Of a stretch of DNA of 64,000 bases, positions 1-64,000 are shown piece after piece. Position 1 is the first letter of the stretch. Every line of letters starts with the position of its first letter. The position numbers and the translations under genes were made by a program. Source of the DNA: Flavobacteriales bacterium. GTDB taxonomy: Bacteria; Bacteroidota; Bacteroidia; CAIKAF01. Location of the stretch: assembly GCA_022402535.1 (NCBI GenBank), contig JAKRSD010000015.1, forward strand, positions 106,970 to 170,969. Direction: 5' to 3'. Below the pieces are notes generated by a model. That model worked only from the letters and a program-made list of their open reading frames with translations, was not told where the DNA came from and did not search any database.

Positions 1-19
1 GTAGGGGCGAAATAAAAAA

Positions 20-45
20 TAAGGTCGGTGAAAACACCGACCTTA
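20..45. terminator. Perfect hairpin AAGGTCGGTG-AAAA-CACCGACCTT; likely terminator for the minus-strand gene and member of a dispersed palindrome family
   Basis: 10-bp perfect inverted repeat just 3' of the 76..2454 CDS; T-rich on the minus strand after the stem. Confidence 0.7.
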
Positions 46-75
46 GGCAATAATATTATATAATTTCGGATGAAT

Positions 76-2454
76 TTATTTTGCGGTATGATTAACCACC
101 AACACCTTCGATTCACGGATGTATTCAGAGGTAAGCGAAACGGTGTATAACCCATTCGCCAAATCTTCAACCGAAAAACGAAGCTGACCGCCCATAAAAC
201 GGGGAATCCATTCCTGACGCACCACACGACCCGTGGCATCAATCCAACGGATGTTTAAATCCGCCTCTCCGGATTGCTGCAACGAAATGAACATCTGCTC
301 ATCGGCCGGATTGGGAAACAAGGCCCACTGAACCGCTTCATTTTCCGAAACCGAAGCAAACGCATGTTGGAAACAAGGTCCTTCCACCTGTTTTAGGGTC
401 TGTTCGTAGTTCTCGTTTACGATGTCAATGATTTCCTCAATACAGATTACGCTATCCGTCAGTTCACTGTAATAAATACGGCATAGCGGCGTATTCACCA
501 GGTATTTGGGCAGTTTATGCTCCTGATACGCCAGCGCAATCACTTCGTTTCCGCCATTCAGGTATTGGGGCGTAACCGGAAAATCTAAAGGAGAAGCCAA
601 ATTTTGAACCCCGGATATTTTAATGCCTTTCATCTTGAATTGATAGCCCAATAATTTCCGTGTGGGATTCCGCACATAAATATCTACATAGCCGTCAGCC
701 AGATTCACGGGAGCCATGCTCAGCGTAACGGTATCGTTGGTGTTTAAAATACCCCTTGGGAATGTACACAAATCGTTGAACGGTTGCCCGTTGATGGCGC
801 AGTTATTAATCAGGGCTGCATCGTACACCGAAATACGAGAGTCATTATTCAGGTCTTTACAGGGCGACACTGCCACCGAAGCATTCAGAATTCCGGTTAC
901 ATAAAGCAATGCATCTGCCGTCTGTTGCAAGGTATCGGCATTCATATCTCCGTGAACAAGCACTCCACCGCAATCACCGTTACAGTCGGCCTGTACATTG
1001 CCGTAAGGTGTGCCGTTACAATCCACGATATCGGGGCAGGAGGGGAGCAGCTGGAAGGAAGGATTACCCTGAATATCGCGCATAAATTTTACACACGCTT
1101 TTGCATGATTATTTTGGAAACTGCTTTCCACGCGACCCAATGCATCGGGCGATTCATCCCAATTCACTTTCACCACCAGAATATAATTTCCCGTATCCAG
1201 GTCGGTCATATCCACCCACTGACACATCAATCCGGAGCTGTAAATATCGCCGCATCCGGCCGAAATTCCTTGATTTCCGCATCCGTATTGGAACGAACCG
1301 CCTCCGGAACATTCCAGATCCATCACACAAAACCCGTTTTTGTAGCCGATGGGCATCAGGTTTCCATCGTAATCATAGAGCAGATATTGGGCATAGCCTT
1401 CGTAGTGCCAGTGTCCGTGGCAGTTATCGAATGTGAACTGATTATTTCCGCTTCCGGGCGCTCCCAGATAATAATCATCATCGCCAATATTTTTAATGTG
1501 TGTGGTAAAGCGAAGAATTTCGCGCAGCCCATATCCGCCCACGCAACCTTCTGCAACCAGACAGCCGTCGTTGGAGTTGATAAAATCCATCTGCAGGCTG
1601 TTATGAATCACATTCTGCAGTACGGTCAGGTCGGGTGCATTCGGACAATTCGGATTTCCCGGATAATAACAGGTACCGTTTACCGAAGCCAGCGGATTGA
1701 AATTACAGGCCGTAGGATCCATACATCCCACCACGGGTCCCACATAATTCAGGGTCCAGTTGATATTGAACGGACAGCTGTTATTCACCGTGCCTAAGCG
1801 GATATAATACGTGGTTCCGCCGGCCAGAAAAGCCGTAACCACCGCCTGTTGACCGCAGCCTCCGTTGTTATCATCGTAGAAAATGGTGCCGATGTTGGAG
1901 TTGTCGTAAGTAAGTCCCACGCAGTGGTCATACACCCACACTTTGGTATCGCAGTTGTTGAGTCCGCAGGTGCTAATTTCATAAGTGCCCGTAGCCGCAG
2001 GGGTGAAGGCATACCAGTAATCGTTGGTTGAAGTGAAATGACTGCCGGGAGTAACCGGAACGGCCGTATTACACGAAAATCCCGGAGGACAGTTGAAATA
2101 GGTGCTTTCCGAAAAAGTATAATTTCCGCCGGTGGCAATCAGATTTCCGTTCAGGGTAACGGTGTAGGAGCCGTTACCGTAGCCGCAACAGATGCCGTCG
2201 CCATAGGAGTCAAAAATGGTAAATTTAAGGCAGACATTATCCGGTACACAGAGTGTCTGTCCCACGGCTCCGCCCGAAGCTATGAGTGCATTGGTCTGCA
2301 CATTGCGCAGTTCCCACGAAATTTCGTTGGGGAAATTATCCTGCACGATAACAATACTTACCTGCGATTGCCCCGAGGGGCATTGGCTCTGGGCGCGAAA
2401 CGACAAACCCGTGAGCAGCAAAAAGGCACATAGGGCGGGAAAAAGTTTAGGCAT
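76..2454 (-). CDS. Secreted lysyl oxidase-like protein with T9SS C-terminal sorting domain
   Basis: Signal peptide from MPKLFPALCAFLLL (start moved from 2496 to 2454); CHGHWHYEGYAQYLLYD...GYKNGFCVMDLEC resembles the lysyl oxidase copper-binding/cofactor region; C-term FPNPADEQM...GLYTVSL..KVLVV is a T9SS type A signal. Confidence 0.75.
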   Translation of the reverse strand: MPKLFPALCAFLLLTGLSFRAQSQCPSGQSQVSIVIVQDNFPNEISWELRNVQTNALIASGGAVGQTLCVPDNVCLKFTIFDSYGDGICCGYGNGSYTVTLNGNLIATGGNYTFSESTYFNCPPGFSCNTAVPVTPGSHFTSTNDYWYAFTPAATGTYEISTCGLNNCDTKVWVYDHCVGLTYDNSNIGTIFYDDNNGGCGQQAVVTAFLAGGTTYYIRLGTVNNSCPFNINWTLNYVGPVVGCMDPTACNFNPLASVNGTCYYPGNPNCPNAPDLTVLQNVIHNSLQMDFINSNDGCLVAEGCVGGYGLREILRFTTHIKNIGDDDYYLGAPGSGNNQFTFDNCHGHWHYEGYAQYLLYDYDGNLMPIGYKNGFCVMDLECSGGGSFQYGCGNQGISAGCGDIYSSGLMCQWVDMTDLDTGNYILVVKVNWDESPDALGRVESSFQNNHAKACVKFMRDIQGNPSFQLLPSCPDIVDCNGTPYGNVQADCNGDCGGVLVHGDMNADTLQQTADALLYVTGILNASVAVSPCKDLNNDSRISVYDAALINNCAINGQPFNDLCTFPRGILNTNDTVTLSMAPVNLADGYVDIYVRNPTRKLLGYQFKMKGIKISGVQNLASPLDFPVTPQYLNGGNEVIALAYQEHKLPKYLVNTPLCRIYYSELTDSVICIEEIIDIVNENYEQTLKQVEGPCFQHAFASVSENEAVQWALFPNPADEQMFISLQQSGEADLNIRWIDATGRVVRQEWIPRFMGGQLRFSVEDLANGLYTVSLTSEYIRESKVLVVNHTAK

Positions 2455-2665
2455 AAATTCCTGATGATTAGTAAATTCTGACCCGAAGTTAACCAATATT
2501 TCTATTGTGCAATACCCCGTTCTGAAAAATAGTCAGCCCCCCGTGTCATACATCCCCGGGTAAACAGGAAAAAATGTCACAATCGGGGGTGGAATCTGCA
2601 ATTGGCATATAATGTGAGAAAGTGGGCAGTAGAAATTTTGTATAACATTTTAAACAGTTAAGAAT

Positions 2666-2944
2666 ATGTCAGAAGTAAACATCAAACCGCTCGCCGACCG
2701 CGTAGTCGTTCTTCCTGCAGAGGCAGAAACCAAAACCGCTTCCGGAATTTATATTCCCGATACGGCTAAAGAAAAACCCCAGCGTGGAACCGTTGTGGCA
2801 GTCGGAAATGGCAAAAAAGATGAGCCCATTACCGTAAAAGTGGGCGACTCTGTACTTTACGGAAAATACGCCGGCACCGAAGTGCAGATTGACGGAAAAG
2901 ACTTCCTGATCATGCGTGAATCCGACATTTTCGCAATCGTTTAA
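2666..2944 (+). CDS. groES: Co-chaperonin GroES
   Basis: 92 aa; [44 protein letters not shown]. Confidence 0.98.
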
Positions 2945-2975
2945 TTCATTTATCTCTAATCAAAACAACACGTAA

Positions 2976-4683
<1,708 letters not shown>

Positions 4684-4745
4684 TAAATTCGTTGCCTGAT
4701 TGTATTGCCCCCAATCAGCTAAATACATTTTGAAATGTTCAAAAA

Positions 4746-4768
4746 AGTATATACTTTTGGAGTATACT
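4746..4768 (+). promoter_or_regulatory. Putative autoregulatory operator of the RHH/MazF module
   Basis: Two palindromes, AGTATATACT (4746-4755) and AGTATACT (4761-4768), just upstream of the antitoxin start at 4782. Confidence 0.5.
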
Positions 4769-4781
4769 AAAAGGAAAAAAG

Positions 4782-5015
4782 ATGAAAACATTGTCACTCA
4801 AGCTCGACGAAGTACTTTTTAAAGAAACAGAGGAATTGCTTGAAAAAATAAAGAAACCCAGAAATCGGTATATTAACGAAGCATTACAATATTACAATCG
4901 TATTCAGAAAAAGAAAATGATTGAAAAAATGCTTGTGTCAGAGTCAAAACTCGTGAGTGAGGAGTCCTTAAAGGTACTGGGAGAATTTGAAAAACTGGAC
5001 GACTATGACAGCTAA
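4782..5015 (+). CDS. Ribbon-helix-helix-type antitoxin (MazE/ParD-like)
   Basis: 77 aa; MKTLSLKLDEVLFKETEELLEKIKKPRNRYINEALQYY; overlaps the MazF start. Confidence 0.75.
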   Translation: MKTLSLKLDEVLFKETEELLEKIKKPRNRYINEALQYYNRIQKKKMIEKMLVSESKLVSEESLKVLGEFEKLDDYDS

Positions 5016-5352
5016 AAAGTATGAGGTTTGGCTTGCAAATTTAGATCCGAGATTTGGAACAGAAACCGGCAAAACGAGACCTGTATTAGTGGTACAGACG
5101 GACATTTTAAATAAAGTACATCCGTCAACCCTGATTTGTCCGATAACGACTAATGTGCAACTTGAGAGTAAAATACTACGTGTTCATTTAAAAAAAGGGA
5201 CAGCCAAAGTTAAAGAAAACTGCGATGTAATGATAGATCAGTTAAGAGCCATTGACAACAAAAGATTAATAAAGAAAATTGGAGAGTTGCCTAAAGAACT
5301 CACTGAAAGAGTGCGGGAAAACCTTAAAATTGTTTTAGATTTAAACGATTAG
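5005..5352 (+). CDS. mazF: MazF/PemK-family endoribonuclease toxin
   Basis: YEVWLANLDPRFGTETGKTRPVLVVQTDILN...STLICPITTN; ATG at 5005 overlaps the antitoxin stop. Confidence 0.88.
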   Translation: MTAKKYEVWLANLDPRFGTETGKTRPVLVVQTDILNKVHPSTLICPITTNVQLESKILRVHLKKGTAKVKENCDVMIDQLRAIDNKRLIKKIGELPKELTERVRENLKIVLDLND

Positions 5353-5373
5353 GCTATATAGGCCCACTGCCCG

Positions 5374-5462
5374 GCGGAATGGACGGCATGATGTAATCAG
5401 ATGCCACAAACCAAAGTATAACACAAAGCCACTCCGTAAGGGGTGGCTTTTTTGTTGGAAAT
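5374..5462 (+). repeat. groEL 3'-end/terminator direct repeat, copy B (displaced groEL tail remnant)
   Basis: ccactgcccggcggaatggacggcatgatgtaa encodes [10 protein letters not shown]; followed by near-identical 3' UTR and terminator. Confidence 0.88.
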
Positions 5463-5628
5463 CTTAGAAAAAATGTATAAATTTGGAAGTGAAATTTTTA
5501 CCTGACCCAAAACCCACAAAACCATAATTTTTGCGGGTGGAATTCAGGAAAAGGTTAGATAGAATACCCCCTTTTTTTATTAGGGGATAAACAAGTTTTT
5601 GATCTTATAAATACTGAAAATTCACAAT

Positions 5629-6858
5629 ATGATAGAAATAAAATCAGACTACTTTGATAAAGCAGTCAACAAATACTTAAATCATATCGAAAGTTTATGG
5701 ACTTCAATGCCTGTTGTATTAAAAACAATTGAAAGAACCAAGAACAGTGCTATTTTAGAACACAATGAATTTTTAAACAATAATTGTAATTTTATTGAAA
5801 GTGAAAATCACTTCTTAATTCCAATTGAACACATTAGAAAAAATACCCAATTAAGGAAATCTGTTGACAATTCGACAACTGCAATAAAAATAATTAAGAG
5901 AAATTTTTTAGTTTCAATCATTAGCCAGTTTGATACGTACGTTTCAGATTTAATAAAAGCAATCTTTGAAGTGCGACCAGAGATTATTCAGAACTCAGAA
6001 AAACAGCTCACTTTTTCGGAATTAAATAGATTCAAAAGTATTCAAGACGCTCAAGACTATATAATTGAAAAAGAAATTGAAACTGTTCTTAGAGAGAGTT
6101 ACACAGAACAATTTAAGTGGTTTGAAAATAAACTAAAAATTCAATTAAGAAAAGATCTTTCAATTTGGGAGACGTTCATAGAAATAACTCAAAGAAGAAA
6201 TTTGTTTGTACATAATGATGGAAAAATATCAACACAATATTTAAATGTTTGTAAAGAAAACAACGTACAATTGGATGATAAATTAAAAGTAGGGGACGAA
6301 CTTGATGTTGGATTAAAATACTTTGATAAATCTTTTAAATGTCTTTTTGAAATAGGAGTTAAATTAAATCAGGTAATAAGACGTAATCTATTGCCTGACG
6401 AATTAGAAAAGGCAGATAATTCATTTTTAAATATTTCATTTGAATTAATTCAGAATAGCCAATTGGACTTAGCTAAAACGCTTTATGATTTTTCTGATAA
6501 GTACATCAAGAAATATTCTAATGAAGATCTAAAGCTCAGGATTTTGCTTAATAGAGCACAAACATATAAATGGTTAGACAAAGAAAAAGAATGTACAGAA
6601 ATTATAAATTCAATTGATTGGACTGCAACTGGAGATTTGTTTAAGTTAGCAAGTAAAGTATTAATTGATGATTATGTAAGTGCTTGTGAAATAATGAAAA
6701 ATATTGGAGACAATGAAAAGGTTTTAAATAAGACATTTTATAAGGATTGGCCAATATTTAAAAAATTTCGGGTTACAGACGAATTTAAAAAAACATATTT
6801 AGAAATATTCAAAACAGAATTTGAAATAACAGAAGATAAAAATAACAACGCCCAATAG
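5629..6858 (+). CDS. HEPN-domain protein, putative RNase, with helical/TPR-like C-terminus
   Basis: ITQRRNLFVHNDGKISTQYL carries the RX4H HEPN motif (R190-H195). Confidence 0.65.
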   Translation: MIEIKSDYFDKAVNKYLNHIESLWTSMPVVLKTIERTKNSAILEHNEFLNNNCNFIESENHFLIPIEHIRKNTQLRKSVDNSTTAIKIIKRNFLVSIISQFDTYVSDLIKAIFEVRPEIIQNSEKQLTFSELNRFKSIQDAQDYIIEKEIETVLRESYTEQFKWFENKLKIQLRKDLSIWETFIEITQRRNLFVHNDGKISTQYLNVCKENNVQLDDKLKVGDELDVGLKYFDKSFKCLFEIGVKLNQVIRRNLLPDELEKADNSFLNISFELIQNSQLDLAKTLYDFSDKYIKKYSNEDLKLRILLNRAQTYKWLDKEKECTEIINSIDWTATGDLFKLASKVLIDDYVSACEIMKNIGDNEKVLNKTFYKDWPIFKKFRVTDEFKKTYLEIFKTEFEITEDKNNNAQ

Positions 6859-6991
6859 CACATACTTAAAATTTGCGGATGATGTACAAGTCATTATTTA
6901 TTTTTTCAAATTCAGCCATTACAACAAATTTCCCAAATGTTGGTAATCAATTTAAAAACATATATCTTCACGTTACTTTAGAAAAGACTAA

Positions 6992-8389
6992 ATGAGTTCA
7001 AGTTTACTTCAACTACCTACACTACATTTATTAGAAAAGATCGGGGCAGGAAGTCACAAACCTGGCTCTGGAAGTGCTGCTTCTCTTAATGGTATTTTAT
7101 GCTGTAAATTATTGTTAACAGTAATTGAGCTGACACTTGATCCGAAGAGAGCTAAAAAGTATTCAAACTGTAAAGAAGAGTTTGAATCAATAAGAGATAT
7201 TATATTGAATGAAATTGGTCCTAGGCTTGAAGTTTTATTTGAGGAAGATTCAATACAATTCGATAAAGCCATAAAAATGAGAATTCAACGAGATGAAGAA
7301 ATAAACCAGAGATTAAAAAATTACCTTCAGAACGAATCATTAAAAGAACTTAAGTTATCAACTGAAATTCCTATAGAAATATCCCTTCTTTGCATTAGGC
7401 TTGGGAAATTTGCAGTAATAGTTTTCAAAAAAGGATTCAAGTCAGCTAGAGGTGATTCAGGTGTTGCACTAGGAAGTGCGTTATCTGGACTTTCTGGATG
7501 TATCTCTATCATAAGTTTGAATTTGCAATCATTCCCCAAAAGCCACTGGACTGATAATATTCATAACCAAAAAAATACCCTAAAGAAAGAATATCATGCG
7601 CTGAACAATCAAAATTCTAAGTTGCTTGAGGAATTAGACTCTGAAGCGATAAGAAAAAGTATTTTTCTGGCAGAATTTATTGACATAAGAAAGTCTTTTT
7701 ATGGAAAATCAAAAATATCGCATCATGAAATTGAAAATCTTGCAAGACGAATTCAAAATTCACTTTGGAAATATCGCGATTTGATTTGGTCAGATAATAC
7801 ACCTCAAAACGTATTTGACATTTTAAAACCTGAGAAAGTTATTGAAATTTTAAAATATGCATTTCACAAAGTTGAAACTTTAGGCTATAATGAACATAAC
7901 GAAGAAATTGCTGGTATAATAAATAATAGAGATTTTACAATTACTATATCAGGTATGTATAAAACTGATATAGTCAATTTCACTACTGCACATGAATTGG
8001 GACATGCTTTAATGCATGATAAAATAGAGTTACACAGAGATATACCGCTAGATGGAACTATTTCTGACAAAAACAGACCAATCGAGGAAATTCAGGCAGA
8101 CAAATTTGCTGCATTTTTTTTATTACCTTCTAAAATTGTAACACAACTTTTTCAAGAATTGTTTGGTGTAAGAAAATTAATAATTGATGAGCAAACGGCT
8201 CGTTTTCTTAATTTCAGTTCTATCGAAGATTTGCGGAAAAAAGTAAAAAATAAGCGTGACTTATCTAGGATTATTGCAAGTTGTGAATACTACAAATACA
8301 AGCATTTTATATCACTTTCAAAAATTTTTAATGTTTCAACAGAAGCCATGGCGATTAGATTGGAGGAATTGAACTTGATTGACTTGTGA
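6992..8389 (+). CDS. Cyclodeaminase/cyclohydrolase (FTCD_C)-like domain fused to ImmA/IrrE-family metallopeptidase
   Basis: N-term KPGSGSAASLNGILCCKLLLTVIELT...STEIPIEISLLCIRLGK...DSGVALGSALSGLSGCISIISLNL resembles FTCD_C; C-term TTAHELGHALMH...IEEIQADKFAAFFLLP is ImmA/IrrE-like (HELGH = 334-338). Confidence 0.75.
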   Translation: MSSSLLQLPTLHLLEKIGAGSHKPGSGSAASLNGILCCKLLLTVIELTLDPKRAKKYSNCKEEFESIRDIILNEIGPRLEVLFEEDSIQFDKAIKMRIQRDEEINQRLKNYLQNESLKELKLSTEIPIEISLLCIRLGKFAVIVFKKGFKSARGDSGVALGSALSGLSGCISIISLNLQSFPKSHWTDNIHNQKNTLKKEYHALNNQNSKLLEELDSEAIRKSIFLAEFIDIRKSFYGKSKISHHEIENLARRIQNSLWKYRDLIWSDNTPQNVFDILKPEKVIEILKYAFHKVETLGYNEHNEEIAGIINNRDFTITISGMYKTDIVNFTTAHELGHALMHDKIELHRDIPLDGTISDKNRPIEEIQADKFAAFFLLPSKIVTQLFQELFGVRKLIIDEQTARFLNFSSIEDLRKKVKNKRDLSRIIASCEYYKYKHFISLSKIFNVSTEAMAIRLEELNLIDL

Positions 8390-8491
8390 TTTGTCCCCAA
8401 ACTTCTGGTTTATTAAAAGCCCTTGAAAGTCATCGGGTGCTGGGCTTTGTTTAATACAGAAGCCAGTAATAATTAGATTTATAATATTTTG

Positions 8492-8675
8492 CTCAAGGTT
8501 GGTGTTTTCACCAACCTTTTTTTCTTTTTGTGCTATTTCTGCCCAGGTGATTGTTTCAGTAATTTTTTTCCAGCGTTTTTAACATACGGTACAGGTTGAG
8601 TTATTAAATAAATGTACTTATAGTGCTCCGATTCCTAAAGTTATCGGGACTCCACTTGGCCAACTGACAACCCGT
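8492..8675 (+). repeat. Long direct repeat R1, left copy (upstream of fic)
   Basis: ctcaaggttggtgttttcaccaacctt...tgctatttctgcccaggtgattgtttcag...tagtgctccgattcctaaagttatcgggactccactt; similar to 10097-10281. Confidence 0.85.
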
Positions 8676-8746
8676 TGGCGGTAATGTTTTTGCTGCACTT
8701 AGTATTAAACAAGCGACTCAGAAAGACGACCTAAAGCGGATTTGAC

Positions 8747-8811
8747 ATGCGGAGAATAGTTACAGTATTTGCCGCAAATATGCGGAGAAAAATGCTTATA
8801 TTTGCCGCAAC
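8747..8811 (+). promoter_or_regulatory. 33-bp tandem operator-like repeat in front of fic
   Basis: ATGCGGAGAA-N10-TATTTGCCGCAA at 8747 and 8780; palindrome CCGCA-AATA-TGCGG in the centre; TATATTTG resembles a Bacteroidota -7 box. Confidence 0.6.
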
Positions 8812-8825
8812 ATCTGTTTCAAAAA

Positions 8826-9923
8826 GTGGCTAAATACATTTACGAATACAAAAACTGGACAGACTTTACTTGGCGGGAAACTGACATCAATACCTTATTT
8901 GGTGAAGTCCGCAACCTGCAAGGTAAGATTGTAGGACAGATGAATACTTTGGGTTTTGCCACCAAAGAGGAAGCGACACTTACTACTTTGACGCTTGACG
9001 TAATCAAATCCTCTGAAATAGAAGGAGAAAAACTCGACTATGACCAAGTTCGTTCATCCATTGCAAGAAGACTTGGTATTAATATAGCCGGACTTGTTCC
9101 TGCAAATAGAAACGTAGAAGGTGTTGTTGAAATGATGCTTGATGCAACTCAAAACTATCAAAAACCACTGACAAACAAGCGACTGTTTGGCTGGCATTCG
9201 GCACTCTTTCCGACAGGACACAGCGGAATGCACAAAATAGAAGTTGGTCGCTATAGAACAGGTGAGATGCAAATAGTTTCAGGAGCAGTGGGAAAAGAAA
9301 AAGTTCACTATGAAGCGGTTCCTGCAAACAGAGTAAAAGAAGAAATGGACAGATTTTTAAAATGGTTCAACGATAATAATAAAATAGACCCGGTTCTAAA
9401 ATCTGCAATTGCTCATTTCTGGTTTATTATCATACATCCCTTTGACGATGGCAATGGAAGAATAGCAAGAGCAATTTCAGATTTAATGCTTGCCCGTGCA
9501 GATAGGACAACTGAACGATATTATAGTTTGTCAAGCCAAATTTTGGTTGAACGAAAACAGTATTACGAGATTTTGCAAAAGGTTCAACATAGCACTGGCG
9601 ATATTACAGAGTGGTTATATTGGTTTTTGCATTGCCTTAGAAATTCATTATTGGCAACAGAGGCTGCTCTGCAAAAAATATTGCGAAAAACGGAGTTCTG
9701 GAAAATTCACGAACGTAGTGCGTTTAACGAACGACAAAGATTAGTGTTAAACAAACTTTTTGACGGATTTGAAGGAAAACTGAAATCATCAAAGTGGGCA
9801 AAGATTGCCAAATGTTCACCCGATACTGCATTGCGTGACATTAAGGATTTAATTCAAAAGGGAATATTACGCCAGGAGCAACAGGGTGGACGAAGCACAA
9901 ACTACGAACTTGAAGACTTCTGA
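8826..9923 (+). CDS. Fic-domain protein (AMPylase-like, DUF4172 N-terminus, C-terminal winged helix)
   Basis: HPFDDGNGRIAR Fic motif; N-terminal inhibitory motif SSEIEG; listed ORF start (TTG 8769) lies in the operator, GTG 8826 (VAKYIYEYKNWTDFTW) fits better. Confidence 0.88.
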   Translation: MAKYIYEYKNWTDFTWRETDINTLFGEVRNLQGKIVGQMNTLGFATKEEATLTTLTLDVIKSSEIEGEKLDYDQVRSSIARRLGINIAGLVPANRNVEGVVEMMLDATQNYQKPLTNKRLFGWHSALFPTGHSGMHKIEVGRYRTGEMQIVSGAVGKEKVHYEAVPANRVKEEMDRFLKWFNDNNKIDPVLKSAIAHFWFIIIHPFDDGNGRIARAISDLMLARADRTTERYYSLSSQILVERKQYYEILQKVQHSTGDITEWLYWFLHCLRNSLLATEAALQKILRKTEFWKIHERSAFNERQRLVLNKLFDGFEGKLKSSKWAKIAKCSPDTALRDIKDLIQKGILRQEQQGGRSTNYELEDF

Positions 9924-10020
9924 AAGTAGCAGTACCACCAACACGGGTAACTGTTACCGACGCTGCGGTCGGCACTTGTGCACAACCCTCCCAAAATGAA
10001 AAAATGCGCTGAATTTTCTG

Positions 10021-10281
10021 CTCAACGTTGTTGTTTTCACCCACCTTTTTTCTGTATGACTTTTTTCAGCCTAAGTGATTGTTTCAGCATTTTTTACTCA
10101 AGGTTGATGTTTCCACCCACCTTTTTTCTGTTTGTGCTATTTCTGCCCAGGTGATTGTTTCAGCATTTTTTACTAGCGTTTTTTAACATACGATAAAGGT
10201 TGATTTATAAAATAAATGTACATTTAGTGCTCCGATTTCTAAAGTTATCGGGACGCCACTTCGCCAAGCGCCAAACCGTTA
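10021..10281 (+). repeat. Long direct repeat R1, right copy with an extra ~76-bp tandem partial unit
   Basis: Full copy 10097-10281 plus partial copy 10021-10096 (ctcaacgttgttgttttcacccacctttttt...gtgattgtttcagcattttttact). Confidence 0.85.
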
Positions 10282-10314
10282 CCATACAGATTAACAAAGA
10301 CAAAACGAAGAAAG

Positions 10315-10686
10315 ATGAACATAAAAATGAAGCTCTTATTAGTCACCGTTATCCTTTGTATAACCAGTTTACCGGCATTTAGTCAAAAGGGTTTAAACAA
10401 GAACTTTATCGGCTATTGGGCATCAGATGCCACATCAACCAGAACAGTCATTTTTAAGGACAAAGAGGATATACTCCAAATGGTGAAATGGGATAGCAGC
10501 GATGGCGAAGAAATTGAAGTAAATGAAATGCAGGTTGTGGGGGCTTCAATAAAAACGAAAGAAACGACACGGTCAACCAACTGGGTAATTGAATGCACCT
10601 ATACAATCGTAGATAAAAACAAACTTAAATGTGTTATCGTTCGTGAGGATAATACGACTACCATTTTTCTAAACAGACGAAAATAA
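10315..10686 (+). CDS. Small secreted hypothetical protein
   Basis: 123 aa; signal peptide MNIKMKLLLVTVILCITSLPAFSQ. Confidence 0.6.
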   Translation: MNIKMKLLLVTVILCITSLPAFSQKGLNKNFIGYWASDATSTRTVIFKDKEDILQMVKWDSSDGEEIEVNEMQVVGASIKTKETTRSTNWVIECTYTIVDKNKLKCVIVREDNTTTIFLNRRK

Positions 10687-10719
10687 TGCCACAAAATGAA
10701 GTAAAGCGGCAACATAACG

Positions 10720-10960
10720 TTTTGCTTAAGGGTGGTTATTTTTTTAATTTCAAATAAAAGCCCCATAGGGGCGGAATATGGGTAGTAACCAGACAGTCAA
10801 GTTTGAAATAAGCCCCGACATTTATCGTCGGGGTAGGGGCGAAATAAAACATTGTTGTCTGAAACAATATATTCGACCCCTCTGGGGTCGTTCATTTTCG
10901 AGGAATTTGTTTTTCTATAAATATGTGACCCCTACGGGGTCGTATATTTATCTTTATGCA
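10720..10960. repeat. REP-like composite palindromic repeat cluster R2, copy 1
   Basis: ttaatttcaaataaaagccccataggggcggaatatg ... ccccgacatttatcgtcgggg ... cgacccctctggggtcg ... gacccctacggggtc. Confidence 0.75.
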
Positions 10961-11049
10961 GGTTAATGGCTTCGTTCTTAAGGATATATAATCTGTAAGC
11001 CATAAAAATGGGAATTGTAATCCTCTTGAAAATGTTGAATTCATGTTGT

Positions 11050-11082
11050 TCGACCCCCGACGAAGAATGTCGGGGGCGTTTT
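11050..11082. repeat. REP-like hairpin CCCCCGAC-N-GTCGGGGG
   Basis: cgacccccgacgaagaatgtcgggggcgtttttt; related copy at 11643-11675. Confidence 0.65.
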
Positions 11083-11129
11083 TTGGTTGGGAATTTTTGA
11101 AGGCGGTGAAACGGGATATGTTTATCCGC

Positions 11130-11615
11130 TTACCTGAGTTTAAACGAAATGGGAAGATTAAACATAACTTTCACAGGCTTTCCTCTCTGAATGCCCGGAG
11201 TGAATTTGGGAAACTTACTGACGGCTTTAAGTGCTTCCTCATCACACCCGAAGCCTATTCCCTTCAGTAATTTTATCTCGGTTACTTTACCTTTTGTATT
11301 CACCACAAAGGATACATACACGAATCCTTCCACACCGGCGACTTTCGCTTTTTGGGGGTAAACGATGGTTTTACTTAAGAATCTGGCTATTTCTGTTTGG
11401 GTGCATTCTGCAGCCAATTCTTCACTTTTTGCATTTTCACATCCCTTAAATCGGGGCATTTTTTCAACTAAATTAAATACGGTTTCCGTTTCTCCGTTTT
11501 TCTGTTGGCCAAGGGCCACAAATGGTAAAAACATAAGAAGAAAAAAAGCAGGGTTTCCCTTTTTTAAGAGGCTGTTTATCAATTTCATTGCTTTATTATT
11601 TATGGTTGAATGCAT
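11130..11615 (-). CDS. TonB C-terminal domain protein
   Basis: IVYPQKAKVAGVEGFVYVSFVVNTKGKVTEIKLLKGIGFGCDEEALKAVSKFPKFTPGIQRGKPVKVMFNLPISFKL. Confidence 0.9.
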   Translation of the reverse strand: MHSTINNKAMKLINSLLKKGNPAFFLLMFLPFVALGQQKNGETETVFNLVEKMPRFKGCENAKSEELAAECTQTEIARFLSKTIVYPQKAKVAGVEGFVYVSFVVNTKGKVTEIKLLKGIGFGCDEEALKAVSKFPKFTPGIQRGKPVKVMFNLPISFKLR

Positions 11616-11642
11616 GGTATTTCACAAATCTAATAAAATTGT

Positions 11643-11726
11643 TCGACCTCCGACGATGAATGTCGGGGGCGTTTTGGGATAGGGAAATTGATTTCTTAAA
11701 CATATGACCCCTTCGGGGTCATCTCA
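11643..11726. repeat. REP-like hairpins (CTCCGAC/GTCGGGG and GACCCC-TTC-GGGGTC)
   Basis: Inverted repeats similar to R2 units. Confidence 0.6.
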
Positions 11727-11926
11727 CCTTCGCTCTTCCCGTCTATTCCATGCCCCTCGAATACCCTCGGTGGATGCGCTTTCTAATTTCCCTCTCAATT
11801 GCAGAACTGTTTTTGGGTTATACAACCGTTGTATAAATTCTTTACTTTGTCCATACAATCATAAAAGCAGCAAGGAAACTGAACCTGCCAAGGTATAAAC
11901 GGAAAAGGATCAAAACAGGCATCAAC

Positions 11927-12343
11927 ATGAAAGTAAAACAAATGATCATCCCGCTATTGCTTATTATCATAACAGGTATCGGGAGCTATTTTATCGCGCA
12001 TCAATGGGCGGTTCATATTCTTTCCGAAAATCCATCGGATATAAACCTGTCAGATAATTTCAATAGGCTTGTGTTTAGCGTTTTTAAAACCGTATTTGCA
12101 ATCTTGAGTGCTACTGTCGTATTGCCGGCAATGATTTACCGTCTTACCCTAAATCAGTCAGGTATGTTTATGGGTTGGAAAGGGTTTTTTATTTTGGAAG
12201 GAACCGGTGTGTTGCTCTCTTTTTTGCTCACGCCACCCGATATATTTTCTACCCTGTTGTTTTTGGGGGCATGGCAATTGCCTGTGTTGGTAAATGTGCT
12301 GGTCATACTGAAGAAAAAAAGAGCCGTTAATCAGGAAGTATAA
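11927..12343 (+). CDS. Hypothetical membrane protein
   Basis: 138 aa with several hydrophobic segments. Confidence 0.55.
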   Translation: MKVKQMIIPLLLIIITGIGSYFIAHQWAVHILSENPSDINLSDNFNRLVFSVFKTVFAILSATVVLPAMIYRLTLNQSGMFMGWKGFFILEGTGVLLSFLLTPPDIFSTLLFLGAWQLPVLVNVLVILKKKRAVNQEV

Positions 12344-12366
12344 TCCCGTTTTTTTATTTTTTCCTG

Positions 12367-12515
12367 TTTTGCTGAGGGTTGGCGTTTTTCTTAATTTCAA
12401 ATAAAGAGCCCTATAGGGGCGGAATATGATTAGAAATAAGGTGGACATGTTATGGTCATAAGCCCCGAAGCGGCGAAATAAAAAATGGCTAATTGTATAT
12501 TATATTCGACCTTAT
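12367..12515. repeat. REP-like composite repeat R2, copy 2
   Basis: ttttgctgagggttggcgtttttcttaatttcaaataaagagccctataggggcggaatatg...taagccccgaagcggcgaaataaaaaatgg...attcgacc parallels 10720-10880. Confidence 0.7.
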
Positions 12516-12526
12516 TCATAGCCCTC

Positions 12527-12886
12527 AAGCCGGGCGGGCTTTTACTTTCTTTGCCTTGCCCAAAGAAAGTAAACAAAGAAAAGGCACTGCTTCCGGAGGC
12601 GTTGCGGAGCACCGGAAGAAAAAGGCTAAAACGGCTCCAAGGCTTCGCCGTTTCTTAACGCCTTTTTCTTCCTACGCTGCCGAAAGCAGGGCTTCTTTCT
12701 CCGGATGGCATCGGGTTTGCAGGCGGGGAACCCACACGGTGAAAATTCCGTCAAAAGGGCGGGTCAAAAGGCACCGCAGGGGCCGGCTTCCCGCCCTTTA
12801 GGAATTGAACCGTATGTGGGTCGCCGAAAACCCGCAGCCTTGATTTTTTTGATTCTTTTTTCATCAAGGAAAAAAGAATGCCCCGC
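12527..12886. repeat. ~350-bp highly structured non-coding element
   Basis: Perfect stems: 12541-12553/12561-12573 (13 bp), 12614-12626/12660-12672 (13 bp), 12754-12763/12790-12799 (10 bp), 12852-12862/12869-12879 (11 bp); no convincing ORF. Confidence 0.7.
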
Positions 12887-13051
12887 GGCGAGCGTAAAAA
12901 GAAATATTTTCTGCTCAAGGTTGGTGTTTTCACCTTTTTTTGTTTTCATCCTGCCATTTTCGGTTTCTGTCCCGATTTGAGGGGTTTTTATCCGGGTGGG
13001 AAAAGTCCGCTCTTTTAACCCCGTACCTTTGGTTTATTAAATTGAAACAAT

Positions 13052-13795
13052 ATGAAAATCAAAGGAATGATTTTGGCGATGGTGTTTTTTACCCTTTCGT
13101 TTACCCCGTATGCCCAACACAGTTTTGAGTTAGGCGGCGGGTGGGGCAATATGGGCTTAAGTCCGGGAACCACCTGGAAACCCTATTCCTGGTCGGCCGG
13201 ATCGCGCAAAGAAGCCGCCGGTATGTTCAGTTACCGATACGTGGGCCAAAAGAAAGTGTACTATGCGCCCTTTGCCCGGCTCTATTATGGCAATAACTGG
13301 TCCTTATCGGGCGGCATTAATTTAATGATGCTCAACCTGGGTTTCGGCGGTCTCGGCGTAAACATCCTGAAGCCCATGTCGGCATATAGTCCCGAATCCC
13401 GCAAAGGGAAATGGTTTGGTACTTATGAGGTGAATTTTGCCTCGGTGTCTATCGGGGGTAATATTACTCCTAACCGCGGGGTACGTGGCAAAAACAGCGG
13501 CGTGCGCGAATGGACCGACACGCTGGATGCTTTCGGAAACCAGTATTATCCGTTTAAGGATACGTACGAACCCCAAAACGGAGGCCGATATACATGTATT
13601 CAGTATTCGGTGCCCATGGTATTGCGGTTTTGGAATATGGTTACCAATAAAACGGGTGTGGGTTTCTTTTTGTCGGCAGATTGTATGGTATTTGAAAAAT
13701 CGCTGAATTTTAATTCGCCCGTTTCTATCGGGTATGATGTGCAGGCCGGCATGGCGCTTTTACTGTTTAATGAAAAGAAAAATCGAAAAAAGTAA
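13052..13795 (+). CDS. Hypothetical secreted/outer-membrane protein
   Basis: Signal peptide MKIKGMILAMVFFTLSFTPYAQ; aromatic-rich, beta-barrel-like. Confidence 0.5.
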   Translation: MKIKGMILAMVFFTLSFTPYAQHSFELGGGWGNMGLSPGTTWKPYSWSAGSRKEAAGMFSYRYVGQKKVYYAPFARLYYGNNWSLSGGINLMMLNLGFGGLGVNILKPMSAYSPESRKGKWFGTYEVNFASVSIGGNITPNRGVRGKNSGVREWTDTLDAFGNQYYPFKDTYEPQNGGRYTCIQYSVPMVLRFWNMVTNKTGVGFFLSADCMVFEKSLNFNSPVSIGYDVQAGMALLLFNEKKNRKK

Positions 13796-13840
13796 TGCGG
13801 ATTTCGGCAATTGGATACATTTGAATAGTAAGTTATCAGC

Positions 13841-14866
13841 GTGAATAATCAATTATTGAATAAAATACTCAAAAGGCGCATGGTACTTCATGCGCTTTTT
13901 TGGGTTATACTGGCCTCCGCGTTCAGCATCGGGTTTTGGGGAAATTCATTTTCGTGGCGCTATGTTATGCTGAATTATTTCGGCACCCTGCTTACGTATT
14001 TTTTGTATGTAAATGCAGTGCTTTATGTAGCTTACGATTTTTTATTCCGCAGAAAAAAGTACATTTTTTCGGCGCTGATTTTTATCATGATTACAGTTTT
14101 ATCAGCTCAGGCCAGTGCCTGGATTTACAATGTAACCAACACCCGCGGCGATGAAGTGGCCCTGTTTAATTTTTTACCGTTTTATATTTTTTTGGCAGCC
14201 TTTACTTTGGCACTGAAAATCGCCCGTTCAACGTATCTGAATTTACTTAAAGAAATCGATATCAAGCAAAATCTGTTAAATCAAAAAGAATACTTTTTAC
14301 GCTCGCAGATTCACCCCCATTTTTTGTTTAATACATTAAATAATTTTTATGGATTAGCCTTAGAAAAATCGGATGAGCTGCCCGATTATATGCTCCGTCT
14401 TTCCAATATCCTGCGGCATCAGATTTATCATTCTGAACATTCCAAAATTGCTTTGGATAAAGAAATTCGTTTTCTGAAGGATTATGTGGCACTTCAAAAA
14501 ATCCGTCATGCAGATAATTTGTCGTTCCGGTTTTCTTTTCCCGAAGCGGTGGACGCGAATGCGTATATTCCTCCTTCGATTCTTATCGTGTTTTTTGAGA
14601 ATGCATTTAAACACAGCAATACCATTTCGAGCCAGTTGATTGAGATAGAAGGATATTTAAAAGTACAACAGGATGAAATGCATTTTTATTTAAAAAACTC
14701 GTATCCCGATGTTGTGCAGATGACGGATGAACAAAGTCATGGATTAGGGTTGAAGAATGTGAAAAACAGGCTGAGTCTGCTGGGAGAAAATAGCTATGCA
14801 TTGCATACAAGTAAGGAAAAGGGCATATTTACCGTTGCATTAACCCTGAAATTGATAAAGCCATGA
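13841..14866 (+). CDS. LytS/YehU-type sensor histidine kinase
   Basis: QIHPHFLFNTLNNFYGLALEKSDELPDYMLRLSNILRH; GTG start. Confidence 0.9.
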   Translation: MNNQLLNKILKRRMVLHALFWVILASAFSIGFWGNSFSWRYVMLNYFGTLLTYFLYVNAVLYVAYDFLFRRKKYIFSALIFIMITVLSAQASAWIYNVTNTRGDEVALFNFLPFYIFLAAFTLALKIARSTYLNLLKEIDIKQNLLNQKEYFLRSQIHPHFLFNTLNNFYGLALEKSDELPDYMLRLSNILRHQIYHSEHSKIALDKEIRFLKDYVALQKIRHADNLSFRFSFPEAVDANAYIPPSILIVFFENAFKHSNTISSQLIEIEGYLKVQQDEMHFYLKNSYPDVVQMTDEQSHGLGLKNVKNRLSLLGENSYALHTSKEKGIFTVALTLKLIKP

Positions 14867-15549
14867 ATAAATTTAGTGTGTTGATTGCCGATGATGAGCC
14901 CATTCAACGAAAGATTATGCAGGACTACTGTATAAAATCGCGTTTTTTTCATACAGTTTCCTTGGCCAAAGATGGGGTAGAAGCCCTGGAATTGCTGAAT
15001 CAGACACATTATGATCTGCTATTATTGGATATCAACATGCCCTTATTGTCGGGATTGAGTTTAGCCCGATCGGTGAAAAAGAATACCAAAATAATTTTTG
15101 TTACTGCCTATTCCGAACATGCCGTGGAGGCCTTTGAACTCAATGTGATTGATTACCTGTTGAAACCGGTTTCCTTTGAACGGTTTATTAAAGCCATTCA
15201 GAAACTTATTCCTGAAGAACAAACTCAGCCCGCATCTTCAGGCAGAACCTTTATCCATGTAAAACAGGGTAAAAAAATACTCAAGGTAAATTTGGAAGAT
15301 ATTCTCTATTGCGAATCAAAGGGAAACAATACCCGTATTTTTCTGGAATCTGATACGCAGATTGATGTATATCTGCCGTTAATAAAACTGCAGGAGGAAT
15401 TGCCGAATGAGATGTTTACCCGTATCCATCGGGCGTTTATTGTAAACAACCATAAAATAACCGCGATAGAGAATAGCATGCTTTATATAGGCAGTAAAAC
15501 CATCCCGATTGGCGCCAGTTATAAAGAGGGGTTGGAAAAATGGCTGTGA
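14863..15549 (+). CDS. LytTR-family response regulator
   Basis: Receiver domain (LLLLDINMPLLSG) plus LytTR domain (ILYCESKGNNTRIFL...RIHRAFIVNNHKI). Confidence 0.93.
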   Translation: MNKFSVLIADDEPIQRKIMQDYCIKSRFFHTVSLAKDGVEALELLNQTHYDLLLLDINMPLLSGLSLARSVKKNTKIIFVTAYSEHAVEAFELNVIDYLLKPVSFERFIKAIQKLIPEEQTQPASSGRTFIHVKQGKKILKVNLEDILYCESKGNNTRIFLESDTQIDVYLPLIKLQEELPNEMFTRIHRAFIVNNHKITAIENSMLYIGSKTIPIGASYKEGLEKWL

Positions 15550-15616
15550 ATGTATCTATGAGTATTAATAAATTGGTTTAAGTACTGCTTCTGCTTTTCA
15601 AAAAGAAAGATCAGAT

Positions 15617-16858
15617 TTATTTTCCCTTTTTCTTTTTGCGTTGTTTTTCTTCCAGTTCTTCCGCTTCTTTCAGCAGTTCATCCAGCTTGTACATTTCGGG
15701 TTGAGCTTCCAGCACAATTTCTTTGTAAACGTCTTTATTAATTTTCAGGGTATCAATTTTTTTGCCGAGCAGATTTTCAATTTCTGTTAAAAGCGGTTTT
15801 TCTTCTTTGCTGCAAAACGAAATGGCCTGTCCCTTTTGGGTTCCACGGCCAGTGCGGCCTATGCGGTGTACGTAGTTTTCGGGGTCTTCGGGCAGGTCGT
15901 AATTAATCACAAACTGAACGCCGCTCACATCAATGCCGCGGGCGCTTACATCGGTGGCAATCAGAATATGAAATTTGCCTTCGCGAAAATCGTTCAATAC
16001 CCGTATGCGTTCTTTTTGTTCTTTATCGCCGTGCAGGGTTCCGGTTTCAATGCCGGCCCGTTCCATGGCTTTATGCACCCGTTCGGCCCGCACTTTGGTG
16101 CGCACGAATACCAACATTTTCTGCCCGGGATTTTCTTTAATCAGCTTTTCCAGAAAAAATCGTTTGTCGTCCATTTCAATGAAGGTGACAAAGTGCGTTA
16201 CATTTCTGGAAACGGGGTCTTTGGGAGATATCTGTATGCGCAGGGCCTTATTTCCAACCAGGGAATAAGCCAGTTTTTTGATTTTGTTGTCGATCGTGGC
16301 CGAAAAGAACAGCGTCTGCCGTTGTTTGGGTAAAAACTTAATCAAATCTTTCACATCAGAAATAAAGCGGGGGTCGAGCATGCGGTCAGCTTCATCCAGC
16401 ACAAGCACTTCAATCCGGCTTAGGTTAATAAAACCCTGGCTCACCAGATCGAACATACGTCCGGGTGTGGTTACCAATATATCCACGCCTTTGCTCAGTT
16501 TGGCAATCTGGGCGTCCTGTTCCACGCCGCCAAACACACAGAGTGTGCTTACCTGCGTATATTTTCCGATGGTATTGAACACATCGGTAATCTGTAGGGC
16601 CAGTTCGCGGGTGGGCACCATCACCACACAACGGATAAAATCGGTGCCTTTGATTTTTTTTCGTTCGTGCAGATAACTGAGCACCGGAATGGCAAAAGCG
16701 GCCGTTTTTCCGGTGCCGGTTTGGGCTATGGCCAATACATCTTCGCGGTTGAGAATGGCCGGCAACGATTTAAACTGAATATCCGTAGGTCTTCGCAGGC
16801 CCATTTCATTCAGGCTTTTTTTGATTTCGGGTGCTATGTTATACTCTTCAAACTTCAT
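15617..16858 (-). CDS. DEAD-box RNA helicase (RhlE-like)
   Basis: AQTGTGKTAAFAIP, DEADRML, SAT, HRIGRTGR; start MKFEEYNIAPEIKKSL. Confidence 0.95.
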   Translation of the reverse strand: MKFEEYNIAPEIKKSLNEMGLRRPTDIQFKSLPAILNREDVLAIAQTGTGKTAAFAIPVLSYLHERKKIKGTDFIRCVVMVPTRELALQITDVFNTIGKYTQVSTLCVFGGVEQDAQIAKLSKGVDILVTTPGRMFDLVSQGFINLSRIEVLVLDEADRMLDPRFISDVKDLIKFLPKQRQTLFFSATIDNKIKKLAYSLVGNKALRIQISPKDPVSRNVTHFVTFIEMDDKRFFLEKLIKENPGQKMLVFVRTKVRAERVHKAMERAGIETGTLHGDKEQKERIRVLNDFREGKFHILIATDVSARGIDVSGVQFVINYDLPEDPENYVHRIGRTGRGTQKGQAISFCSKEEKPLLTEIENLLGKKIDTLKINKDVYKEIVLEAQPEMYKLDELLKEAEELEEKQRKKKKGK

Positions 16859-16984
16859 AAAATGGGTTATCAAGCCGGAAACGGATTGACGGCAAAGGTA
16901 ATGTTATGCCGTGGTTTATAATTTTTTAATTTTGAGGAATGGTATTAGTGCAACTAATACTTAAAATCTCCGTTTTACGTACGC

Positions 16985-17380
16985 ATGGAATCAAACATTT
17001 TATCACCCGAGTTATCCAGAAAATTTGCGAACCGCAAAAATATTCTGTTGGTATTATCCATAATTTTTGATGTAATCGGTATTCTGTCATACTTCATTCC
17101 ATCGTTGGGTGAGTTTGGCGATATTGTTTGGGCGCCCATTGCAGGGTTTGCACTCTATGTAATGTATGGCGGATATCTGGGTGTGTTTGGAGGGATGTTT
17201 GTGTTTCTGGAAGAAATTATTCCATTCACGGATTTTATCCCCGGTTTTTTAATCATGTGGTTTTTGAAATTTGTGGTTTTCCGCAAAAAAACGGAGCGGC
17301 AGTTTATGGAAAGTTATGCTCCTGATAAGGCTTTACAGGCCAAAGAAAATACTAAACCCCTTCCTGCTTCTAAAGCATAG
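16985..17380 (+). CDS. Hypothetical membrane protein
   Basis: 131 aa with transmembrane segments. Confidence 0.55.
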   Translation: MESNILSPELSRKFANRKNILLVLSIIFDVIGILSYFIPSLGEFGDIVWAPIAGFALYVMYGGYLGVFGGMFVFLEEIIPFTDFIPGFLIMWFLKFVVFRKKTERQFMESYAPDKALQAKENTKPLPASKA

Positions 17381-17468
17381 TTTTCCCAATTTATATCTTT
17401 TTAATACATGGAGGGATGTTAACTTCCATGCAATGTGTATTTTCACATCAGAAAATTTACACACAAAC

Positions 17469-20400
17469 ATGAGATTACGCTTTACGCTAGCCGCTCTCTT
17501 CCTCACCACTTTCATCAGTTCGTATTCGCAAACCAAACCGGAATCATGGAGTTCGGGACCTGTTTATCCTACGGTGGCCACATTGGTTCCCGTAGAATTG
17601 GAACAGGGCAAAGTGGATACGGTGATTCTGAAACCCAATTTTCAGAAAAGGGATAAACCCGAAACGTTTTACAAAGGGGTTCAAAGTCCCGACCCGGTAT
17701 GGCAGCAGTTCAACAACATGGAAAAAGCAGCCAGCGCCACCGTGAATTGGAATTTACTCGGATTATCCACCACGGCGGTTTCGCCACCGGATCCATCAGG
17801 AGATGTGAGTACGCAGCATTATATTCAGGCTATAAATGCTTCGGGCGGTTCTACATACCGTATTATCAATAAAAACACGGGTGTAGATGTGTTGGCCAGT
17901 GCCAATATGAGCTCCATAGGAGGCCCCACCGGATTGGGCGATCCGATTGTTTTATATGACAGGGCCGCCGATCGATGGATGCTTTCGCAGTTTTCATCTA
18001 CCCAAAACCGGTTGATTGTCTATTACTCACAGACCAATAATCCGCAGGGAAGTTATTATGTATATACGTTTACCTGTCCAAGCTTTCCGGATTATCCCAA
18101 ATATGCTATCTGGCCTACACAGGATGCCATTATTGTAAGTACCAATGAGGGAACCAATGCCGTATATGCCATTAGGAGAAGTCCCATGCTCACGGGCGGC
18201 GCCACCACATTTCTGCGCACCACAACGGCCAAATTATCCGGATTCGGATTTACATCCATAACACCCGTAAATCCTCAGGGAGCGGGAATTCCCATAAATC
18301 AAAAACCGATGTTTGCCCGCCACCGCGATACCGAAGTACATAATCCCATCGGTACTCCCGGAAATGATTTTATAGACATTTATGAAGTTACCGTAAACTG
18401 GGTCACCAATGCCATCAGCATTGCCATCACACAGAATATTGCTGTTTCTGAATTCAATTCTTCGCTTTGCGGATTAACGAGCTTCAACTGTTTCGGTCAG
18501 CCTGGAACCAGTGTAACTTTAGATCCGCTTCGCGAACCCATTATGTTCGATATTCCTTTCCGGGTTTTTGATACGCATCAGTCTATGGTGATGGCCTGGG
18601 TAACGAATGTGGGGTCAAACCGAGGAGGCGTGCGTTGGGCTGAACTCAGAAGACCATTGGGAGTTTCCACAGGCGGTTGGACCTTATATCAGGAAGGCAC
18701 TTTTGCGCCTAATGACGGATTGAACCGCTGGATGCCCACCATTCAGATTGATAAACACGGGAACATTTTGTTGGCGTATGCTACTTCGGGTACCGCCACC
18801 GGGCAGTTTCCCTCACTTCGCTATACGGGCAGAAAACCCTGCGACCCCTTGGGTGTGATGAGCATGAGCGAGCAGGTGCTGTTTGCCGGAACGGGCAGCC
18901 GAACGGCAGATACCCGCTATGGCGATTATTTTCATATGTCGCTCGATCCCACGGATGAAGAAACATTCTTTTTCACCGGGCAGTATATTGTATCGGGCGG
19001 GCAATGGAGAACCCGTAATGCTTCGCTGAAAATAAACCGCGATGCGCTGGATTTGGCTCTGAAAAGTGCCGCCCGAGTGAATAATGGCTCTCTTTGTTCG
19101 GCTACGGATAATTTTTCCGTAACGGTAGAAAACAAAGGTTCCACCAATATTACCAACGGTATTCTGCGCTATAAAGTGAATAACGGTTCATTTGTAAATC
19201 ATCCGTACACGCAGACCATCAATTCCGGGCAGACGGCGAATATCATAGTGCCCGTTGCCGGTCTTGTGAATGGAAACAATACGGTAACGTTCGTTACCCA
19301 GACGATAAACGGCACCGCACCCGATAATGCAATCTGTAACGATACTGCCGCAGTTACCGTGATCATTAGCGTAAGTACACCTACCATTACTCCGGTGATT
19401 ACTACTCCCGTGAGTTGTAACAACGGCAATAACGGCGTGATAACCGTAGGCACATCGGGAACATCAGGAACCGTAAATTACAGTGTGAACGGAGGTTCCA
19501 ATACCACCAATTCCGTGTTCAGTAATTTATCACCCAATACATACACATTCACACTAACAGACGGCGCAGGCTGCACGGCAACATCCTCTCCGGTGGTATT
19601 ATCTAATCCGCCCGCAATCTCCGTGAGCGGAGCCATTACCACACAAATTTCGTGTGCGAACGGCAATAATGGCGTAATTACCATTACGGCTTCGGGCGGT
19701 ACGGGAAGTCTTCAGTATAGTATCAACGGGACCAATTATCAGCCTTCTAATATCTTTTCAGGCTTATCCGCAGGAAATTACACGGTGTATGTGCGCGATG
19801 CCAATTTATGTGTAAAAACGGGCAATACCCTGAATTTAGCCAATCCTACTCCCGTAAATGCTTCGGCTACGATTACCGTTCCACTCACCTGTCCCGGCAC
19901 CACGGGAACAGTAACCCTTTCGGGGGCCGGAGGCACAGGTCCTTATACCTTCTCACAAAACGGAACCACCTTCGGAGCGGGCAATTCATTCAGCGGATTG
20001 GCAGCTGGAACCTATACTTTTTATGTGCGTGACTCTAAACTCTGTGTAGCGACCACTTCTGTAACGTTAACGGTTCCCAATGCACCATCGATTTCGGCAA
20101 CTACCACATCAACCGCCTGTGTTGGCGGAAACAGCGGTACGGCCACGGTGAATGCTACGGGCGGCTCAGGAGGATTTACTTATTCCATTAACGGGGTGAA
20201 TTACGGAGCTTCCAACACATTCAGCAATCTTTCTGCAGGAACCTATACGCTTTATGTGAAAGATGTGAATAACTGCGTGTTTACCACACAGGCCACGGTA
20301 GGGCAGGGAAGTCCCATTACGGTAACTCCACAGATTACCACTTCTGTGTTGTGTAATAATGCCGCTACGGGCGTAATAACCGTTTCGGTTACCAATACTA

Positions 20401-21992
20401 CGGGAACCGTTAATTACAGCCTGAACGGGGGCACATCCACCACAAGTAATGTGTTTTCCGGTTTAACGTCCGGGGCATACTCTGTTTCAATTACGGACGG
20501 TGCGGGCTGTACGGCCACTTCCAATGTAGTGAACATCGCCAATCCGCCGGCTATTTCGGCAAATGGAACTGTTTTAACGGCAGTAACCTGCCACAATGGA
20601 AACAACGGTGCCATTACCGTGAATGCATCGGGCGGCACGGGAACACTTCAATACAGCATAAACGGAACCAATTATCAACCTTCCAATACCTTCTCAGGGT
20701 TACAACCTGGAAGTTATACGGTGTTTGTTCGCGATGCCAATCTGTGTGTACAGCAGGGCAACACGCTGGTGATTGCTAATCCGTCTCCGGTTGTGGTTAC
20801 TCCTGTGGTATCCACTCCTGTTTTTTGTGAAGGCAATTTGGCCCAGGTTACGGTTTCGGCACAGGGGGGCACGGGAAGTTATACCTACTCATCCAACGGA
20901 ATCAATTTTCAGCCCGGTGCTCTGTTTACGGGGCTTACTCCGGGTAATTATACCTTTTATGCCATGGATGCTTCGGGTTGTGTGGGAGGACCAACTTCTA
21001 TAACCGTAAATCCCGCGGCCATTCCGGTGCTCAGCGCTTCCTCTACGCCCGTATTATGTGCAGGAGGTGCATCCGGAACGGTTATATTAACCGTGAACGG
21101 AGGTTCCGGTGGATTTACGTATTCATTAGATGGAATTTCATACGGTGCGTCCCCTTCGTTTGGCGGATTAGCTCCGGGCGTATATACGGTATATGCAAAA
21201 GATGTAAACGGATGTGTATTTTCTGAAACCGCTACGGTTACGGAACTTCCCGCACTCACTGCCAATGCGGTTCCTGCATCTGAAAAATGCTTTAATTCGG
21301 GCGATGGCTCCATCACCGTGTTTGTTTCGGGTGGTTCGTTTCCATATCAGTATAGTCTGAACGGTGCCAATCCGGTTTCTTCCAACACATTTACGGGGCT
21401 TACTCCGGGAAATTATTCGGTAACGGTAACCGATGCTAACGGATGTGCACAGGTAGCCAATACGGTGGTGAATTCGGTGCCTCAACTCGGCGGCACGGCT
21501 GTTTCTACCCCTTCAGATGGAACACAAAATGATGGTACCATTACCGTAAATCCTACGGGTGGTGTTTCGCCTTATGAGTATAGTTTGAATGGTGGTCCGT
21601 TGCAATCGAACAGCTTCTTCAGCGGAGTAGGGCCGGGCTCGTATTCCGTGACTATTCAGGATGCCAACGGATGTGTATTTTCGGTAAATGTAGAGGTGGT
21701 GAATATTGCTTTCATCCCTGAAAATAGTCTGCAAAATGAAATGCAGGTAAGTGTATTTCCCAATCCCAGCAATGGTTTTATTAACCTTCAGGTAAATGGA
21801 ATTCAGGGAAACGAGGTAGAAATAAAATTGTACGACATGAACGGAAAAACCATCATGCGTTATGGATTTGACGTGTACGGAGGCGAACTGAACGAGTCTA
21901 TCCAATTGAAAAGAGTGGCTTCGGCTATGTATTGGTTAGCGGTGTACAGCGGAAATCAAACGCCAAAAGTGATTAAACTGATTATCGAATAA
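17469..21992 (+). CDS. SprB-repeat-containing T9SS-secreted surface protein
   Basis: Signal peptide MRLRFTLAALFLTTFISSYSQ; ten ~75-aa SprB-type repeats (SINGxNYQPSNxFSGLxxGxYTVYVRDANLC); C-term VFPNPSNGFINLQV...; ORF-track start 17271 is upstream of the real one. Confidence 0.88.
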   Translation: MRLRFTLAALFLTTFISSYSQTKPESWSSGPVYPTVATLVPVELEQGKVDTVILKPNFQKRDKPETFYKGVQSPDPVWQQFNNMEKAASATVNWNLLGLSTTAVSPPDPSGDVSTQHYIQAINASGGSTYRIINKNTGVDVLASANMSSIGGPTGLGDPIVLYDRAADRWMLSQFSSTQNRLIVYYSQTNNPQGSYYVYTFTCPSFPDYPKYAIWPTQDAIIVSTNEGTNAVYAIRRSPMLTGGATTFLRTTTAKLSGFGFTSITPVNPQGAGIPINQKPMFARHRDTEVHNPIGTPGNDFIDIYEVTVNWVTNAISIAITQNIAVSEFNSSLCGLTSFNCFGQPGTSVTLDPLREPIMFDIPFRVFDTHQSMVMAWVTNVGSNRGGVRWAELRRPLGVSTGGWTLYQEGTFAPNDGLNRWMPTIQIDKHGNILLAYATSGTATGQFPSLRYTGRKPCDPLGVMSMSEQVLFAGTGSRTADTRYGDYFHMSLDPTDEETFFFTGQYIVSGGQWRTRNASLKINRDALDLALKSAARVNNGSLCSATDNFSVTVENKGSTNITNGILRYKVNNGSFVNHPYTQTINSGQTANIIVPVAGLVNGNNTVTFVTQTINGTAPDNAICNDTAAVTVIISVSTPTITPVITTPVSCNNGNNGVITVGTSGTSGTVNYSVNGGSNTTNSVFSNLSPNTYTFTLTDGAGCTATSSPVVLSNPPAISVSGAITTQISCANGNNGVITITASGGTGSLQYSINGTNYQPSNIFSGLSAGNYTVYVRDANLCVKTGNTLNLANPTPVNASATITVPLTCPGTTGTVTLSGAGGTGPYTFSQNGTTFGAGNSFSGLAAGTYTFYVRDSKLCVATTSVTLTVPNAPSISATTTSTACVGGNSGTATVNATGGSGGFTYSINGVNYGASNTFSNLSAGTYTLYVKDVNNCVFTTQATVGQGSPITVTPQITTSVLCNNAATGVITVSVTNTTGTVNYSLNGGTSTTSNVFSGLTSGAYSVSITDGAGCTATSNVVNIANPPAISANGTVLTAVTCHNGNNGAITVNASGGTGTLQYSINGTNYQPSNTFSGLQPGSYTVFVRDANLCVQQGNTLVIANPSPVVVTPVVSTPVFCEGNLAQVTVSAQGGTGSYTYSSNGINFQPGALFTGLTPGNYTFYAMDASGCVGGPTSITVNPAAIPVLSASSTPVLCAGGASGTVILTVNGGSGGFTYSLDGISYGASPSFGGLAPGVYTVYAKDVNGCVFSETATVTELPALTANAVPASEKCFNSGDGSITVFVSGGSFPYQYSLNGANPVSSNTFTGLTPGNYSVTVTDANGCAQVANTVVNSVPQLGGTAVSTPSDGTQNDGTITVNPTGGVSPYEYSLNGGPLQSNSFFSGVGPGSYSVTIQDANGCVFSVNVEVVNIAFIPENSLQNEMQVSVFPNPSNGFINLQVNGIQGNEVEIKLYDMNGKTIMRYGFDVYGGELNESIQLKRVASAMYWLAVYSGNQTPKVIKLIIE

Positions 21993-22015
21993 TTTTATAT
22001 ACAGACTTTTATAAA

Positions 22016-22046
22016 AAGGGCAATGTTATATACGCATTGTCCTTTT
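22016..22046. terminator. Bidirectional terminator between convergent genes
   Basis: aaagggcaatg-ttatatacg-cattgtccttttttt. Confidence 0.65.
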
Positions 22047-24716
22047 TTTTATGAATTTGAAAATTTCCATAACAGGAAGCAGCATCAGGGCCAACCCGAA
22101 TAGCCACCCCCATTCTGCAAGGCTTACGCGGTCGCTTTCCAGCAAATTTTGCATGAATGGAATACTTACGGCAATGATGTGAATGGTTTGGGCGCCCAAT
22201 ACTCCGAACACGATGGCCCAGTTTCTCTTTAAAGGAATCTTAAAAATGGAAACCAGTTCTGATCTGCAATTCATGGTTTGTACATTTTGCACCAGCACCA
22301 TGTACATCAACACAAGTGTTCGGGCATGAATTTCGGGGCTTCCCGCCTCAATCAGCAGATACCAGAGCGCAAAGGCTGTTCCGCCCATCACGGCACCAGA
22401 AACTACGGTTTGTTGAATCATCAGCCGGTTAAAAATACCTTCACCCGGTTTCCGGGGTTTGCGCAGCATGGTTTCAGGTTCTGCTCCTTCCATAGCCAGA
22501 GCCACATCCTGAATGCCGTTGGTCACCAGATTTAACCATAACAACTGAATGGCCGTGAGTGGTATCGGCATGCCCGAACTCAATGCCAAAAAGAAAATCA
22601 GAATTTCTGCCACACCCGTAGAAACTAACAGATACACCACTTTTCGGATATTGTCAAAAGCCACTCTTCCGCCTTCGATTCCTTTTACAATGGAACTGAA
22701 ATTATCGTCCGTAACAATGATGGAGGCTGTTTCTTTGGCTAAATCGGTTCCTGAGCCCATAGCCACCCCGATATGCGCCGATTTAAGCGCCGGCACATCG
22801 TTTACTCCATCACCCGTAACGGCTACAAAATGTCCCTTTCGCTTAAGTGCATCGGTTATATGCATTTTTTGAAGCGGACTTACCCGTGCAAATACCCGGC
22901 ATTGGGCCACTTTGGCCGCATATTCTTCGCTCAGCGGATCGCCCAGTTTTTCCAAATCTTTTCCTGTAAGCACCTGCGATTCGTTTTCGGCAATGCCTAA
23001 GCTTTTTGAAATAGATAATGCCGTCTGAGGATGATCTCCGGTTACCATAGCCACTTCTACGCCGGCTTTGCGGCATCTGTTCACCGCATCCTGAGCTTCT
23101 GGTCTTAACGGGTCGATAAACCCTGCCAGTCCCAGATAAAATAGCCCTTTCAACGCCTCTTTGCCCGGTGGTGTATCGGCATTCACTTCTCCGTAGGCAA
23201 AAGCCAACACCCGAAATCCTTTGCGGGTGAGCATTTCTACCTGCGGGTCGCCCATTTCAGGGCTAAATTCATGGCCGGAAAACGAGTTTGCGCACATATC
23301 CGCCACCACTTCGTATGCGCCTTTCACGGCCACATAATGTTTACCGTTCAGGGTATAAAACACAGCGGCATATTTATGTTCGGGTTCAAAAGCGATGGTA
23401 TGATACACCTTTGCATCCGCGAGTTTGGGCATATTTTGCACTTTGTGCGACATCACCAGCAGGGCAATGTCCATGGCATCTCCGTTGTGATTCCATGCTC
23501 CGTCTTTGAAAGTGAATTCGGCTTCGTTGCAGATGCTTCCGCAAAAGGCAAACGTAGCAACATAATCGGCATCCGGACCGGACACAGTGGCTCCGGATGC
23601 GTTCAATACTTCTCCTGTCGGATTATATCCTTCGCCGGTAACTTCAAAAAATTCTCCTTCGGGCGATACGATTTTTTTTACCGTCTGACAGTTTACCGTG
23701 AGGGTTCCGGTTTTATCGCTGGCAATAAACGTACAGCTCCCCAACCCCTCTACAGCCGTGAGTTTTCGGATAATTACATTTCGTTTTGCCATACGGCCCG
23801 TTCCAATGGCAAGGGTTACCGTTACGGCAACAGGCAGTCCTTCCGGAATGGCCGATACGGCGAGAGCCACGGTCAGGAAAAAGATTTCGCGGTAAGCGAT
23901 TCCGTTATAGATTCCGATAATAGATAATATAACCATTGCCCCCAGAATGGCATACGAAACCTGACGGGCAAATTTTTCCATGCGGATTACCAGAGGCGCT
24001 TTTACAGTTTCCGCTCCTGTGATGGCTTTGGCAATTTTACCCACCTGGGTATCGGTTCCGGTAGATGTAACAATCGCTAATCCTCGCCCCGAAACAATAG
24101 ACGAACCTGCATATAACATGTTCTTTCTGTCACTCATCAGGGTGCTTTCTTTAAGCACATTGGCAGATTTAGCCACCTGAATGGATTCTCCGGTAAGCAG
24201 TGATTCATCAGAAAATAACAGATTACTTTCTATAATACGGCAATCAGCCGGAATCCGGTTACCGGATTCTACCACAATCACATCGCCCGGCACCAAATTT
24301 TCGGCATCGGTACGTATGTTTTTTCCATTCCGTTTCACGGTAGAAATGATGTGCAGCATCTGTTGCAGAGCCGCTGCCGATTTCACGGCTTTAGCCTCCT
24401 GCAGCGTACCAATGATGGCATTAATAGTTAATACCACCAAAATAAAAACAGCATCCGTATATTCTTTCAGCACTACAGAAACCACCACGGCCGTAAGCAG
24501 AATATAAATCAGCGGATTTTTAAACTGCGAAATAAAAATCTGTAAAACCGTAGGTGGCTTTTTTTCGGGAAGACGATTATATCCCAGTTCACGGATTCTT
24601 TTTTCTGCTTCTCCGTCTCTTATTCCTTGTGGGGAGCTTTTAAGTATTTCAATAATTTCCGCACTTTCCAGTGCATGCCACTTTTCAGCATGTTGATTCA
24701 GCCGTTCTTTATCCAT
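22026..24716 (-). CDS. Cation-translocating P-type ATPase (Ca2+ type)
   Basis: DKTGTLT, LLTGESI, TGDGVNDVPALKSAHIGVAMG. Confidence 0.95.
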   Translation of the reverse strand: MDKERLNQHAEKWHALESAEIIEILKSSPQGIRDGEAEKRIRELGYNRLPEKKPPTVLQIFISQFKNPLIYILLTAVVVSVVLKEYTDAVFILVVLTINAIIGTLQEAKAVKSAAALQQMLHIISTVKRNGKNIRTDAENLVPGDVIVVESGNRIPADCRIIESNLLFSDESLLTGESIQVAKSANVLKESTLMSDRKNMLYAGSSIVSGRGLAIVTSTGTDTQVGKIAKAITGAETVKAPLVIRMEKFARQVSYAILGAMVILSIIGIYNGIAYREIFFLTVALAVSAIPEGLPVAVTVTLAIGTGRMAKRNVIIRKLTAVEGLGSCTFIASDKTGTLTVNCQTVKKIVSPEGEFFEVTGEGYNPTGEVLNASGATVSGPDADYVATFAFCGSICNEAEFTFKDGAWNHNGDAMDIALLVMSHKVQNMPKLADAKVYHTIAFEPEHKYAAVFYTLNGKHYVAVKGAYEVVADMCANSFSGHEFSPEMGDPQVEMLTRKGFRVLAFAYGEVNADTPPGKEALKGLFYLGLAGFIDPLRPEAQDAVNRCRKAGVEVAMVTGDHPQTALSISKSLGIAENESQVLTGKDLEKLGDPLSEEYAAKVAQCRVFARVSPLQKMHITDALKRKGHFVAVTGDGVNDVPALKSAHIGVAMGSGTDLAKETASIIVTDDNFSSIVKGIEGGRVAFDNIRKVVYLLVSTGVAEILIFFLALSSGMPIPLTAIQLLWLNLVTNGIQDVALAMEGAEPETMLRKPRKPGEGIFNRLMIQQTVVSGAVMGGTAFALWYLLIEAGSPEIHARTLVLMYMVLVQNVQTMNCRSELVSIFKIPLKRNWAIVFGVLGAQTIHIIAVSIPFMQNLLESDRVSLAEWGWLFGLALMLLPVMEIFKFIKKRTMRI

Positions 24717-25809
24717 GACTTGTAGCCGCTTTTAATAGTTGAAATTCTGTCAGGTTATTAATATCCACCATACCGATTACTTCTTCGCCGCTTTTTACCG
24801 GTACCACCGACACATTTTCTCGGCGGATTACATCAATCAAATCCTCTAAAGGCATGGATTCATGTACAAAAAATCGGATTTCGGAGGCGGATTCTCCGAT
24901 GGAGCTTTCATTTCCTTTTTCTGAAAGACCACGGATAATATCGGTTTTGGTTAATATTTTAGTGATTACTTCATTTTCCTTTATAAGGAAGGCGGTTTCC
25001 TGTCCGTTCAAAAGGGCTTCAATGGCGGTTTTAAGCGGACTTTGGGCATCCAGTACGGTAAATTTTCTCATCAACACATCCTTCACCACACTTCCCGCAA
25101 TAAAAAATTCGGTTTTTACGGCTTCAAATTCAGACCTTGCGCCCATATAAATAAACAGCGCTATAACAGCCATAAACGGGTTTCTGATATAGATACCGTA
25201 TATAACAAACAATACGGCAAAAACACTGGCCACAGACACCGCCGCACGAGTCGCTTTTACTCTTCCCATCCGGATGGAAAGTAAAGCCCGGAGTACTCTT
25301 CCGCCATCCATCGGGAATGCCGGAATTAAATTAAATCCGCCCAGAAAAATATTGGCTGTCATAATCATAAAAAAGATATTGCCGGAATTTATCTGTGCTA
25401 ACGATTCCATGTTCAGTTCCGGAAAACCGGTTATGAAATAATAGGTGCCAATCAGCAGGCTGATTACTGCATTTACGGCAGGGCCTGCAAAGGCTACAAT
25501 CATTTCTTTTTTCGGGTCTGAAGGAATTTTTTCCAGACTGGCTACACCGCCTATGGGAAGCAATAAAATGCTCATGGTGCGTATTCCGTAGCGCCGGGCT
25601 GCCATGGCATGACCCAGTTCGTGCAGAAAAACACATGCAAAAAGCGAAAGCACAAAAAGCACCGACCATAATGCCGATTCTATGGAAGCCCCCCGATAGA
25701 TATTACTGCCGAAAATCCATAAAATCAGCAGCGAAAAAGTCCAATGGATTTTAATGGGAATTCCCAATACATTGCCCAGATAAATGGATTGTCCGAAGAT
25801 TTTTTTCAT
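24709..25809 (-). CDS. Site-2 protease family (M50) with CBS domains
   Basis: LHELGHAMAARRYG, NLIPAFPMDGGRVLRALL; two CBS-like segments at C-term. Confidence 0.92.
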   Translation of the reverse strand: MKKIFGQSIYLGNVLGIPIKIHWTFSLLILWIFGSNIYRGASIESALWSVLFVLSLFACVFLHELGHAMAARRYGIRTMSILLLPIGGVASLEKIPSDPKKEMIVAFAGPAVNAVISLLIGTYYFITGFPELNMESLAQINSGNIFFMIMTANIFLGGFNLIPAFPMDGGRVLRALLSIRMGRVKATRAAVSVASVFAVLFVIYGIYIRNPFMAVIALFIYMGARSEFEAVKTEFFIAGSVVKDVLMRKFTVLDAQSPLKTAIEALLNGQETAFLIKENEVITKILTKTDIIRGLSEKGNESSIGESASEIRFFVHESMPLEDLIDVIRRENVSVVPVKSGEEVIGMVDINNLTEFQLLKAATSHG

Positions 25810-25947
25810 AATGCGGTATTCTATATCGGCAAAATACAAACCTTTTCCTTTAACAGGTGATGATTTTTATTAGGTTTTTCAGATTTTAAGGTGATTTTAA
25901 TACCTTAGCCCATATTAATACGCAATTTGCGATAAATTAATATCCTT

Positions 25948-28587
25948 ATGAAAAAAATATTCCTGTTTTTATTTTCGGTGTTACTTTTCCGTGCGGGCTT
26001 TACGCAGTCTGCCGAATCCGATTATGTCCCCGGTGAAATATTACTTCAACTGGTAAAACCCGGCACTATACATCTGGTGCTTTCTGACTTAAAAGTGTGG
26101 AATGGACAGGCCACGGAAATTGAAGCCGTTGCAGAACTTTCGGATGTGGTGAATATCTGGCATATCCGTTTTAACCCGCAGGCAGTTTCGGAACAGGATA
26201 TGTTATTGGCCGTAAAACTGAACCGCCATGTGCGCGAAGCCCAGTTCAATCATTATGTGCAATTGAGAGCCACGGAGCCTAACGATCCGGGCTATGCACA
26301 GCAGTGGCAATATGATAACGATGGTTCCAACGGTGGCGTGGTGGATGCCGATATTGATGCGCCCGAAGCCTGGGATATCACCACCGGCGGAATTACCGCA
26401 CAGGGAGATTCCATTGTGGTGGCAATTATAGACGATGGCGTAAATCTCAATCATCCAGATTTTGGAAATAATCTGTGGAAAAATTTTGCTGAAATTCCCG
26501 GCAACGGAATCGATGATGACGGAAACGGTTATGTGGATGACTTTAATGGTTGGAATGCCGCCAATAACAACGGAACCATCACCGGAGGAAGCCATGGAAC
26601 ACCCGTAGCGGGCATTGTGGGAGCCAAAGGAAATAACGGAGTAGGCGTGGCCGGTGTAAATTGGGACGTGAAACTGATGATTATCCGCGGCAGCAGCGGA
26701 AACGAAGCCACTGTGGTAGCGGCATACGGATATGCGCTCAAAATGCGAAAACTCTACAATCAGACGAATGGAACACAGGGCGCTTTTGTGGTAGCCACCA
26801 ACAGTTCGTTTGGTGTGGATAACGGAAATCCCGCTAATTATCCACTCTGGTGTGCCATGTACGACAGCATGGGCGTAGCCGGAATTTTAAGTGCGGGTGC
26901 TACGGCAAATGCCAACTCGAATATAGATGTGGTGGGTGATTTGCCTACGGCCTGTGCCAGTGATTACCTGATTTCGGTAACCAATGTAGGCCGCAACGAT
27001 GTAAAGGTTACCTCGGCAGGATATGGCGCCACAACCATTGATATAGGGGCTTTTGGTCAGGACACCTGGACGTTATCCCAGACTTCTTATGGCGCCTTCG
27101 GCGGAACTTCGGGAGCTACGCCCCATGTGGCAGGAACGGCGGCACTCATGTATTCGGTGCCCTGTCCGGAGTTTATTCAGTTTGCCAAAGCTGATCCGGC
27201 GGCAGCCACTTTGCAGATTAAAGATTGGATCATGCAGTCGGGCGATCCCAATGCAAGCCTTGCCGGAATCACGGTTTCCGGAAACCGGCTGAATGCATTC
27301 AATGCCGTGATGGAAGTGCTCAATAATTGCGGACCCTGTCCTTTGCCGGGCGGACTTTCGGTTTCCAATATCACGGTGTCATCGGCGCAGATTAATTGGA
27401 ATGCCAATGCCGTGGCTACGCAATATATCTTACAATACCGCGAAACCGGAGCATCCGTTTGGAATGAAAGCGTGGTAAGCACTTCTCCCGCCCAAATCAG
27501 CGGGCTGGAAGAATGTACTTTTTACGAGTATCGTATTCGCAGTGTATGCGGAACCGATTCTTCCTCCGGTTATACCAACACATTCACTTTCCGCAGCGAC
27601 GGATGTTGTGAACCGCCGCTGAGCAGCAGCGTTTCCGGATTGACCACTTCGGAAGCCGTAATAAACTGGACTCCCATAACGGCAGCTGTTTCGTATAATT
27701 TCCGCTATCGCGCGAGCGGAGCCGGCACATGGACCGAAATGAACGGAATTACTACGGCTTCGGCTTCTCTTTCCGGACTTTCTTCCTGCACTACTTACGA
27801 ATATCAGATTGCTACGGTTTGTGCGCAACAAACCACACCTTTCGGTAACCTATCTACCTTTAAAAGTAAAGGCTGCGGAGCCTGTGAAGAAGCAACCTAT
27901 TGTACGGTTACGGCAGGATCAGATTTTTTATACATAGATAAAGTGCAACTGGGTGCCATTAACAATACCAGCGGTGACAATGGTGGATATGCCCAGTTTA
28001 TAAACGGAAATTATGCCTGGTTGATGGCTGATTCGGCCTCTTCGATTACCCTTACGCCGGCATTCCCGCTGTTTCCGGTTGGTGCCAATTGGATTGTGTG
28101 GGTAGATTGGAATCAAAACGGGGTGTTTGAAAACTCGGAAGTGGCATACAGTGGAAATGGTTCGGCAGCCATCACGGCAAGTATCACGCCTCCGGTTTCT
28201 GCTGATACGGGTATTACGCGCATGCGTGTGGCGGCAGCAGGTTTGCAGCAGCCTGTGGAGTGTGGCGATTCCGGTTTTGGCGAAGTGGAAGACTACTGCG
28301 TACGCATCAAACCCCGTTCGTTTGTTTCCGTAACCGAACAAAAACCCGAAACGGGGGTGAAAATATTCCCCAATCCGGCAACAGATATGGTAAATATTCA
28401 TTTTCCTTCGGAAAAATATAACAGCCTTTCTGTTATGGATATAACAGGTAAAACCGTGCACAAAATGAATCTGGCAAATACTTCCGAAGTAGCCACACTT
28501 TCTCTGACCGGTTTTCCTAAAGGGGTATATTTTATAAAACTTGCAGGCGCTCAATACCATTACACCGGTAAATTGGTGGTGAGGTAG
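25948..28587 (+). CDS. T9SS-secreted subtilisin-like (S8) serine protease with FN3 and GEVED domains
   Basis: VAIIDDGVNLNHPDF, SHGTPVAGIVGA, GGTSGATPHVAG; GFGEVEDYCVRI; FPNPATDMVNIHF. Confidence 0.93.
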   Translation: MKKIFLFLFSVLLFRAGFTQSAESDYVPGEILLQLVKPGTIHLVLSDLKVWNGQATEIEAVAELSDVVNIWHIRFNPQAVSEQDMLLAVKLNRHVREAQFNHYVQLRATEPNDPGYAQQWQYDNDGSNGGVVDADIDAPEAWDITTGGITAQGDSIVVAIIDDGVNLNHPDFGNNLWKNFAEIPGNGIDDDGNGYVDDFNGWNAANNNGTITGGSHGTPVAGIVGAKGNNGVGVAGVNWDVKLMIIRGSSGNEATVVAAYGYALKMRKLYNQTNGTQGAFVVATNSSFGVDNGNPANYPLWCAMYDSMGVAGILSAGATANANSNIDVVGDLPTACASDYLISVTNVGRNDVKVTSAGYGATTIDIGAFGQDTWTLSQTSYGAFGGTSGATPHVAGTAALMYSVPCPEFIQFAKADPAAATLQIKDWIMQSGDPNASLAGITVSGNRLNAFNAVMEVLNNCGPCPLPGGLSVSNITVSSAQINWNANAVATQYILQYRETGASVWNESVVSTSPAQISGLEECTFYEYRIRSVCGTDSSSGYTNTFTFRSDGCCEPPLSSSVSGLTTSEAVINWTPITAAVSYNFRYRASGAGTWTEMNGITTASASLSGLSSCTTYEYQIATVCAQQTTPFGNLSTFKSKGCGACEEATYCTVTAGSDFLYIDKVQLGAINNTSGDNGGYAQFINGNYAWLMADSASSITLTPAFPLFPVGANWIVWVDWNQNGVFENSEVAYSGNGSAAITASITPPVSADTGITRMRVAAAGLQQPVECGDSGFGEVEDYCVRIKPRSFVSVTEQKPETGVKIFPNPATDMVNIHFPSEKYNSLSVMDITGKTVHKMNLANTSEVATLSLTGFPKGVYFIKLAGAQYHYTGKLVVR

Positions 28588-28720
28588 TTTGGTGTTTTTC
28601 TTTTATAATTAATCGCAGAGTGTAAGTTGGTTTTTAATCCAATGCAATAGAAAACAGAACAACAAAAAATTCTAATGCATAAAATGGGATAAATCCCGTT
28701 TTGAAGTTATCTTTATCCCT

Positions 28721-29098
28721 ATGGAATTTAAAACAGACCGAACTTATTCGTTTCCGGAGCTGATGGCTTACGGATTCGCTAAACATAATGACCTCATTCT
28801 GGCCGATTGCCATGTGTATTTGGGCGAAAATTCTTTTGAAGCCATGCTATATCTGTCTGCCGAGGAATTTTTTGCTCTGATTGCCGCCTCCGACGATAAA
28901 TCGGGCGCATTTGAATCGGCCTGCAAAAACTGGCAACAAAGTGCCGATACAGAATTGTTTCTGCCTGATCTTTTTCCCGATCCCGTGCATTGCAAAATAA
29001 AAGGAATGACTTTCCGCTATGTGAAAGTGGAACTGGAAGAAGATGAATTCGGGGAGGAACGTATTTTTCATTTTCAAAGCGAAACCCTTCCAGGCTGA
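28721..29098 (+). CDS. Conserved hypothetical, translationally coupled to the AddA-like gene
   Basis: 125 aa; TGATG overlap with the 29098 ORF. Confidence 0.6.
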   Translation: MEFKTDRTYSFPELMAYGFAKHNDLILADCHVYLGENSFEAMLYLSAEEFFALIAASDDKSGAFESACKNWQQSADTELFLPDLFPDPVHCKIKGMTFRYVKVELEEDEFGEERIFHFQSETLPG

Positions 29099-32000
29099 TG
29101 TCAGTGCTTCACATCTACAGAGCCTCGGCAGGTTCCGGAAAAACCTTTACGCTCACGCGCCGCTATCTGGAAAAAGCACTGGAAAATCCCGCTGAATTTT
29201 CGGCGATTGCTGCCCTTACATTTACCAATAAAGCCACGGCCGAAATGAAGGCCCGGATATTCAGCACGTTGATAAAACTGGCCTCAGGCGAACCCACCGA
29301 ACACAGCGAATACCTCCTGCAAAAAGTAGCCGAATCGCCCACAGATCTCATATTCCGTTCTGATATGTTGCTTAGACATATCCTAAAAGATTACCGCGAT
29401 TTTACGGTAACCACACTCGATAAATTTTTTCAGCGCATACTTCGTTCTTTTGCCCGTGAAATCAATGTGGATACAGGCTTTGAACCCGAATTGGATTACG
29501 AACGGGTGATGGATGAAATTGTGCTGCAACTCACGGAAGAGCTGAAACCGGGAATGCCCCTGACGGAATGGATTACCGAGTATCTGACCGATAAAATCGA
29601 AGAGGGAAAATCGCGTGATTTCCGTTCGGTGATAAAAGGCCTCGGCATGAAAATATTTGATGAAAGTTTCCGGGCTATTGCGCATGAACTGGAAGCGGTA
29701 GATGATACCTATGCCACCGTAGGGGCTTTTAAGGCTGATCTTAGAGGACGCAGAACAGAATTAGAAAATTCGCTTTCTGAAATTGGAAATCGGGCGCTCT
29801 CGCTGATGGAACAACACAATCTGCTTCCTGAAGATTTTAAAGGAGGAAGCAAAAGTCCGTTCAAAAATTTTCAGATATGGGCAGATGGTGTTTTAAAAGA
29901 ACCAACCAACACCTTTCTGAACCTGTTGGATAATGAAGAAAATTGGGTAACCAAAACATCAAATCGTAAAACAGAAATTTCCGCCGTATTTGCCTCAGGA
30001 TTGAATGAATGTGTAAGAGAAATCTGCATCTTTTTCGAAGAAAAAGCGGGTTTATATTATTCGTTGCAGGCCGCGGAACGCAACCTGTTTGTGTTTGGTA
30101 TTTTTTCGGAACTGATTAAAAAATTAGAAGCTTACCGCGAGGAAAACAATGTGTTGATGTTGGCCGATGCCGTGGATTTACTCCGGAATCTGACCGGCAT
30201 GGATGATGCCACGTTTGTCTATGAAAAAACCGGTTCCCGATATAACACCTATCTGTTGGACGAATTTCAGGATACATCCGCATTTCAGTGGGATTGCACG
30301 GCTCCGCTTATTCATAATTCACTTTCCGAAGGGCATGACAACCTCATGGTAGGCGATCCCAAACAATCTATTTACCGCTGGCGGGGCGGCGACCGCGAAC
30401 TGATCAATTCCAAGGTGCCGGCCAAATTTCCTTCGCACGAAATTCATACCCTCAATACCAACTGGCGCAGTCGTCGCGAAATTATCCGCTTCAATAACAC
30501 GGTATTTTCTCTTCTATTATCCGAAGTGGAAAAACACATCACGGCGGAGTTTCAGAGCAATCCGGAAGTGATGCATTCATTAGATTTACTTACCAAAACG
30601 TATCAGGATGTAACCCAAAAATGGTCGGGCAAAAAAGACGGTGGGTATGTACACATGCGCTTTCTGGCAAAACCCACGGGCGATGAAGAATTAGAAGAAG
30701 AACCCGACGTGGAAACCGAAGTGGTTGCCCTCGTAAAATCATTGCAGGATCGGGGTTTCAGAGCCAGAGATATTGCCATTTTGGTGCGAAAAAATGCCGA
30801 GGCAAAACAAGCTGCCGATATTTTGCATGAAGCCCGACGCGCAGAGCCCGATTCGCCTTATGTATTCGATGTAATTTCGGACGAAGCCTCGTATTTGTCT
30901 AACTCCTCGGTATTGAATTTTTTAATCGGATTGGGTAAATTTCTGGTAAATCCGGAAGATGCCGTGAACAATGCCGGGGTCATACTCGAATATAACACGC
31001 TGTTTCCTTCGCAAATCCGGTTTGAAGACCTGTTGATGGAAGGCTTTTCGGGAAACCGATTACGCATGCTTTTACCCAAGGCTTTTGCCGAACAGGAATC
31101 CGGTTTGTCGCGCATGGCACCCGGACCTTTATTTGATTCGCTTTTGAAAATTTTTGAATTAGATACCCGCGAAAGTGAATTCTCTTATATGGCGGCTTTC
31201 CGCGATTTGGTTACGGACTATTCGTACCGCTATGAAGCCGATTTGGCCGGATTTCTCAATTATTGGGAAGAAAAAGGCAGCCGTCAATCCGTGAAGGCAC
31301 CTGAAGAAGCTGATGCCATCCGCATCATGACTTTCCACAAATGCAAAGGCTTGGAGTTTGAAGCCGTGATTATTCCCTTTTTCAATGAAGCCACCGATCA
31401 TAAAGCGTTTCACGAAGTGCCCTTGTGGGTAAAATCTTCAGAAGCGCCTTTTAATCAGTTGCCCTATATTCCCGTTACCTACGGCAAAAAATTGGCAGAT
31501 ACTGCGTTTGCTGCCGAATATATTCAGGAACGAATGGAAGCGATTTCTGATGCATTAAATCTGACATATGTGGCGTTTACCCGAGCCAAATCCGAAATGC
31601 ATATTCTGGGTATAAAACCCGATGAAAGCAGCAACGTATCGCATTTTTCCAATTTATCGTATCTGTTATATCAAACGGCTGTGATGCGCCCCGAAATATC
31701 CCAAGGGGAAGATTTTACCAATATCTATTTTGAAGATGAATCGGGGATTTCGCTCAAATCAGGAGCACCTGTTCAGTTTATTCCCGAAGATAAATCGGAG
31801 GATAAATCCATTGAAAAAATTAATCTTCCGCATTATTATATTACCCATCCCGGAAACCGGCTAAAACTGAGAGTCAGCGAAAATGTGGCACATTATTCCG
31901 ATGAACGCCGAAAAGGCATTGCGATGCACGAAATCCTAAGCCGATTGAAACATGCTGAAGAATTGGAAACGCTAATACAAGGCCTCACACATGGAGGTGT

Positions 32001-32328
32001 TTTGCCCGAATCGGACAGCAGAGATTTGCTGGAAAGTATGCAGAAATTGCTTCAGGATGAAACGGTGCAGAAATTGTTTTCGCCAAAAGCGATCATCAAA
32101 ACAGAAGCTGCCCTGATTACGCCCGGCGTTTCCTTAAAAATTCCCGACAGAATGGCATTGCTCAATGAGGAAGTGATTGTGGGTGATTTTAAAACAGGTA
32201 AGGAAGATACCAAACATGTGTTGCAGATTAAAGATTACATGCAGGTTTTGCATGCCATGGGTTATAAAAATATAACAGGCGTTTTGTTATATACCGCTAC
32301 AGGAAAAACCGAAAAATATACCCTATGA
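29098..32328 (+). CDS. UvrD/RecB-type helicase-nuclease (AddA-like)
   Basis: YRASAGSGKTFTLTRRYLE Walker A; LLDEFQDTSAFQWD; VGDPKQSIYRWRGG; nuclease motif IVGDFKTGK. Confidence 0.9.
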   Translation: MSVLHIYRASAGSGKTFTLTRRYLEKALENPAEFSAIAALTFTNKATAEMKARIFSTLIKLASGEPTEHSEYLLQKVAESPTDLIFRSDMLLRHILKDYRDFTVTTLDKFFQRILRSFAREINVDTGFEPELDYERVMDEIVLQLTEELKPGMPLTEWITEYLTDKIEEGKSRDFRSVIKGLGMKIFDESFRAIAHELEAVDDTYATVGAFKADLRGRRTELENSLSEIGNRALSLMEQHNLLPEDFKGGSKSPFKNFQIWADGVLKEPTNTFLNLLDNEENWVTKTSNRKTEISAVFASGLNECVREICIFFEEKAGLYYSLQAAERNLFVFGIFSELIKKLEAYREENNVLMLADAVDLLRNLTGMDDATFVYEKTGSRYNTYLLDEFQDTSAFQWDCTAPLIHNSLSEGHDNLMVGDPKQSIYRWRGGDRELINSKVPAKFPSHEIHTLNTNWRSRREIIRFNNTVFSLLLSEVEKHITAEFQSNPEVMHSLDLLTKTYQDVTQKWSGKKDGGYVHMRFLAKPTGDEELEEEPDVETEVVALVKSLQDRGFRARDIAILVRKNAEAKQAADILHEARRAEPDSPYVFDVISDEASYLSNSSVLNFLIGLGKFLVNPEDAVNNAGVILEYNTLFPSQIRFEDLLMEGFSGNRLRMLLPKAFAEQESGLSRMAPGPLFDSLLKIFELDTRESEFSYMAAFRDLVTDYSYRYEADLAGFLNYWEEKGSRQSVKAPEEADAIRIMTFHKCKGLEFEAVIIPFFNEATDHKAFHEVPLWVKSSEAPFNQLPYIPVTYGKKLADTAFAAEYIQERMEAISDALNLTYVAFTRAKSEMHILGIKPDESSNVSHFSNLSYLLYQTAVMRPEISQGEDFTNIYFEDESGISLKSGAPVQFIPEDKSEDKSIEKINLPHYYITHPGNRLKLRVSENVAHYSDERRKGIAMHEILSRLKHAEELETLIQGLTHGGVLPESDSRDLLESMQKLLQDETVQKLFSPKAIIKTEAALITPGVSLKIPDRMALLNEEVIVGDFKTGKEDTKHVLQIKDYMQVLHAMGYKNITGVLLYTATGKTEKYTL

Positions 32329-35186
32329 AGCCCTTTTTACATTCCATTGCCGAAAACCTGATTCATCAAAATGGGTATGATTTACAGAAGATAGCCGTGT
32401 TTTTTCCTAATCGCACGGGAATTCATTTTTTTGTGAAAGCCCTTTCTGTTTGTGCAGCTGATAAGCCGCTTTGGGCACCGGTGTGTATGACGCCGGGCAT
32501 ACAGATGGAAAAAGCATCGGGTTTGGTAATTGGTAACAAAATACGTCTGGCAGCAGAATTACACCACGTATACCGCTCCGTACTTCAGCGCGAACCCGAA
32601 CCGTTTGAGCGTTTTTTCCCCTGGGCCGATTTGCTCATCAATGATTTTGATGATATTGATAAATACCTGGCCGATGCCCGCATGTTATATGCGAATCTGG
32701 CCGGACTCAAAGAAATAAACGAACAGTTTGCCTTTCTTACCGAGGAACAGATTCAGCTCATAAAGCGGTTTTGGCGTTCGTATGAAGAACCCAAAATTAC
32801 CGAACCCAAAGAACGTTTTTTGCGCATTTGGGAAAAACTGTATGAGGTGTATCATGGGTTCACGCAGGTGCTTTCAGAAAAAGGGTTTGGTTATGAAGGA
32901 TTTCTGCATCGCAAAGCGGTGGAAAATCCAAAGACCCTTTTTGCGGGCATGGAAACTGTAGAAAAGGTGTTGGTAGTTGGTTTTAACCGCTTAAATGCAT
33001 GCGAAAAATCGTTTTTTAATCAATTGCGAAAATCGTTCCCCGTTGAGTTTTATTATGATGAACATCCGGGTGCGGCAAAAGATTTAATGCATGAAGGCGG
33101 GCAATTTTTTAGAGAAACCACTTCGTTTTTTCCGTCTTTAAAGCCGGAACCCAAAGAATTTACGGCGCCCGAAATTGAAATTATTTCTGTTACAGGCAGT
33201 ACATCGGCCGTAAAAATTACAGCTCACGAAATACATAAAACCCTCACGGAATTAAATAACCGCGAGGAAGATGTTTTGGTGATGCTTCCTGATGAAAAAC
33301 AGTTGATTCCGTTGTTATATTCGTTGCCGGAATCCGTGCAGACGCTGAATATAACATCGGGTTTAGGCTTGGCCGAAACGCCCATGATTTCCTTGGTGAA
33401 GTCGTTATATGCGTTGCGAAAAACCACTCTGCAAAAAACAAAAGGTACGTATTTTCGTATTTCATACGTGTTGCAGTTACTCAGGCATCCGTACATCAAT
33501 TTTGGAAGAGAAGAACAAACCCGACAGCTTACCGATAAGCTGATCCATGAACGTAGAATACGCCCGGAAAGAGCGATGTTGGCCACCGACGATTTTTTCA
33601 GTCTGCTTTTTGAATTGCCTACTGAAATTTCTTTTCACGCCCAGTTAACCGCTTTGTTGCAGTCTATTCTTGAACATATTGATGCCGAAATCTATCCGTT
33701 CGAGCGGATAGTGGTTCAAACGGCCGTGGAATCTGCTCAAGGCGTGGCTGAAATTATTGCACAGGAAGGCTTACCTCAGGACGATAAAGCAGCCTTTATG
33801 CTCATCAATTCCGTGTTGCGTTCCGCGCGGATTCCTTTTGAAGGACGACCCGTGGAAGGTATGCAGATTATGGGTCCGCTCGAAACCCGGAATCTGGATT
33901 TTAAAACGGTAATTATTCCGGCCATGGCCGATGATCAGTTTCCCGGAACGGGAAATCCCAAATCGTATATTCCGTTTGCGCTACGCCGTGCTTTTGGAAT
34001 GCCTTTGCCTGAAGACCGAACGGCCGAGTTTTCGCATATCTTTTTCCGCCTGCTCAACCGTGCCGAAAAGGTGGTGTTGATTTGTAATACGTCCGCAGGC
34101 GCCATGTCCACGGGCGAACCCAGCCGTTTCATTCTCCGCTTGGAGTCGGATAATTTTTATAAAAATCATATTCGTCGAAAATCCGTAAGCGAAAAAGTGG
34201 CGTTTAGGCACTCGGCGCCCATAGAGATGATGAAAAGCGAACAGGTGCTCAAGACATTGCGTAATTATACGCTTTCCGGTGCCCGACCTATGTATCCTAC
34301 GGCCATCAACACGTATTTAATGTGCAGCCTCCGTTTTTATTTCCGGTATATTGCCTCTATCAAAGAAAGTGATGATTTGTCGGATGTGGCGGATTATGCC
34401 GCTTTCGGAAGCATTTTTCATAATATCATGGAATGGATTTATGAGGATTGGGTGGGAAAAGAGATTCAACCGGAAGAAGTGCTTGCCCTTGCCGATCGAT
34501 TTGATGCCTTAAGCGAAAAAGCGTTTAAAGAACATTTTGGATACGATGAAAAAGAATCCTTTGATTTTGAAGGGGAGTCGTTAATTCAACGGGAGGTAAT
34601 CCGAAAATATGTAATGCGTATGCTTGAACAGGATGCGTTTTATGCTCCGTTTACCCTTGCGGGATTGGAACATAACGGCACCATGAAACTTGATTTTGAA
34701 TCGGACGGAAAACCCTTTTCTATAACACTGGGGGCCAAAATAGACCGTGTGGATTTAAAAAAGGGCGTGGCCCGCATTATGGATTATAAAACGGGTGCCG
34801 ATGAATTGAAATATCCATCGCTGGAAAGCCTTTTTGATACCGAAATTCCACACCGGAATAAAGCCGCTTTTCAGACCTGGCTTTACGGATTGATTTACGG
34901 AGAAGAATATCCTGAATATAAACAAATACAGGCGGGAGTTTTCAGTGTGCGTCAGTTGTTTGAAGATCCGGAGTCATTCAGTCCTCTGCTTCGGGTAAAG
35001 GCAGACCCAACCAAAAGAAACAGTCCGTTTGTGAATGTGGAAAACCTGTATGATGAAAAAGACGAGTTTATACAACGGTTAAAAGACCTTTTTGCGGAAA
35101 TGTTTTCAGAAAAAGTGCCCTTTACCCAAACGGACGACGTGAATCGTTGTACTACCTGTCCTTACAATGAAATATGCCGCCGTTAA
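32325..35186 (+). CDS. AddB-like PD-(D/E)XK nuclease with Fe-S cysteines
   Basis: MCSLRFYFRYI ... RIMDYKTGADELKYPS ... CTTCPYNEIC; ATGA overlap with the upstream gene. Confidence 0.87.
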   Translation: MKPFLHSIAENLIHQNGYDLQKIAVFFPNRTGIHFFVKALSVCAADKPLWAPVCMTPGIQMEKASGLVIGNKIRLAAELHHVYRSVLQREPEPFERFFPWADLLINDFDDIDKYLADARMLYANLAGLKEINEQFAFLTEEQIQLIKRFWRSYEEPKITEPKERFLRIWEKLYEVYHGFTQVLSEKGFGYEGFLHRKAVENPKTLFAGMETVEKVLVVGFNRLNACEKSFFNQLRKSFPVEFYYDEHPGAAKDLMHEGGQFFRETTSFFPSLKPEPKEFTAPEIEIISVTGSTSAVKITAHEIHKTLTELNNREEDVLVMLPDEKQLIPLLYSLPESVQTLNITSGLGLAETPMISLVKSLYALRKTTLQKTKGTYFRISYVLQLLRHPYINFGREEQTRQLTDKLIHERRIRPERAMLATDDFFSLLFELPTEISFHAQLTALLQSILEHIDAEIYPFERIVVQTAVESAQGVAEIIAQEGLPQDDKAAFMLINSVLRSARIPFEGRPVEGMQIMGPLETRNLDFKTVIIPAMADDQFPGTGNPKSYIPFALRRAFGMPLPEDRTAEFSHIFFRLLNRAEKVVLICNTSAGAMSTGEPSRFILRLESDNFYKNHIRRKSVSEKVAFRHSAPIEMMKSEQVLKTLRNYTLSGARPMYPTAINTYLMCSLRFYFRYIASIKESDDLSDVADYAAFGSIFHNIMEWIYEDWVGKEIQPEEVLALADRFDALSEKAFKEHFGYDEKESFDFEGESLIQREVIRKYVMRMLEQDAFYAPFTLAGLEHNGTMKLDFESDGKPFSITLGAKIDRVDLKKGVARIMDYKTGADELKYPSLESLFDTEIPHRNKAAFQTWLYGLIYGEEYPEYKQIQAGVFSVRQLFEDPESFSPLLRVKADPTKRNSPFVNVENLYDEKDEFIQRLKDLFAEMFSEKVPFTQTDDVNRCTTCPYNEICRR

Positions 35187-35653
35187 GCCAGTTTTTCAAG
35201 TGTACTTTTGATAGCCGAATAATTGGGCTGATCGCCGGGTGAGGGACAAACTTCCGCGTATTGAACGATTCCGTCTTTATCGATAACAAACGCCGCTCTT
35301 TTACTTACGCCTTTCATGCCGAACGCAAATTCTTCAATTTCTATTCCGAATAAACGGATGACTTCTTTGTTGAAATCACTCAACAAATCGAAACTCAGGT
35401 TTTGTTGTTTTTTAAACTCTCCCAACGAAAAAAGAGAATCAATTGAAATACCTAAAACCGTACAATTTAATCGGGTATAGGCTTCCATATTGTCGCGCGC
35501 GTTACAAAGCTGTTCGGTACATACGCTTGTAAACGCAAGCGGAAAAAAATGAATCAGCACATTTTTTCCCTGTAAACTTTCTAATGAAATTTCTTTCTTT
35601 TCGGTGTTGAATAGGGTGAAGCCGGGGGCTTTTTGTCCTGTAGTGATATTCAT
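35183..35653 (-). CDS. Peroxiredoxin (AhpC/TSA family)
   Basis: FFPLAFTSVCTEQLC; start MNITTGQKAPGF. Confidence 0.92.
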   Translation of the reverse strand: MNITTGQKAPGFTLFNTEKKEISLESLQGKNVLIHFFPLAFTSVCTEQLCNARDNMEAYTRLNCTVLGISIDSLFSLGEFKKQQNLSFDLLSDFNKEVIRLFGIEIEEFAFGMKGVSKRAAFVIDKDGIVQYAEVCPSPGDQPNYSAIKSTLEKLA

Positions 35654-35733
35654 GGCATTTATTTTGTTTAACTTGAACCCAAAGAAATGCTTTTTGTTCA
35701 AAAGTTTCCGATTAAATGTAATTTTAACTCATT

Positions 35734-36585
35734 ATGAAAACAATTTCTCTTTCTGCTCTTGCCTTATTTGTTGTGCTTTTTGTAGCCTGCGGACCTAATC
35801 ATAATGAACCTGCACATGGTTCACCAACGCCGTTATCCGATTCCACAAATCAGGTGGATGCTCACAATGCACAAAATGCATTAGACTATTTAGGCATTTA
35901 CAAAGGAAATATTCCGGAAGTTGGCGAGGTGCAGATTTCACTTTATGAAAATAATCTGTACTCCTATAAAATTATTATAACCCAAAACAACATGCCCGAA
36001 TTTATTGAGGAAAAGGGAAAATATACCTGGAGCGAAGATGGGAATTATATAACCCTGCAGGCGCAGGATGCCGCCCCCAATACATACAAAGTGGAAGAAA
36101 ACCGGTTAATATGGCTAAACGAAAAAGGAGAAGTGATACAAGGTGAAGATGCCGATTTGTATATGCTAAAAAAACAAACCGAAATAGGTGTAGAAGAACC
36201 GGAAGCTGTACAGGAAAAGATGAAACCCGCATCTCCAAAGAAAGATATGCCTTTTTACAACACCCGGTGGGTTTTGGTTGAACTAAACGGCAAGTCGGTA
36301 AAATCTAAAAAAATGAAAGAAGCTTTTTTGGTTTTTGAAGAAAAGGAAAAAAGGGTTTCCGGAAACGGAAGCTGCAACAGTTTAAATGGGAGTATTGAAC
36401 TGAAAGAAGGAAACCGCCTTACGTTCGGAAATATTGCGGCCACTAAAATGGCATGCATAGACGATAATGTGGAAGATGCTTTTTTTGCCATGTTGGGCAA
36501 AGTTGATCAATACACCATCAACGGAAATACATTATCGCTAAACAAAGGAAAAATGTCGCCATTAGCCCGTTTTGAAGGAAAATAA
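35734..36585 (+). CDS. Lipoprotein with NlpE-like and META/HslJ-like domains
   Basis: Lipobox LFVACG; LDYLGIYKGNIPEVGEVQISLYENNLYSY; NTRWVLVELNGKSV...GNGSCNSLNGSIEL...GNIAATKMACID. Confidence 0.8.
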   Translation: MKTISLSALALFVVLFVACGPNHNEPAHGSPTPLSDSTNQVDAHNAQNALDYLGIYKGNIPEVGEVQISLYENNLYSYKIIITQNNMPEFIEEKGKYTWSEDGNYITLQAQDAAPNTYKVEENRLIWLNEKGEVIQGEDADLYMLKKQTEIGVEEPEAVQEKMKPASPKKDMPFYNTRWVLVELNGKSVKSKKMKEAFLVFEEKEKRVSGNGSCNSLNGSIELKEGNRLTFGNIAATKMACIDDNVEDAFFAMLGKVDQYTINGNTLSLNKGKMSPLARFEGK

Positions 36586-37344
36586 ATGAAACGAATATTC
36601 AATATATTATTGGTTTTATTTTTTTCGATCGTTGGAATAGAGCTCTTTTCAGAAGCAATGCATTGGAAAAATTTGATGTTTTATTCCAAACCGTTTATTC
36701 TTCCTTTGCTGGCGTTGCTTTTTTGGATTAAGTCTTTTCAGATACCGATTAATATACGGTGGTTAATTATGGGGTCGTTTGTGTTTGCTTGGATTGGAGA
36801 TGTTTCGTTGCTGCTTACTCCACAAGATATACATGATACTGAAATAGCAGGAGTACCCAAAAGCAAATATTATTTTTTGTTGGGTTTGTCCGCTTTTTTA
36901 ATCAGACATCTTTTTATTTTTCCTGTATTCTCAAAACCTGTATCAGGTTCATCGGAAACACTTTTCAAAACTAAGAAAATCTACTTTTTGCCTTTGTTGT
37001 TATATTTTATTTTGATGAATGTAATTATTGCTCCGGCAGTATATCAAAATCCCGATAAAAGTATAGCCACTATACCTGTAATAGTTTATTCTGCGATTCT
37101 GGTATCCATGGTTGCTTTTGCTCTGAATAGATACAATGCGGTTTCGGCGAAAAGCTTCAGCATGGTGTTCTTTGGAGCGCTGTTGTTTTTATTTTCCGAT
37201 TCGTTAATCGGAATTAATTTTCTGGCATTAAAAACACCTATGCCCTATGCCGGATTCGTAATTTTTTTCACGTATATCGTATCGGAAGTTCTTATTATCT
37301 TCGGATTATTGGAAGAGTATAAGCCTGTTTCAACTTCAAGATGA
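36586..37344 (+). CDS. Lysoplasmalogenase (YhhN/TMEM86 family)
   Basis: Multi-TM; GSFVFAWIGDVSLLL, GALLFLFSDSLIGINF. Confidence 0.8.
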   Translation: MKRIFNILLVLFFSIVGIELFSEAMHWKNLMFYSKPFILPLLALLFWIKSFQIPINIRWLIMGSFVFAWIGDVSLLLTPQDIHDTEIAGVPKSKYYFLLGLSAFLIRHLFIFPVFSKPVSGSSETLFKTKKIYFLPLLLYFILMNVIIAPAVYQNPDKSIATIPVIVYSAILVSMVAFALNRYNAVSAKSFSMVFFGALLFLFSDSLIGINFLALKTPMPYAGFVIFFTYIVSEVLIIFGLLEEYKPVSTSR

Positions 37345-37896
37345 TTTTTTCGTTTTCAATCTGAAATGATAGGCCAATCCGGCAGAAAATCGCAATTCAT
37401 GTAAGGGTTGTGAGGTTTGTTCTCTCCCATTAAAATTTCCGGCAACACCCTGCACTTTTAAAAATAAATGGAACAATGGTCCTGTGTAAATATTTACGCC
37501 TGCTGAGGCCGACATTACCGGGATAACCGATAACGCATTGTTTCTTTCGCCTACCAGCGACGCCCCCGGATGAAATCCGATAAAGGGATCTATCCGCCCG
37601 GTTTTTACAGGATGTACAGCTATACCGGCAAAAACAGAATGATTGTGTTTAAGTACGTCTGACCGGATCGGGATATGGTACCAAACCTGTCCGCCCAGGG
37701 TAACCCGGTCGTGCAGAAACCAGTCGGTATCGCCTTGTACATAAGCAGTAAATATACCGGGAGCAAAACGATATCCTCCGGCCAGGTTACCTTGAAACAA
37801 TACCATCCCTTTTCTGCCCGTCTCCGCGTTTTGTCCCAGCAATCCGGTAAAAGAGAAAATTAAAAATACAGCCATCATTATCCTTTTGGTTTCCAT
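37336..37896 (-). CDS. Hypothetical outer-membrane beta-barrel-like protein
   Basis: Signal peptide, alternating pattern. Confidence 0.5.
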   Translation of the reverse strand: METKRIMMAVFLIFSFTGLLGQNAETGRKGMVLFQGNLAGGYRFAPGIFTAYVQGDTDWFLHDRVTLGGQVWYHIPIRSDVLKHNHSVFAGIAVHPVKTGRIDPFIGFHPGASLVGERNNALSVIPVMSASAGVNIYTGPLFHLFLKVQGVAGNFNGREQTSQPLHELRFSAGLAYHFRLKTKKSS

Positions 37897-38528
37897 AAAC
37901 GGGCAATTTTATAATTAGCACTTATACTGATCAGCAGGTGGCCTTCCCATCCCGCATTTTTATGTTTTTCTATTTCCACATCTTCTCCGTGTATGTGGGC
38001 ATGCAATTCGGGTCCCAGATGAAGCATGTATTGGCATTTGAGTGAGATGTCAAAACGGGGTGTTATATTAAAGTGGGTTCCCAATCCGGCCTGTACTGCC
38101 GAACTTCCGCGTTGTTGTCGTTCTTGTGGGCGATTCACGGGTGTAATGCGGGTATGATCAAAACAATGCCCGGCCACAATGAAGGGAGTTACCGGACGGG
38201 TAAAGTTTTTGGTTTTTATCAGATAATACATCACCGACCAGCCAATGTGATAATCTCTCCGGTAGGCTTTTTTCTGAATGTCAGTATGCAGATAATCAAA
38301 ATACCATTCCGTATTTATGCGGTCTGTCAGCTGAAGTCTGAAATGCCCCCCGCTCCCGATGCCGGTTTCATCAAATTTTCCGTGGCTGAATGTGCTTACC
38401 GTGGAGCGTACACCCAAACTTAAATTCCCCCCGGAATCAAACAGACTCCGGAACGGTTTTTTTTGTGCAAAAACTCCACAGGGAATAAATAAAAAGAGCA
38501 TTAAACAGGCTGCTTTTAACGTTTTCAT
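37878..38528 (-). CDS. Hypothetical outer-membrane protein
   Basis: Signal peptide MKTLKAACLMLFLFIPCGVFAQ; beta-barrel-like. Confidence 0.5.
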   Translation of the reverse strand: MKTLKAACLMLFLFIPCGVFAQKKPFRSLFDSGGNLSLGVRSTVSTFSHGKFDETGIGSGGHFRLQLTDRINTEWYFDYLHTDIQKKAYRRDYHIGWSVMYYLIKTKNFTRPVTPFIVAGHCFDHTRITPVNRPQERQQRGSSAVQAGLGTHFNITPRFDISLKCQYMLHLGPELHAHIHGEDVEIEKHKNAGWEGHLLISISANYKIARLWKPKG

Positions 38529-38626
38529 GGTGTAAAAAATAAGCGGAAACCTGTTTCATATTATTCGGAGTTGTTTTCTATTAACCCATTTGGGTCTCCG
38601 AATATTGTATAAAAAGTAGTATCTAT

Positions 38627-39070
38627 TTACAAATACCTCACCTTGAGGGTGCTTATGGTGGTTTTGCCTTCGGTGACGGTAACGGCAAATGATTTGAATT
38701 TGGGTTTCATAAAACCCGTGTGATAATAATCTGAAAAACCAAACCCTTCTTCGGGCATTCCATACCAGGTATATTCCATTTTTCCGTCGGCATTTTCATC
38801 ATCCAGCATGGTTATCCCATAAACTCCGGGAGGCAAATCCAGATTAACTTTTAAAGTACCGTTGGTTACATTGTTTCCTTTAGGAAAAGTTTTATTCAGA
38901 AATGGGGTTTCTTTGTCAAACGTAGCCTGGTCTTTATAAATTCCCAATACCACATTTCCTTTTGATGATTTAAGATTGGTTATGCTGAGTGATACACTCT
39001 GTGCATTAATATGAAATGCAGAAATCGAATAAGCGATGATGACTAATATGGAGTGGATTAATAGTTTCAT
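38627..39070 (-). CDS. DUF2141-family secreted protein
   Basis: LPPGVYGITMLDDENADGKMEYTWYGMPEEGFGFS. Confidence 0.85.
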   Translation of the reverse strand: MKLLIHSILVIIAYSISAFHINAQSVSLSITNLKSSKGNVVLGIYKDQATFDKETPFLNKTFPKGNNVTNGTLKVNLDLPPGVYGITMLDDENADGKMEYTWYGMPEEGFGFSDYYHTGFMKPKFKSFAVTVTEGKTTISTLKVRYL

Positions 39071-39121
39071 AAAGTGTATAACATCAGGTTAGGGGAAATG
39101 TTTTTTGAATAATAAAAATAA

Positions 39122-39149
39122 AAAAAAGTCCATAAAAATGGACTTTTTG
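39122..39149 (-). terminator. Terminator downstream of tRNA-Leu
   Basis: aaaaagtccataaaaatggacttttt. Confidence 0.75.
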
Positions 39150-39231
39150 TGACCTGGGGGGGACTTGAACCCCCACGAGTTGCCTCATACGCCCCTCAAA
39201 CGTACGTGTCTACCAATTCCACCACCAGGCC
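39150..39231 (-). tRNA. tRNA-Leu (anticodon GAG)
   Basis: GGCCTGG/CCAGGTC acceptor; GGTAGACAC D-arm; anticodon stem TACGT/GCGTA with loop TTGAGGG; long variable arm; GGGGGTTCAAGTCCCCC T-arm; CCA not encoded. Confidence 0.95.
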
Positions 39232-39243
39232 GGCGGTTTTACG

Positions 39244-39822
39244 TCAGGCTTTCGCCTCTTCAACGCGGGCGCAAATATCAGAAAAAATCTGTTCTATTTC
39301 GCCTATGCCGTTTACAATTTTTACTTTTCCGCTCGCGGCATAAAAATCTTTCAACGGAAAGGTTTCATTTTTATATACCTCAATACGGTTGCGAATTACT
39401 GATTCATCGGCATCATCGCTCCGGCCCGAAACTTCGGCACGCATTTTCAGCCGTTTTACTAATTCTTCTTCTTCCACTTCCAGTGAAATAACCGAAGAAA
39501 TAGAAGTGCCTTTTTCACTTAGGAATGCATTTAATGCTTCGGCTTGTGGAATGGTACGCGGAAATCCGTCAAAAATAAAGCCCTTGGCTCCGCTGTTTTT
39601 TTCTACTTCGCCTCTGAGCATACCAATCGTTACTTCATCGGGTACCAGTTGGCCCTTATCTATATAACTTTTGGCCAGAACACCCAGTTCGGTTCCGCCT
39701 TTTATATTGGCTCTGAAAATATCTCCTGTTGATAAATGAACCAGTCCGAAATGTTCGGCCACTTTTACGGATTGAGTTCCTTTTCCTGCGCCCGGAGGGC
39801 CAAATAATATCAGGTTTAACAT
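39244..39822 (-). CDS. adk: Adenylate kinase
   Basis: MLNLILFGPPGAGKGTQ; FDGFPRTIPQAEAL. Confidence 0.97.
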   Translation of the reverse strand: MLNLILFGPPGAGKGTQSVKVAEHFGLVHLSTGDIFRANIKGGTELGVLAKSYIDKGQLVPDEVTIGMLRGEVEKNSGAKGFIFDGFPRTIPQAEALNAFLSEKGTSISSVISLEVEEEELVKRLKMRAEVSGRSDDADESVIRNRIEVYKNETFPLKDFYAASGKVKIVNGIGEIEQIFSDICARVEEAKA

Positions 39823-39826
39823 AATG

Positions 39827-40375
39827 CTATGGTTTCACTTTATAAATATCGGGCAAATTGCGCCCAAGTTCGTTATAATCTAATCCATACCCCACAATAA
39901 AATCATTCGGTATGGAAAGGGCAGTATAATCAATGTTTCTATCGCCCTTATAAGTATCAGGTTTTAAAAGAAGAGTACAAATTTTTAAGGATGCCGGCTC
40001 GTCCTTCTCAATACGTTCAAAAAGCTTTTGCATGGTTAATCCCGTGTCTACAATATCTTCCAGAATAATTACCTCTTTCCCTTTCAGGTTTTCGCTGAGG
40101 TCGGTAACCAAACTCACGGACCCCTGCGATTCCATCCCATGATAAGATTTCGCTCTGATAAAAGTAACCGTACAGGCAACCGTAATATGTTTCAGCAGGT
40201 CAGATGTGAACATAAAAGCCCCGTTCAACACAGAAACAAATTTAACTTCGCGTCCGGCATAATCCGTATTGATTTTCACCGCCACTTGTTTCACCGCCTC
40301 TGAAATTTGGGCATGAGTCAGGTATTTCTCGAAAGAAATGCCCAATAGCGATATTTCAGAAGCTCCTGTTTTCAT
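39827..40375 (-). CDS. hpt: Hypoxanthine phosphoribosyltransferase
   Basis: EVIILEDIVDTGLTMQKL; VGYGLDYNELGRNLPDIYKV. Confidence 0.95.
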   Translation of the reverse strand: MKTGASEISLLGISFEKYLTHAQISEAVKQVAVKINTDYAGREVKFVSVLNGAFMFTSDLLKHITVACTVTFIRAKSYHGMESQGSVSLVTDLSENLKGKEVIILEDIVDTGLTMQKLFERIEKDEPASLKICTLLLKPDTYKGDRNIDYTALSIPNDFIVGYGLDYNELGRNLPDIYKVKP

Positions 40376-40421
40376 GGCGCAAAGGTAACAATTCCGGGAT
40401 ATTATCTTTTCGATGTCGGAT

Positions 40422-40664
40422 TTACTGTCCGCATTCCCATAGGTCGGTAGAGTCTCCGGGAACCGGATCTATCAGGTAGATATTTCCATTTTCGGGACAT
40501 ACTTTCTGGGTGCCTATGAAGTACGTTCCGTTTCCGCCGGGAACCGGAGCATATTTTCTACATGTATAACATTCCTTTTTAACACAGCCTGAAGCCAATA
40601 AGGATATCAGAAAAACGCCTGTAAATGTTTTGAAAATTGTACTTTTTGCACGCATCATTATCAT
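40422..40664 (-). CDS. Small putative lipoprotein
   Basis: Lipobox LLASGC; 80 aa. Confidence 0.5.
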   Translation of the reverse strand: MIMMRAKSTIFKTFTGVFLISLLASGCVKKECYTCRKYAPVPGGNGTYFIGTQKVCPENGNIYLIDPVPGDSTDLWECGQ

Positions 40665-41077
40665 TATAAAGCCCCTTCAAAATATATACCTTCCGGAGAT
40701 ATATAATAAGCCAAAAGCCGGCCCAGCATGGCTATCCATACCAAAAAGTAAAAGCCCATCGGAAGTACGGAAAACCATGAAATTTCAACATCATCCAGTC
40801 GTTTTTTTATGTTGCGGGCAATGGTGAGCCATGCATAAAAATAAGCAATAACACTGACCAGCAATAACCACGAAGAAGAGGTGAGCACCCAGGGCCAGGT
40901 GGCTATAGACAACAACCGGTAAGTCCCGTCGGCCAGATAATGATAGGCCTGAATGCAGATTCCTGTTAGAATGTAAAGTAATATGCCGAGATGAGCCACA
41001 TAATACGACGGCTCAAAAATGATGGGTTTACGCTTTTCTTCCTGATCAAAAAGAGAGACCGGTTTTTGATTTTCCAT
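40664..41077 (-). CDS. Hypothetical membrane protein
   Basis: 137 aa, about three TM segments. Confidence 0.55.
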   Translation of the reverse strand: MENQKPVSLFDQEEKRKPIIFEPSYYVAHLGILLYILTGICIQAYHYLADGTYRLLSIATWPWVLTSSSWLLLVSVIAYFYAWLTIARNIKKRLDDVEISWFSVLPMGFYFLVWIAMLGRLLAYYISPEGIYFEGAL

Positions 41078-41086
41078 CTGTATCTA

Positions 41087-41503
41087 TTAACAGAATTGGT
41101 CGTAGCAGGCTTTCAGATGCTCGGCAATCATATCTGCACTGCGGCCTTCGATCATATATCTTTCCACAAAATGAACCAGTTCGCCATTTTTGAAGATAGC
41201 AATGGAAGGTGACGAAGGAGGATAAGGCAGCATGTAACTGCGTGCCGTTTCGGTAGCTTCGCGGTCTACACCTGCAAATACGGTTGCCAGTTTATTGGGT
41301 GTTTTGCTGTGGGTTAGGGATTTGAGCACACCGGGGCGGGCCGTTCCTGCCGCACATCCGCAAACCGAATTGATAACCATCAGCGAAACTCCGTTACCGG
41401 CTTCACTAAAAAAGTTTTTTACGTCTTCTGAAGACTCTAAAGATTCAAAACCGTTATCGGTAAGCTGCCCGCGGCAGGGATTTACTATTTCTTGTGGATA
41501 CAT
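41087..41503 (-). CDS. BrxA/BrxB-family bacilliredoxin
   Basis: NSVCGCAAGTARPGV; FVERYMIEGRSADMIAEHL. Confidence 0.93.
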   Translation of the reverse strand: MYPQEIVNPCRGQLTDNGFESLESSEDVKNFFSEAGNGVSLMVINSVCGCAAGTARPGVLKSLTHSKTPNKLATVFAGVDREATETARSYMLPYPPSSPSIAIFKNGELVHFVERYMIEGRSADMIAEHLKACYDQFC

Positions 41504-41617
41504 ACTTCTTGAATTGATAAAATGAACATTATACTTTCAGCCGACAAAATTAACCAAATACTTTTAGCTTTGTTTTTAAATGGCATAATACCAAAATCAG
41601 GAAAAAAGAGTAAAAAC

Positions 41618-44476
41618 ATGAAAAAAACAGCATGGATACTGGCCGGCTTTTTATTGGCAGGTCAGGTGGCTTTGGCCCAAATCAAGGGCGTGAAGCTGGT
41701 GGAAGAAGTGAAAAAATCAGGCGATGAACTGGTAATTCCTTATAAAAAATATGAGTTGGACAACGGACTTACGGTAATTATCCACGAGGATAAAAGCGAC
41801 CCGATTGTTTATGTGGATGTTACTTATCATGTAGGGTCGGGAAGAGAGCTTCCGGGCCGTTCGGGATTTGCCCACTTTTTTGAACACATGATGTTTCAGG
41901 GTTCGGACAATGTGGCCGATGAGGAGCATTTTAAAATTGTAACCGAATCAGGTGGTACACTAAACGGAACCACCAACCGCGACCGAACCAATTACTTTGA
42001 AACCATGCCCAGCAATCAGTTGGAAACCGCTCTGTGGCTTGAAGCTGACCGTATGGGTTTTTTTCTGGATGCGGTAACCATCGAAAAATTTGAAGTGCAG
42101 CGGGCCACCGTTAAAAATGAGCGCGGACAGAACTACGATAACCGTCCGTACGGACTGGTGGGCGAAAAAATGGGCGAAGTGATGTATCCCTTCGGGCATC
42201 CGTATTCATGGACTACTATCGGGTATATTGATGACCTAAATGCCGCTACATTAGATGATCTGAAAAACTTCTTCCTGCGTTGGTACGGACCAAACAATGC
42301 CACGCTTACTCTGGCTGGCGATGTGGATGTAGATCAGGCGCTGAAATGGATTGTGAAATACTACGGTTCCATACCCCGAGGTCCTGAAGTAAATGATCCC
42401 AAACCGGTAGTTCCCGTGCTGGACTCAAAAAAGTATATTTCTTACGAGGACAATGTGAAATTTCCACAGCTGAATATGCAATGGCCCACCGTACCCATGT
42501 ATTCTGAAGATGAAGCCGCGTTGGACGCTCTGGCATTTGCGCTGGGCGGTGGAAAAACATCTCCTTTATATCAAAAATTTGTAAAAACTCAGGAAGCACA
42601 AAGTGCTTTCTCGTACCATCCTACCTCAGAATTAGCCGGAACTTTTGATATTTTCCTACGGGCTTATCCCGGAAAATCGCTGGCCGATATGGAAAAAAAG
42701 GTGAATGAAGTTTTTGATGAATTCATCAAAAACGGAGGAATGACTCAGGATGTATTGGATCGTTTTAAAGCGAAAATGGAATCCGACAAAATCAACTCCC
42801 TGCAATCGGTCAGAGGCAAAGGGGCGCAGTTAGCGGCATACCAAACGTTTGAAGGAAATCCGAATTTGATCGGAAAAGAGCTTGCCCGCTACAAAAACCT
42901 TACCCCCGAGAAGGTAAACGAAGTTTTCCGGAGATATATTTACAACAAAGCCTGTGTGGTTTCAAGTGTGGTGCCCAAAGGGCAGGGCAGTTTAATTGCC
43001 GGGGCCGATAATGCCCGCCGCCCGCAAACGCCGGCGAATTTTAAAAATGATATCAGTGAGTATCAAAACCTGAAATACAACAAAGGGAAAGACAATTTCG
43101 ACCGGAGCAAACGCCCCGCTCCCGGAGCAAATCCTGTGGTAAAAGTGCCCGAATTCTGGAGCCTGAAATCAGACAATGGTTTGGAATTTATCGGAACTTC
43201 ATACAACGAACTTCCCGTAACCAATATTACCGTATATGTAAAGGCGGGACAAATCCGTGAAACGGAAGACAAAGCCGGTACCGCTTATTTGTTGGCAAAT
43301 CTGATGAGTGAATCTACCCGGAATTTTACCGCAGAAGAAATCAGTGCCAAGCTCGAAATGTTGGGAAGCAGTCTGGACGTTTCTTCTTCCCGAGAAGACA
43401 TCATCATTTCTGTAACCACGCTGAACAAAAATTTGGATGCTACCCTCGAATTGATGAACGAAGTGATGTTCCGTCCCAAATTCAGTCAGGAAGAGTTTGA
43501 CCGTTTGAAAACGGAACAGACCCAGGGACTTAAAAACCGCACTACGCAGGCATCCACTCTGGCAAATGATATTTTCAGGAGAATTATGTTGCCAACCGGT
43601 GTGGTCGGTTTACCCGAGCCGGGCACAGAGGCCGGAATTGCCAATATTTCTATGGCAGATGTACGTAGCTTTTATTACACCTGGTTTACACCCGAGAATG
43701 CTAAAGTGTCGATTGTAGGGTCAATATCAGAATCTGAAGTGAAAACCAAATTAGGCTTTTTACAATCTTGGAAAAAAGGAAACGCTGCCTCGCCTCAAAA
43801 GGCTTCCACGGCTAAAGGAAACGGAAAAACCATCTATTTTGTGGATAAACCTGGAGCCGCACAGAGTGAAATCCGTATCGGATGGCCTTCCATTTATTAC
43901 AATGCACTGGGCGAATATTATGCTGCCGGGGTGATGAACTATCCGCTAGGAGGAGCTTTCAACAGCCGTATAAACCTGAATCTTCGCGAGAAAAACGGAT
44001 GGACTTACGGAGCCCGCGCCGGATTTACGTCTACCGATTACGTAAATGTATATGTGGGTTCGGCCGGGGTAAAACTCGAAGCTACCGACAGCGCCCTGAG
44101 CGAATTTGTACGCGAAATCAAAGAATTTAAAAAGAATGGCTTGAAAGCGGATGAACTGGCTTTTGCCCAAAGTGCCATCAGCCAAAGTGAGGCACTGAAA
44201 TACGAAACACCGGGTCAGAAATCAGGCTTCCTGAAACTGATTATGGATAATGGATATGACAAAGATCTTTCGGCAAAGCGTAATAAAATCGCGGCTAAAA
44301 TGAGCCTGACCGAAGCCAATGAATTGGCTCGAAAGCTGCTGAATACCGACGAAATGGTAATTGTGGTGGTTGGCGATAAAGCCAAGCTGGCCGATAAAAT
44401 GAAAGCCCTGGGTTACGAGTTTAAAGAACTGCCTGCCAATGTGGAAGGCTTACAAGAAAAATTGAACAATAAATAA
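41618..44476 (+). CDS. M16-family zinc peptidase (two M16 modules)
   Basis: GFAHFFEHMMFQGS (HxxEH); signal peptide MKKTAWILAGFLLAGQVALAQ. Confidence 0.93.
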   Translation: MKKTAWILAGFLLAGQVALAQIKGVKLVEEVKKSGDELVIPYKKYELDNGLTVIIHEDKSDPIVYVDVTYHVGSGRELPGRSGFAHFFEHMMFQGSDNVADEEHFKIVTESGGTLNGTTNRDRTNYFETMPSNQLETALWLEADRMGFFLDAVTIEKFEVQRATVKNERGQNYDNRPYGLVGEKMGEVMYPFGHPYSWTTIGYIDDLNAATLDDLKNFFLRWYGPNNATLTLAGDVDVDQALKWIVKYYGSIPRGPEVNDPKPVVPVLDSKKYISYEDNVKFPQLNMQWPTVPMYSEDEAALDALAFALGGGKTSPLYQKFVKTQEAQSAFSYHPTSELAGTFDIFLRAYPGKSLADMEKKVNEVFDEFIKNGGMTQDVLDRFKAKMESDKINSLQSVRGKGAQLAAYQTFEGNPNLIGKELARYKNLTPEKVNEVFRRYIYNKACVVSSVVPKGQGSLIAGADNARRPQTPANFKNDISEYQNLKYNKGKDNFDRSKRPAPGANPVVKVPEFWSLKSDNGLEFIGTSYNELPVTNITVYVKAGQIRETEDKAGTAYLLANLMSESTRNFTAEEISAKLEMLGSSLDVSSSREDIIISVTTLNKNLDATLELMNEVMFRPKFSQEEFDRLKTEQTQGLKNRTTQASTLANDIFRRIMLPTGVVGLPEPGTEAGIANISMADVRSFYYTWFTPENAKVSIVGSISESEVKTKLGFLQSWKKGNAASPQKASTAKGNGKTIYFVDKPGAAQSEIRIGWPSIYYNALGEYYAAGVMNYPLGGAFNSRINLNLREKNGWTYGARAGFTSTDYVNVYVGSAGVKLEATDSALSEFVREIKEFKKNGLKADELAFAQSAISQSEALKYETPGQKSGFLKLIMDNGYDKDLSAKRNKIAAKMSLTEANELARKLLNTDEMVIVVVGDKAKLADKMKALGYEFKELPANVEGLQEKLNNK

Positions 44477-44499
44477 GAATTAGTAAGTATTACTATTAT

Positions 44500-44534
44500 A
44501 AAGCCGCCTGTTACTTACGGGCGGCTTTTATTTT
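44500..44534 (+). terminator. Rho-independent terminator after M16 peptidase
   Basis: AAAGCCGCC ... GGCGGCTTT. Confidence 0.8.
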
Positions 44535-44703
44535 GACTTAAAAGGGATGTGTTCTGTGTGATTAGTATAAAAAACGGTTTACATAGTAAACTAAACCCAA
44601 TTTATATTCCGCCAAAAATCTGAAAAATATCGAATATTGGCGAACTATAAAATTTAATATATTCTGATATATAGTATGTTATATATGTTTTTATTCTCTT
44701 TAA

Positions 44704-45459
44704 TTATTCTTCTTTTTTGTTCTTGGAGGCTATATTATTTTGTTTTCTCAGCGTTTTTTTCTCAATGATGATTATACCCAGCATAGGCGTCGCATCTTCA
44801 AGTTTCAGATGGAGTTGTATGTTTTGGTCTAAATTGGCCTTATCTACAGTGATTCGTTTAGTTTCATATCCTATGCTGCTTATAATTAAGGTGTACCTGA
44901 TGAATGTGTCCGCTTCTTCGGGAATTAGAATTTTAAAATACCCGTCCACATCACTGGTTGAACCATTCATAGTTCCCTCTATCCTGATGCTTGCAAATAA
45001 TATGGGTTCACCGGTTTCGGCATCGGTAAGCCGGCCTTTGATTACCGGCGGATTGTGGTTTGAAATTTGGCACCTGTTAGTTTTCTCAGGATTGTCATCC
45101 GTCCGCAACTCGGCATAAAACTCCGGGATTACGGATGTTTCTGTTTGAGCTGCCGTATGAAAGGGCAAGAGCAGGCTAAGTGCCATAATGCCTGAAAGAA
45201 TATATCCTGCCTTGGCTTTATGAGATGTGTTTTCGGTAAAAAGTGTTCGATTCAGTTGATTGGGATGAAATCTTCCGCAGATTTTTCCATCCTGTTTCAG
45301 CAAAAGGTTTATAAGATCGGCATCCGTTAGTTTGGAATAATCTACAAGGTTTCGGCGGCAGGCGTCACAGAACCGGCTATTGCCCTGTATCTGCATGTTT
45401 TCCCAACGTTCAGTACAGGGTTCGGGAATGGAAAGGGTTACATACGGCCGGCTCATCAT
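44704..45459 (-). CDS. Membrane protein with N-terminal Cys-rich (RFC-x2-C) motif and C-terminal carboxypeptidase-D regulatory-like domain
   Basis: CTERWENMQIQGNSRFCDACRRNLVDYSKLTDADLINLL...GKICGRF; PPVIKGRLTDAETGEPILFASIRIEGTMNGSTSDVDGYF. Confidence 0.75.
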   Translation of the reverse strand: MMSRPYVTLSIPEPCTERWENMQIQGNSRFCDACRRNLVDYSKLTDADLINLLLKQDGKICGRFHPNQLNRTLFTENTSHKAKAGYILSGIMALSLLLPFHTAAQTETSVIPEFYAELRTDDNPEKTNRCQISNHNPPVIKGRLTDAETGEPILFASIRIEGTMNGSTSDVDGYFKILIPEEADTFIRYTLIISSIGYETKRITVDKANLDQNIQLHLKLEDATPMLGIIIIEKKTLRKQNNIASKNKKEE

Positions 45460-45467
45460 CGGGCAAA

Positions 45468-46775
45468 TTATCTGTCCGTAATAGAATTTAATGCACCTAC
45501 ACCCACCAGTCGGTCGGCTCCCTGCTGCATCAAATCTCTGAAATATACAAACACAAAATAGGTGTTTTCTGTCCGTTGGAATGAACCTTCCAGGAGTTCG
45601 GCATCTCCTTCATTAGAGTCGGGCGTTTTTGATACAAACAGCCAATTATAATACCCCTGTTTCAGGTACTTTTCTAAAAAATATTCTTGGTTACGGTAGT
45701 TGTAATCCATTTTCCATTCGGGGTTCAGGCGGTTACCCGAAATCTGCCCCATGATATACACATCACCGGGATCCGATTTCGCTTTATCATGATACAGCGA
45801 AAAACGTACCCAGGCGTATCCTCCGTCCAGGTTTCCGTTTCGTCCGTCTACATTGGCAATAAACATATTGCCGTTTAAATCCTGGAGTAAAGTGTATTCT
45901 AGTCCGTTTCGTGAAATTTCTTTACGGAGTTTCATGCGTATCTCTCCGTCCGTATCCTCATCCATCGAAATGGTTTTGTCATTCTTCAACCGCAGCGAGC
46001 GCAGATCTAAAAAGCGGTATTCATTGGAACCTTTAAACGTTAGGGAGTTGTCTATATTACTGAAATCCATTTTGTTTCCCGTGAAAAACGCCGGTTTTAC
46101 ATTGGTTTTCATGTTGTCCCAACGCTGATTTTGCATAATCATTACCGTAATATCTCGTTGAGGCGAAATATTTGGGATATTGGACGCATCTACCGTAAAA
46201 ATGGGTTCCTGTGAAGTAAGTCTGGCCATGGACGACATGCCGTCGCGGATTCGTCCCTCTATTTTCACTAAAGATTCTGCCACCACAAACCGTTTGGTCA
46301 ATACCACATTGTTTACATCGAAGGATTCATACACTTTTAAGATATAATTTCCCGAAAGCTTCGGCCTCATGCCCGGTTGAGGGAATTTGAGCGTATAATG
46401 GGTATACGCTTGCTTGGTGCCGAAAGAAAATTCAAATTCGGTGATATCCTGTTGCAGAAACCCATTAATATACTGCATGGGCTGTAGGGGAGAGGGATTC
46501 CAGTCTCTGTCGCAATATTCGAAGGTATAATTGTACATTTTTGAACCTCCGTCAAAGTCATCAAAACGCAGTTCCAGCCGGTCTGTTCCCGACATATCGA
46601 TTAATGGAAAACTCCCAGGCGAACCCTCGCGGAATAAAACGGCGGTATGAATATTTTCCTTAAAAACCTGATCATAAACCGGTTCCTGTGCGTATGACGA
46701 AAAAGCAAATACGGTGGAAACAACCAGAATTACAGAGGGTATGTTGAAACGCTTTAATGCAGATTGAATGTTCAT
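45468..46775 (-). CDS. T9SS plug-family protein (formerly DUF5103)
   Basis: IHTAVLFREGSPGSFPLIDMSGTDRLELRFDDFDGGSKMYNYTFEYCDRDWNPSPLQPMQYINGF. Confidence 0.85.
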   Translation of the reverse strand: MNIQSALKRFNIPSVILVVSTVFAFSSYAQEPVYDQVFKENIHTAVLFREGSPGSFPLIDMSGTDRLELRFDDFDGGSKMYNYTFEYCDRDWNPSPLQPMQYINGFLQQDITEFEFSFGTKQAYTHYTLKFPQPGMRPKLSGNYILKVYESFDVNNVVLTKRFVVAESLVKIEGRIRDGMSSMARLTSQEPIFTVDASNIPNISPQRDITVMIMQNQRWDNMKTNVKPAFFTGNKMDFSNIDNSLTFKGSNEYRFLDLRSLRLKNDKTISMDEDTDGEIRMKLRKEISRNGLEYTLLQDLNGNMFIANVDGRNGNLDGGYAWVRFSLYHDKAKSDPGDVYIMGQISGNRLNPEWKMDYNYRNQEYFLEKYLKQGYYNWLFVSKTPDSNEGDAELLEGSFQRTENTYFVFVYFRDLMQQGADRLVGVGALNSITDR

Positions 46776-47055
46776 GAATCAAGGTTTGATTGATAAAATT
46801 TTAACTAAGAACGATAAAATCTGAAACTTTCAGAAAAAGTTCTTCATTTTTTGGATTTATCCTTCGCAAACATTTTGCCGGAATCGGTGTTTGGTTTGGC
46901 AAATTTCAGATTTGACAAGATATGGATCCGATAAAATTCAAATCCGGTAACTTAGGTAACAAAACTTCAAATAAATTTAACTTTCACTTCTGTAGATAAA
47001 AAAATCGGCTACTTTTGCCGCAAATTTTATAGTAAAATTTAATACCCTGCAGCGC

Positions 47056-48408
47056 ATGAGTAACGTGATCAGGATAAAAAAAGGACTGGATATAAAATTG
47101 AAAGGTGAAGCCGAAAAAATCACCGTATCTCCTGAAAATGTGGATACCGTGGTTATCTCTCCGCTCGACTTTCATGGTTCGGTTCCAAAATTATCAGTTA
47201 ACATCGGAGACAACGTAAAAGCGGGAACGCCCCTGTTTTACGATAAGTTGAGACCATCTGTTCAGTTTACCTCTCCCGTGAGCGGAGAAGTGATTGAAAT
47301 CAACCGCGGCGAAAAACGTAAAATACTCTCTATTCGGGTATTGGCCGATAAAACCACAGAATATGTGGATTTTGGGAAATCAGATCCGCTTAGCCTGAGC
47401 CGCGAAGAAATTATTGACCGCATTACCCGCTCAGGTGTATGGCCGGCCATAAAACAACGTCCTTTTGATGTAATTGCCAATCCTGAGCATGCTCCCAAAA
47501 GCGTGGTAATTTCTGCTTTTGACTCGGCTCCTCTGGCTCCTGATATGGATTTTGTGGTTCATGGATGTGGAAACGAATTCCAGACCGGATTAAATGCCCT
47601 TTCAAAATTGGCTCCGGCTGTGTTTTTGAATGTGCATGCTTCCCGCACGAAGAGCGAAATATTTCTGAAAGCCAAAAATGTAACGATTAATACTTTTGAT
47701 GGTCCGCATCCTTCCGGAAATGTGGGCGTTCAGATTCATCTTACACAACCGATTAACAAAGGAGAAACGGTTTGGACCATGCATCCTCAGGATGTAGTGA
47801 TTTTGGGTCGTTTGTTTACCGAAGGTCGTTACAATGCCACAAAAGTGGTTGCATTAACCGGTTCTGAAATCGTAAAACGCCGCTACGTAAAAGTAATATC
47901 CGGCGCTCCCGTTAAAAATATTATCGACGGTAACTACACTCCTGATAAAGAACTCCGGATTATTGGCGGTAATGTTCTTACGGGAAATCATATCCACGAA
48001 ACCGGCAATCTCGGATACTACCACAATCAGCTAACCGTGATTCCTGAAGGAAAAGAGCCTGAATTGTTCGGTTGGTTACTGCCCGGATTAAATAAATTTT
48101 CGGCCAGCAAAACATTCTTCAGCTGGTTGACGCCTTCTAAACAATACTCACTTGACACATCCCAACATGGCGAAGACCGCGCATTTGTAGTTACGGGTGA
48201 ATATGAAAAGGTATTCCCGATGAACATTTACCCGGTGTATTTGCTCAAATCCATTTTGGCAAATGACATTGAGCAGATGGAAAATCTGGGAATTTACGAG
48301 GTTGCCCCCGAAGATTTTGCGTTGTGCGAATTTGTCTGCACATCCAAAATCAACTCACAGGAAATTGTGAGAAAAGGCCTCGATATGTTAATGGAAGAAA
48401 TGATGTAA
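47056..48408 (+). CDS. nqrA: Na+-translocating NADH:quinone reductase subunit A
   Basis: IRIKKGLDIKLKGEAEK; first of the nqrABCDEF run. Confidence 0.96.
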   Translation: MSNVIRIKKGLDIKLKGEAEKITVSPENVDTVVISPLDFHGSVPKLSVNIGDNVKAGTPLFYDKLRPSVQFTSPVSGEVIEINRGEKRKILSIRVLADKTTEYVDFGKSDPLSLSREEIIDRITRSGVWPAIKQRPFDVIANPEHAPKSVVISAFDSAPLAPDMDFVVHGCGNEFQTGLNALSKLAPAVFLNVHASRTKSEIFLKAKNVTINTFDGPHPSGNVGVQIHLTQPINKGETVWTMHPQDVVILGRLFTEGRYNATKVVALTGSEIVKRRYVKVISGAPVKNIIDGNYTPDKELRIIGGNVLTGNHIHETGNLGYYHNQLTVIPEGKEPELFGWLLPGLNKFSASKTFFSWLTPSKQYSLDTSQHGEDRAFVVTGEYEKVFPMNIYPVYLLKSILANDIEQMENLGIYEVAPEDFALCEFVCTSKINSQEIVRKGLDMLMEEMM

Positions 48409-48425
48409 TTTAAAGGAAAATAAAC

Positions 48426-49649
48426 GTGAAAGCACTCCACAAATTCCTTACGGACAAAATAGAACCGCACTTTGTAAAAGGCGGTAAGTTAGAGAAAATA
48501 TGGCCGGTGTATGATGGTTTTGCCACCTTCCTTTTTGTTCCCGGTCACGCTACCCACAAAGGAGCCCACATTCGCGATGCCATCGACCTCAAGCGTACCA
48601 TGATTATGGTGGTTTTGGCGATGGTTCCGGCTCTGCTTTTTGGTATGTTCAACGTGGGACACCAGCATTATCTGGCCACCGGTGAATCTGCCGAGTTTAT
48701 GGATAAATTCCTCTATGGAGCCATAAAAGTATTACCAATCGTTATTGTATCCTATTCAGTCGGTCTGGGTGTGGAATTCTTGTTCTGCATCATTAAAAAG
48801 CACAGCATTAACGAAGGATTCCTTGTATCAGGAATGCTGATTCCACTGATCTTACCTGCTGATATTCCGCTGTGGATGGTTGCTGTAGCTACTATTTTTG
48901 CGGTCGTGATCGGTAAAGAGGTTTTCGGTGGAACGGGAATGAACATTTTAAATGTGGCCTTAGTTGCCCGTGCCTTCCTGTTCTTTGCCTATCCAACGTA
49001 CATGTCGGGTGATATGTGGGTAGGAATGGATAACCGTAAAGGATACGAAGTGGTAAAAGAAGGATTGGTTGACGGTTACACCGGAGCCACCAATCTGGCT
49101 CAGGCGGCTGATGCAAGTTTTGCCGGCCACTTCAGAAATGTATCCGGTGTAGGATACGAGAATACATTTATCGATTCATTCTTAGGTCTTATCCCGGGAT
49201 CCATAGGCGAAACCTCAACATTGGCCATATTATTAGGCGGACTTTTTTTAGTGATTATAGGAGTGGGAAGCTGGAGAATCATGCTTTCTGTTTTCACGGG
49301 AGCTTATGTAATGGGCCTTATCTTCAATTTAGTAGCAGGTGATAACGCATTCATGGCCATGCCCGCTCATTACCATCTTGTATTCGGCGGATTGGCTTTC
49401 GGTGCCGTGTTTATGGCTACTGACCCGGTTTCAGCCGCACAAACAAATTTGGGTAAAGTCATTTACGGATTTGGAATCGGGGTGCTGTGTATCCTGATCC
49501 GTGTGGTAAACCCGGCTTATCCTGAAGGTATGATGCTCGCCATCCTGTTCTTCAATGTAATGGCTCCGCTTATTGACTACTATGTAGTTCAGGGAAATAT
49601 TAAATCCAGAGTTAAACGTTTAAAATTGGCTACCAATGGCAATAAATAA
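48426..49649 (+). CDS. nqrB: NQR subunit B
   Basis: Multi-TM; GYTGATNLAQAADA FMN-binding region. Confidence 0.96.
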   Translation: MKALHKFLTDKIEPHFVKGGKLEKIWPVYDGFATFLFVPGHATHKGAHIRDAIDLKRTMIMVVLAMVPALLFGMFNVGHQHYLATGESAEFMDKFLYGAIKVLPIVIVSYSVGLGVEFLFCIIKKHSINEGFLVSGMLIPLILPADIPLWMVAVATIFAVVIGKEVFGGTGMNILNVALVARAFLFFAYPTYMSGDMWVGMDNRKGYEVVKEGLVDGYTGATNLAQAADASFAGHFRNVSGVGYENTFIDSFLGLIPGSIGETSTLAILLGGLFLVIIGVGSWRIMLSVFTGAYVMGLIFNLVAGDNAFMAMPAHYHLVFGGLAFGAVFMATDPVSAAQTNLGKVIYGFGIGVLCILIRVVNPAYPEGMMLAILFFNVMAPLIDYYVVQGNIKSRVKRLKLATNGNK

Positions 49650-50460
49650 AGAAAGTAACGGGTATATCATACTCTTTTCAACGGTATTGGTATTGGTAAC
49701 CGCCGTTGTACTGGTTACCATTTTCGGAGCTACCAATCCTGCGTTCAAGGTAAATCAGGAACTGGAGAAAAAGCAAAACATTCTTCAGGCCGTAAAAATT
49801 GATGTGGACAGAACGGCTGCTGCTGCCGAATTTGAAAAATCGGTTCAAAAAGCATTCGCCATCAACCCCGAAGGAAAAGTGATGACCAATGATTTTGACG
49901 AAGTGTTTAAGATTGACTTAGCCAAAGAACTTCGTAAAAAAGATGTGTCCACGCAGATGTTTCCAGTGTATGAAATCGTAAAAGACGGCAAAACCTATTT
50001 TGTGGTAGGTATGCGCGGTAAAGGACTTTGGGACGCTATTTGGGGTTATGTTTCAATAGAAGGAGATTACAACACGATTTTTGGTGCGGTATTCGACCAC
50101 AAAAGTGAAACACCCGGTCTGGGTGCCGAAATCAAAGAAAAATGGTTTCAGGCTCAGTTCGACGGTAAAAAAATATCCGATCCTCAAGGCCAGTTTGTTT
50201 CAGTATCCGTAATCAAAAAAGGAACCGCTCCGGTTTCTGATTACAATGTGGATGGTGTATCAGGCGGTACACTTACTTCTAATGGATTGCATGATATGCT
50301 GCATATGTTTTTAGGCGCTTTCGCCAAATACGGAGAAACCGTGAAAGTTCCTGAGCCCGTGAAGATTGAACCTGTAGTTGCGGATTCGTTGGCAACCGAT
50401 TCGTTGCAAGTTTCTGCGCAACAGGATTCATTAATTACAAATGAAAATACAAACCGTTAA
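49636..50460 (+). CDS. nqrC: NQR subunit C
   Basis: VDGVSGGTLTSNG FMN-binding motif. Confidence 0.95.
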   Translation: MAINKESNGYIILFSTVLVLVTAVVLVTIFGATNPAFKVNQELEKKQNILQAVKIDVDRTAAAAEFEKSVQKAFAINPEGKVMTNDFDEVFKIDLAKELRKKDVSTQMFPVYEIVKDGKTYFVVGMRGKGLWDAIWGYVSIEGDYNTIFGAVFDHKSETPGLGAEIKEKWFQAQFDGKKISDPQGQFVSVSVIKKGTAPVSDYNVDGVSGGTLTSNGLHDMLHMFLGAFAKYGETVKVPEPVKIEPVVADSLATDSLQVSAQQDSLITNENTNR

Positions 50461-50472
50461 TACATTATCAAT

Positions 50473-51147
50473 ATGTCAACAGCCACTGAAACGGTAAAAA
50501 AAGAGCCATCAGAAGCGCTCTTCAGTAAAAAGAGATTGAAACTGATCACAGATCCGCTGAACGACAGTAACCCGGTTACCGTTCAGGTATTGGGAATCTG
50601 TTCTGCGTTAGCGATCACGGTACAGTTAAAACCTTCGGTAATCATGTTTGTCGGAGTGTTCTTTGTTGTGGTTATGGGTAACCTCGTGGTTTCTCTGCTC
50701 CGTAATGTAATTCCAAACCGTGTGCGGATTATTGCACAGCTTGTAATTGTTGCCGGTTTGGTATCTATCGTGGATATGACCCTGAAGGCCGTGCAATATG
50801 ATATCAGCAAGCAGCTCTCGGTTTTCGTAGGTCTTATCATCACCAACTGTATCGTTATGGGTCGTCTGGAAGCGTTTGCAATGGGTAATAAGCCCTGGCC
50901 TTCCATTCTGGATGGTGTAGGAAATGCCGTAGGATATGGTGTAATCCTGGTTATCGTAGCCTTTTTCCGCGAGTTGTTCGGGTCAGGTAAACTTTATGGT
51001 TTTCAGGTTATCCCCCAATCTTTTTACGAGATGGGATACGTAAACAACGGTTTTATGATGATGCCTCCCATGGCGCTTGTAATCGTGGGAATTATTATCT
51101 GGGTGCAACGTGCACGAAACCAAAAATTGATTGAAGCCCAAGAATAA
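50473..51147 (+). CDS. nqrD: NQR subunit D
   Basis: GLIITNCIVMGRLEAFAMGNKPWPSILDGVGNAVGYG. Confidence 0.96.
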   Translation: MSTATETVKKEPSEALFSKKRLKLITDPLNDSNPVTVQVLGICSALAITVQLKPSVIMFVGVFFVVVMGNLVVSLLRNVIPNRVRIIAQLVIVAGLVSIVDMTLKAVQYDISKQLSVFVGLIITNCIVMGRLEAFAMGNKPWPSILDGVGNAVGYGVILVIVAFFRELFGSGKLYGFQVIPQSFYEMGYVNNGFMMMPPMALVIVGIIIWVQRARNQKLIEAQE

Positions 51148-51168
51148 TCGAATATAATTATAGAAAAC

Positions 51169-51786
51169 ATGGAAAATTTACTCAGTATATTCGTTAAGTC
51201 CATCTTTGTGGACAATATGATTTTCGCCTACTTCTTAGGAATGTGTTCCTATCTGGCGGTTTCTAAAAAGGTTACCACAGCCGTAGGTTTGGGTGCAGCC
51301 GTAATTTTCGTGCTCGGCATTACGGTTCCTATCAACTATCTGTTGGAAAACTTCATTCTGAAAGAAGGTGCTCTTTCCTGGTTAGGAGCAGAGTATGCCA
51401 CGGTTGATTTATCATTTCTGGGCTTTATCATGTTCATTGCCGTAATTGCGGCAATGGTGCAGTTGGTAGAGATGATTGTAGAGAAATTCTCTCCTTCTCT
51501 ATATTCGTCTTTGGGAATTTTTCTTCCCTTGATTGCCGTAAACTGTTCCATTCTGGGTGGCGCACTCTTTATGCAGTCAAGAGCATATGAAAATATAGGT
51601 GAAGCTACAGTGTTCGGATTAGGCTCCGGAGTGGGTTGGTTTTTAGCGATTGTAGCGATTGCCGCTATCCGCGAAAAAATCCGCTACAGCAATGTGCCTG
51701 CTCCGCTGAGAGGATTAGGAATTACGTTCATTCTTACCGGCTTAATGGGAGTTGCCTTTTTAAGTTTCGCCGGTATTAAATTATAA
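51169..51786 (+). CDS. nqrE: NQR subunit E
   Basis: [20 protein letters not shown]. Confidence 0.96.
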
Positions 51787-51805
51787 TATTAAAAGACCCG
51801 TTATT

Positions 51806-53107
51806 ATGGATCCAAAACTTTTAATTGCAGCATCGGTAGCCTTCTTGGTCATCATTTTGTTATTGGTGGGTTTGCTGCTCTTTGCCAAATCTAAATTGAC
51901 CAATTCCGGTCCTGTTCAGCTTGTCATCAATGGAAATGCTCCCATTAATGTAAACGCCGGTAGTACGCTACTTTCTACATTGAGTGCTGAGAAAATTTTC
52001 CTTCCCTCTGCCTGTGGCGGCGGAGGTACCTGTGCTATGTGTAAATGTCAGGTTTTATCTGGCGGTGGAGAAATTCTTCCTACAGAAAAAGGATATTTTA
52101 CCCGTAAGGAAGTTGCCGATAACTGGCGTCTGGGATGTCAGGTGAAGGTGAAAGAAAGCATGGAAATTCGTATTCCTGATGAGATTTTCGGAATCAAAAA
52201 ATGGGAATGTGAAGTGGTTTCGAACTGGAACGTGGCTTCATTCATCAAAGAATTTGTGGTGAAACTTCCTGAAGGAGAAACCCTTCATTTTGAATCGGGC
52301 GGATATATTCAGGTAGATGTACCTGCGCTTACGGTTGATTTTAAAGATATCGATATTCGTCCGCTGCCTGATGATCCGGCCGGACCGGATAAATTTAAAG
52401 CAGAGTGGGATAAATTCGGCCTTTGGGACTTGAAAATGGTGAACCCAGAACCTTTGTTCCGTGCCTATTCCATGGCTAACCACCCTGCCGAAGGAAACAT
52501 TATCATGTTAAATATCCGTATTGCCACTCCACCTTGGGATAGAGCCAATAACCGTTGGATGAATGTAAATCCGGGGGTATGTTCGTCTTTCGTTTTCGGA
52601 TGTAAACCCGGCGATAAAGTGGTAATTTCCGGACCTTACGGTGAATTCCACATTAAAGATACCGATTGCGAAATGATATACATTGGCGGGGGTGCCGGTA
52701 TGGCTCCACTCCGTTCGCATATTTTCCACCTTTTCCACACGTTGAAAACCGGTCGTAAAGTCTCGTATTGGTATGGCGGCCGCTCACGTCGTGAGTTGTT
52801 CTATGTGGATCATTTCCGCAAAATCGAAAAAGAGTTCCCTAATTTTAAATTCCACATCGTACTTTCTGAGCCGCTTCCCGAAGATAACTGGGTAGCCAAG
52901 AAAAGTATGGATGATACGGAAGGTGAAGGTTTTACAGGATTTGTTCACCAGGCGTTGATTGACAACTACCTGAGTAAACATGCCGAGCCTGAAGAGATTG
53001 AATATTATTTCTGTGGTCCGCCCATGATGAATGCGGCAGTAATAAAAATGCTGGATGATTTCGGCGTACCTCAGGACAAAATCTCTTTCGACGATTTCGG
53101 AGGCTAA
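51806..53107 (+). CDS. nqrF: NQR subunit F
   Basis: [14 protein letters not shown] [2Fe-2S]; [14 protein letters not shown] site. Confidence 0.97.
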
Positions 53108-53126
53108 TTCAAATCAGATATATCTT

Positions 53127-53160
53127 AAAATCCCGTCAGGTTTCACCGGCGGGATTTTTT
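53127..53160 (+). terminator. Terminator after nqr operon
   Basis: AAAATCCCG...CGGGATTTT plus T tract. Confidence 0.8.
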
Positions 53161-53226
53161 TTGATTACAATTTTCAAAACAATGAGCAGTTGAATTGGGT
53201 TATATTTGCAAGTAAACGTTACTATT

Positions 53227-54375
53227 ATGGCTCAAAATTCATTGCCCAGAAGAAATTTTCTGTCGCGGGTATTTGTAGGTTTAGGTGCCGCCATGGCAGC
53301 ACCGGCGGTTGGTTTTGCCAAATCATTTAAAGAAGCATTTGATCAAACAGGAGAAAGTATGAACCCGATAAAAAAAATTAAACCCTTAGGATTTCAGTGG
53401 GAAACCGCGGACCCCTTCCTTTTTTGTGTGCACCATGAAGACGCTTTTCCGAAAGGAAATGATAAAATGGGGCCCGATCCCACCCATTTTAAAGGACGTC
53501 ATATGGGGGAAGATTTTATAATTAAAGACGGATTCCGGATGTACCATGGTAAAACGGTTCCCGGATTTCCCGGTCATCCTCACCGTGGTTTTGAAACCAT
53601 TACGGTTGTTAGAAAAGGAATGGTAGATCATGCCGATTCTATGGGTGCCGCAGGCCGATACGGAGATGGCGACGTACAATGGATGACTGCCGGGAAAGGC
53701 GTGCAACATTCGGAAATGTTCCCCTTACTTTCTGCCGAAAAAGAAAATCCTATGGAACTTTTTCAGATTTGGCTCAATCTTCCGTCAAAAAGTAAAATGG
53801 TAGAGCCTCATTTTAAAATGTTGTGGAGAGAAAATATTCCCATTTATACCCATACTGATGCGCAAGACAAAAAAGCACGAGTTGAAATCATCGCCGGAAA
53901 AATGGGTAATCTTTCTGCCGTGATGCCTCCTCCGGATTCCTGGGCCGCTAACCCCGAAAATGAAGTGGCGGTTTGGAACATTAAAATGGATGCCGGAGCG
54001 GAGTGGAAGTTACCTAAAGCGTCAAAAGGTATAAACCGGACACTCTATTTTTATGAAGGAGAAGGGCTGGACATTTCCGGACAAACGGTTCCTTTTTATC
54101 ATGCGGTTGAACTACATGCAGAAATTGAAACGGTAATAAAAGCAGGAGCTAAACCTACCGGTTTATTGGTATTGCAGGGAAAACCGATTGGCGAAACGGT
54201 TATTCAATACGGCCCGTTTGTGATGAACTCAAAAGCTGAAATCAATCAGGCGTTTGAAGACTACCACAAAACGCAGTTCGGAGGTTGGCCCTGGCCCAAG
54301 TATGATCAGGTGCACGCCCGGGAAAAAGGTCGTTTTGCAAAACATGCTGACGGCACCGAAGAAATTAAAAGTTAG
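53227..54375 (+). CDS. Pirin-family protein with Tat-like signal peptide
   Basis: LPRRNFLSRVFVGLGAAMAAPAVGFA; HPHRGFETITVV, GDVQWMTAGKGVQHSEMFP. Confidence 0.88.
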   Translation: MAQNSLPRRNFLSRVFVGLGAAMAAPAVGFAKSFKEAFDQTGESMNPIKKIKPLGFQWETADPFLFCVHHEDAFPKGNDKMGPDPTHFKGRHMGEDFIIKDGFRMYHGKTVPGFPGHPHRGFETITVVRKGMVDHADSMGAAGRYGDGDVQWMTAGKGVQHSEMFPLLSAEKENPMELFQIWLNLPSKSKMVEPHFKMLWRENIPIYTHTDAQDKKARVEIIAGKMGNLSAVMPPPDSWAANPENEVAVWNIKMDAGAEWKLPKASKGINRTLYFYEGEGLDISGQTVPFYHAVELHAEIETVIKAGAKPTGLLVLQGKPIGETVIQYGPFVMNSKAEINQAFEDYHKTQFGGWPWPKYDQVHAREKGRFAKHADGTEEIKS

Positions 54376-54380
54376 AAACT

Positions 54381-54965
54381 TTATTCCAGTTTCTTTTTCA
54401 GGTTTTGTAACCCTATTTCTAAATCCTTACCGATTTCTTCTTCCATATTCATGAATAACCCCATCAGATTCATGGGATAGGGCATTTTCCCGCTGATTGC
54501 CCATGTTACCTGCGTTTCATTTTCTGAAACGGATTTAAGTGCCATGTAAGAATCTAATTTTGACTCAAACGGCTCTTTAAAACGTACTTCATAATCAATA
54601 CGTTCCCCTTCTGTGATTTTTGTGATTTCCTGTTCGCCTACGCCCACATCTTCGTTTTTGCTTTCCCAACCTGCCACAAAGCCTACCGTAGCATCGGTTC
54701 CTTTAAACTCTTTTTTCATGTTGGGATCCATGGCGGCCCATTTGCTGTATTCGTCCTGATTTTTCAGATACTTTACATAATCGTATACTTCTGAGCGGGG
54801 TTTCTGAATGGTAATATCCTTCACCACTTCGTATTCTTTTTTTACAAACAATGCGGCGATAAACGGGATAGAAATAATTACGGCCAAAACAATGGCGATT
54901 TTTTTAACTGTTTTCATGGTAGATGTGTTTGTTGTACAAACAAATATACCATCATTTCTATACAA
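54381..54965 (-). CDS. SRPBCC-family protein
   Basis: KDITIQKPRSEVYDYVKYLKNQDEYSKWAAMDPN. Confidence 0.82.
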   Translation of the reverse strand: MYRNDGIFVCTTNTSTMKTVKKIAIVLAVIISIPFIAALFVKKEYEVVKDITIQKPRSEVYDYVKYLKNQDEYSKWAAMDPNMKKEFKGTDATVGFVAGWESKNEDVGVGEQEITKITEGERIDYEVRFKEPFESKLDSYMALKSVSENETQVTWAISGKMPYPMNLMGLFMNMEEEIGKDLEIGLQNLKKKLE

Positions 54966-54992
54966 TTAGGTATACTTGTCATTCAATTTTAG

Positions 54993-55388
54993 GTGATGAA
55001 AATTACTTTTATAACAATACTTGCTATACTTCCAGTTTTGAGCCGGGCCCAAAATTGGGATTGCAGCCGCTTTAAAAATGGCAGTTTTACCATATTTGAT
55101 CCCACTTCCGGAAAAACCACGTTGATTCATCGATATGGTAACCGGCAGATTGAAACTGACTCCGCCAATACGTACAGAATCCTATTAAAAGTAAAATGGA
55201 TTGATGCGTGTAACTATGAACTTACTCCGAAAAAATTTGAAGGGCTGGATAAAGAAATGATTTCACTACGCAAGAAAACAGTGGGGGTGCGAATAATTCA
55301 AATCAATGAAGATTCATATGTAGCCCGTTGTACAATCGTGGGCAGTTTTGTGCCGTACTCTGATTTTGAATTAATTCAAATTAAATAG
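54993..55388 (+). CDS. Hypothetical secreted protein
   Basis: 131 aa with signal peptide. Confidence 0.55.
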   Translation: MMKITFITILAILPVLSRAQNWDCSRFKNGSFTIFDPTSGKTTLIHRYGNRQIETDSANTYRILLKVKWIDACNYELTPKKFEGLDKEMISLRKKTVGVRIIQINEDSYVARCTIVGSFVPYSDFELIQIK

Positions 55389-55401
55389 GTTGACCAAAGG
55401 A

Positions 55402-55902
55402 TTACCCCTTTTTGTACTGCAAAAACGTGTAGTCAAATTCGTTTTTTTCATCGGCCGGGTGGCTTTCTTCAAACACGCACATCCATTCTTTTCCAATTTC
55501 CGGGAATTGTGTATCGCCCTCCGCTGAGGTGTGAACGCGTGTCACAAACAATTCATCCGTAATGGGTAAAAACCGGGCGTAAATTTCTCCACCCCCGATT
55601 ATGGATATTCTTTCCTCGTTTTGGCAGATGTTCAGCGCTTCTTCTGGGCTGTTTACTATTTCGGCCCCATCTACTTGGTAGGCTTTATCACGGGTAATGA
55701 TGATATTTCTGCGTCCCGGTAACACCCTGCCTATGGAATCAAAGGTCTTTCTTCCCATGATAATGGGAAATCCCGTGGTGAGTTCCCTGAATTTTTTTAA
55801 ATCGGAAGATAATTTCCAGATCAGTGCATTATTGTTGCCAATTACTTGGTTTTCTGCCACGGCCACAACCATTCTCACTACAGGCTTTTTGTCATTTTTC
55901 AT
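55402..55902 (-). CDS. folA: Dihydrofolate reductase
   Basis: VAVAENQVIGNNNALIWKLSSDLKKFRELTTGFPIIMGRKTFDSIG. Confidence 0.95.
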   Translation of the reverse strand: MKNDKKPVVRMVVAVAENQVIGNNNALIWKLSSDLKKFRELTTGFPIIMGRKTFDSIGRVLPGRRNIIITRDKAYQVDGAEIVNSPEEALNICQNEERISIIGGGEIYARFLPITDELFVTRVHTSAEGDTQFPEIGKEWMCVFEESHPADEKNEFDYTFLQYKKG

Positions 55903-55946
55903 CGTAATCCGATTTAACGGTACAAAAGAACTATTTTAGCGCCGTT

Positions 55947-56507
55947 ATGGGTAACTTATCCGAAAAATTAAAATCGGTTGATAAACAAGCCGCCTTGGCT
56001 TCCGTCCTTTTTTTGGCTAAGACGGGCGGAGTGTACTTACTTTGGAAAGGGTTTACCTACCTGATGGAAAATGTGCCCAAGCTGACTCCGTACTGGGATG
56101 CATTTCGGGATTTCACCGGGATGATTTTAGCAAAGGCTACTTATTTTGTTGTGGTTACGCTGATGGGCTATGAAGGACAGGCTTATGATCGCGTTTTTAT
56201 GATTGAAGGCACCCGGGGCATTTATATCGGTAATTCTTGTCTGGGAGTTTCTGCCATGGCCATTTTTGCGGGATTAATCATTGCCTATCCCGGCCCCTGG
56301 AAACGTAAATTATGGTATATCCCATTAGGCATGTTATTGGTGCAGGGCTCAAATCTTTTTCGTCTGGTGGGATTGGCATTATTGCAAAAACACAGCACTG
56401 AAGCATTTGTGCAGTTTAATCACGGATATACCTATGTAATCATCACCTATTCCTTTATTTTTCTTCTGGTGGTGTTTTGGTTTAATAAACTGGCCGATAA
56501 AAAATAA
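55947..56507 (+). CDS. Exosortase/archaeosortase-family protein
   Basis: GNSCLGVSAMAIFAGLIIAYPGPWKRK ... QGSNLFRLVGLALL ... NHGYTYVIITYSFIF (Cys/Arg/His triad). Confidence 0.85.
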   Translation: MGNLSEKLKSVDKQAALASVLFLAKTGGVYLLWKGFTYLMENVPKLTPYWDAFRDFTGMILAKATYFVVVTLMGYEGQAYDRVFMIEGTRGIYIGNSCLGVSAMAIFAGLIIAYPGPWKRKLWYIPLGMLLVQGSNLFRLVGLALLQKHSTEAFVQFNHGYTYVIITYSFIFLLVVFWFNKLADKK

Positions 56508-56626
56508 TCACGGCATACCCCGTAAAAGATTTTTGCCGTATTTTTCAACGTTAATGAACGGTTAAAGAATGTAAATGCCCGGTTAAATAGTCCGGTATTG
56601 AGTTTTTCGAATTTACCTTTGATATC

Positions 56627-58174
56627 ATGTCGGTAAAAAACAGATTTCTGCCCGTTTCCATACTTATGATGACTGCGGCGCTTGCCGGCATTTTTGCCTT
56701 GCAGGTGTATTGGTTTATGCAGGCGTATGAACTCAAAAGTCGCGATTTTGACAGTCGGGTAAATATGGCCCTTATCAAAACGGCCGAGCGGGTAGAAGCC
56801 TACGAAACCAAAAATATTTTGATAGAAAGAATCGGGCAGGGGGTCAATTATTTTCCCCGATACCCGGATTCATCTTCGGCAACATCCATTCCCTCGGGTA
56901 CTTTGCTCGATCAAACTAATTTTACAATCCGCCAACCGGAAGCTGAAGCCGAGGCCACACAACAAAAAATTTTCTTACCCGACGGAACTGAGCTCACCAT
57001 TGCCACCAATACCATAGGCGGCTCACTTTCCGACAGCGTGCGTGCGGCTGTACAGGATGAAGCCCGTCAATTGTTTACCGATATTTTGTTGGAACTGGAG
57101 CTGTTTAAGCGCGAAGGAATGCAGATGCCCGACCCCATGAAAGTGGATTCAATACTGGATTATACCCTTCGTGAATTTGGAATCCGTTCGGGTTATATGG
57201 GGGCGGTTTATCTTCCACAGATTGACTCAGCGCTATTGCTTAACAACACCAAATCGTTTACTCCGCTGCACGAGTCAAAGTTTTATATCAGATTGTTTCC
57301 GCAATTTGCTTTTGCGGCACCTCAGTATCTGGTGATAGATTTTATGGACAAAACGGCATCCATTATTGCCGAATTACAATCGTTTATCTTGTTGTTTCTC
57401 ATATTTTCTACCATCATCATTGGGGTTTATGCCTACACACTCCGCAATTTTTTGAAACAGAGAAAATTGTCGGAACTGAAAACGGATTTTATCAATAATA
57501 TGACGCATGAGTTTAAAACACCCATTGCATCCATCTCATTAGCAGCGGATTCACTGAAAAATCCCAAAATACTTCAAAATCCGGAACTGATTTTGCAGTA
57601 TGGGGAAATCATTAAAGAAGAAAACAAGCGGATGAATCGCCACATCGAGTCGGTTTTGCAGTCAGCCATTCTTGAAAAAGATTCGCTGCAACTGAATAAA
57701 GAAACCCTTCATCTGCATGCTCTTCTTGAAATTGCTGCCGACAGGGTCCGTTTTCAGCACAGTTCCGTGGAGATTAGAATTGCCGAAGAATACGAAGCAG
57801 AAAATGATAGAATTGTCGGAGACGAAATGCACTTGGTGAATGTATTTGTGAACTTGTTGGATAATGCCGTAAAGTATTGTAAAACAGTTCCGGAGATTAC
57901 CATCAAAACCCAAAATGAGGAAAATGATATCCGGATTTCATTTTCCGATAATGGAATCGGAATAAAAAAAGACGACGTAAAAGAAATATTTCAGAAATTT
58001 TACCGTGTACCTACGGGCAATCTGCATAATGTAAAAGGATTCGGCCTCGGCTTACACTACGTAAAATCAATTATAGAAATGCATGGAGGCACAGTGGGCG
58101 TAGAAAGTGTTTATGGAAAAGGAAGCACATTTACGCTCACCATTCCTCTGATAACCAAAAACGAACAAGTATGA
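56627..58174 (+). CDS. Sensor histidine kinase
   Basis: MTHEFKTPIASISLAADSL; GFGLGLHYVKSIIEMHGG. Confidence 0.95.
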   Translation: MSVKNRFLPVSILMMTAALAGIFALQVYWFMQAYELKSRDFDSRVNMALIKTAERVEAYETKNILIERIGQGVNYFPRYPDSSSATSIPSGTLLDQTNFTIRQPEAEAEATQQKIFLPDGTELTIATNTIGGSLSDSVRAAVQDEARQLFTDILLELELFKREGMQMPDPMKVDSILDYTLREFGIRSGYMGAVYLPQIDSALLLNNTKSFTPLHESKFYIRLFPQFAFAAPQYLVIDFMDKTASIIAELQSFILLFLIFSTIIIGVYAYTLRNFLKQRKLSELKTDFINNMTHEFKTPIASISLAADSLKNPKILQNPELILQYGEIIKEENKRMNRHIESVLQSAILEKDSLQLNKETLHLHALLEIAADRVRFQHSSVEIRIAEEYEAENDRIVGDEMHLVNVFVNLLDNAVKYCKTVPEITIKTQNEENDIRISFSDNGIGIKKDDVKEIFQKFYRVPTGNLHNVKGFGLGLHYVKSIIEMHGGTVGVESVYGKGSTFTLTIPLITKNEQV

Positions 58175-58878
58175 GTACAACAGGCAAAAGCAAAATTTTA
58201 TTGGTAGAAGATGATTCTTCTTTCGGAGGACTGATGAGAGATTTTCTGAAAATGAATGATCTGGATGTGGAATTATGCACGGACGGGGAAGCCGGGCGTG
58301 AAGCTTTTTTCCGCGACCGGTTTGATTTATGCATTTTGGATGTGATGATGCCCAAAATGGACGGATTTACCTTGGCATCCGAAATAAAAAAATTCAACCC
58401 TGATATTCCGGTTATATTTCTTACCGCTAAAACCCTCCGGGAAGATATGGTGAAAGGCTATAAACTGGGCGCTGATGATTATATTACCAAACCTTTCGAT
58501 TCGGAAATATTGCTGATGAAAGTGAACGCGATTCTAAAGCGCAACACTTCCCAGAATGCCCGGGAAAAGCAGACGGTTTTTCATATCGGTGATTTTGAAT
58601 ACAAAAACAGCACCCGCGAGTTGGTGCATCCCACTGCCGGCATCGCCAAACTTTCGCCCAAAGAGGGAGAACTGCTGCGGATGTTACTGGTTACCCAAGA
58701 TTCCGTGATGCCCCGTTCTGCGGCGTTAAAGGCAATCTGGAAAGATGACAACTATTTTACGGGCCGTAGTATGGATGTGTACATGACCAAACTGCGCAAA
58801 TATCTTTCTCATGACCCACGTATTGAAATCCGTAATATACACAGCGAAGGATTTATGCTTACGGTGAGAGAAGAGTAA
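58171..58878 (+). CDS. OmpR-family response regulator
   Basis: LCILDVMMPKMDGF; C-terminal winged helix; overlaps the kinase gene. Confidence 0.95.
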   Translation: MSTTGKSKILLVEDDSSFGGLMRDFLKMNDLDVELCTDGEAGREAFFRDRFDLCILDVMMPKMDGFTLASEIKKFNPDIPVIFLTAKTLREDMVKGYKLGADDYITKPFDSEILLMKVNAILKRNTSQNAREKQTVFHIGDFEYKNSTRELVHPTAGIAKLSPKEGELLRMLLVTQDSVMPRSAALKAIWKDDNYFTGRSMDVYMTKLRKYLSHDPRIEIRNIHSEGFMLTVREE

Positions 58879-58899
58879 TTGTTTTGAATAGAATTAAAA

Positions 58900-58924
58900 A
58901 AGGCCGGAATTACCGGCCTTTTCT
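58900..58924. terminator. Bidirectional terminator
   Basis: AAGGCCGG-AATTA-CCGGCCTT. Confidence 0.85.
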
Positions 58925-58939
58925 GTTTAGTATAAAAGC

Positions 58940-59917
58940 TTATTTATAAGTTACCGTTTTCACGGCTTCCACAATGCGTTTTACATTGGGTAGGTAGGCT
59001 TCAATCAGCGAAGCGGCAAAAGGAAACGGAACATCGCGTCCCGTAACCCGGATAATGGGCGCATCTAAATAATCGAAAGCGCGCTTTTGCACCATATAGG
59101 TAAGTTCGGTGGCAATGTTGGCCAGTGGCCAGGCTTCATCTATAAATACCATACGGTTGGTCTTTTTTACGGAGTTCACCACGGTATCATAATCAATGGG
59201 GCGAACGGAACGTAAATCCACCACTTCGCAATCGATACCTTCTTTGGCCAGTTCTTCGGCAGCTGCCAGAACCACTTTCATCATTTTGCCAAAGGATACC
59301 AGCGTAACATCGGTTCCCATGCGTTTAATATCCGCTTTGCCGATAGGAATCAGATATTCTTCTTCAGGCACTTCGCCTTTATCGCCATACATCTGCTCCG
59401 ATTCCATAAAAATCACAGGGTCGTTATCGCGGATGGCTGTTTTCATCAAGCCTTTGGCATCGTATGGATTTGAAGGAACCACCACTTTCAGTCCGGGGCA
59501 GTTGGCATACCAGCTTTCAAAATTTTGGCTGTGTGTTGCCCCCAATTGTCCTGCCGAACCGGTGGGCCCGCGAAACACGATGGGAATATTAAACTGTCCG
59601 CCGCTCATCTGATATATTTTTGCGGCGTTATTGATAATCTGATCTATAGCAACCAGAGAAAAGTTAAATGTCATGAACTCGATAATGGGACGAATGCCAT
59701 TCATGGCCGCACCCACTCCGATACCTGCAAAACCCAGCTCAGAGATAGGCGTATCAATCACCCTCTTTTCTCCGAACTCTTCCAGCATGCCTTTGGACAC
59801 TTTGTAAGCCCCATCGTATTCGGCCACTTCTTCACCCATCAAAAAGACGTTCTCATCGCGGCGCATTTCTTCGCTCATGGCTTCTCTTATGGCTTCTCTG
59901 AATTGAATTTCACGCAT
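58940..59917 (-). CDS. pdhB: Pyruvate dehydrogenase E1 component subunit beta
   Basis: MREIQFREAIREAMSEEMRRDENVFLMGEEVAEYDGAYKVSKGML. Confidence 0.95.
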   Translation of the reverse strand: MREIQFREAIREAMSEEMRRDENVFLMGEEVAEYDGAYKVSKGMLEEFGEKRVIDTPISELGFAGIGVGAAMNGIRPIIEFMTFNFSLVAIDQIINNAAKIYQMSGGQFNIPIVFRGPTGSAGQLGATHSQNFESWYANCPGLKVVVPSNPYDAKGLMKTAIRDNDPVIFMESEQMYGDKGEVPEEEYLIPIGKADIKRMGTDVTLVSFGKMMKVVLAAAEELAKEGIDCEVVDLRSVRPIDYDTVVNSVKKTNRMVFIDEAWPLANIATELTYMVQKRAFDYLDAPIIRVTGRDVPFPFAASLIEAYLPNVKRIVEAVKTVTYK

Positions 59918-60094
59918 AATTGCAATAAATTTAGGGGCAAAGGTAATAATACTCTTAATTACGCCACACTTTAAACCCGTATCGGCTGCAATTGTTTACT
60001 TAACAGGTCTTTCAGATTTTTAGGAAGTAAAAATGCTCGTCATGCATAACTTTTTCTAAATTTGTCGGGTTGAATCATCAAATAATGTAACAAT

Positions 60095-60835
60095 ATGAAT
60101 ATTTTGGTATGTATCAGCAAAGTGCCTGATACCACAACAAAGATTTCTTTTACGGACAATAACACTAAGTTCAATACGGCGGGTGTTCAGTATATCGTAA
60201 ATCCTTCGGACGAATGGTATGCTTTGGTTCGCGGACTTGAACTCAAAGAGGCCCTCGGCGGTTCGGTTACCATCATTACTGTGGGATTGGCCGAAGACGA
60301 TGCCATTATCCGCAAAGCACTTGCCATCGGTGCCGATGAAGCTGTGCGTGTGAATGCAGACCCTGCCGATTCTTATTTTGTGGCCGCTCAGATTGCTGCG
60401 TATGCCAAAACCAAAAATTTTGATTTAATCCTAACGGGTAAAGAAACGATTGACCACAACAATGCCGAAGTGGGCGGTATGATTGCCGAAATGGTAGGCA
60501 TGGAGTTCGTTTCTCCGGTGAATAAATTAGACGTGAACGGAAACGTTGCCCGCATGGAAAGCGAAGTCGGTGGAGCAACTTTTGTGCTGGAAGCTGAACT
60601 TCCGTTGGTTATTTCTGCCGCTAAAGGTATGGCCGATCAGCGTATTCCGAATATGCGCGGTATTATGGCAGCCCGTACCAAACCGATAAATGTGGTAGAA
60701 CCTCAGGGAGTGCAGCCGCTGGTGAAAGTTGCCGCCTTTGAAATGCCTCCTGCCAAAGCCGGGGTAAAAATGATAGATCCTGAAAATATGGATGAGCTGG
60801 TACAATTGTTACACAATGAAGCCAAGGTTATTTAA
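60095..60835 (+). CDS. etfB: Electron transfer flavoprotein beta subunit
   Basis: LVCISKVPDTTTKI; ADQRIPNMRGIMAARTKPI. Confidence 0.95.
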   Translation: MNILVCISKVPDTTTKISFTDNNTKFNTAGVQYIVNPSDEWYALVRGLELKEALGGSVTIITVGLAEDDAIIRKALAIGADEAVRVNADPADSYFVAAQIAAYAKTKNFDLILTGKETIDHNNAEVGGMIAEMVGMEFVSPVNKLDVNGNVARMESEVGGATFVLEAELPLVISAAKGMADQRIPNMRGIMAARTKPINVVEPQGVQPLVKVAAFEMPPAKAGVKMIDPENMDELVQLLHNEAKVI

Positions 60836-60864
60836 TTGATTACCATTAAAAAAAAGATTGCATT

Positions 60865-61839
60865 ATGTCAGTATTAGTATATGTTGAAGCCGTAGGCGGA
60901 AAAATAAAAAAAGCCGGATTTGAAGGCGTTTCTTACGGCAAACAGGCCGCCAATCAGATGGGTACAGGTGTAACGGCCGTTTTATTTGGTGCCGCCGATG
61001 CGGCAGAAGTGGCTTCATTAGGAAATTATGGAGCTACCAAAGTATTGCATGCTTCAGGAGATGCCTTTAACACGTTTGAATCCAATGCCTTTGCGGATGC
61101 CATGTCAGCCGCTGCCGAAAAAGAAGGCAGTACGTTACTCATTTTCCCTTTTGATAACTCAGGCCGTGCATTGGCTCCCCGTTTATCTGCCCGTATGGGT
61201 GCAGGATTGGTTTCGGGAGCTACGGCTTATCCTGAAATTTCGGGAAATACCTTGAAAGTTAAGAAAAACGTATTTTCGGGTAAAGCGATTGCTCAGGTTG
61301 AAATCGCCACCGATAAAAAAATAATTTCATTCACACCAAACAGCACCGGAATTCAGGAAGTTGGCGGTTCAGCGGCTGTTGAAGCGTTTTCTCCTGCCGT
61401 AAAATCTTCTAAAATCAAACTGGTGGAAGTACAAAAACAAGAAGGTGAAATTCCTCTTCCCGAAGCGGAACTGGTGGTTTCTGCCGGACGCGGAATGAAG
61501 GGCCCTGAGCATTGGGGAGTAATTGAAGAAATGGCAAAAGTATTGGGCGCAGCCACAGCATGTTCACGTCCTGTGGCGGATATAGGCTGGAGACCTCACC
61601 ATGAGCACGTAGGACAAACCGGAATTACCGTTCGTCCGAATCTGTACATTGCCATCGGAATTTCCGGAGCCATTCAGCATTTGGCCGGTGTTAACCAAAG
61701 TAAAACCATCGTGGTTATCAATAAAGATCCGGAAGCTCCTTTCTTTAAGGCTGCTGATTACGGAGTTATCGGCGACGCGTTTGATGTGGCTCCCCGTCTG
61801 TTGGAAGCCTTCAAAAAGTTTAAAGCCAATCAGAACTAA
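60865..61839 (+). CDS. etfA: Electron transfer flavoprotein alpha subunit
   Basis: VGQTGITVRPNLYIAIGISGAIQHLAGVNQSKTIVVINKDPEAPFF. Confidence 0.96.
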   Translation: MSVLVYVEAVGGKIKKAGFEGVSYGKQAANQMGTGVTAVLFGAADAAEVASLGNYGATKVLHASGDAFNTFESNAFADAMSAAAEKEGSTLLIFPFDNSGRALAPRLSARMGAGLVSGATAYPEISGNTLKVKKNVFSGKAIAQVEIATDKKIISFTPNSTGIQEVGGSAAVEAFSPAVKSSKIKLVEVQKQEGEIPLPEAELVVSAGRGMKGPEHWGVIEEMAKVLGAATACSRPVADIGWRPHHEHVGQTGITVRPNLYIAIGISGAIQHLAGVNQSKTIVVINKDPEAPFFKAADYGVIGDAFDVAPRLLEAFKKFKANQN

Positions 61840-61858
61840 ACGTTCAATATATCTTTTT

Positions 61859-61889
61859 GAAAACCCTGTCTTATTAGGCAGGGTTTTTT
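61859..61889. terminator. Terminator between convergent etfA and PLP enzyme genes
   Basis: AAAACCCTGtC...GgCAGGGTTTT plus T tract. Confidence 0.8.
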
Positions 61890-62767
61890 GTTTCCCGGAG
61901 TTTTCCCTGCAAACCTCCCGTATGAATAAAACAGAGGGCTTTACCGGTGGGTATCCGGTGTTGCTTTGCCAGGTCGATTACCCCATACAAGGCTTTGGCC
62001 GTATATACCTGTTCCAGAGGGAGCGCAAATTGCCGTTCCATGTGTTCAATAAAATCAAGTAATTCAGGCGTATGTTTGGCATATCCGCCAAAAGCGTAAT
62101 CGGTAATAATTTGAAGATTGGGAAGTGAAGTTCCGGCCAGATGTTCGGCTTCTTCTTGTAAAAAGCCTCCGTTTTTTAAGGCGGAAAAGGCCCAGACTTC
62201 CGCTTCCGGATTTGCCAGGGCTATTCCGGCTGCCGTGGTGGCCGTTCCCGCAGCCAGGCAAAAGATATCGGCTTTTCCTCGGAGTTGTTCTCCCCATTCT
62301 TTACAGCCCTGCAAGCCCAATAGATTGCTTCCTCCTTCGGGAACAATATGGGCATCAGGAAATTTAATCCCAAGTTTTTGCAGGAAGGGTTCCGTGCTTT
62401 TTTGCCGGTATTCTTCCCGCGATATAAACTCAAGCTGCATGCCGTTTTGCAGGGCAAATTCGAGAGTGGGGGAGCGTGTTGCGGGCTTTTCGCCCCGGAT
62501 AATGCCGATGGTTTCTAATCCATAGGCTTTGCCTGCCGCCGCCACGGCATGTATATGATTGCTGTATGCTCCGCCAAATGTGAGCAGGCACTGTATCTGA
62601 TTATCCTTACAATACTGTAGATTGTGTTTCAGCTTCCACCATTTATTGCCCTGATAAAAGCCGTGGGCCAGATCTTCGCGTAGTACCGTAAATTCAAAAA
62701 ATAATCCGCTTTCCAAAGGGAAGCGGATTATCTGAAAATGAGGAATATAATCACCGTGTTGTACCAT
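61874..62767 (-). CDS. PLP-dependent 1-aminocyclopropane-1-carboxylate deaminase/D-cysteine desulfhydrase family
   Basis: GNKWWKLKHNLQYCKDNQIQCLLTFGGAYSNHIHAVAAAGKAYG. Confidence 0.88.
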   Translation of the reverse strand: MVQHGDYIPHFQIIRFPLESGLFFEFTVLREDLAHGFYQGNKWWKLKHNLQYCKDNQIQCLLTFGGAYSNHIHAVAAAGKAYGLETIGIIRGEKPATRSPTLEFALQNGMQLEFISREEYRQKSTEPFLQKLGIKFPDAHIVPEGGSNLLGLQGCKEWGEQLRGKADIFCLAAGTATTAAGIALANPEAEVWAFSALKNGGFLQEEAEHLAGTSLPNLQIITDYAFGGYAKHTPELLDFIEHMERQFALPLEQVYTAKALYGVIDLAKQHRIPTGKALCFIHTGGLQGKLRETKNPA

Positions 62768-62780
62768 AAAGGCTACGGTG

Positions 62781-64000
62781 TTAAATAATAATTTCTTTTC
62801 CGGCTTTATCTCGGAATCGGAATTCCGTAAGTCGGAAATCCATATTGGGGCGCACTTTCACGGTTTTTTTGTATTGCCATCCCCATTTAAACGCCCTTGA
62901 AAAAAGTCCCTTGGAAAGATAAGCATGAATAAAAGGATGACATTCAATGGTTACTCCCGGTTCTTTTTGTTCGGTGAGCAGATACCTCATCTGGTTTTCG
63001 ATATCGTCCACCACCAAAAGAGTGGCTTCCACTTTACCGGTACCGCTGCATGTGGGGCATACTTCCTTAGTTTCAATATCCATTACCGGTCTCACCCGTT
63101 CGCGGGTAATCTGCACCAATCCGATTTTGGAGGGAGGAAGAATATTATGTCTGGCACGGTCGTTTTTCATGGCCGCACGAAGGTGTTCAAACAGGCGGTT
63201 TTTGTTTTCGGACTTATGCATATCAATAAAGTCCACCACGATAATGCCGCCCATATCGCGAAGCCTGAGCTGTCGGGCTATTTCGTCGGCGGCTTCCAGA
63301 TTGGCTTCAATGGCGTTAGATTCCTGGTCATTGTCGCGTTTGGTCATATTGCCGCTGTTCACGTCAATAACATGAAGCGCTTCCGTATGATCTATAATGA
63401 GGTAACCGCCGCTTTTGAGCGAAACGTTTCTTCCGAAGGCGGCTTTAACCTGTTTGGTAATGCCGAAATGGTCGAAAATATCGATTTTCCCTTCGTACAG
63501 TTTTACGATTTTTTCTTTGCCGGGCATGGTTTTCTCGGCAAAGTCGCGAAGCTCGTCGTATAAACCCTCCGCATTTACCACTACGGAATCAAAGCTGAAA
63601 CTTTCGTTCATCAAATCGCGGAGAATAGCCGAAGTACGGCGCAGTTCACCGAGTACTTTTACGGGCGTGCTACCGTTTTTAATTACTTCAACCGCTTCTT
63701 CCCAGCGTTCCAATTGTTCGCGTAAATCTTTTTCAATATCGGCTGTTTTGATGCCTTTGGCCGCCGTGCGGATAATGCATCCGAAATTTTTGGGCAACAG
63801 GGGCGATACTATTTTACGCAGGCGTTCTTTTTCTTCCGATTCTTTGATTTTGGAAGAAATAGAGAGGCGGTCTCCTAAAGGAGAAAGCACCAGGTAGCGC
63901 CCGGGAATAGAAATTTCGCAGGAAAGGCGCGGGCCTTTTTGTGAGATGGGTTCTTTAGCCACCTTTACCAGGATGCGTTGTCCCGGTTTTATAACGTCGG
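62781..64000 (-). CDS. rng: Ribonuclease E/G family (Rng), 5' end outside the window
   Basis: GGIIVVDFIDMHKSENKNRLFEHLRAAMKNDRARHNILPPSKIGLVQITRERVRP; frame stays open beyond the listed GTG 63962 (DVIKPGQRILVKV). Confidence 0.93.
   Translation of the reverse strand, partial: DVIKPGQRILVKVAKEPISQKGPRLSCEISIPGRYLVLSPLGDRLSISSKIKESEEKERLRKIVSPLLPKNFGCIIRTAAKGIKTADIEKDLREQLERWEEAVEVIKNGSTPVKVLGELRRTSAILRDLMNESFSFDSVVVNAEGLYDELRDFAEKTMPGKEKIVKLYEGKIDIFDHFGITKQVKAAFGRNVSLKSGGYLIIDHTEALHVIDVNSGNMTKRDNDQESNAIEANLEAADEIARQLRLRDMGGIIVVDFIDMHKSENKNRLFEHLRAAMKNDRARHNILPPSKIGLVQITRERVRPVMDIETKEVCPTCSGTGKVEATLLVVDDIENQMRYLLTEQKEPGVTIECHPFIHAYLSKGLFSRAFKWGWQYKKTVKVRPNMDFRLTEFRFRDKAGKEIII

Follow-up and report, generated by a model that had tools for sequence, protein, structure and literature searches.

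A cyclodeaminase-like domain fused to an M78 protease as a candidate single-gene sensor-protease, beside a HEPN gene best explained as a chance neighbour

Two adjacent genes in a Flavobacteriales genome, one encoding a HEPN protein (P0001) and the other a fusion of a cyclodeaminase-like domain to an ImmA/IrrE-type protease (P0002), raise the question of whether they form one two-gene system or are neighbours by chance, each with a role of its own. We analyzed a window of 64,000 nucleotides, i.e., the whole stretch of contig to which all positions refer. P0001 (positions 5629..6858, + strand) is an open reading frame for a 409-aa HEPN protein with TPR-like helices in its C-terminal part, and P0002 (6992..8389, + strand), supported by Pfam matches and full-length relatives, encodes a 465-aa FTCD_C–Peptidase_M78 fusion. 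An earlier note, made from this sequence, had described two adjacent same-strand genes in an AT-rich accessory stretch between a MazF module and a Fic cassette, and this description holds: both ORFs are present exactly as given, on the same strand and 133 bp apart, GC content is 26-32% at the two genes vs 45-54% on the groES/groEL side, both flanking modules are recognised (a PemK/MazF module 5′ of P0001, PF02452, E 4e-28, and a DUF4172-Fic protein 3′ of P0002), and distribution is patchy. The drop in GC content is consistent with the P0001/P0002 stretch being acquired DNA. A terminator-like hairpin is predicted downstream of P0002 (8495..8518, + strand) and none in the gap between the two genes, so that read-through from P0001 into P0002 is possible in the window genome.

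The flanking modules have repeats of their own. Two copies of the groEL 3′ end with its terminator (4591-4684 and 5368-5462), 87-98% identical, bracket the MazEF module (4782-5352), which looks as if it had integrated at the end of groEL and restored that end; in none of 19 relatives checked is the gene directly 3′ of groEL a MazF, HEPN or fusion gene. The Fic cassette (8769-9923) is bounded by direct repeats of ~190 bp (8483-8676 and 10012-10280) that are ~87% identical, with one more partial copy and shorter related pieces elsewhere on the same contig.

The fusion family and its protease half

The earlier proposal that P0002 joins a cyclodeaminase-like fold to an ImmA/IrrE protease is confirmed by Pfam, which finds an FTCD_C domain (cyclodeaminase/methenyl-THF cyclohydrolase-like) at residues 12-193 (7025..7570, + strand; PF04961, E 1.3e-20, 74.3 bits vs a cut-off of 24.5) and a Peptidase_M78 (IrrE/ImmA-like) core at residues 329-391 (7976..8164, + strand; PF06114, E 1.6e-10, 41.3 bits vs a gathering cut-off of 22). 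Scanning 85,488 species genomes yielded 13 full-length fusions (L031-L043, with L031 being the locus of genome G106), to which genome G424 adds one intact member (L076), giving 15 intact members including P0002. These are found in Bacteroidota, in one Planctomycetota MAG and in one Gammaproteobacteria MAG, i.e., with a patchy distribution, and all 15 have the same two-domain order and length. Among 149 relatives of the window genome, P0002 has one full-length relative, in G106, with 80% identity. Fourteen fusions align end to end, with H334, E335, H338, E366, D370, D86, R153, G154, D155 and S156 invariant. The HExxH zinc motif, HELGH, is located at residues 334-338 (7991..8005, + strand), with H334, E335 and H338 the same in all 14 members aligned, and is followed by a downstream acidic motif in which E366 and the pair A369 D370 are likewise invariant in these members; the C-terminal segment VS.eAMAIRLEEL is also conserved. 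No other M78 gene was found in the window genome.

Profile searches matched the protease half to CapP (7t5t) and IrrE (3dte/8slm), and among PADLOC models the matches were capP (E 5e-15) and RmrA (E 7e-9), with no known-system model in PADLOC spanning the whole fusion. CapP, an M78 protein of CBASS regulation, is thus the best PADLOC match and a PDB profile match to this half, but it has no FTCD_C domain, and no CapH or CBASS genes were recognised in the gene lists around the fusion. The RmrA/spr1629-type HTH-M78 proteins, of regulator or antitoxin type, resemble P0002 in placing an N-terminal domain before M78; the N-terminus of P0002 is FTCD_C rather than HTH, and it scores 36 bits against an NCBIfam cut-off of 335.

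In many M78 proteases an HTH domain is fused to the protease, and a cognate XRE repressor, adjacent or fused, is usual for Peptidase_M78 (COG2856), if not universal. IrrE cuts DdrO, an XRE-type repressor, in trans in Deinococcus (PMC7907104), and ImmA cuts the XRE-type repressor ImmR, also in trans (PMC2701414). P0002 shares with the IrrE/PprI-DdrO and ImmA-ImmR systems the M78 zinc-protease family, the HExxH motif and a conserved C-terminal segment, and the extra sensor-like (GAF-like) domain of IrrE is comparable to the extra domain of P0002, although in P0002 this is an N-terminal FTCD_C and not an HTH or a C-terminal GAF-like domain. Known M78 proteases cleave XRE repressors, which argues for reading the fusion as an ImmA/IrrE-type regulator of the classical kind, one that would serve a mobile element or defence island by cutting a repressor encoded elsewhere and would not itself be a defence effector. 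A second point in favour is a fusion copy in genome G343 (L077), broken by a stop codon, that lies close to an XRE gene as well as to recombination genes of phage-like type. Against this reading, the family has no conserved adjacent XRE partner gene, unlike COG2856-Xre pairs: few members (e.g., L041 and L077) have an XRE-type regulator nearby, so a gene for the usual M78 substrate does not accompany the fusion, and no HTH gene recurs in the fusion flanks. In addition, the fusion is not found in viral contigs or phages. We therefore regard this reading as possible but doubtful.

The neighbours of the fusion are varied, with no neighbour family recurring in more than two fusion loci, and several are of defence type. 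Pfam identifies a BsuBI/PstI restriction-modification (R-M) system (L034), DUF6791-ThiF and DUF6527 (L035), SIR2 (L036), an AAA_21 ATPase with a second gene (L037), PIN (L039) and AbiTii (L043); a PtuA-like AAA ATPase is also among the neighbours, and TrlF-like PHP-ATPases, recognised by their sequence and mutually homologous, are near the fusion in L031 and L041. At E 1e-12, 130 flanking proteins matched 230 PADLOC models vs 56 for 125 control proteins, a comparison that is supportive and not conclusive, since PADLOC models overlap heavily, and in which the control is a small set of 12 arbitrary loci with many of its 56 matches coming from one HerA-SIR2 site. The fusion may have a role in defence or stress.

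A divergent FTCD_C domain

Structure searches of both proteins had been proposed, and these were informative for P0002, where the first half matched FchA (7vg4, TM 0.87 of target) and TM1560 (1o5h) in Foldseek, and uninformative for P0001, whose best matches, to TPR proteins, were without significance. The AlphaFold2 model of P0002 has a pLDDT of 88; confidence is lowest over residues 1-24, where the conserved GAGSHKPGSGSA loop begins, and the ligand site is therefore modelled unreliably. All the fusions aligned have Asp86 (7247..7249, + strand), whose counterpart in rat FTCD (1tt9) is Asp412, the active-site residue of the cyclodeaminase. The FchA and FTCD cyclodeaminase domains thus have in common with P0002 the fold, the conserved Asp and a glycine-rich loop; P0002 differs in belonging to a separate clade with an SxRGDSGVA signature, in being fused to a protease and in being accessory rather than housekeeping. 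It scores 49 bits vs 275 for the NCBIfam FchA/FTCD equivalog, i.e., it falls outside that enzyme equivalog.

Phylogenetic analysis of 44 FTCD_C domains (15 fusions, 6 solo proteins and 23 canonical FTCD/FchA domains, including the window genome's own FTCD) placed the 15 fusions in one clade (98/94), and the fusions together with the six solo proteins in a branch (100/100) separate from the 23 canonical domains. By this sequence comparison, the fusion arose once, out of a divergent FTCD_C subfamily with the SxRGDSGVA signature; in the most divergent fusion (L076), ARGES replaces ARGDS. Relative to the 80% identical relative, dN/dS is 0.07 in both halves of P0002, and judged by these coding sequences both halves are under purifying selection. 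Three other origins were considered and rejected: P0002 as a sequencing or pseudogene artefact (dN/dS 0.07, full length conserved), P0002 as a duplicate of the housekeeping FTCD (separate clade, own FTCD in the genome), and a phage or viral origin of either protein, as no relatives of P0001 or P0002 were found in phages and viral contigs.

It is unlikely, in our view, that the FTCD_C half works as an enzyme whose turnover of a one-carbon folate, or of a related compound, is the effector step, with the M78 half being regulatory or self-processing. The invariance of Asp86 and Asp155, the match to the FchA fold and the equally strong purifying selection on the two halves all point towards activity, but the canonical PGGGS loop has become PGSGS and the usual ‘.SD.GVA’ segment has become SARGDSGVA, changes that suggest the substrate may have changed, and a separate housekeeping FTCD is already present in the window genome.

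Solo FTCD_C proteins have neighbourhoods of their own. Three genomes encode a solo SxRGDSGVA-type protein within a tight cluster of GNAT-PIN and ASCH genes; the order of a GNAT-PIN protein of ~690 aa and then an ASCH protein is seen in L046, L047 and L048 (and in L132 and L133), and L048 continues with genes for a HEPN-like protein of 149 aa and a helicase of 964 aa. Two genomes other than these three have GNAT-PIN and ASCH-like neighbours with FTCD_C not in view. Solo FTCD_C genes are also located near TcmP and phage Gp37/Gp68-type genes in a Burkholderia plasmid (L025, NZ_CP117779.1) and in Cupriavidus (L049), and in L025 a 281-aa protein (P0006), with a possible HEPN-like motif read by eye, is encoded 26 bp 5′ of the solo FTCD_C. 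A search for a plasmid-borne fusion returned a solo FTCD_C relative only.

The HEPN protein and its relationship to the fusion

The HEPN active site has been defined as Ex3[KR]-Rx4-6H, and HEPN proteins are associated with R-M genes (PMC3710099). P0001 contains this signature inside a helical domain, as E185-x3-R189-R190-x4-H195 (EITQRRNLFVH; 6181..6213, + strand), and an alignment of six relatives has only ten invariant columns, among them E185, R189, R190 and H195. The RX4H motif reported earlier (RRNLFVHN) is thus real, with its catalytic residues invariant across the six aligned relatives, and the residues named for mutation, H195 in P0001 and E335 in P0002, are numbered correctly. P0001 has no match in Pfam or NCBIfam and a weak RTasHEPN match in PADLOC (E 9e-4), and its AlphaFold2 model (pLDDT 85.7) is all-helical. 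Judging from its motif, we infer P0001 to be a ribonuclease.

Relatives of P0001 often adjoin R-M genes, and others stand alone. For example, a relative comes after a type I R subunit in Crinalium, lies ahead of a type ISP enzyme in genome G208, and adjoins an Mrr-type gene in genome G490. In two Nostoc plasmids (L103 and L104), an Eco57I/TaqI_C methylase, a 183-aa protein of unknown type, a P0001-type HEPN protein and a PLD-SNF2 helicase are tightly packed, and this four-gene operon looks like a candidate restriction-type defence system. P0001 therefore resembles the R-M-associated HEPN ribonucleases (PMC3710099) in its Ex3[KR]-Rx4-6H site and, through its relatives, in its association with R-M genes, but differs in having no Pfam family, in its TPR-like C-terminal part and in having no adjacent R-M gene in the window.

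The earlier note had proposed that the two genes form a system of a HEPN protein and a protease, and had named a lack of conserved co-occurrence in other genomes as a result that would count against it. In a survey of such genomes, the adjacency was conserved nowhere else that we examined. The flanks (~6 kb, with shorter flanks at L031, L037, L038 and L042) of the 14 other intact fusions contain no relative of P0001 (blastp, nothing below E 0.05) and no gene with an Ex3[KR]R-type HEPN motif, and none of the eight P0001-relative loci examined (L027, L028, L078, L079, L081 and the cyanobacterial plasmids L102-L104) contains a fusion gene. Among the 149 relatives of the window genome, the P0002 relative (in G106) and the P0001 relative (in G072, 37% identity) are in different genomes, and in samples of 297 genomes from its class and 379 from its phylum the window genome alone has both. 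In addition, for 6 of the 15 fusions the neighbour on either side is on the opposite strand, so the fusion gene can stand alone. This lack of co-occurrence at other loci indicates that the pairing of P0001 and P0002 is a local juxtaposition, and the two-gene system is rejected on this basis. That a HEPN RNase effector is controlled by the FTCD_C-M78 protease is highly improbable: the two genes are adjacent on one strand across a 133-bp gap with no predicted terminator, and HEPN or HEPN-like genes adjoin solo FTCD_C genes of this subfamily at two loci (L048, and L025 by eye), but no other fusion locus has a HEPN gene in its flanks, and P0001 relatives are found with R-M genes or alone, with both genes together only in the window genome of these shared samples. 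On the best explanation, P0001 would be a restriction-associated HEPN ribonuclease in its own right, placed by chance beside P0002 in an accessory region.

Proposed role of the fusion

We favour, at about even confidence, a reading of P0002 as a self-contained, single-gene sensor-protease in which the FTCD_C domain gates a trans-acting protease of IrrE/ImmA type. Its FTCD_C domain at the N-terminus, on a branch now apart from housekeeping folate metabolism, would most likely oligomerise and bind a folate-like or other small ligand, as the earlier note had supposed for a small molecule or folate; occupying the place that HTH takes in many ImmA-type proteins, it would gate the C-terminal M78 zinc protease, which upon stress or infection would, by analogy with IrrE-DdrO and ImmA-ImmR, cut a protein whose gene lies at another locus. 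The literature that we covered, in part, on FTCD_C or cyclodeaminase domains with M78/ImmA or with phage defence does not describe the fusion; the FTCD_C and M78 parts are known, and their combination and one-gene organisation appear to be new.

A bolder version of the sensor-protease, which we hold to be rather unlikely, makes the fusion an immune protease encoded by a single gene. It would respond to a folate or one-carbon metabolite when phage nucleotide synthesis disturbs it, and would then cut a host or phage protein. If true, the fusion would be the founder of a larger group in which SxRGDSGVA FTCD_C proteins were recruited to defence loci as sensors or enzymes, some of them joined to a protease and others encoded next to GNAT-PIN/ASCH, HEPN and helicase genes.

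Separating two chance neighbours keeps a false two-gene system out of catalogues, and the relatives of P0001 point to a distinct HEPN family within restriction operons. M78 proteases are widespread stress switches, and their activating signal is clear in few cases. In the fusion, the regulatory half has the recognisable fold of a metabolite enzyme, which makes folates a concrete candidate ligand and offers a mutant pair, D86A and E335A.

Follow-up and report, generated by a model that had tools for sequence, protein, structure and literature searches.

In a Flavobacteriales bacterium, a single gene encodes an FTCD_C (cyclodeaminase-type) domain joined to an ImmA/IrrE protease domain (Peptidase_M78). 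The gene lies in the window, i.e. the whole stretch of 64,000 nucleotides of contig JAKRSD010000015.1 that was analysed. DNA-damage responses, integrative elements and CBASS immunity are all under the control of ImmA/IrrE proteases, for most of which, to our knowledge, no activating signal has been described. One that is fixed in a single chain to a remodelled fold of folate enzymes offers a concrete hypothesis for the input signal. The reading that we favour, tentatively and by analogy, is that the fusion could be a self-contained, ligand-controlled protease switch in which the FTCD_C domain acts as the sensor, in a phage- or stress-related response. The fold of a metabolic enzyme would then have been turned to a controlling role, in a gene that moves in the company of defence systems.

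The fusion is encoded by an ORF of 465 aa with an ATG start. The original prediction, which placed FTCD_C and ImmA/IrrE domains in this one ORF, was correct for both domains according to Pfam and to fold models. FTCD_C (PF04961) matches residues 12–193 with 74.3 bits (E 1.3e-20) and Peptidase_M78 matches residues 329–391 with 41.3 bits (E 1.6e-10), both above the Pfam gathering cut-offs (24.5 and 22 bits, respectively). The two domains were matched in all four fusions scanned. The motifs quoted in the prediction are all present, i.e. HKPGSGSAASLNG (residues 22–34), STEIPIEIS (residues 123–131), DSGVALGSALSGLSGC (residues 155–170), HELGH and EIQADKFAAFFLLP (residues 366–379). The fusion is genuine, since its architecture recurs at 462–478 aa in six further genomes, including that of the isolate Larkinella humicola. 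A sequencing or assembly artefact or a frameshift is thus ruled out as its source by seven intact copies sharing the same architecture. The features of the gene, in window coordinates, are as follows.

6992 to 8389, plus strand: FTCD_C-ImmA/IrrE fusion gene (ORF, Pfam, AlphaFold2 model, homologues of near-constant length).
7025 to 7570, plus strand: FTCD_C-like all-helical domain, residues 12–193 (Pfam; Foldseek matches to 7vg4 and 1o5h).
7061 to 7075, plus strand: PGSGS motif, residues 24–28, the clade version of the canonical PGGGS/N, invariant in the seven fusions and in the stand-alone protein L038.
7247 to 7249, plus strand: Asp86, equivalent in position to Asp412 of rat FTCD and unchanged across the fusions and the canonical enzymes.
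7442 to 7459, plus strand: SARGDS motif, residues 151–156, replacing the canonical N-[SA]-x-[ST]-D-x, with Asp155 in six of the seven fusions.
7544 to 7843, plus strand: long connecting helices between the two domains, residues 185–284 (helices 185–236 and 244–260 in the model).
7976 to 8164, plus strand: ImmA/IrrE zinc-peptidase core, residues 329–391 (Pfam; profile matches to CapP and IrrE; Foldseek match to CapP).
7991 to 8005, plus strand: HELGH zinc-binding/catalytic motif, residues 334–338, invariant in eight of eight fusions, including the frameshifted L003.
8087 to 8089, plus strand: Glu366, predicted third zinc ligand, within ExxADxFA, invariant in eight of eight.
8165 to 8386, plus strand: C-terminal helical part, residues 392–465, ending in VSxEAMAIRLEELxLI (alignment, C-terminal model).
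8495 to 8518, plus strand: predicted intrinsic terminator 3' of the fusion gene, with a 10-bp stem and a T-tail.

The FTCD_C halves of the fusions form a clade of their own. In a tree of 43 FTCD_C domains, four fusions and the stand-alone L038 are split from 38 canonical domains, both stand-alone and bifunctional, with a support of 100/100; the branches that set the two groups apart are long, and the tree came with a warning about long-branch joins. L038, from genome G464, is a 245-aa FTCD_C protein of the same PGSGS clade (L038 1444–2181; L055 8064–8801), and the FTCD_C module therefore also occurs without a protease. The third Gly of PGGGS is a Gly in all 38 canonical domains, whereas it is a Ser in the seven fusions and L038 (G26S). 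SARG or AARG precedes the Asp in the fusions and L038, instead of the canonical N-[SA]-x-[ST], and the canonical Asn residues at positions 46 and 173 are replaced in the fusions by Glu or Asp and by Ile, respectively (N46E/D, N173I). Because of the changes at the third Gly, N46 and N173, the residue set of the canonical enzymes is incomplete in the fusion.

Other positions are kept. D86, P127, G148 and N177 are retained in the seven fusions and D155 in six of them, being a Glu in L033. Positions invariant in the seven fusions and L038 are H22, P24–S28, D86, T124, P127, G148, A152–G154 and N177. Asp86 aligns with Asp412 of rat FTCD, which we take to be a residue of the cyclodeaminase active site; the open-access literature searched yielded no description of the active site of FchA or FTCD at residue level. 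As some residues are kept and others replaced, the presumed pocket is partly retained and partly rebuilt. The clade with PGSGS and SARGDS signatures appears to be undescribed in the literature that could be searched.

These changes bear on whether the protein is an ordinary enzyme of the folate/histidine pathway with an incidental protease domain. The FTCD_C profile and fold matches are in keeping with such a role. However, the score against the methenyl-THF cyclohydrolase (FchA) equivalog is 49.2 bits for a cut-off of 275, residues that are invariant or nearly so among the 38 canonical domains are altered, and the gene is patchily distributed, AT-rich and horizontally moved (see below). Furthermore, the host genome has its own separate, canonical bifunctional FTCD (208 bits). 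An ordinary metabolic role for the FTCD_C half is disfavoured because residues of the presumed pocket are altered and the host carries a canonical FTCD elsewhere; judged from sequence, it is unlikely. Together with the low equivalog score, these two points make the ordinary-enzyme explanation as a whole highly improbable, and we rejected it. The suggestion made at the outset that a cyclodeaminase fold is "reused" here gains support from the separate clade, from the G26S, N173I and N46E/D changes and from the canonical FTCD of the host.

The folds were examined with two AlphaFold2 models. The full-length model has a mean pLDDT of 90.8 and a pTM of 0.74; its input alignment comprised the seven fusions, pieces of others and canonical FTCD_C domains, and the canonical rows could bias the model toward the FTCD_C fold. 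The best PDB match of the N-terminal half in Foldseek is FchA (7vg4, E 2.5e-7, TM 0.90 by target length) and the second is TM1560 of Thermotoga maritima (1o5h, TM 0.87 by target length). A separate model of residues 239–465, built from fusion C-termini only, reaches a pLDDT of 89.2. It best matches CapP (7t5t, E 1.3e-4), then PprI (8slm, E 2.4e-3) and IrrE, with a moderate TM of 0.4–0.46 over whole chains of the solved ImmA/IrrE proteases. Profiles built from the family retrieve FchA (E 1.2e-17) and rat FTCD (1tt9, E 1e-7) with the N-terminal part, and CapP (E 1.2e-5), IrrE (E 3.4e-4) and PprI (E 6.2e-4) with the C-terminal part. In a plain sequence search, the N-terminal part came closest to FchA (7vg4) among solved structures, and the C-terminal part had weak matches to CapP and IrrE. 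As the high-confidence models match the expected PDB families, the earlier domain assignments hold at the fold level. For residues 1–200, the assignment to FTCD_C had been left to profile and structure searches, and both agree with it (E 1.3e-20; FchA fold, TM 0.90).

The full-length model is a compact helical bundle plus long helices, and canonical FTCD_C proteins are oligomeric. Both points would suit a pure scaffold, i.e. an FTCD_C domain that merely dimerises or oligomerises the protease and binds nothing. The pattern of conservation argues against it. Indeed, conservation is strongest in PGSGS, EEDS and SARGDS, at family signature positions, which are largely retained even at 36–42% overall identity. 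A sensor is favoured over a scaffold because these loop motifs are the most conserved part of the family. The connector (residues 185–284) is the least conserved part when the window and Larkinella fusions are compared. We regard the scaffold as unlikely, if credible.

In the protease half, H334, E335, H338 and E366 constitute the HExxH motif and the downstream Glu, and are invariant in all eight copies. The fusion is the sole Peptidase_M78 match in the host genome. In CapH-CapP and ImmR-ImmA, the repressor gene adjoins the protease gene. No XRE/HTH repressor was recognised among the neighbours of the window gene that were scanned, and no consistently adjacent XRE repressor was found across the fusion copies; single copies do have such a gene in their vicinity, namely an XRE gene for L090 and XRE-like ORFs for L057 and L033.

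The functional order of the two domains could also be reversed. The FTCD_C domain would then be the effector, an enzyme (acting for example on one-carbon folates) that harms the phage or the cell, and the ImmA/IrrE domain would sense ssDNA or damage and release it. Asp86 and Asp155 are retained, and two related proteases respond to ssDNA: PprI (IrrE) cleaves the repressor DdrO and is activated by ssDNA in a manner that depends on its GAF-like domain, and CapP cleaves CapH and is likewise activated by ssDNA (PMC10904395). An Mrr_cat-Peptidase_M78 gene, located at 7133–8440 of L089 (minus strand), also fits this proposal. It starts 56 bp downstream of the fusion on the same strand. Genes of this type are present in a further five of the Cytophagales genomes sampled, and in one case the gene is split in two frames. 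Such a neighbour in L089 suggests that the N-terminal partners of ImmA/IrrE domains can be effectors rather than sensors. On the other side, the fusions lack several polar residues that do not vary among canonical enzymes, Asp155 is a Glu in L033, and the invariance of the protease residues indicates that the ImmA/IrrE domain is not merely a dead regulatory fold. The effector proposal is the main rival of the sensor reading; we consider it improbable to the same degree as the pure scaffold.

Full-length fusions were found in a Bacteroidia MAG, Prado080 (L031, 80% identity to the window protein), in L. humicola (L032, 68%) and in Chitinophagaceae BSSC1 (L033, about 42%); another three, of 66–67% identity, come from genomes of Cytophagales (L089, L090 and L091). 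In addition, G054 (L003/L057) carries a frameshifted copy and G356 (L004/L056) a decayed N-terminal copy. The seven intact fusions and the frameshifted one correspond to a presence in about 0.3–1% of the Bacteroidota genomes sampled. The fusion occurs in 4 of 342 genomes from the order of Larkinella and in 1 of 299 from the order of G150. The class sample (395 genomes) yielded three full-length copies, including that of the window's own genome, and in the phylum sample (396 genomes) the fusion was found in the genome of the window and in G150, besides the frameshifted copy of G054. These low counts make the fusion rare and patchy in the Bacteroidota, to which all genome samples belong, other phyla being covered by a short-motif scan of contigs only. 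A search by tblastn of 50,697 phage and 72,556 plasmid records and two scans of viral contigs gave no match to the fusion, and a phage or plasmid gene was therefore rejected.

Both halves are maintained by strong purifying selection, as dN/dS in close pairs is low in both parts (about 0.06–0.07 for FTCD_C and 0.05–0.08 for the protease, these values being approximate since synonymous sites are near saturation). GroEL of the window genome is 80%, 73% and 79% identical to those of Prado080, Larkinella and BSSC1, respectively, for 80%, 68% and about 42% for the fusion. Identity of the fusion is thus at the GroEL level in one genome and far below it in another at a similar distance, which argues for horizontal transfer. 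The GC content of the gene is 31–36% in all copies, for 34–53% in the host loci. Sequence comparison therefore points to an AT-rich, horizontally mobile gene. Around the window locus, family relatives share synteny in groES-groEL only.

The fusion of the window is preceded on the same strand, 133 bp upstream, by a HEPN-like gene (5629–6858) with an RRNLFVH motif, which matches PADLOC RTasHEPN (E 9e-4) and whose product has no Pfam match. A MazF gene recognised by Pfam lies further upstream (4987–5352) and a DUF4172-Fic gene (PADLOC SoFic, E 8.7e-51) lies directly downstream. No CapH or CD-NTase gene was found among the window neighbours scanned. Two local duplications were also observed. The last codons of groEL and its terminator are present at 4593–4684 and 5371–5462, with a 58-nt core 98% identical, on either side of the MazF gene and of the preceding small ORF (4782–5015), as if a toxin-antitoxin cassette had been inserted at the 3' end of groEL and that end rebuilt. 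Direct repeats of about 160 bp (87–94%), at 8518–8676 and 10122–10280, flank the DUF4172-Fic gene, and their long matches within the genome are local only.

Defence-type genes also lie near other copies. PD-T4-9 A and C genes are located directly downstream of the fusion in L091 (genome G1004; 904–2172, minus strand), Hachiman HamB near the frameshifted fusion in L057, a type I methyltransferase in L033, a Ppl-like ATPase in L031, a Lamassu LmuB-like/ABC-3C gene next to the decayed copy in L056, and a SoFic-like gene near the stand-alone L038 in L055. In L057 (2108–6637), the HamB helicase gene is preceded by a gene encoding 227 aa and, further upstream, by a PIN_12 gene and its partner gene. 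Upstream of the stand-alone gene (L038/L055) are genes for a Fic protein, a WYL-like regulator and a MazF-like protein. The Larkinella copy has no recognised defence neighbour. In terms of raw proximity, defence-type neighbours of these kinds, including the MazF and SoFic-like genes of the window, are frequent. No conserved operon partner was found, and the HEPN-like, MazF and Fic genes around the window's fusion do not recur regularly beside other copies.

Such a context could also belong to a regulator that controls the excision or induction of its carrier element, as ImmA does for ICEBs1, with no direct role in defence. L057 adjoins genes of phage type, judged by eye to be ORFs similar to YqaJ-type exonucleases, XRE-like regulators are found near this copy and L090, and the C-terminal part of the fusion has matches in PHROG 2439 (transcriptional regulator) and PHROG 87 (metallo-protease). 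However, most copies are carried singly, and neither an integrase nor an XRE partner lies in their immediate neighbourhood. The phage and plasmid records gave no match either, which leaves this role with little probability.

Under the favoured sensor reading, the N-terminal FTCD_C domain would be an enzyme fold remodelled into a ligand-binding and probably dimerising sensor. The analogy is with PprI and CapP, whose proteolysis is switched on by ssDNA, in PprI with a GAF-like domain taking part (PMC10904395). Binding or loss of the ligand may be relayed through the long helical connector (residues 185–260) to the ImmA/IrrE protease, which would then cut a partner protein, most plausibly a regulator of repressor or antitoxin type. 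Its cleavage would release a stress or anti-phage response. The fusion would be carried by itself amid anti-phage and toxin-antitoxin genes, a company that makes a phage- or stress-related response the most likely one. Ligand sensing by the FTCD_C domain, the likeness of the ligand to a folate or some other small metabolite, the activity of the protease and the defensive output are all inferred. A bolder version, which we hold to be rather doubtful, would have the fusion act on its own as a switch for immunity or stress. Its repurposed cyclodeaminase fold would monitor the one-carbon (folate) pool, or a change that phage infection brings about in this pool, and the response would be proteolysis. 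The fusion would then belong to a wider set of proteins combining a variable module with ImmA/IrrE, including the Mrr nuclease fusions.

The original prediction had left room for an architecture already described, and no paper joining ImmA/IrrE and cyclodeaminase was found in the open-access literature searched. Each half nevertheless resembles known proteins. The fusion is similar to FchA and FTCD (PF04961; 7vg4, 1o5h, 1tt9) in its fold, in motif order, in Asp86 at the position of rat Asp412 and in P127, G148 and N177. It differs from them by PGSGS and SARGDS, where they have PGGGS/N and N-[SA]-x-[ST]-D-x, respectively, by the lack of N46 and N173 equivalents, by its protease and by its separate clade. 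CapP (CBASS-associated, 7t5t) and PprI/IrrE (3dte, 8slm), to which the C-terminal half is closest both in sequence and in fold, share with it the zinc-protease fold and the HExxH motif with a downstream Glu. Unlike these proteases, the fusion has no matched C-terminal GAF-like sensor and carries an N-terminal FTCD_C domain instead; unlike for CapP, no CapH or CBASS genes were recognised beside it in the window.

The single-chain XRE-ImmA/IrrE regulators (spr1629 family, NF052239; PADLOC RmrA) are, like the fusion, two-domain proteins with a C-terminal ImmA/IrrE core. The fusion has FTCD_C in place of their N-terminal HTH and scores 36 bits against NF052239, for a cut-off of 335. The Mrr_cat-Peptidase_M78 protein of L089 and its relatives also combine a variable N-terminal module and ImmA/IrrE in one chain, but their N-terminal module is restriction-endonuclease-like and the protease halves are just 21% identical. 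As a regulator, the FTCD_C-ImmA/IrrE fusion is thus a new variation on the ImmA/IrrE theme.
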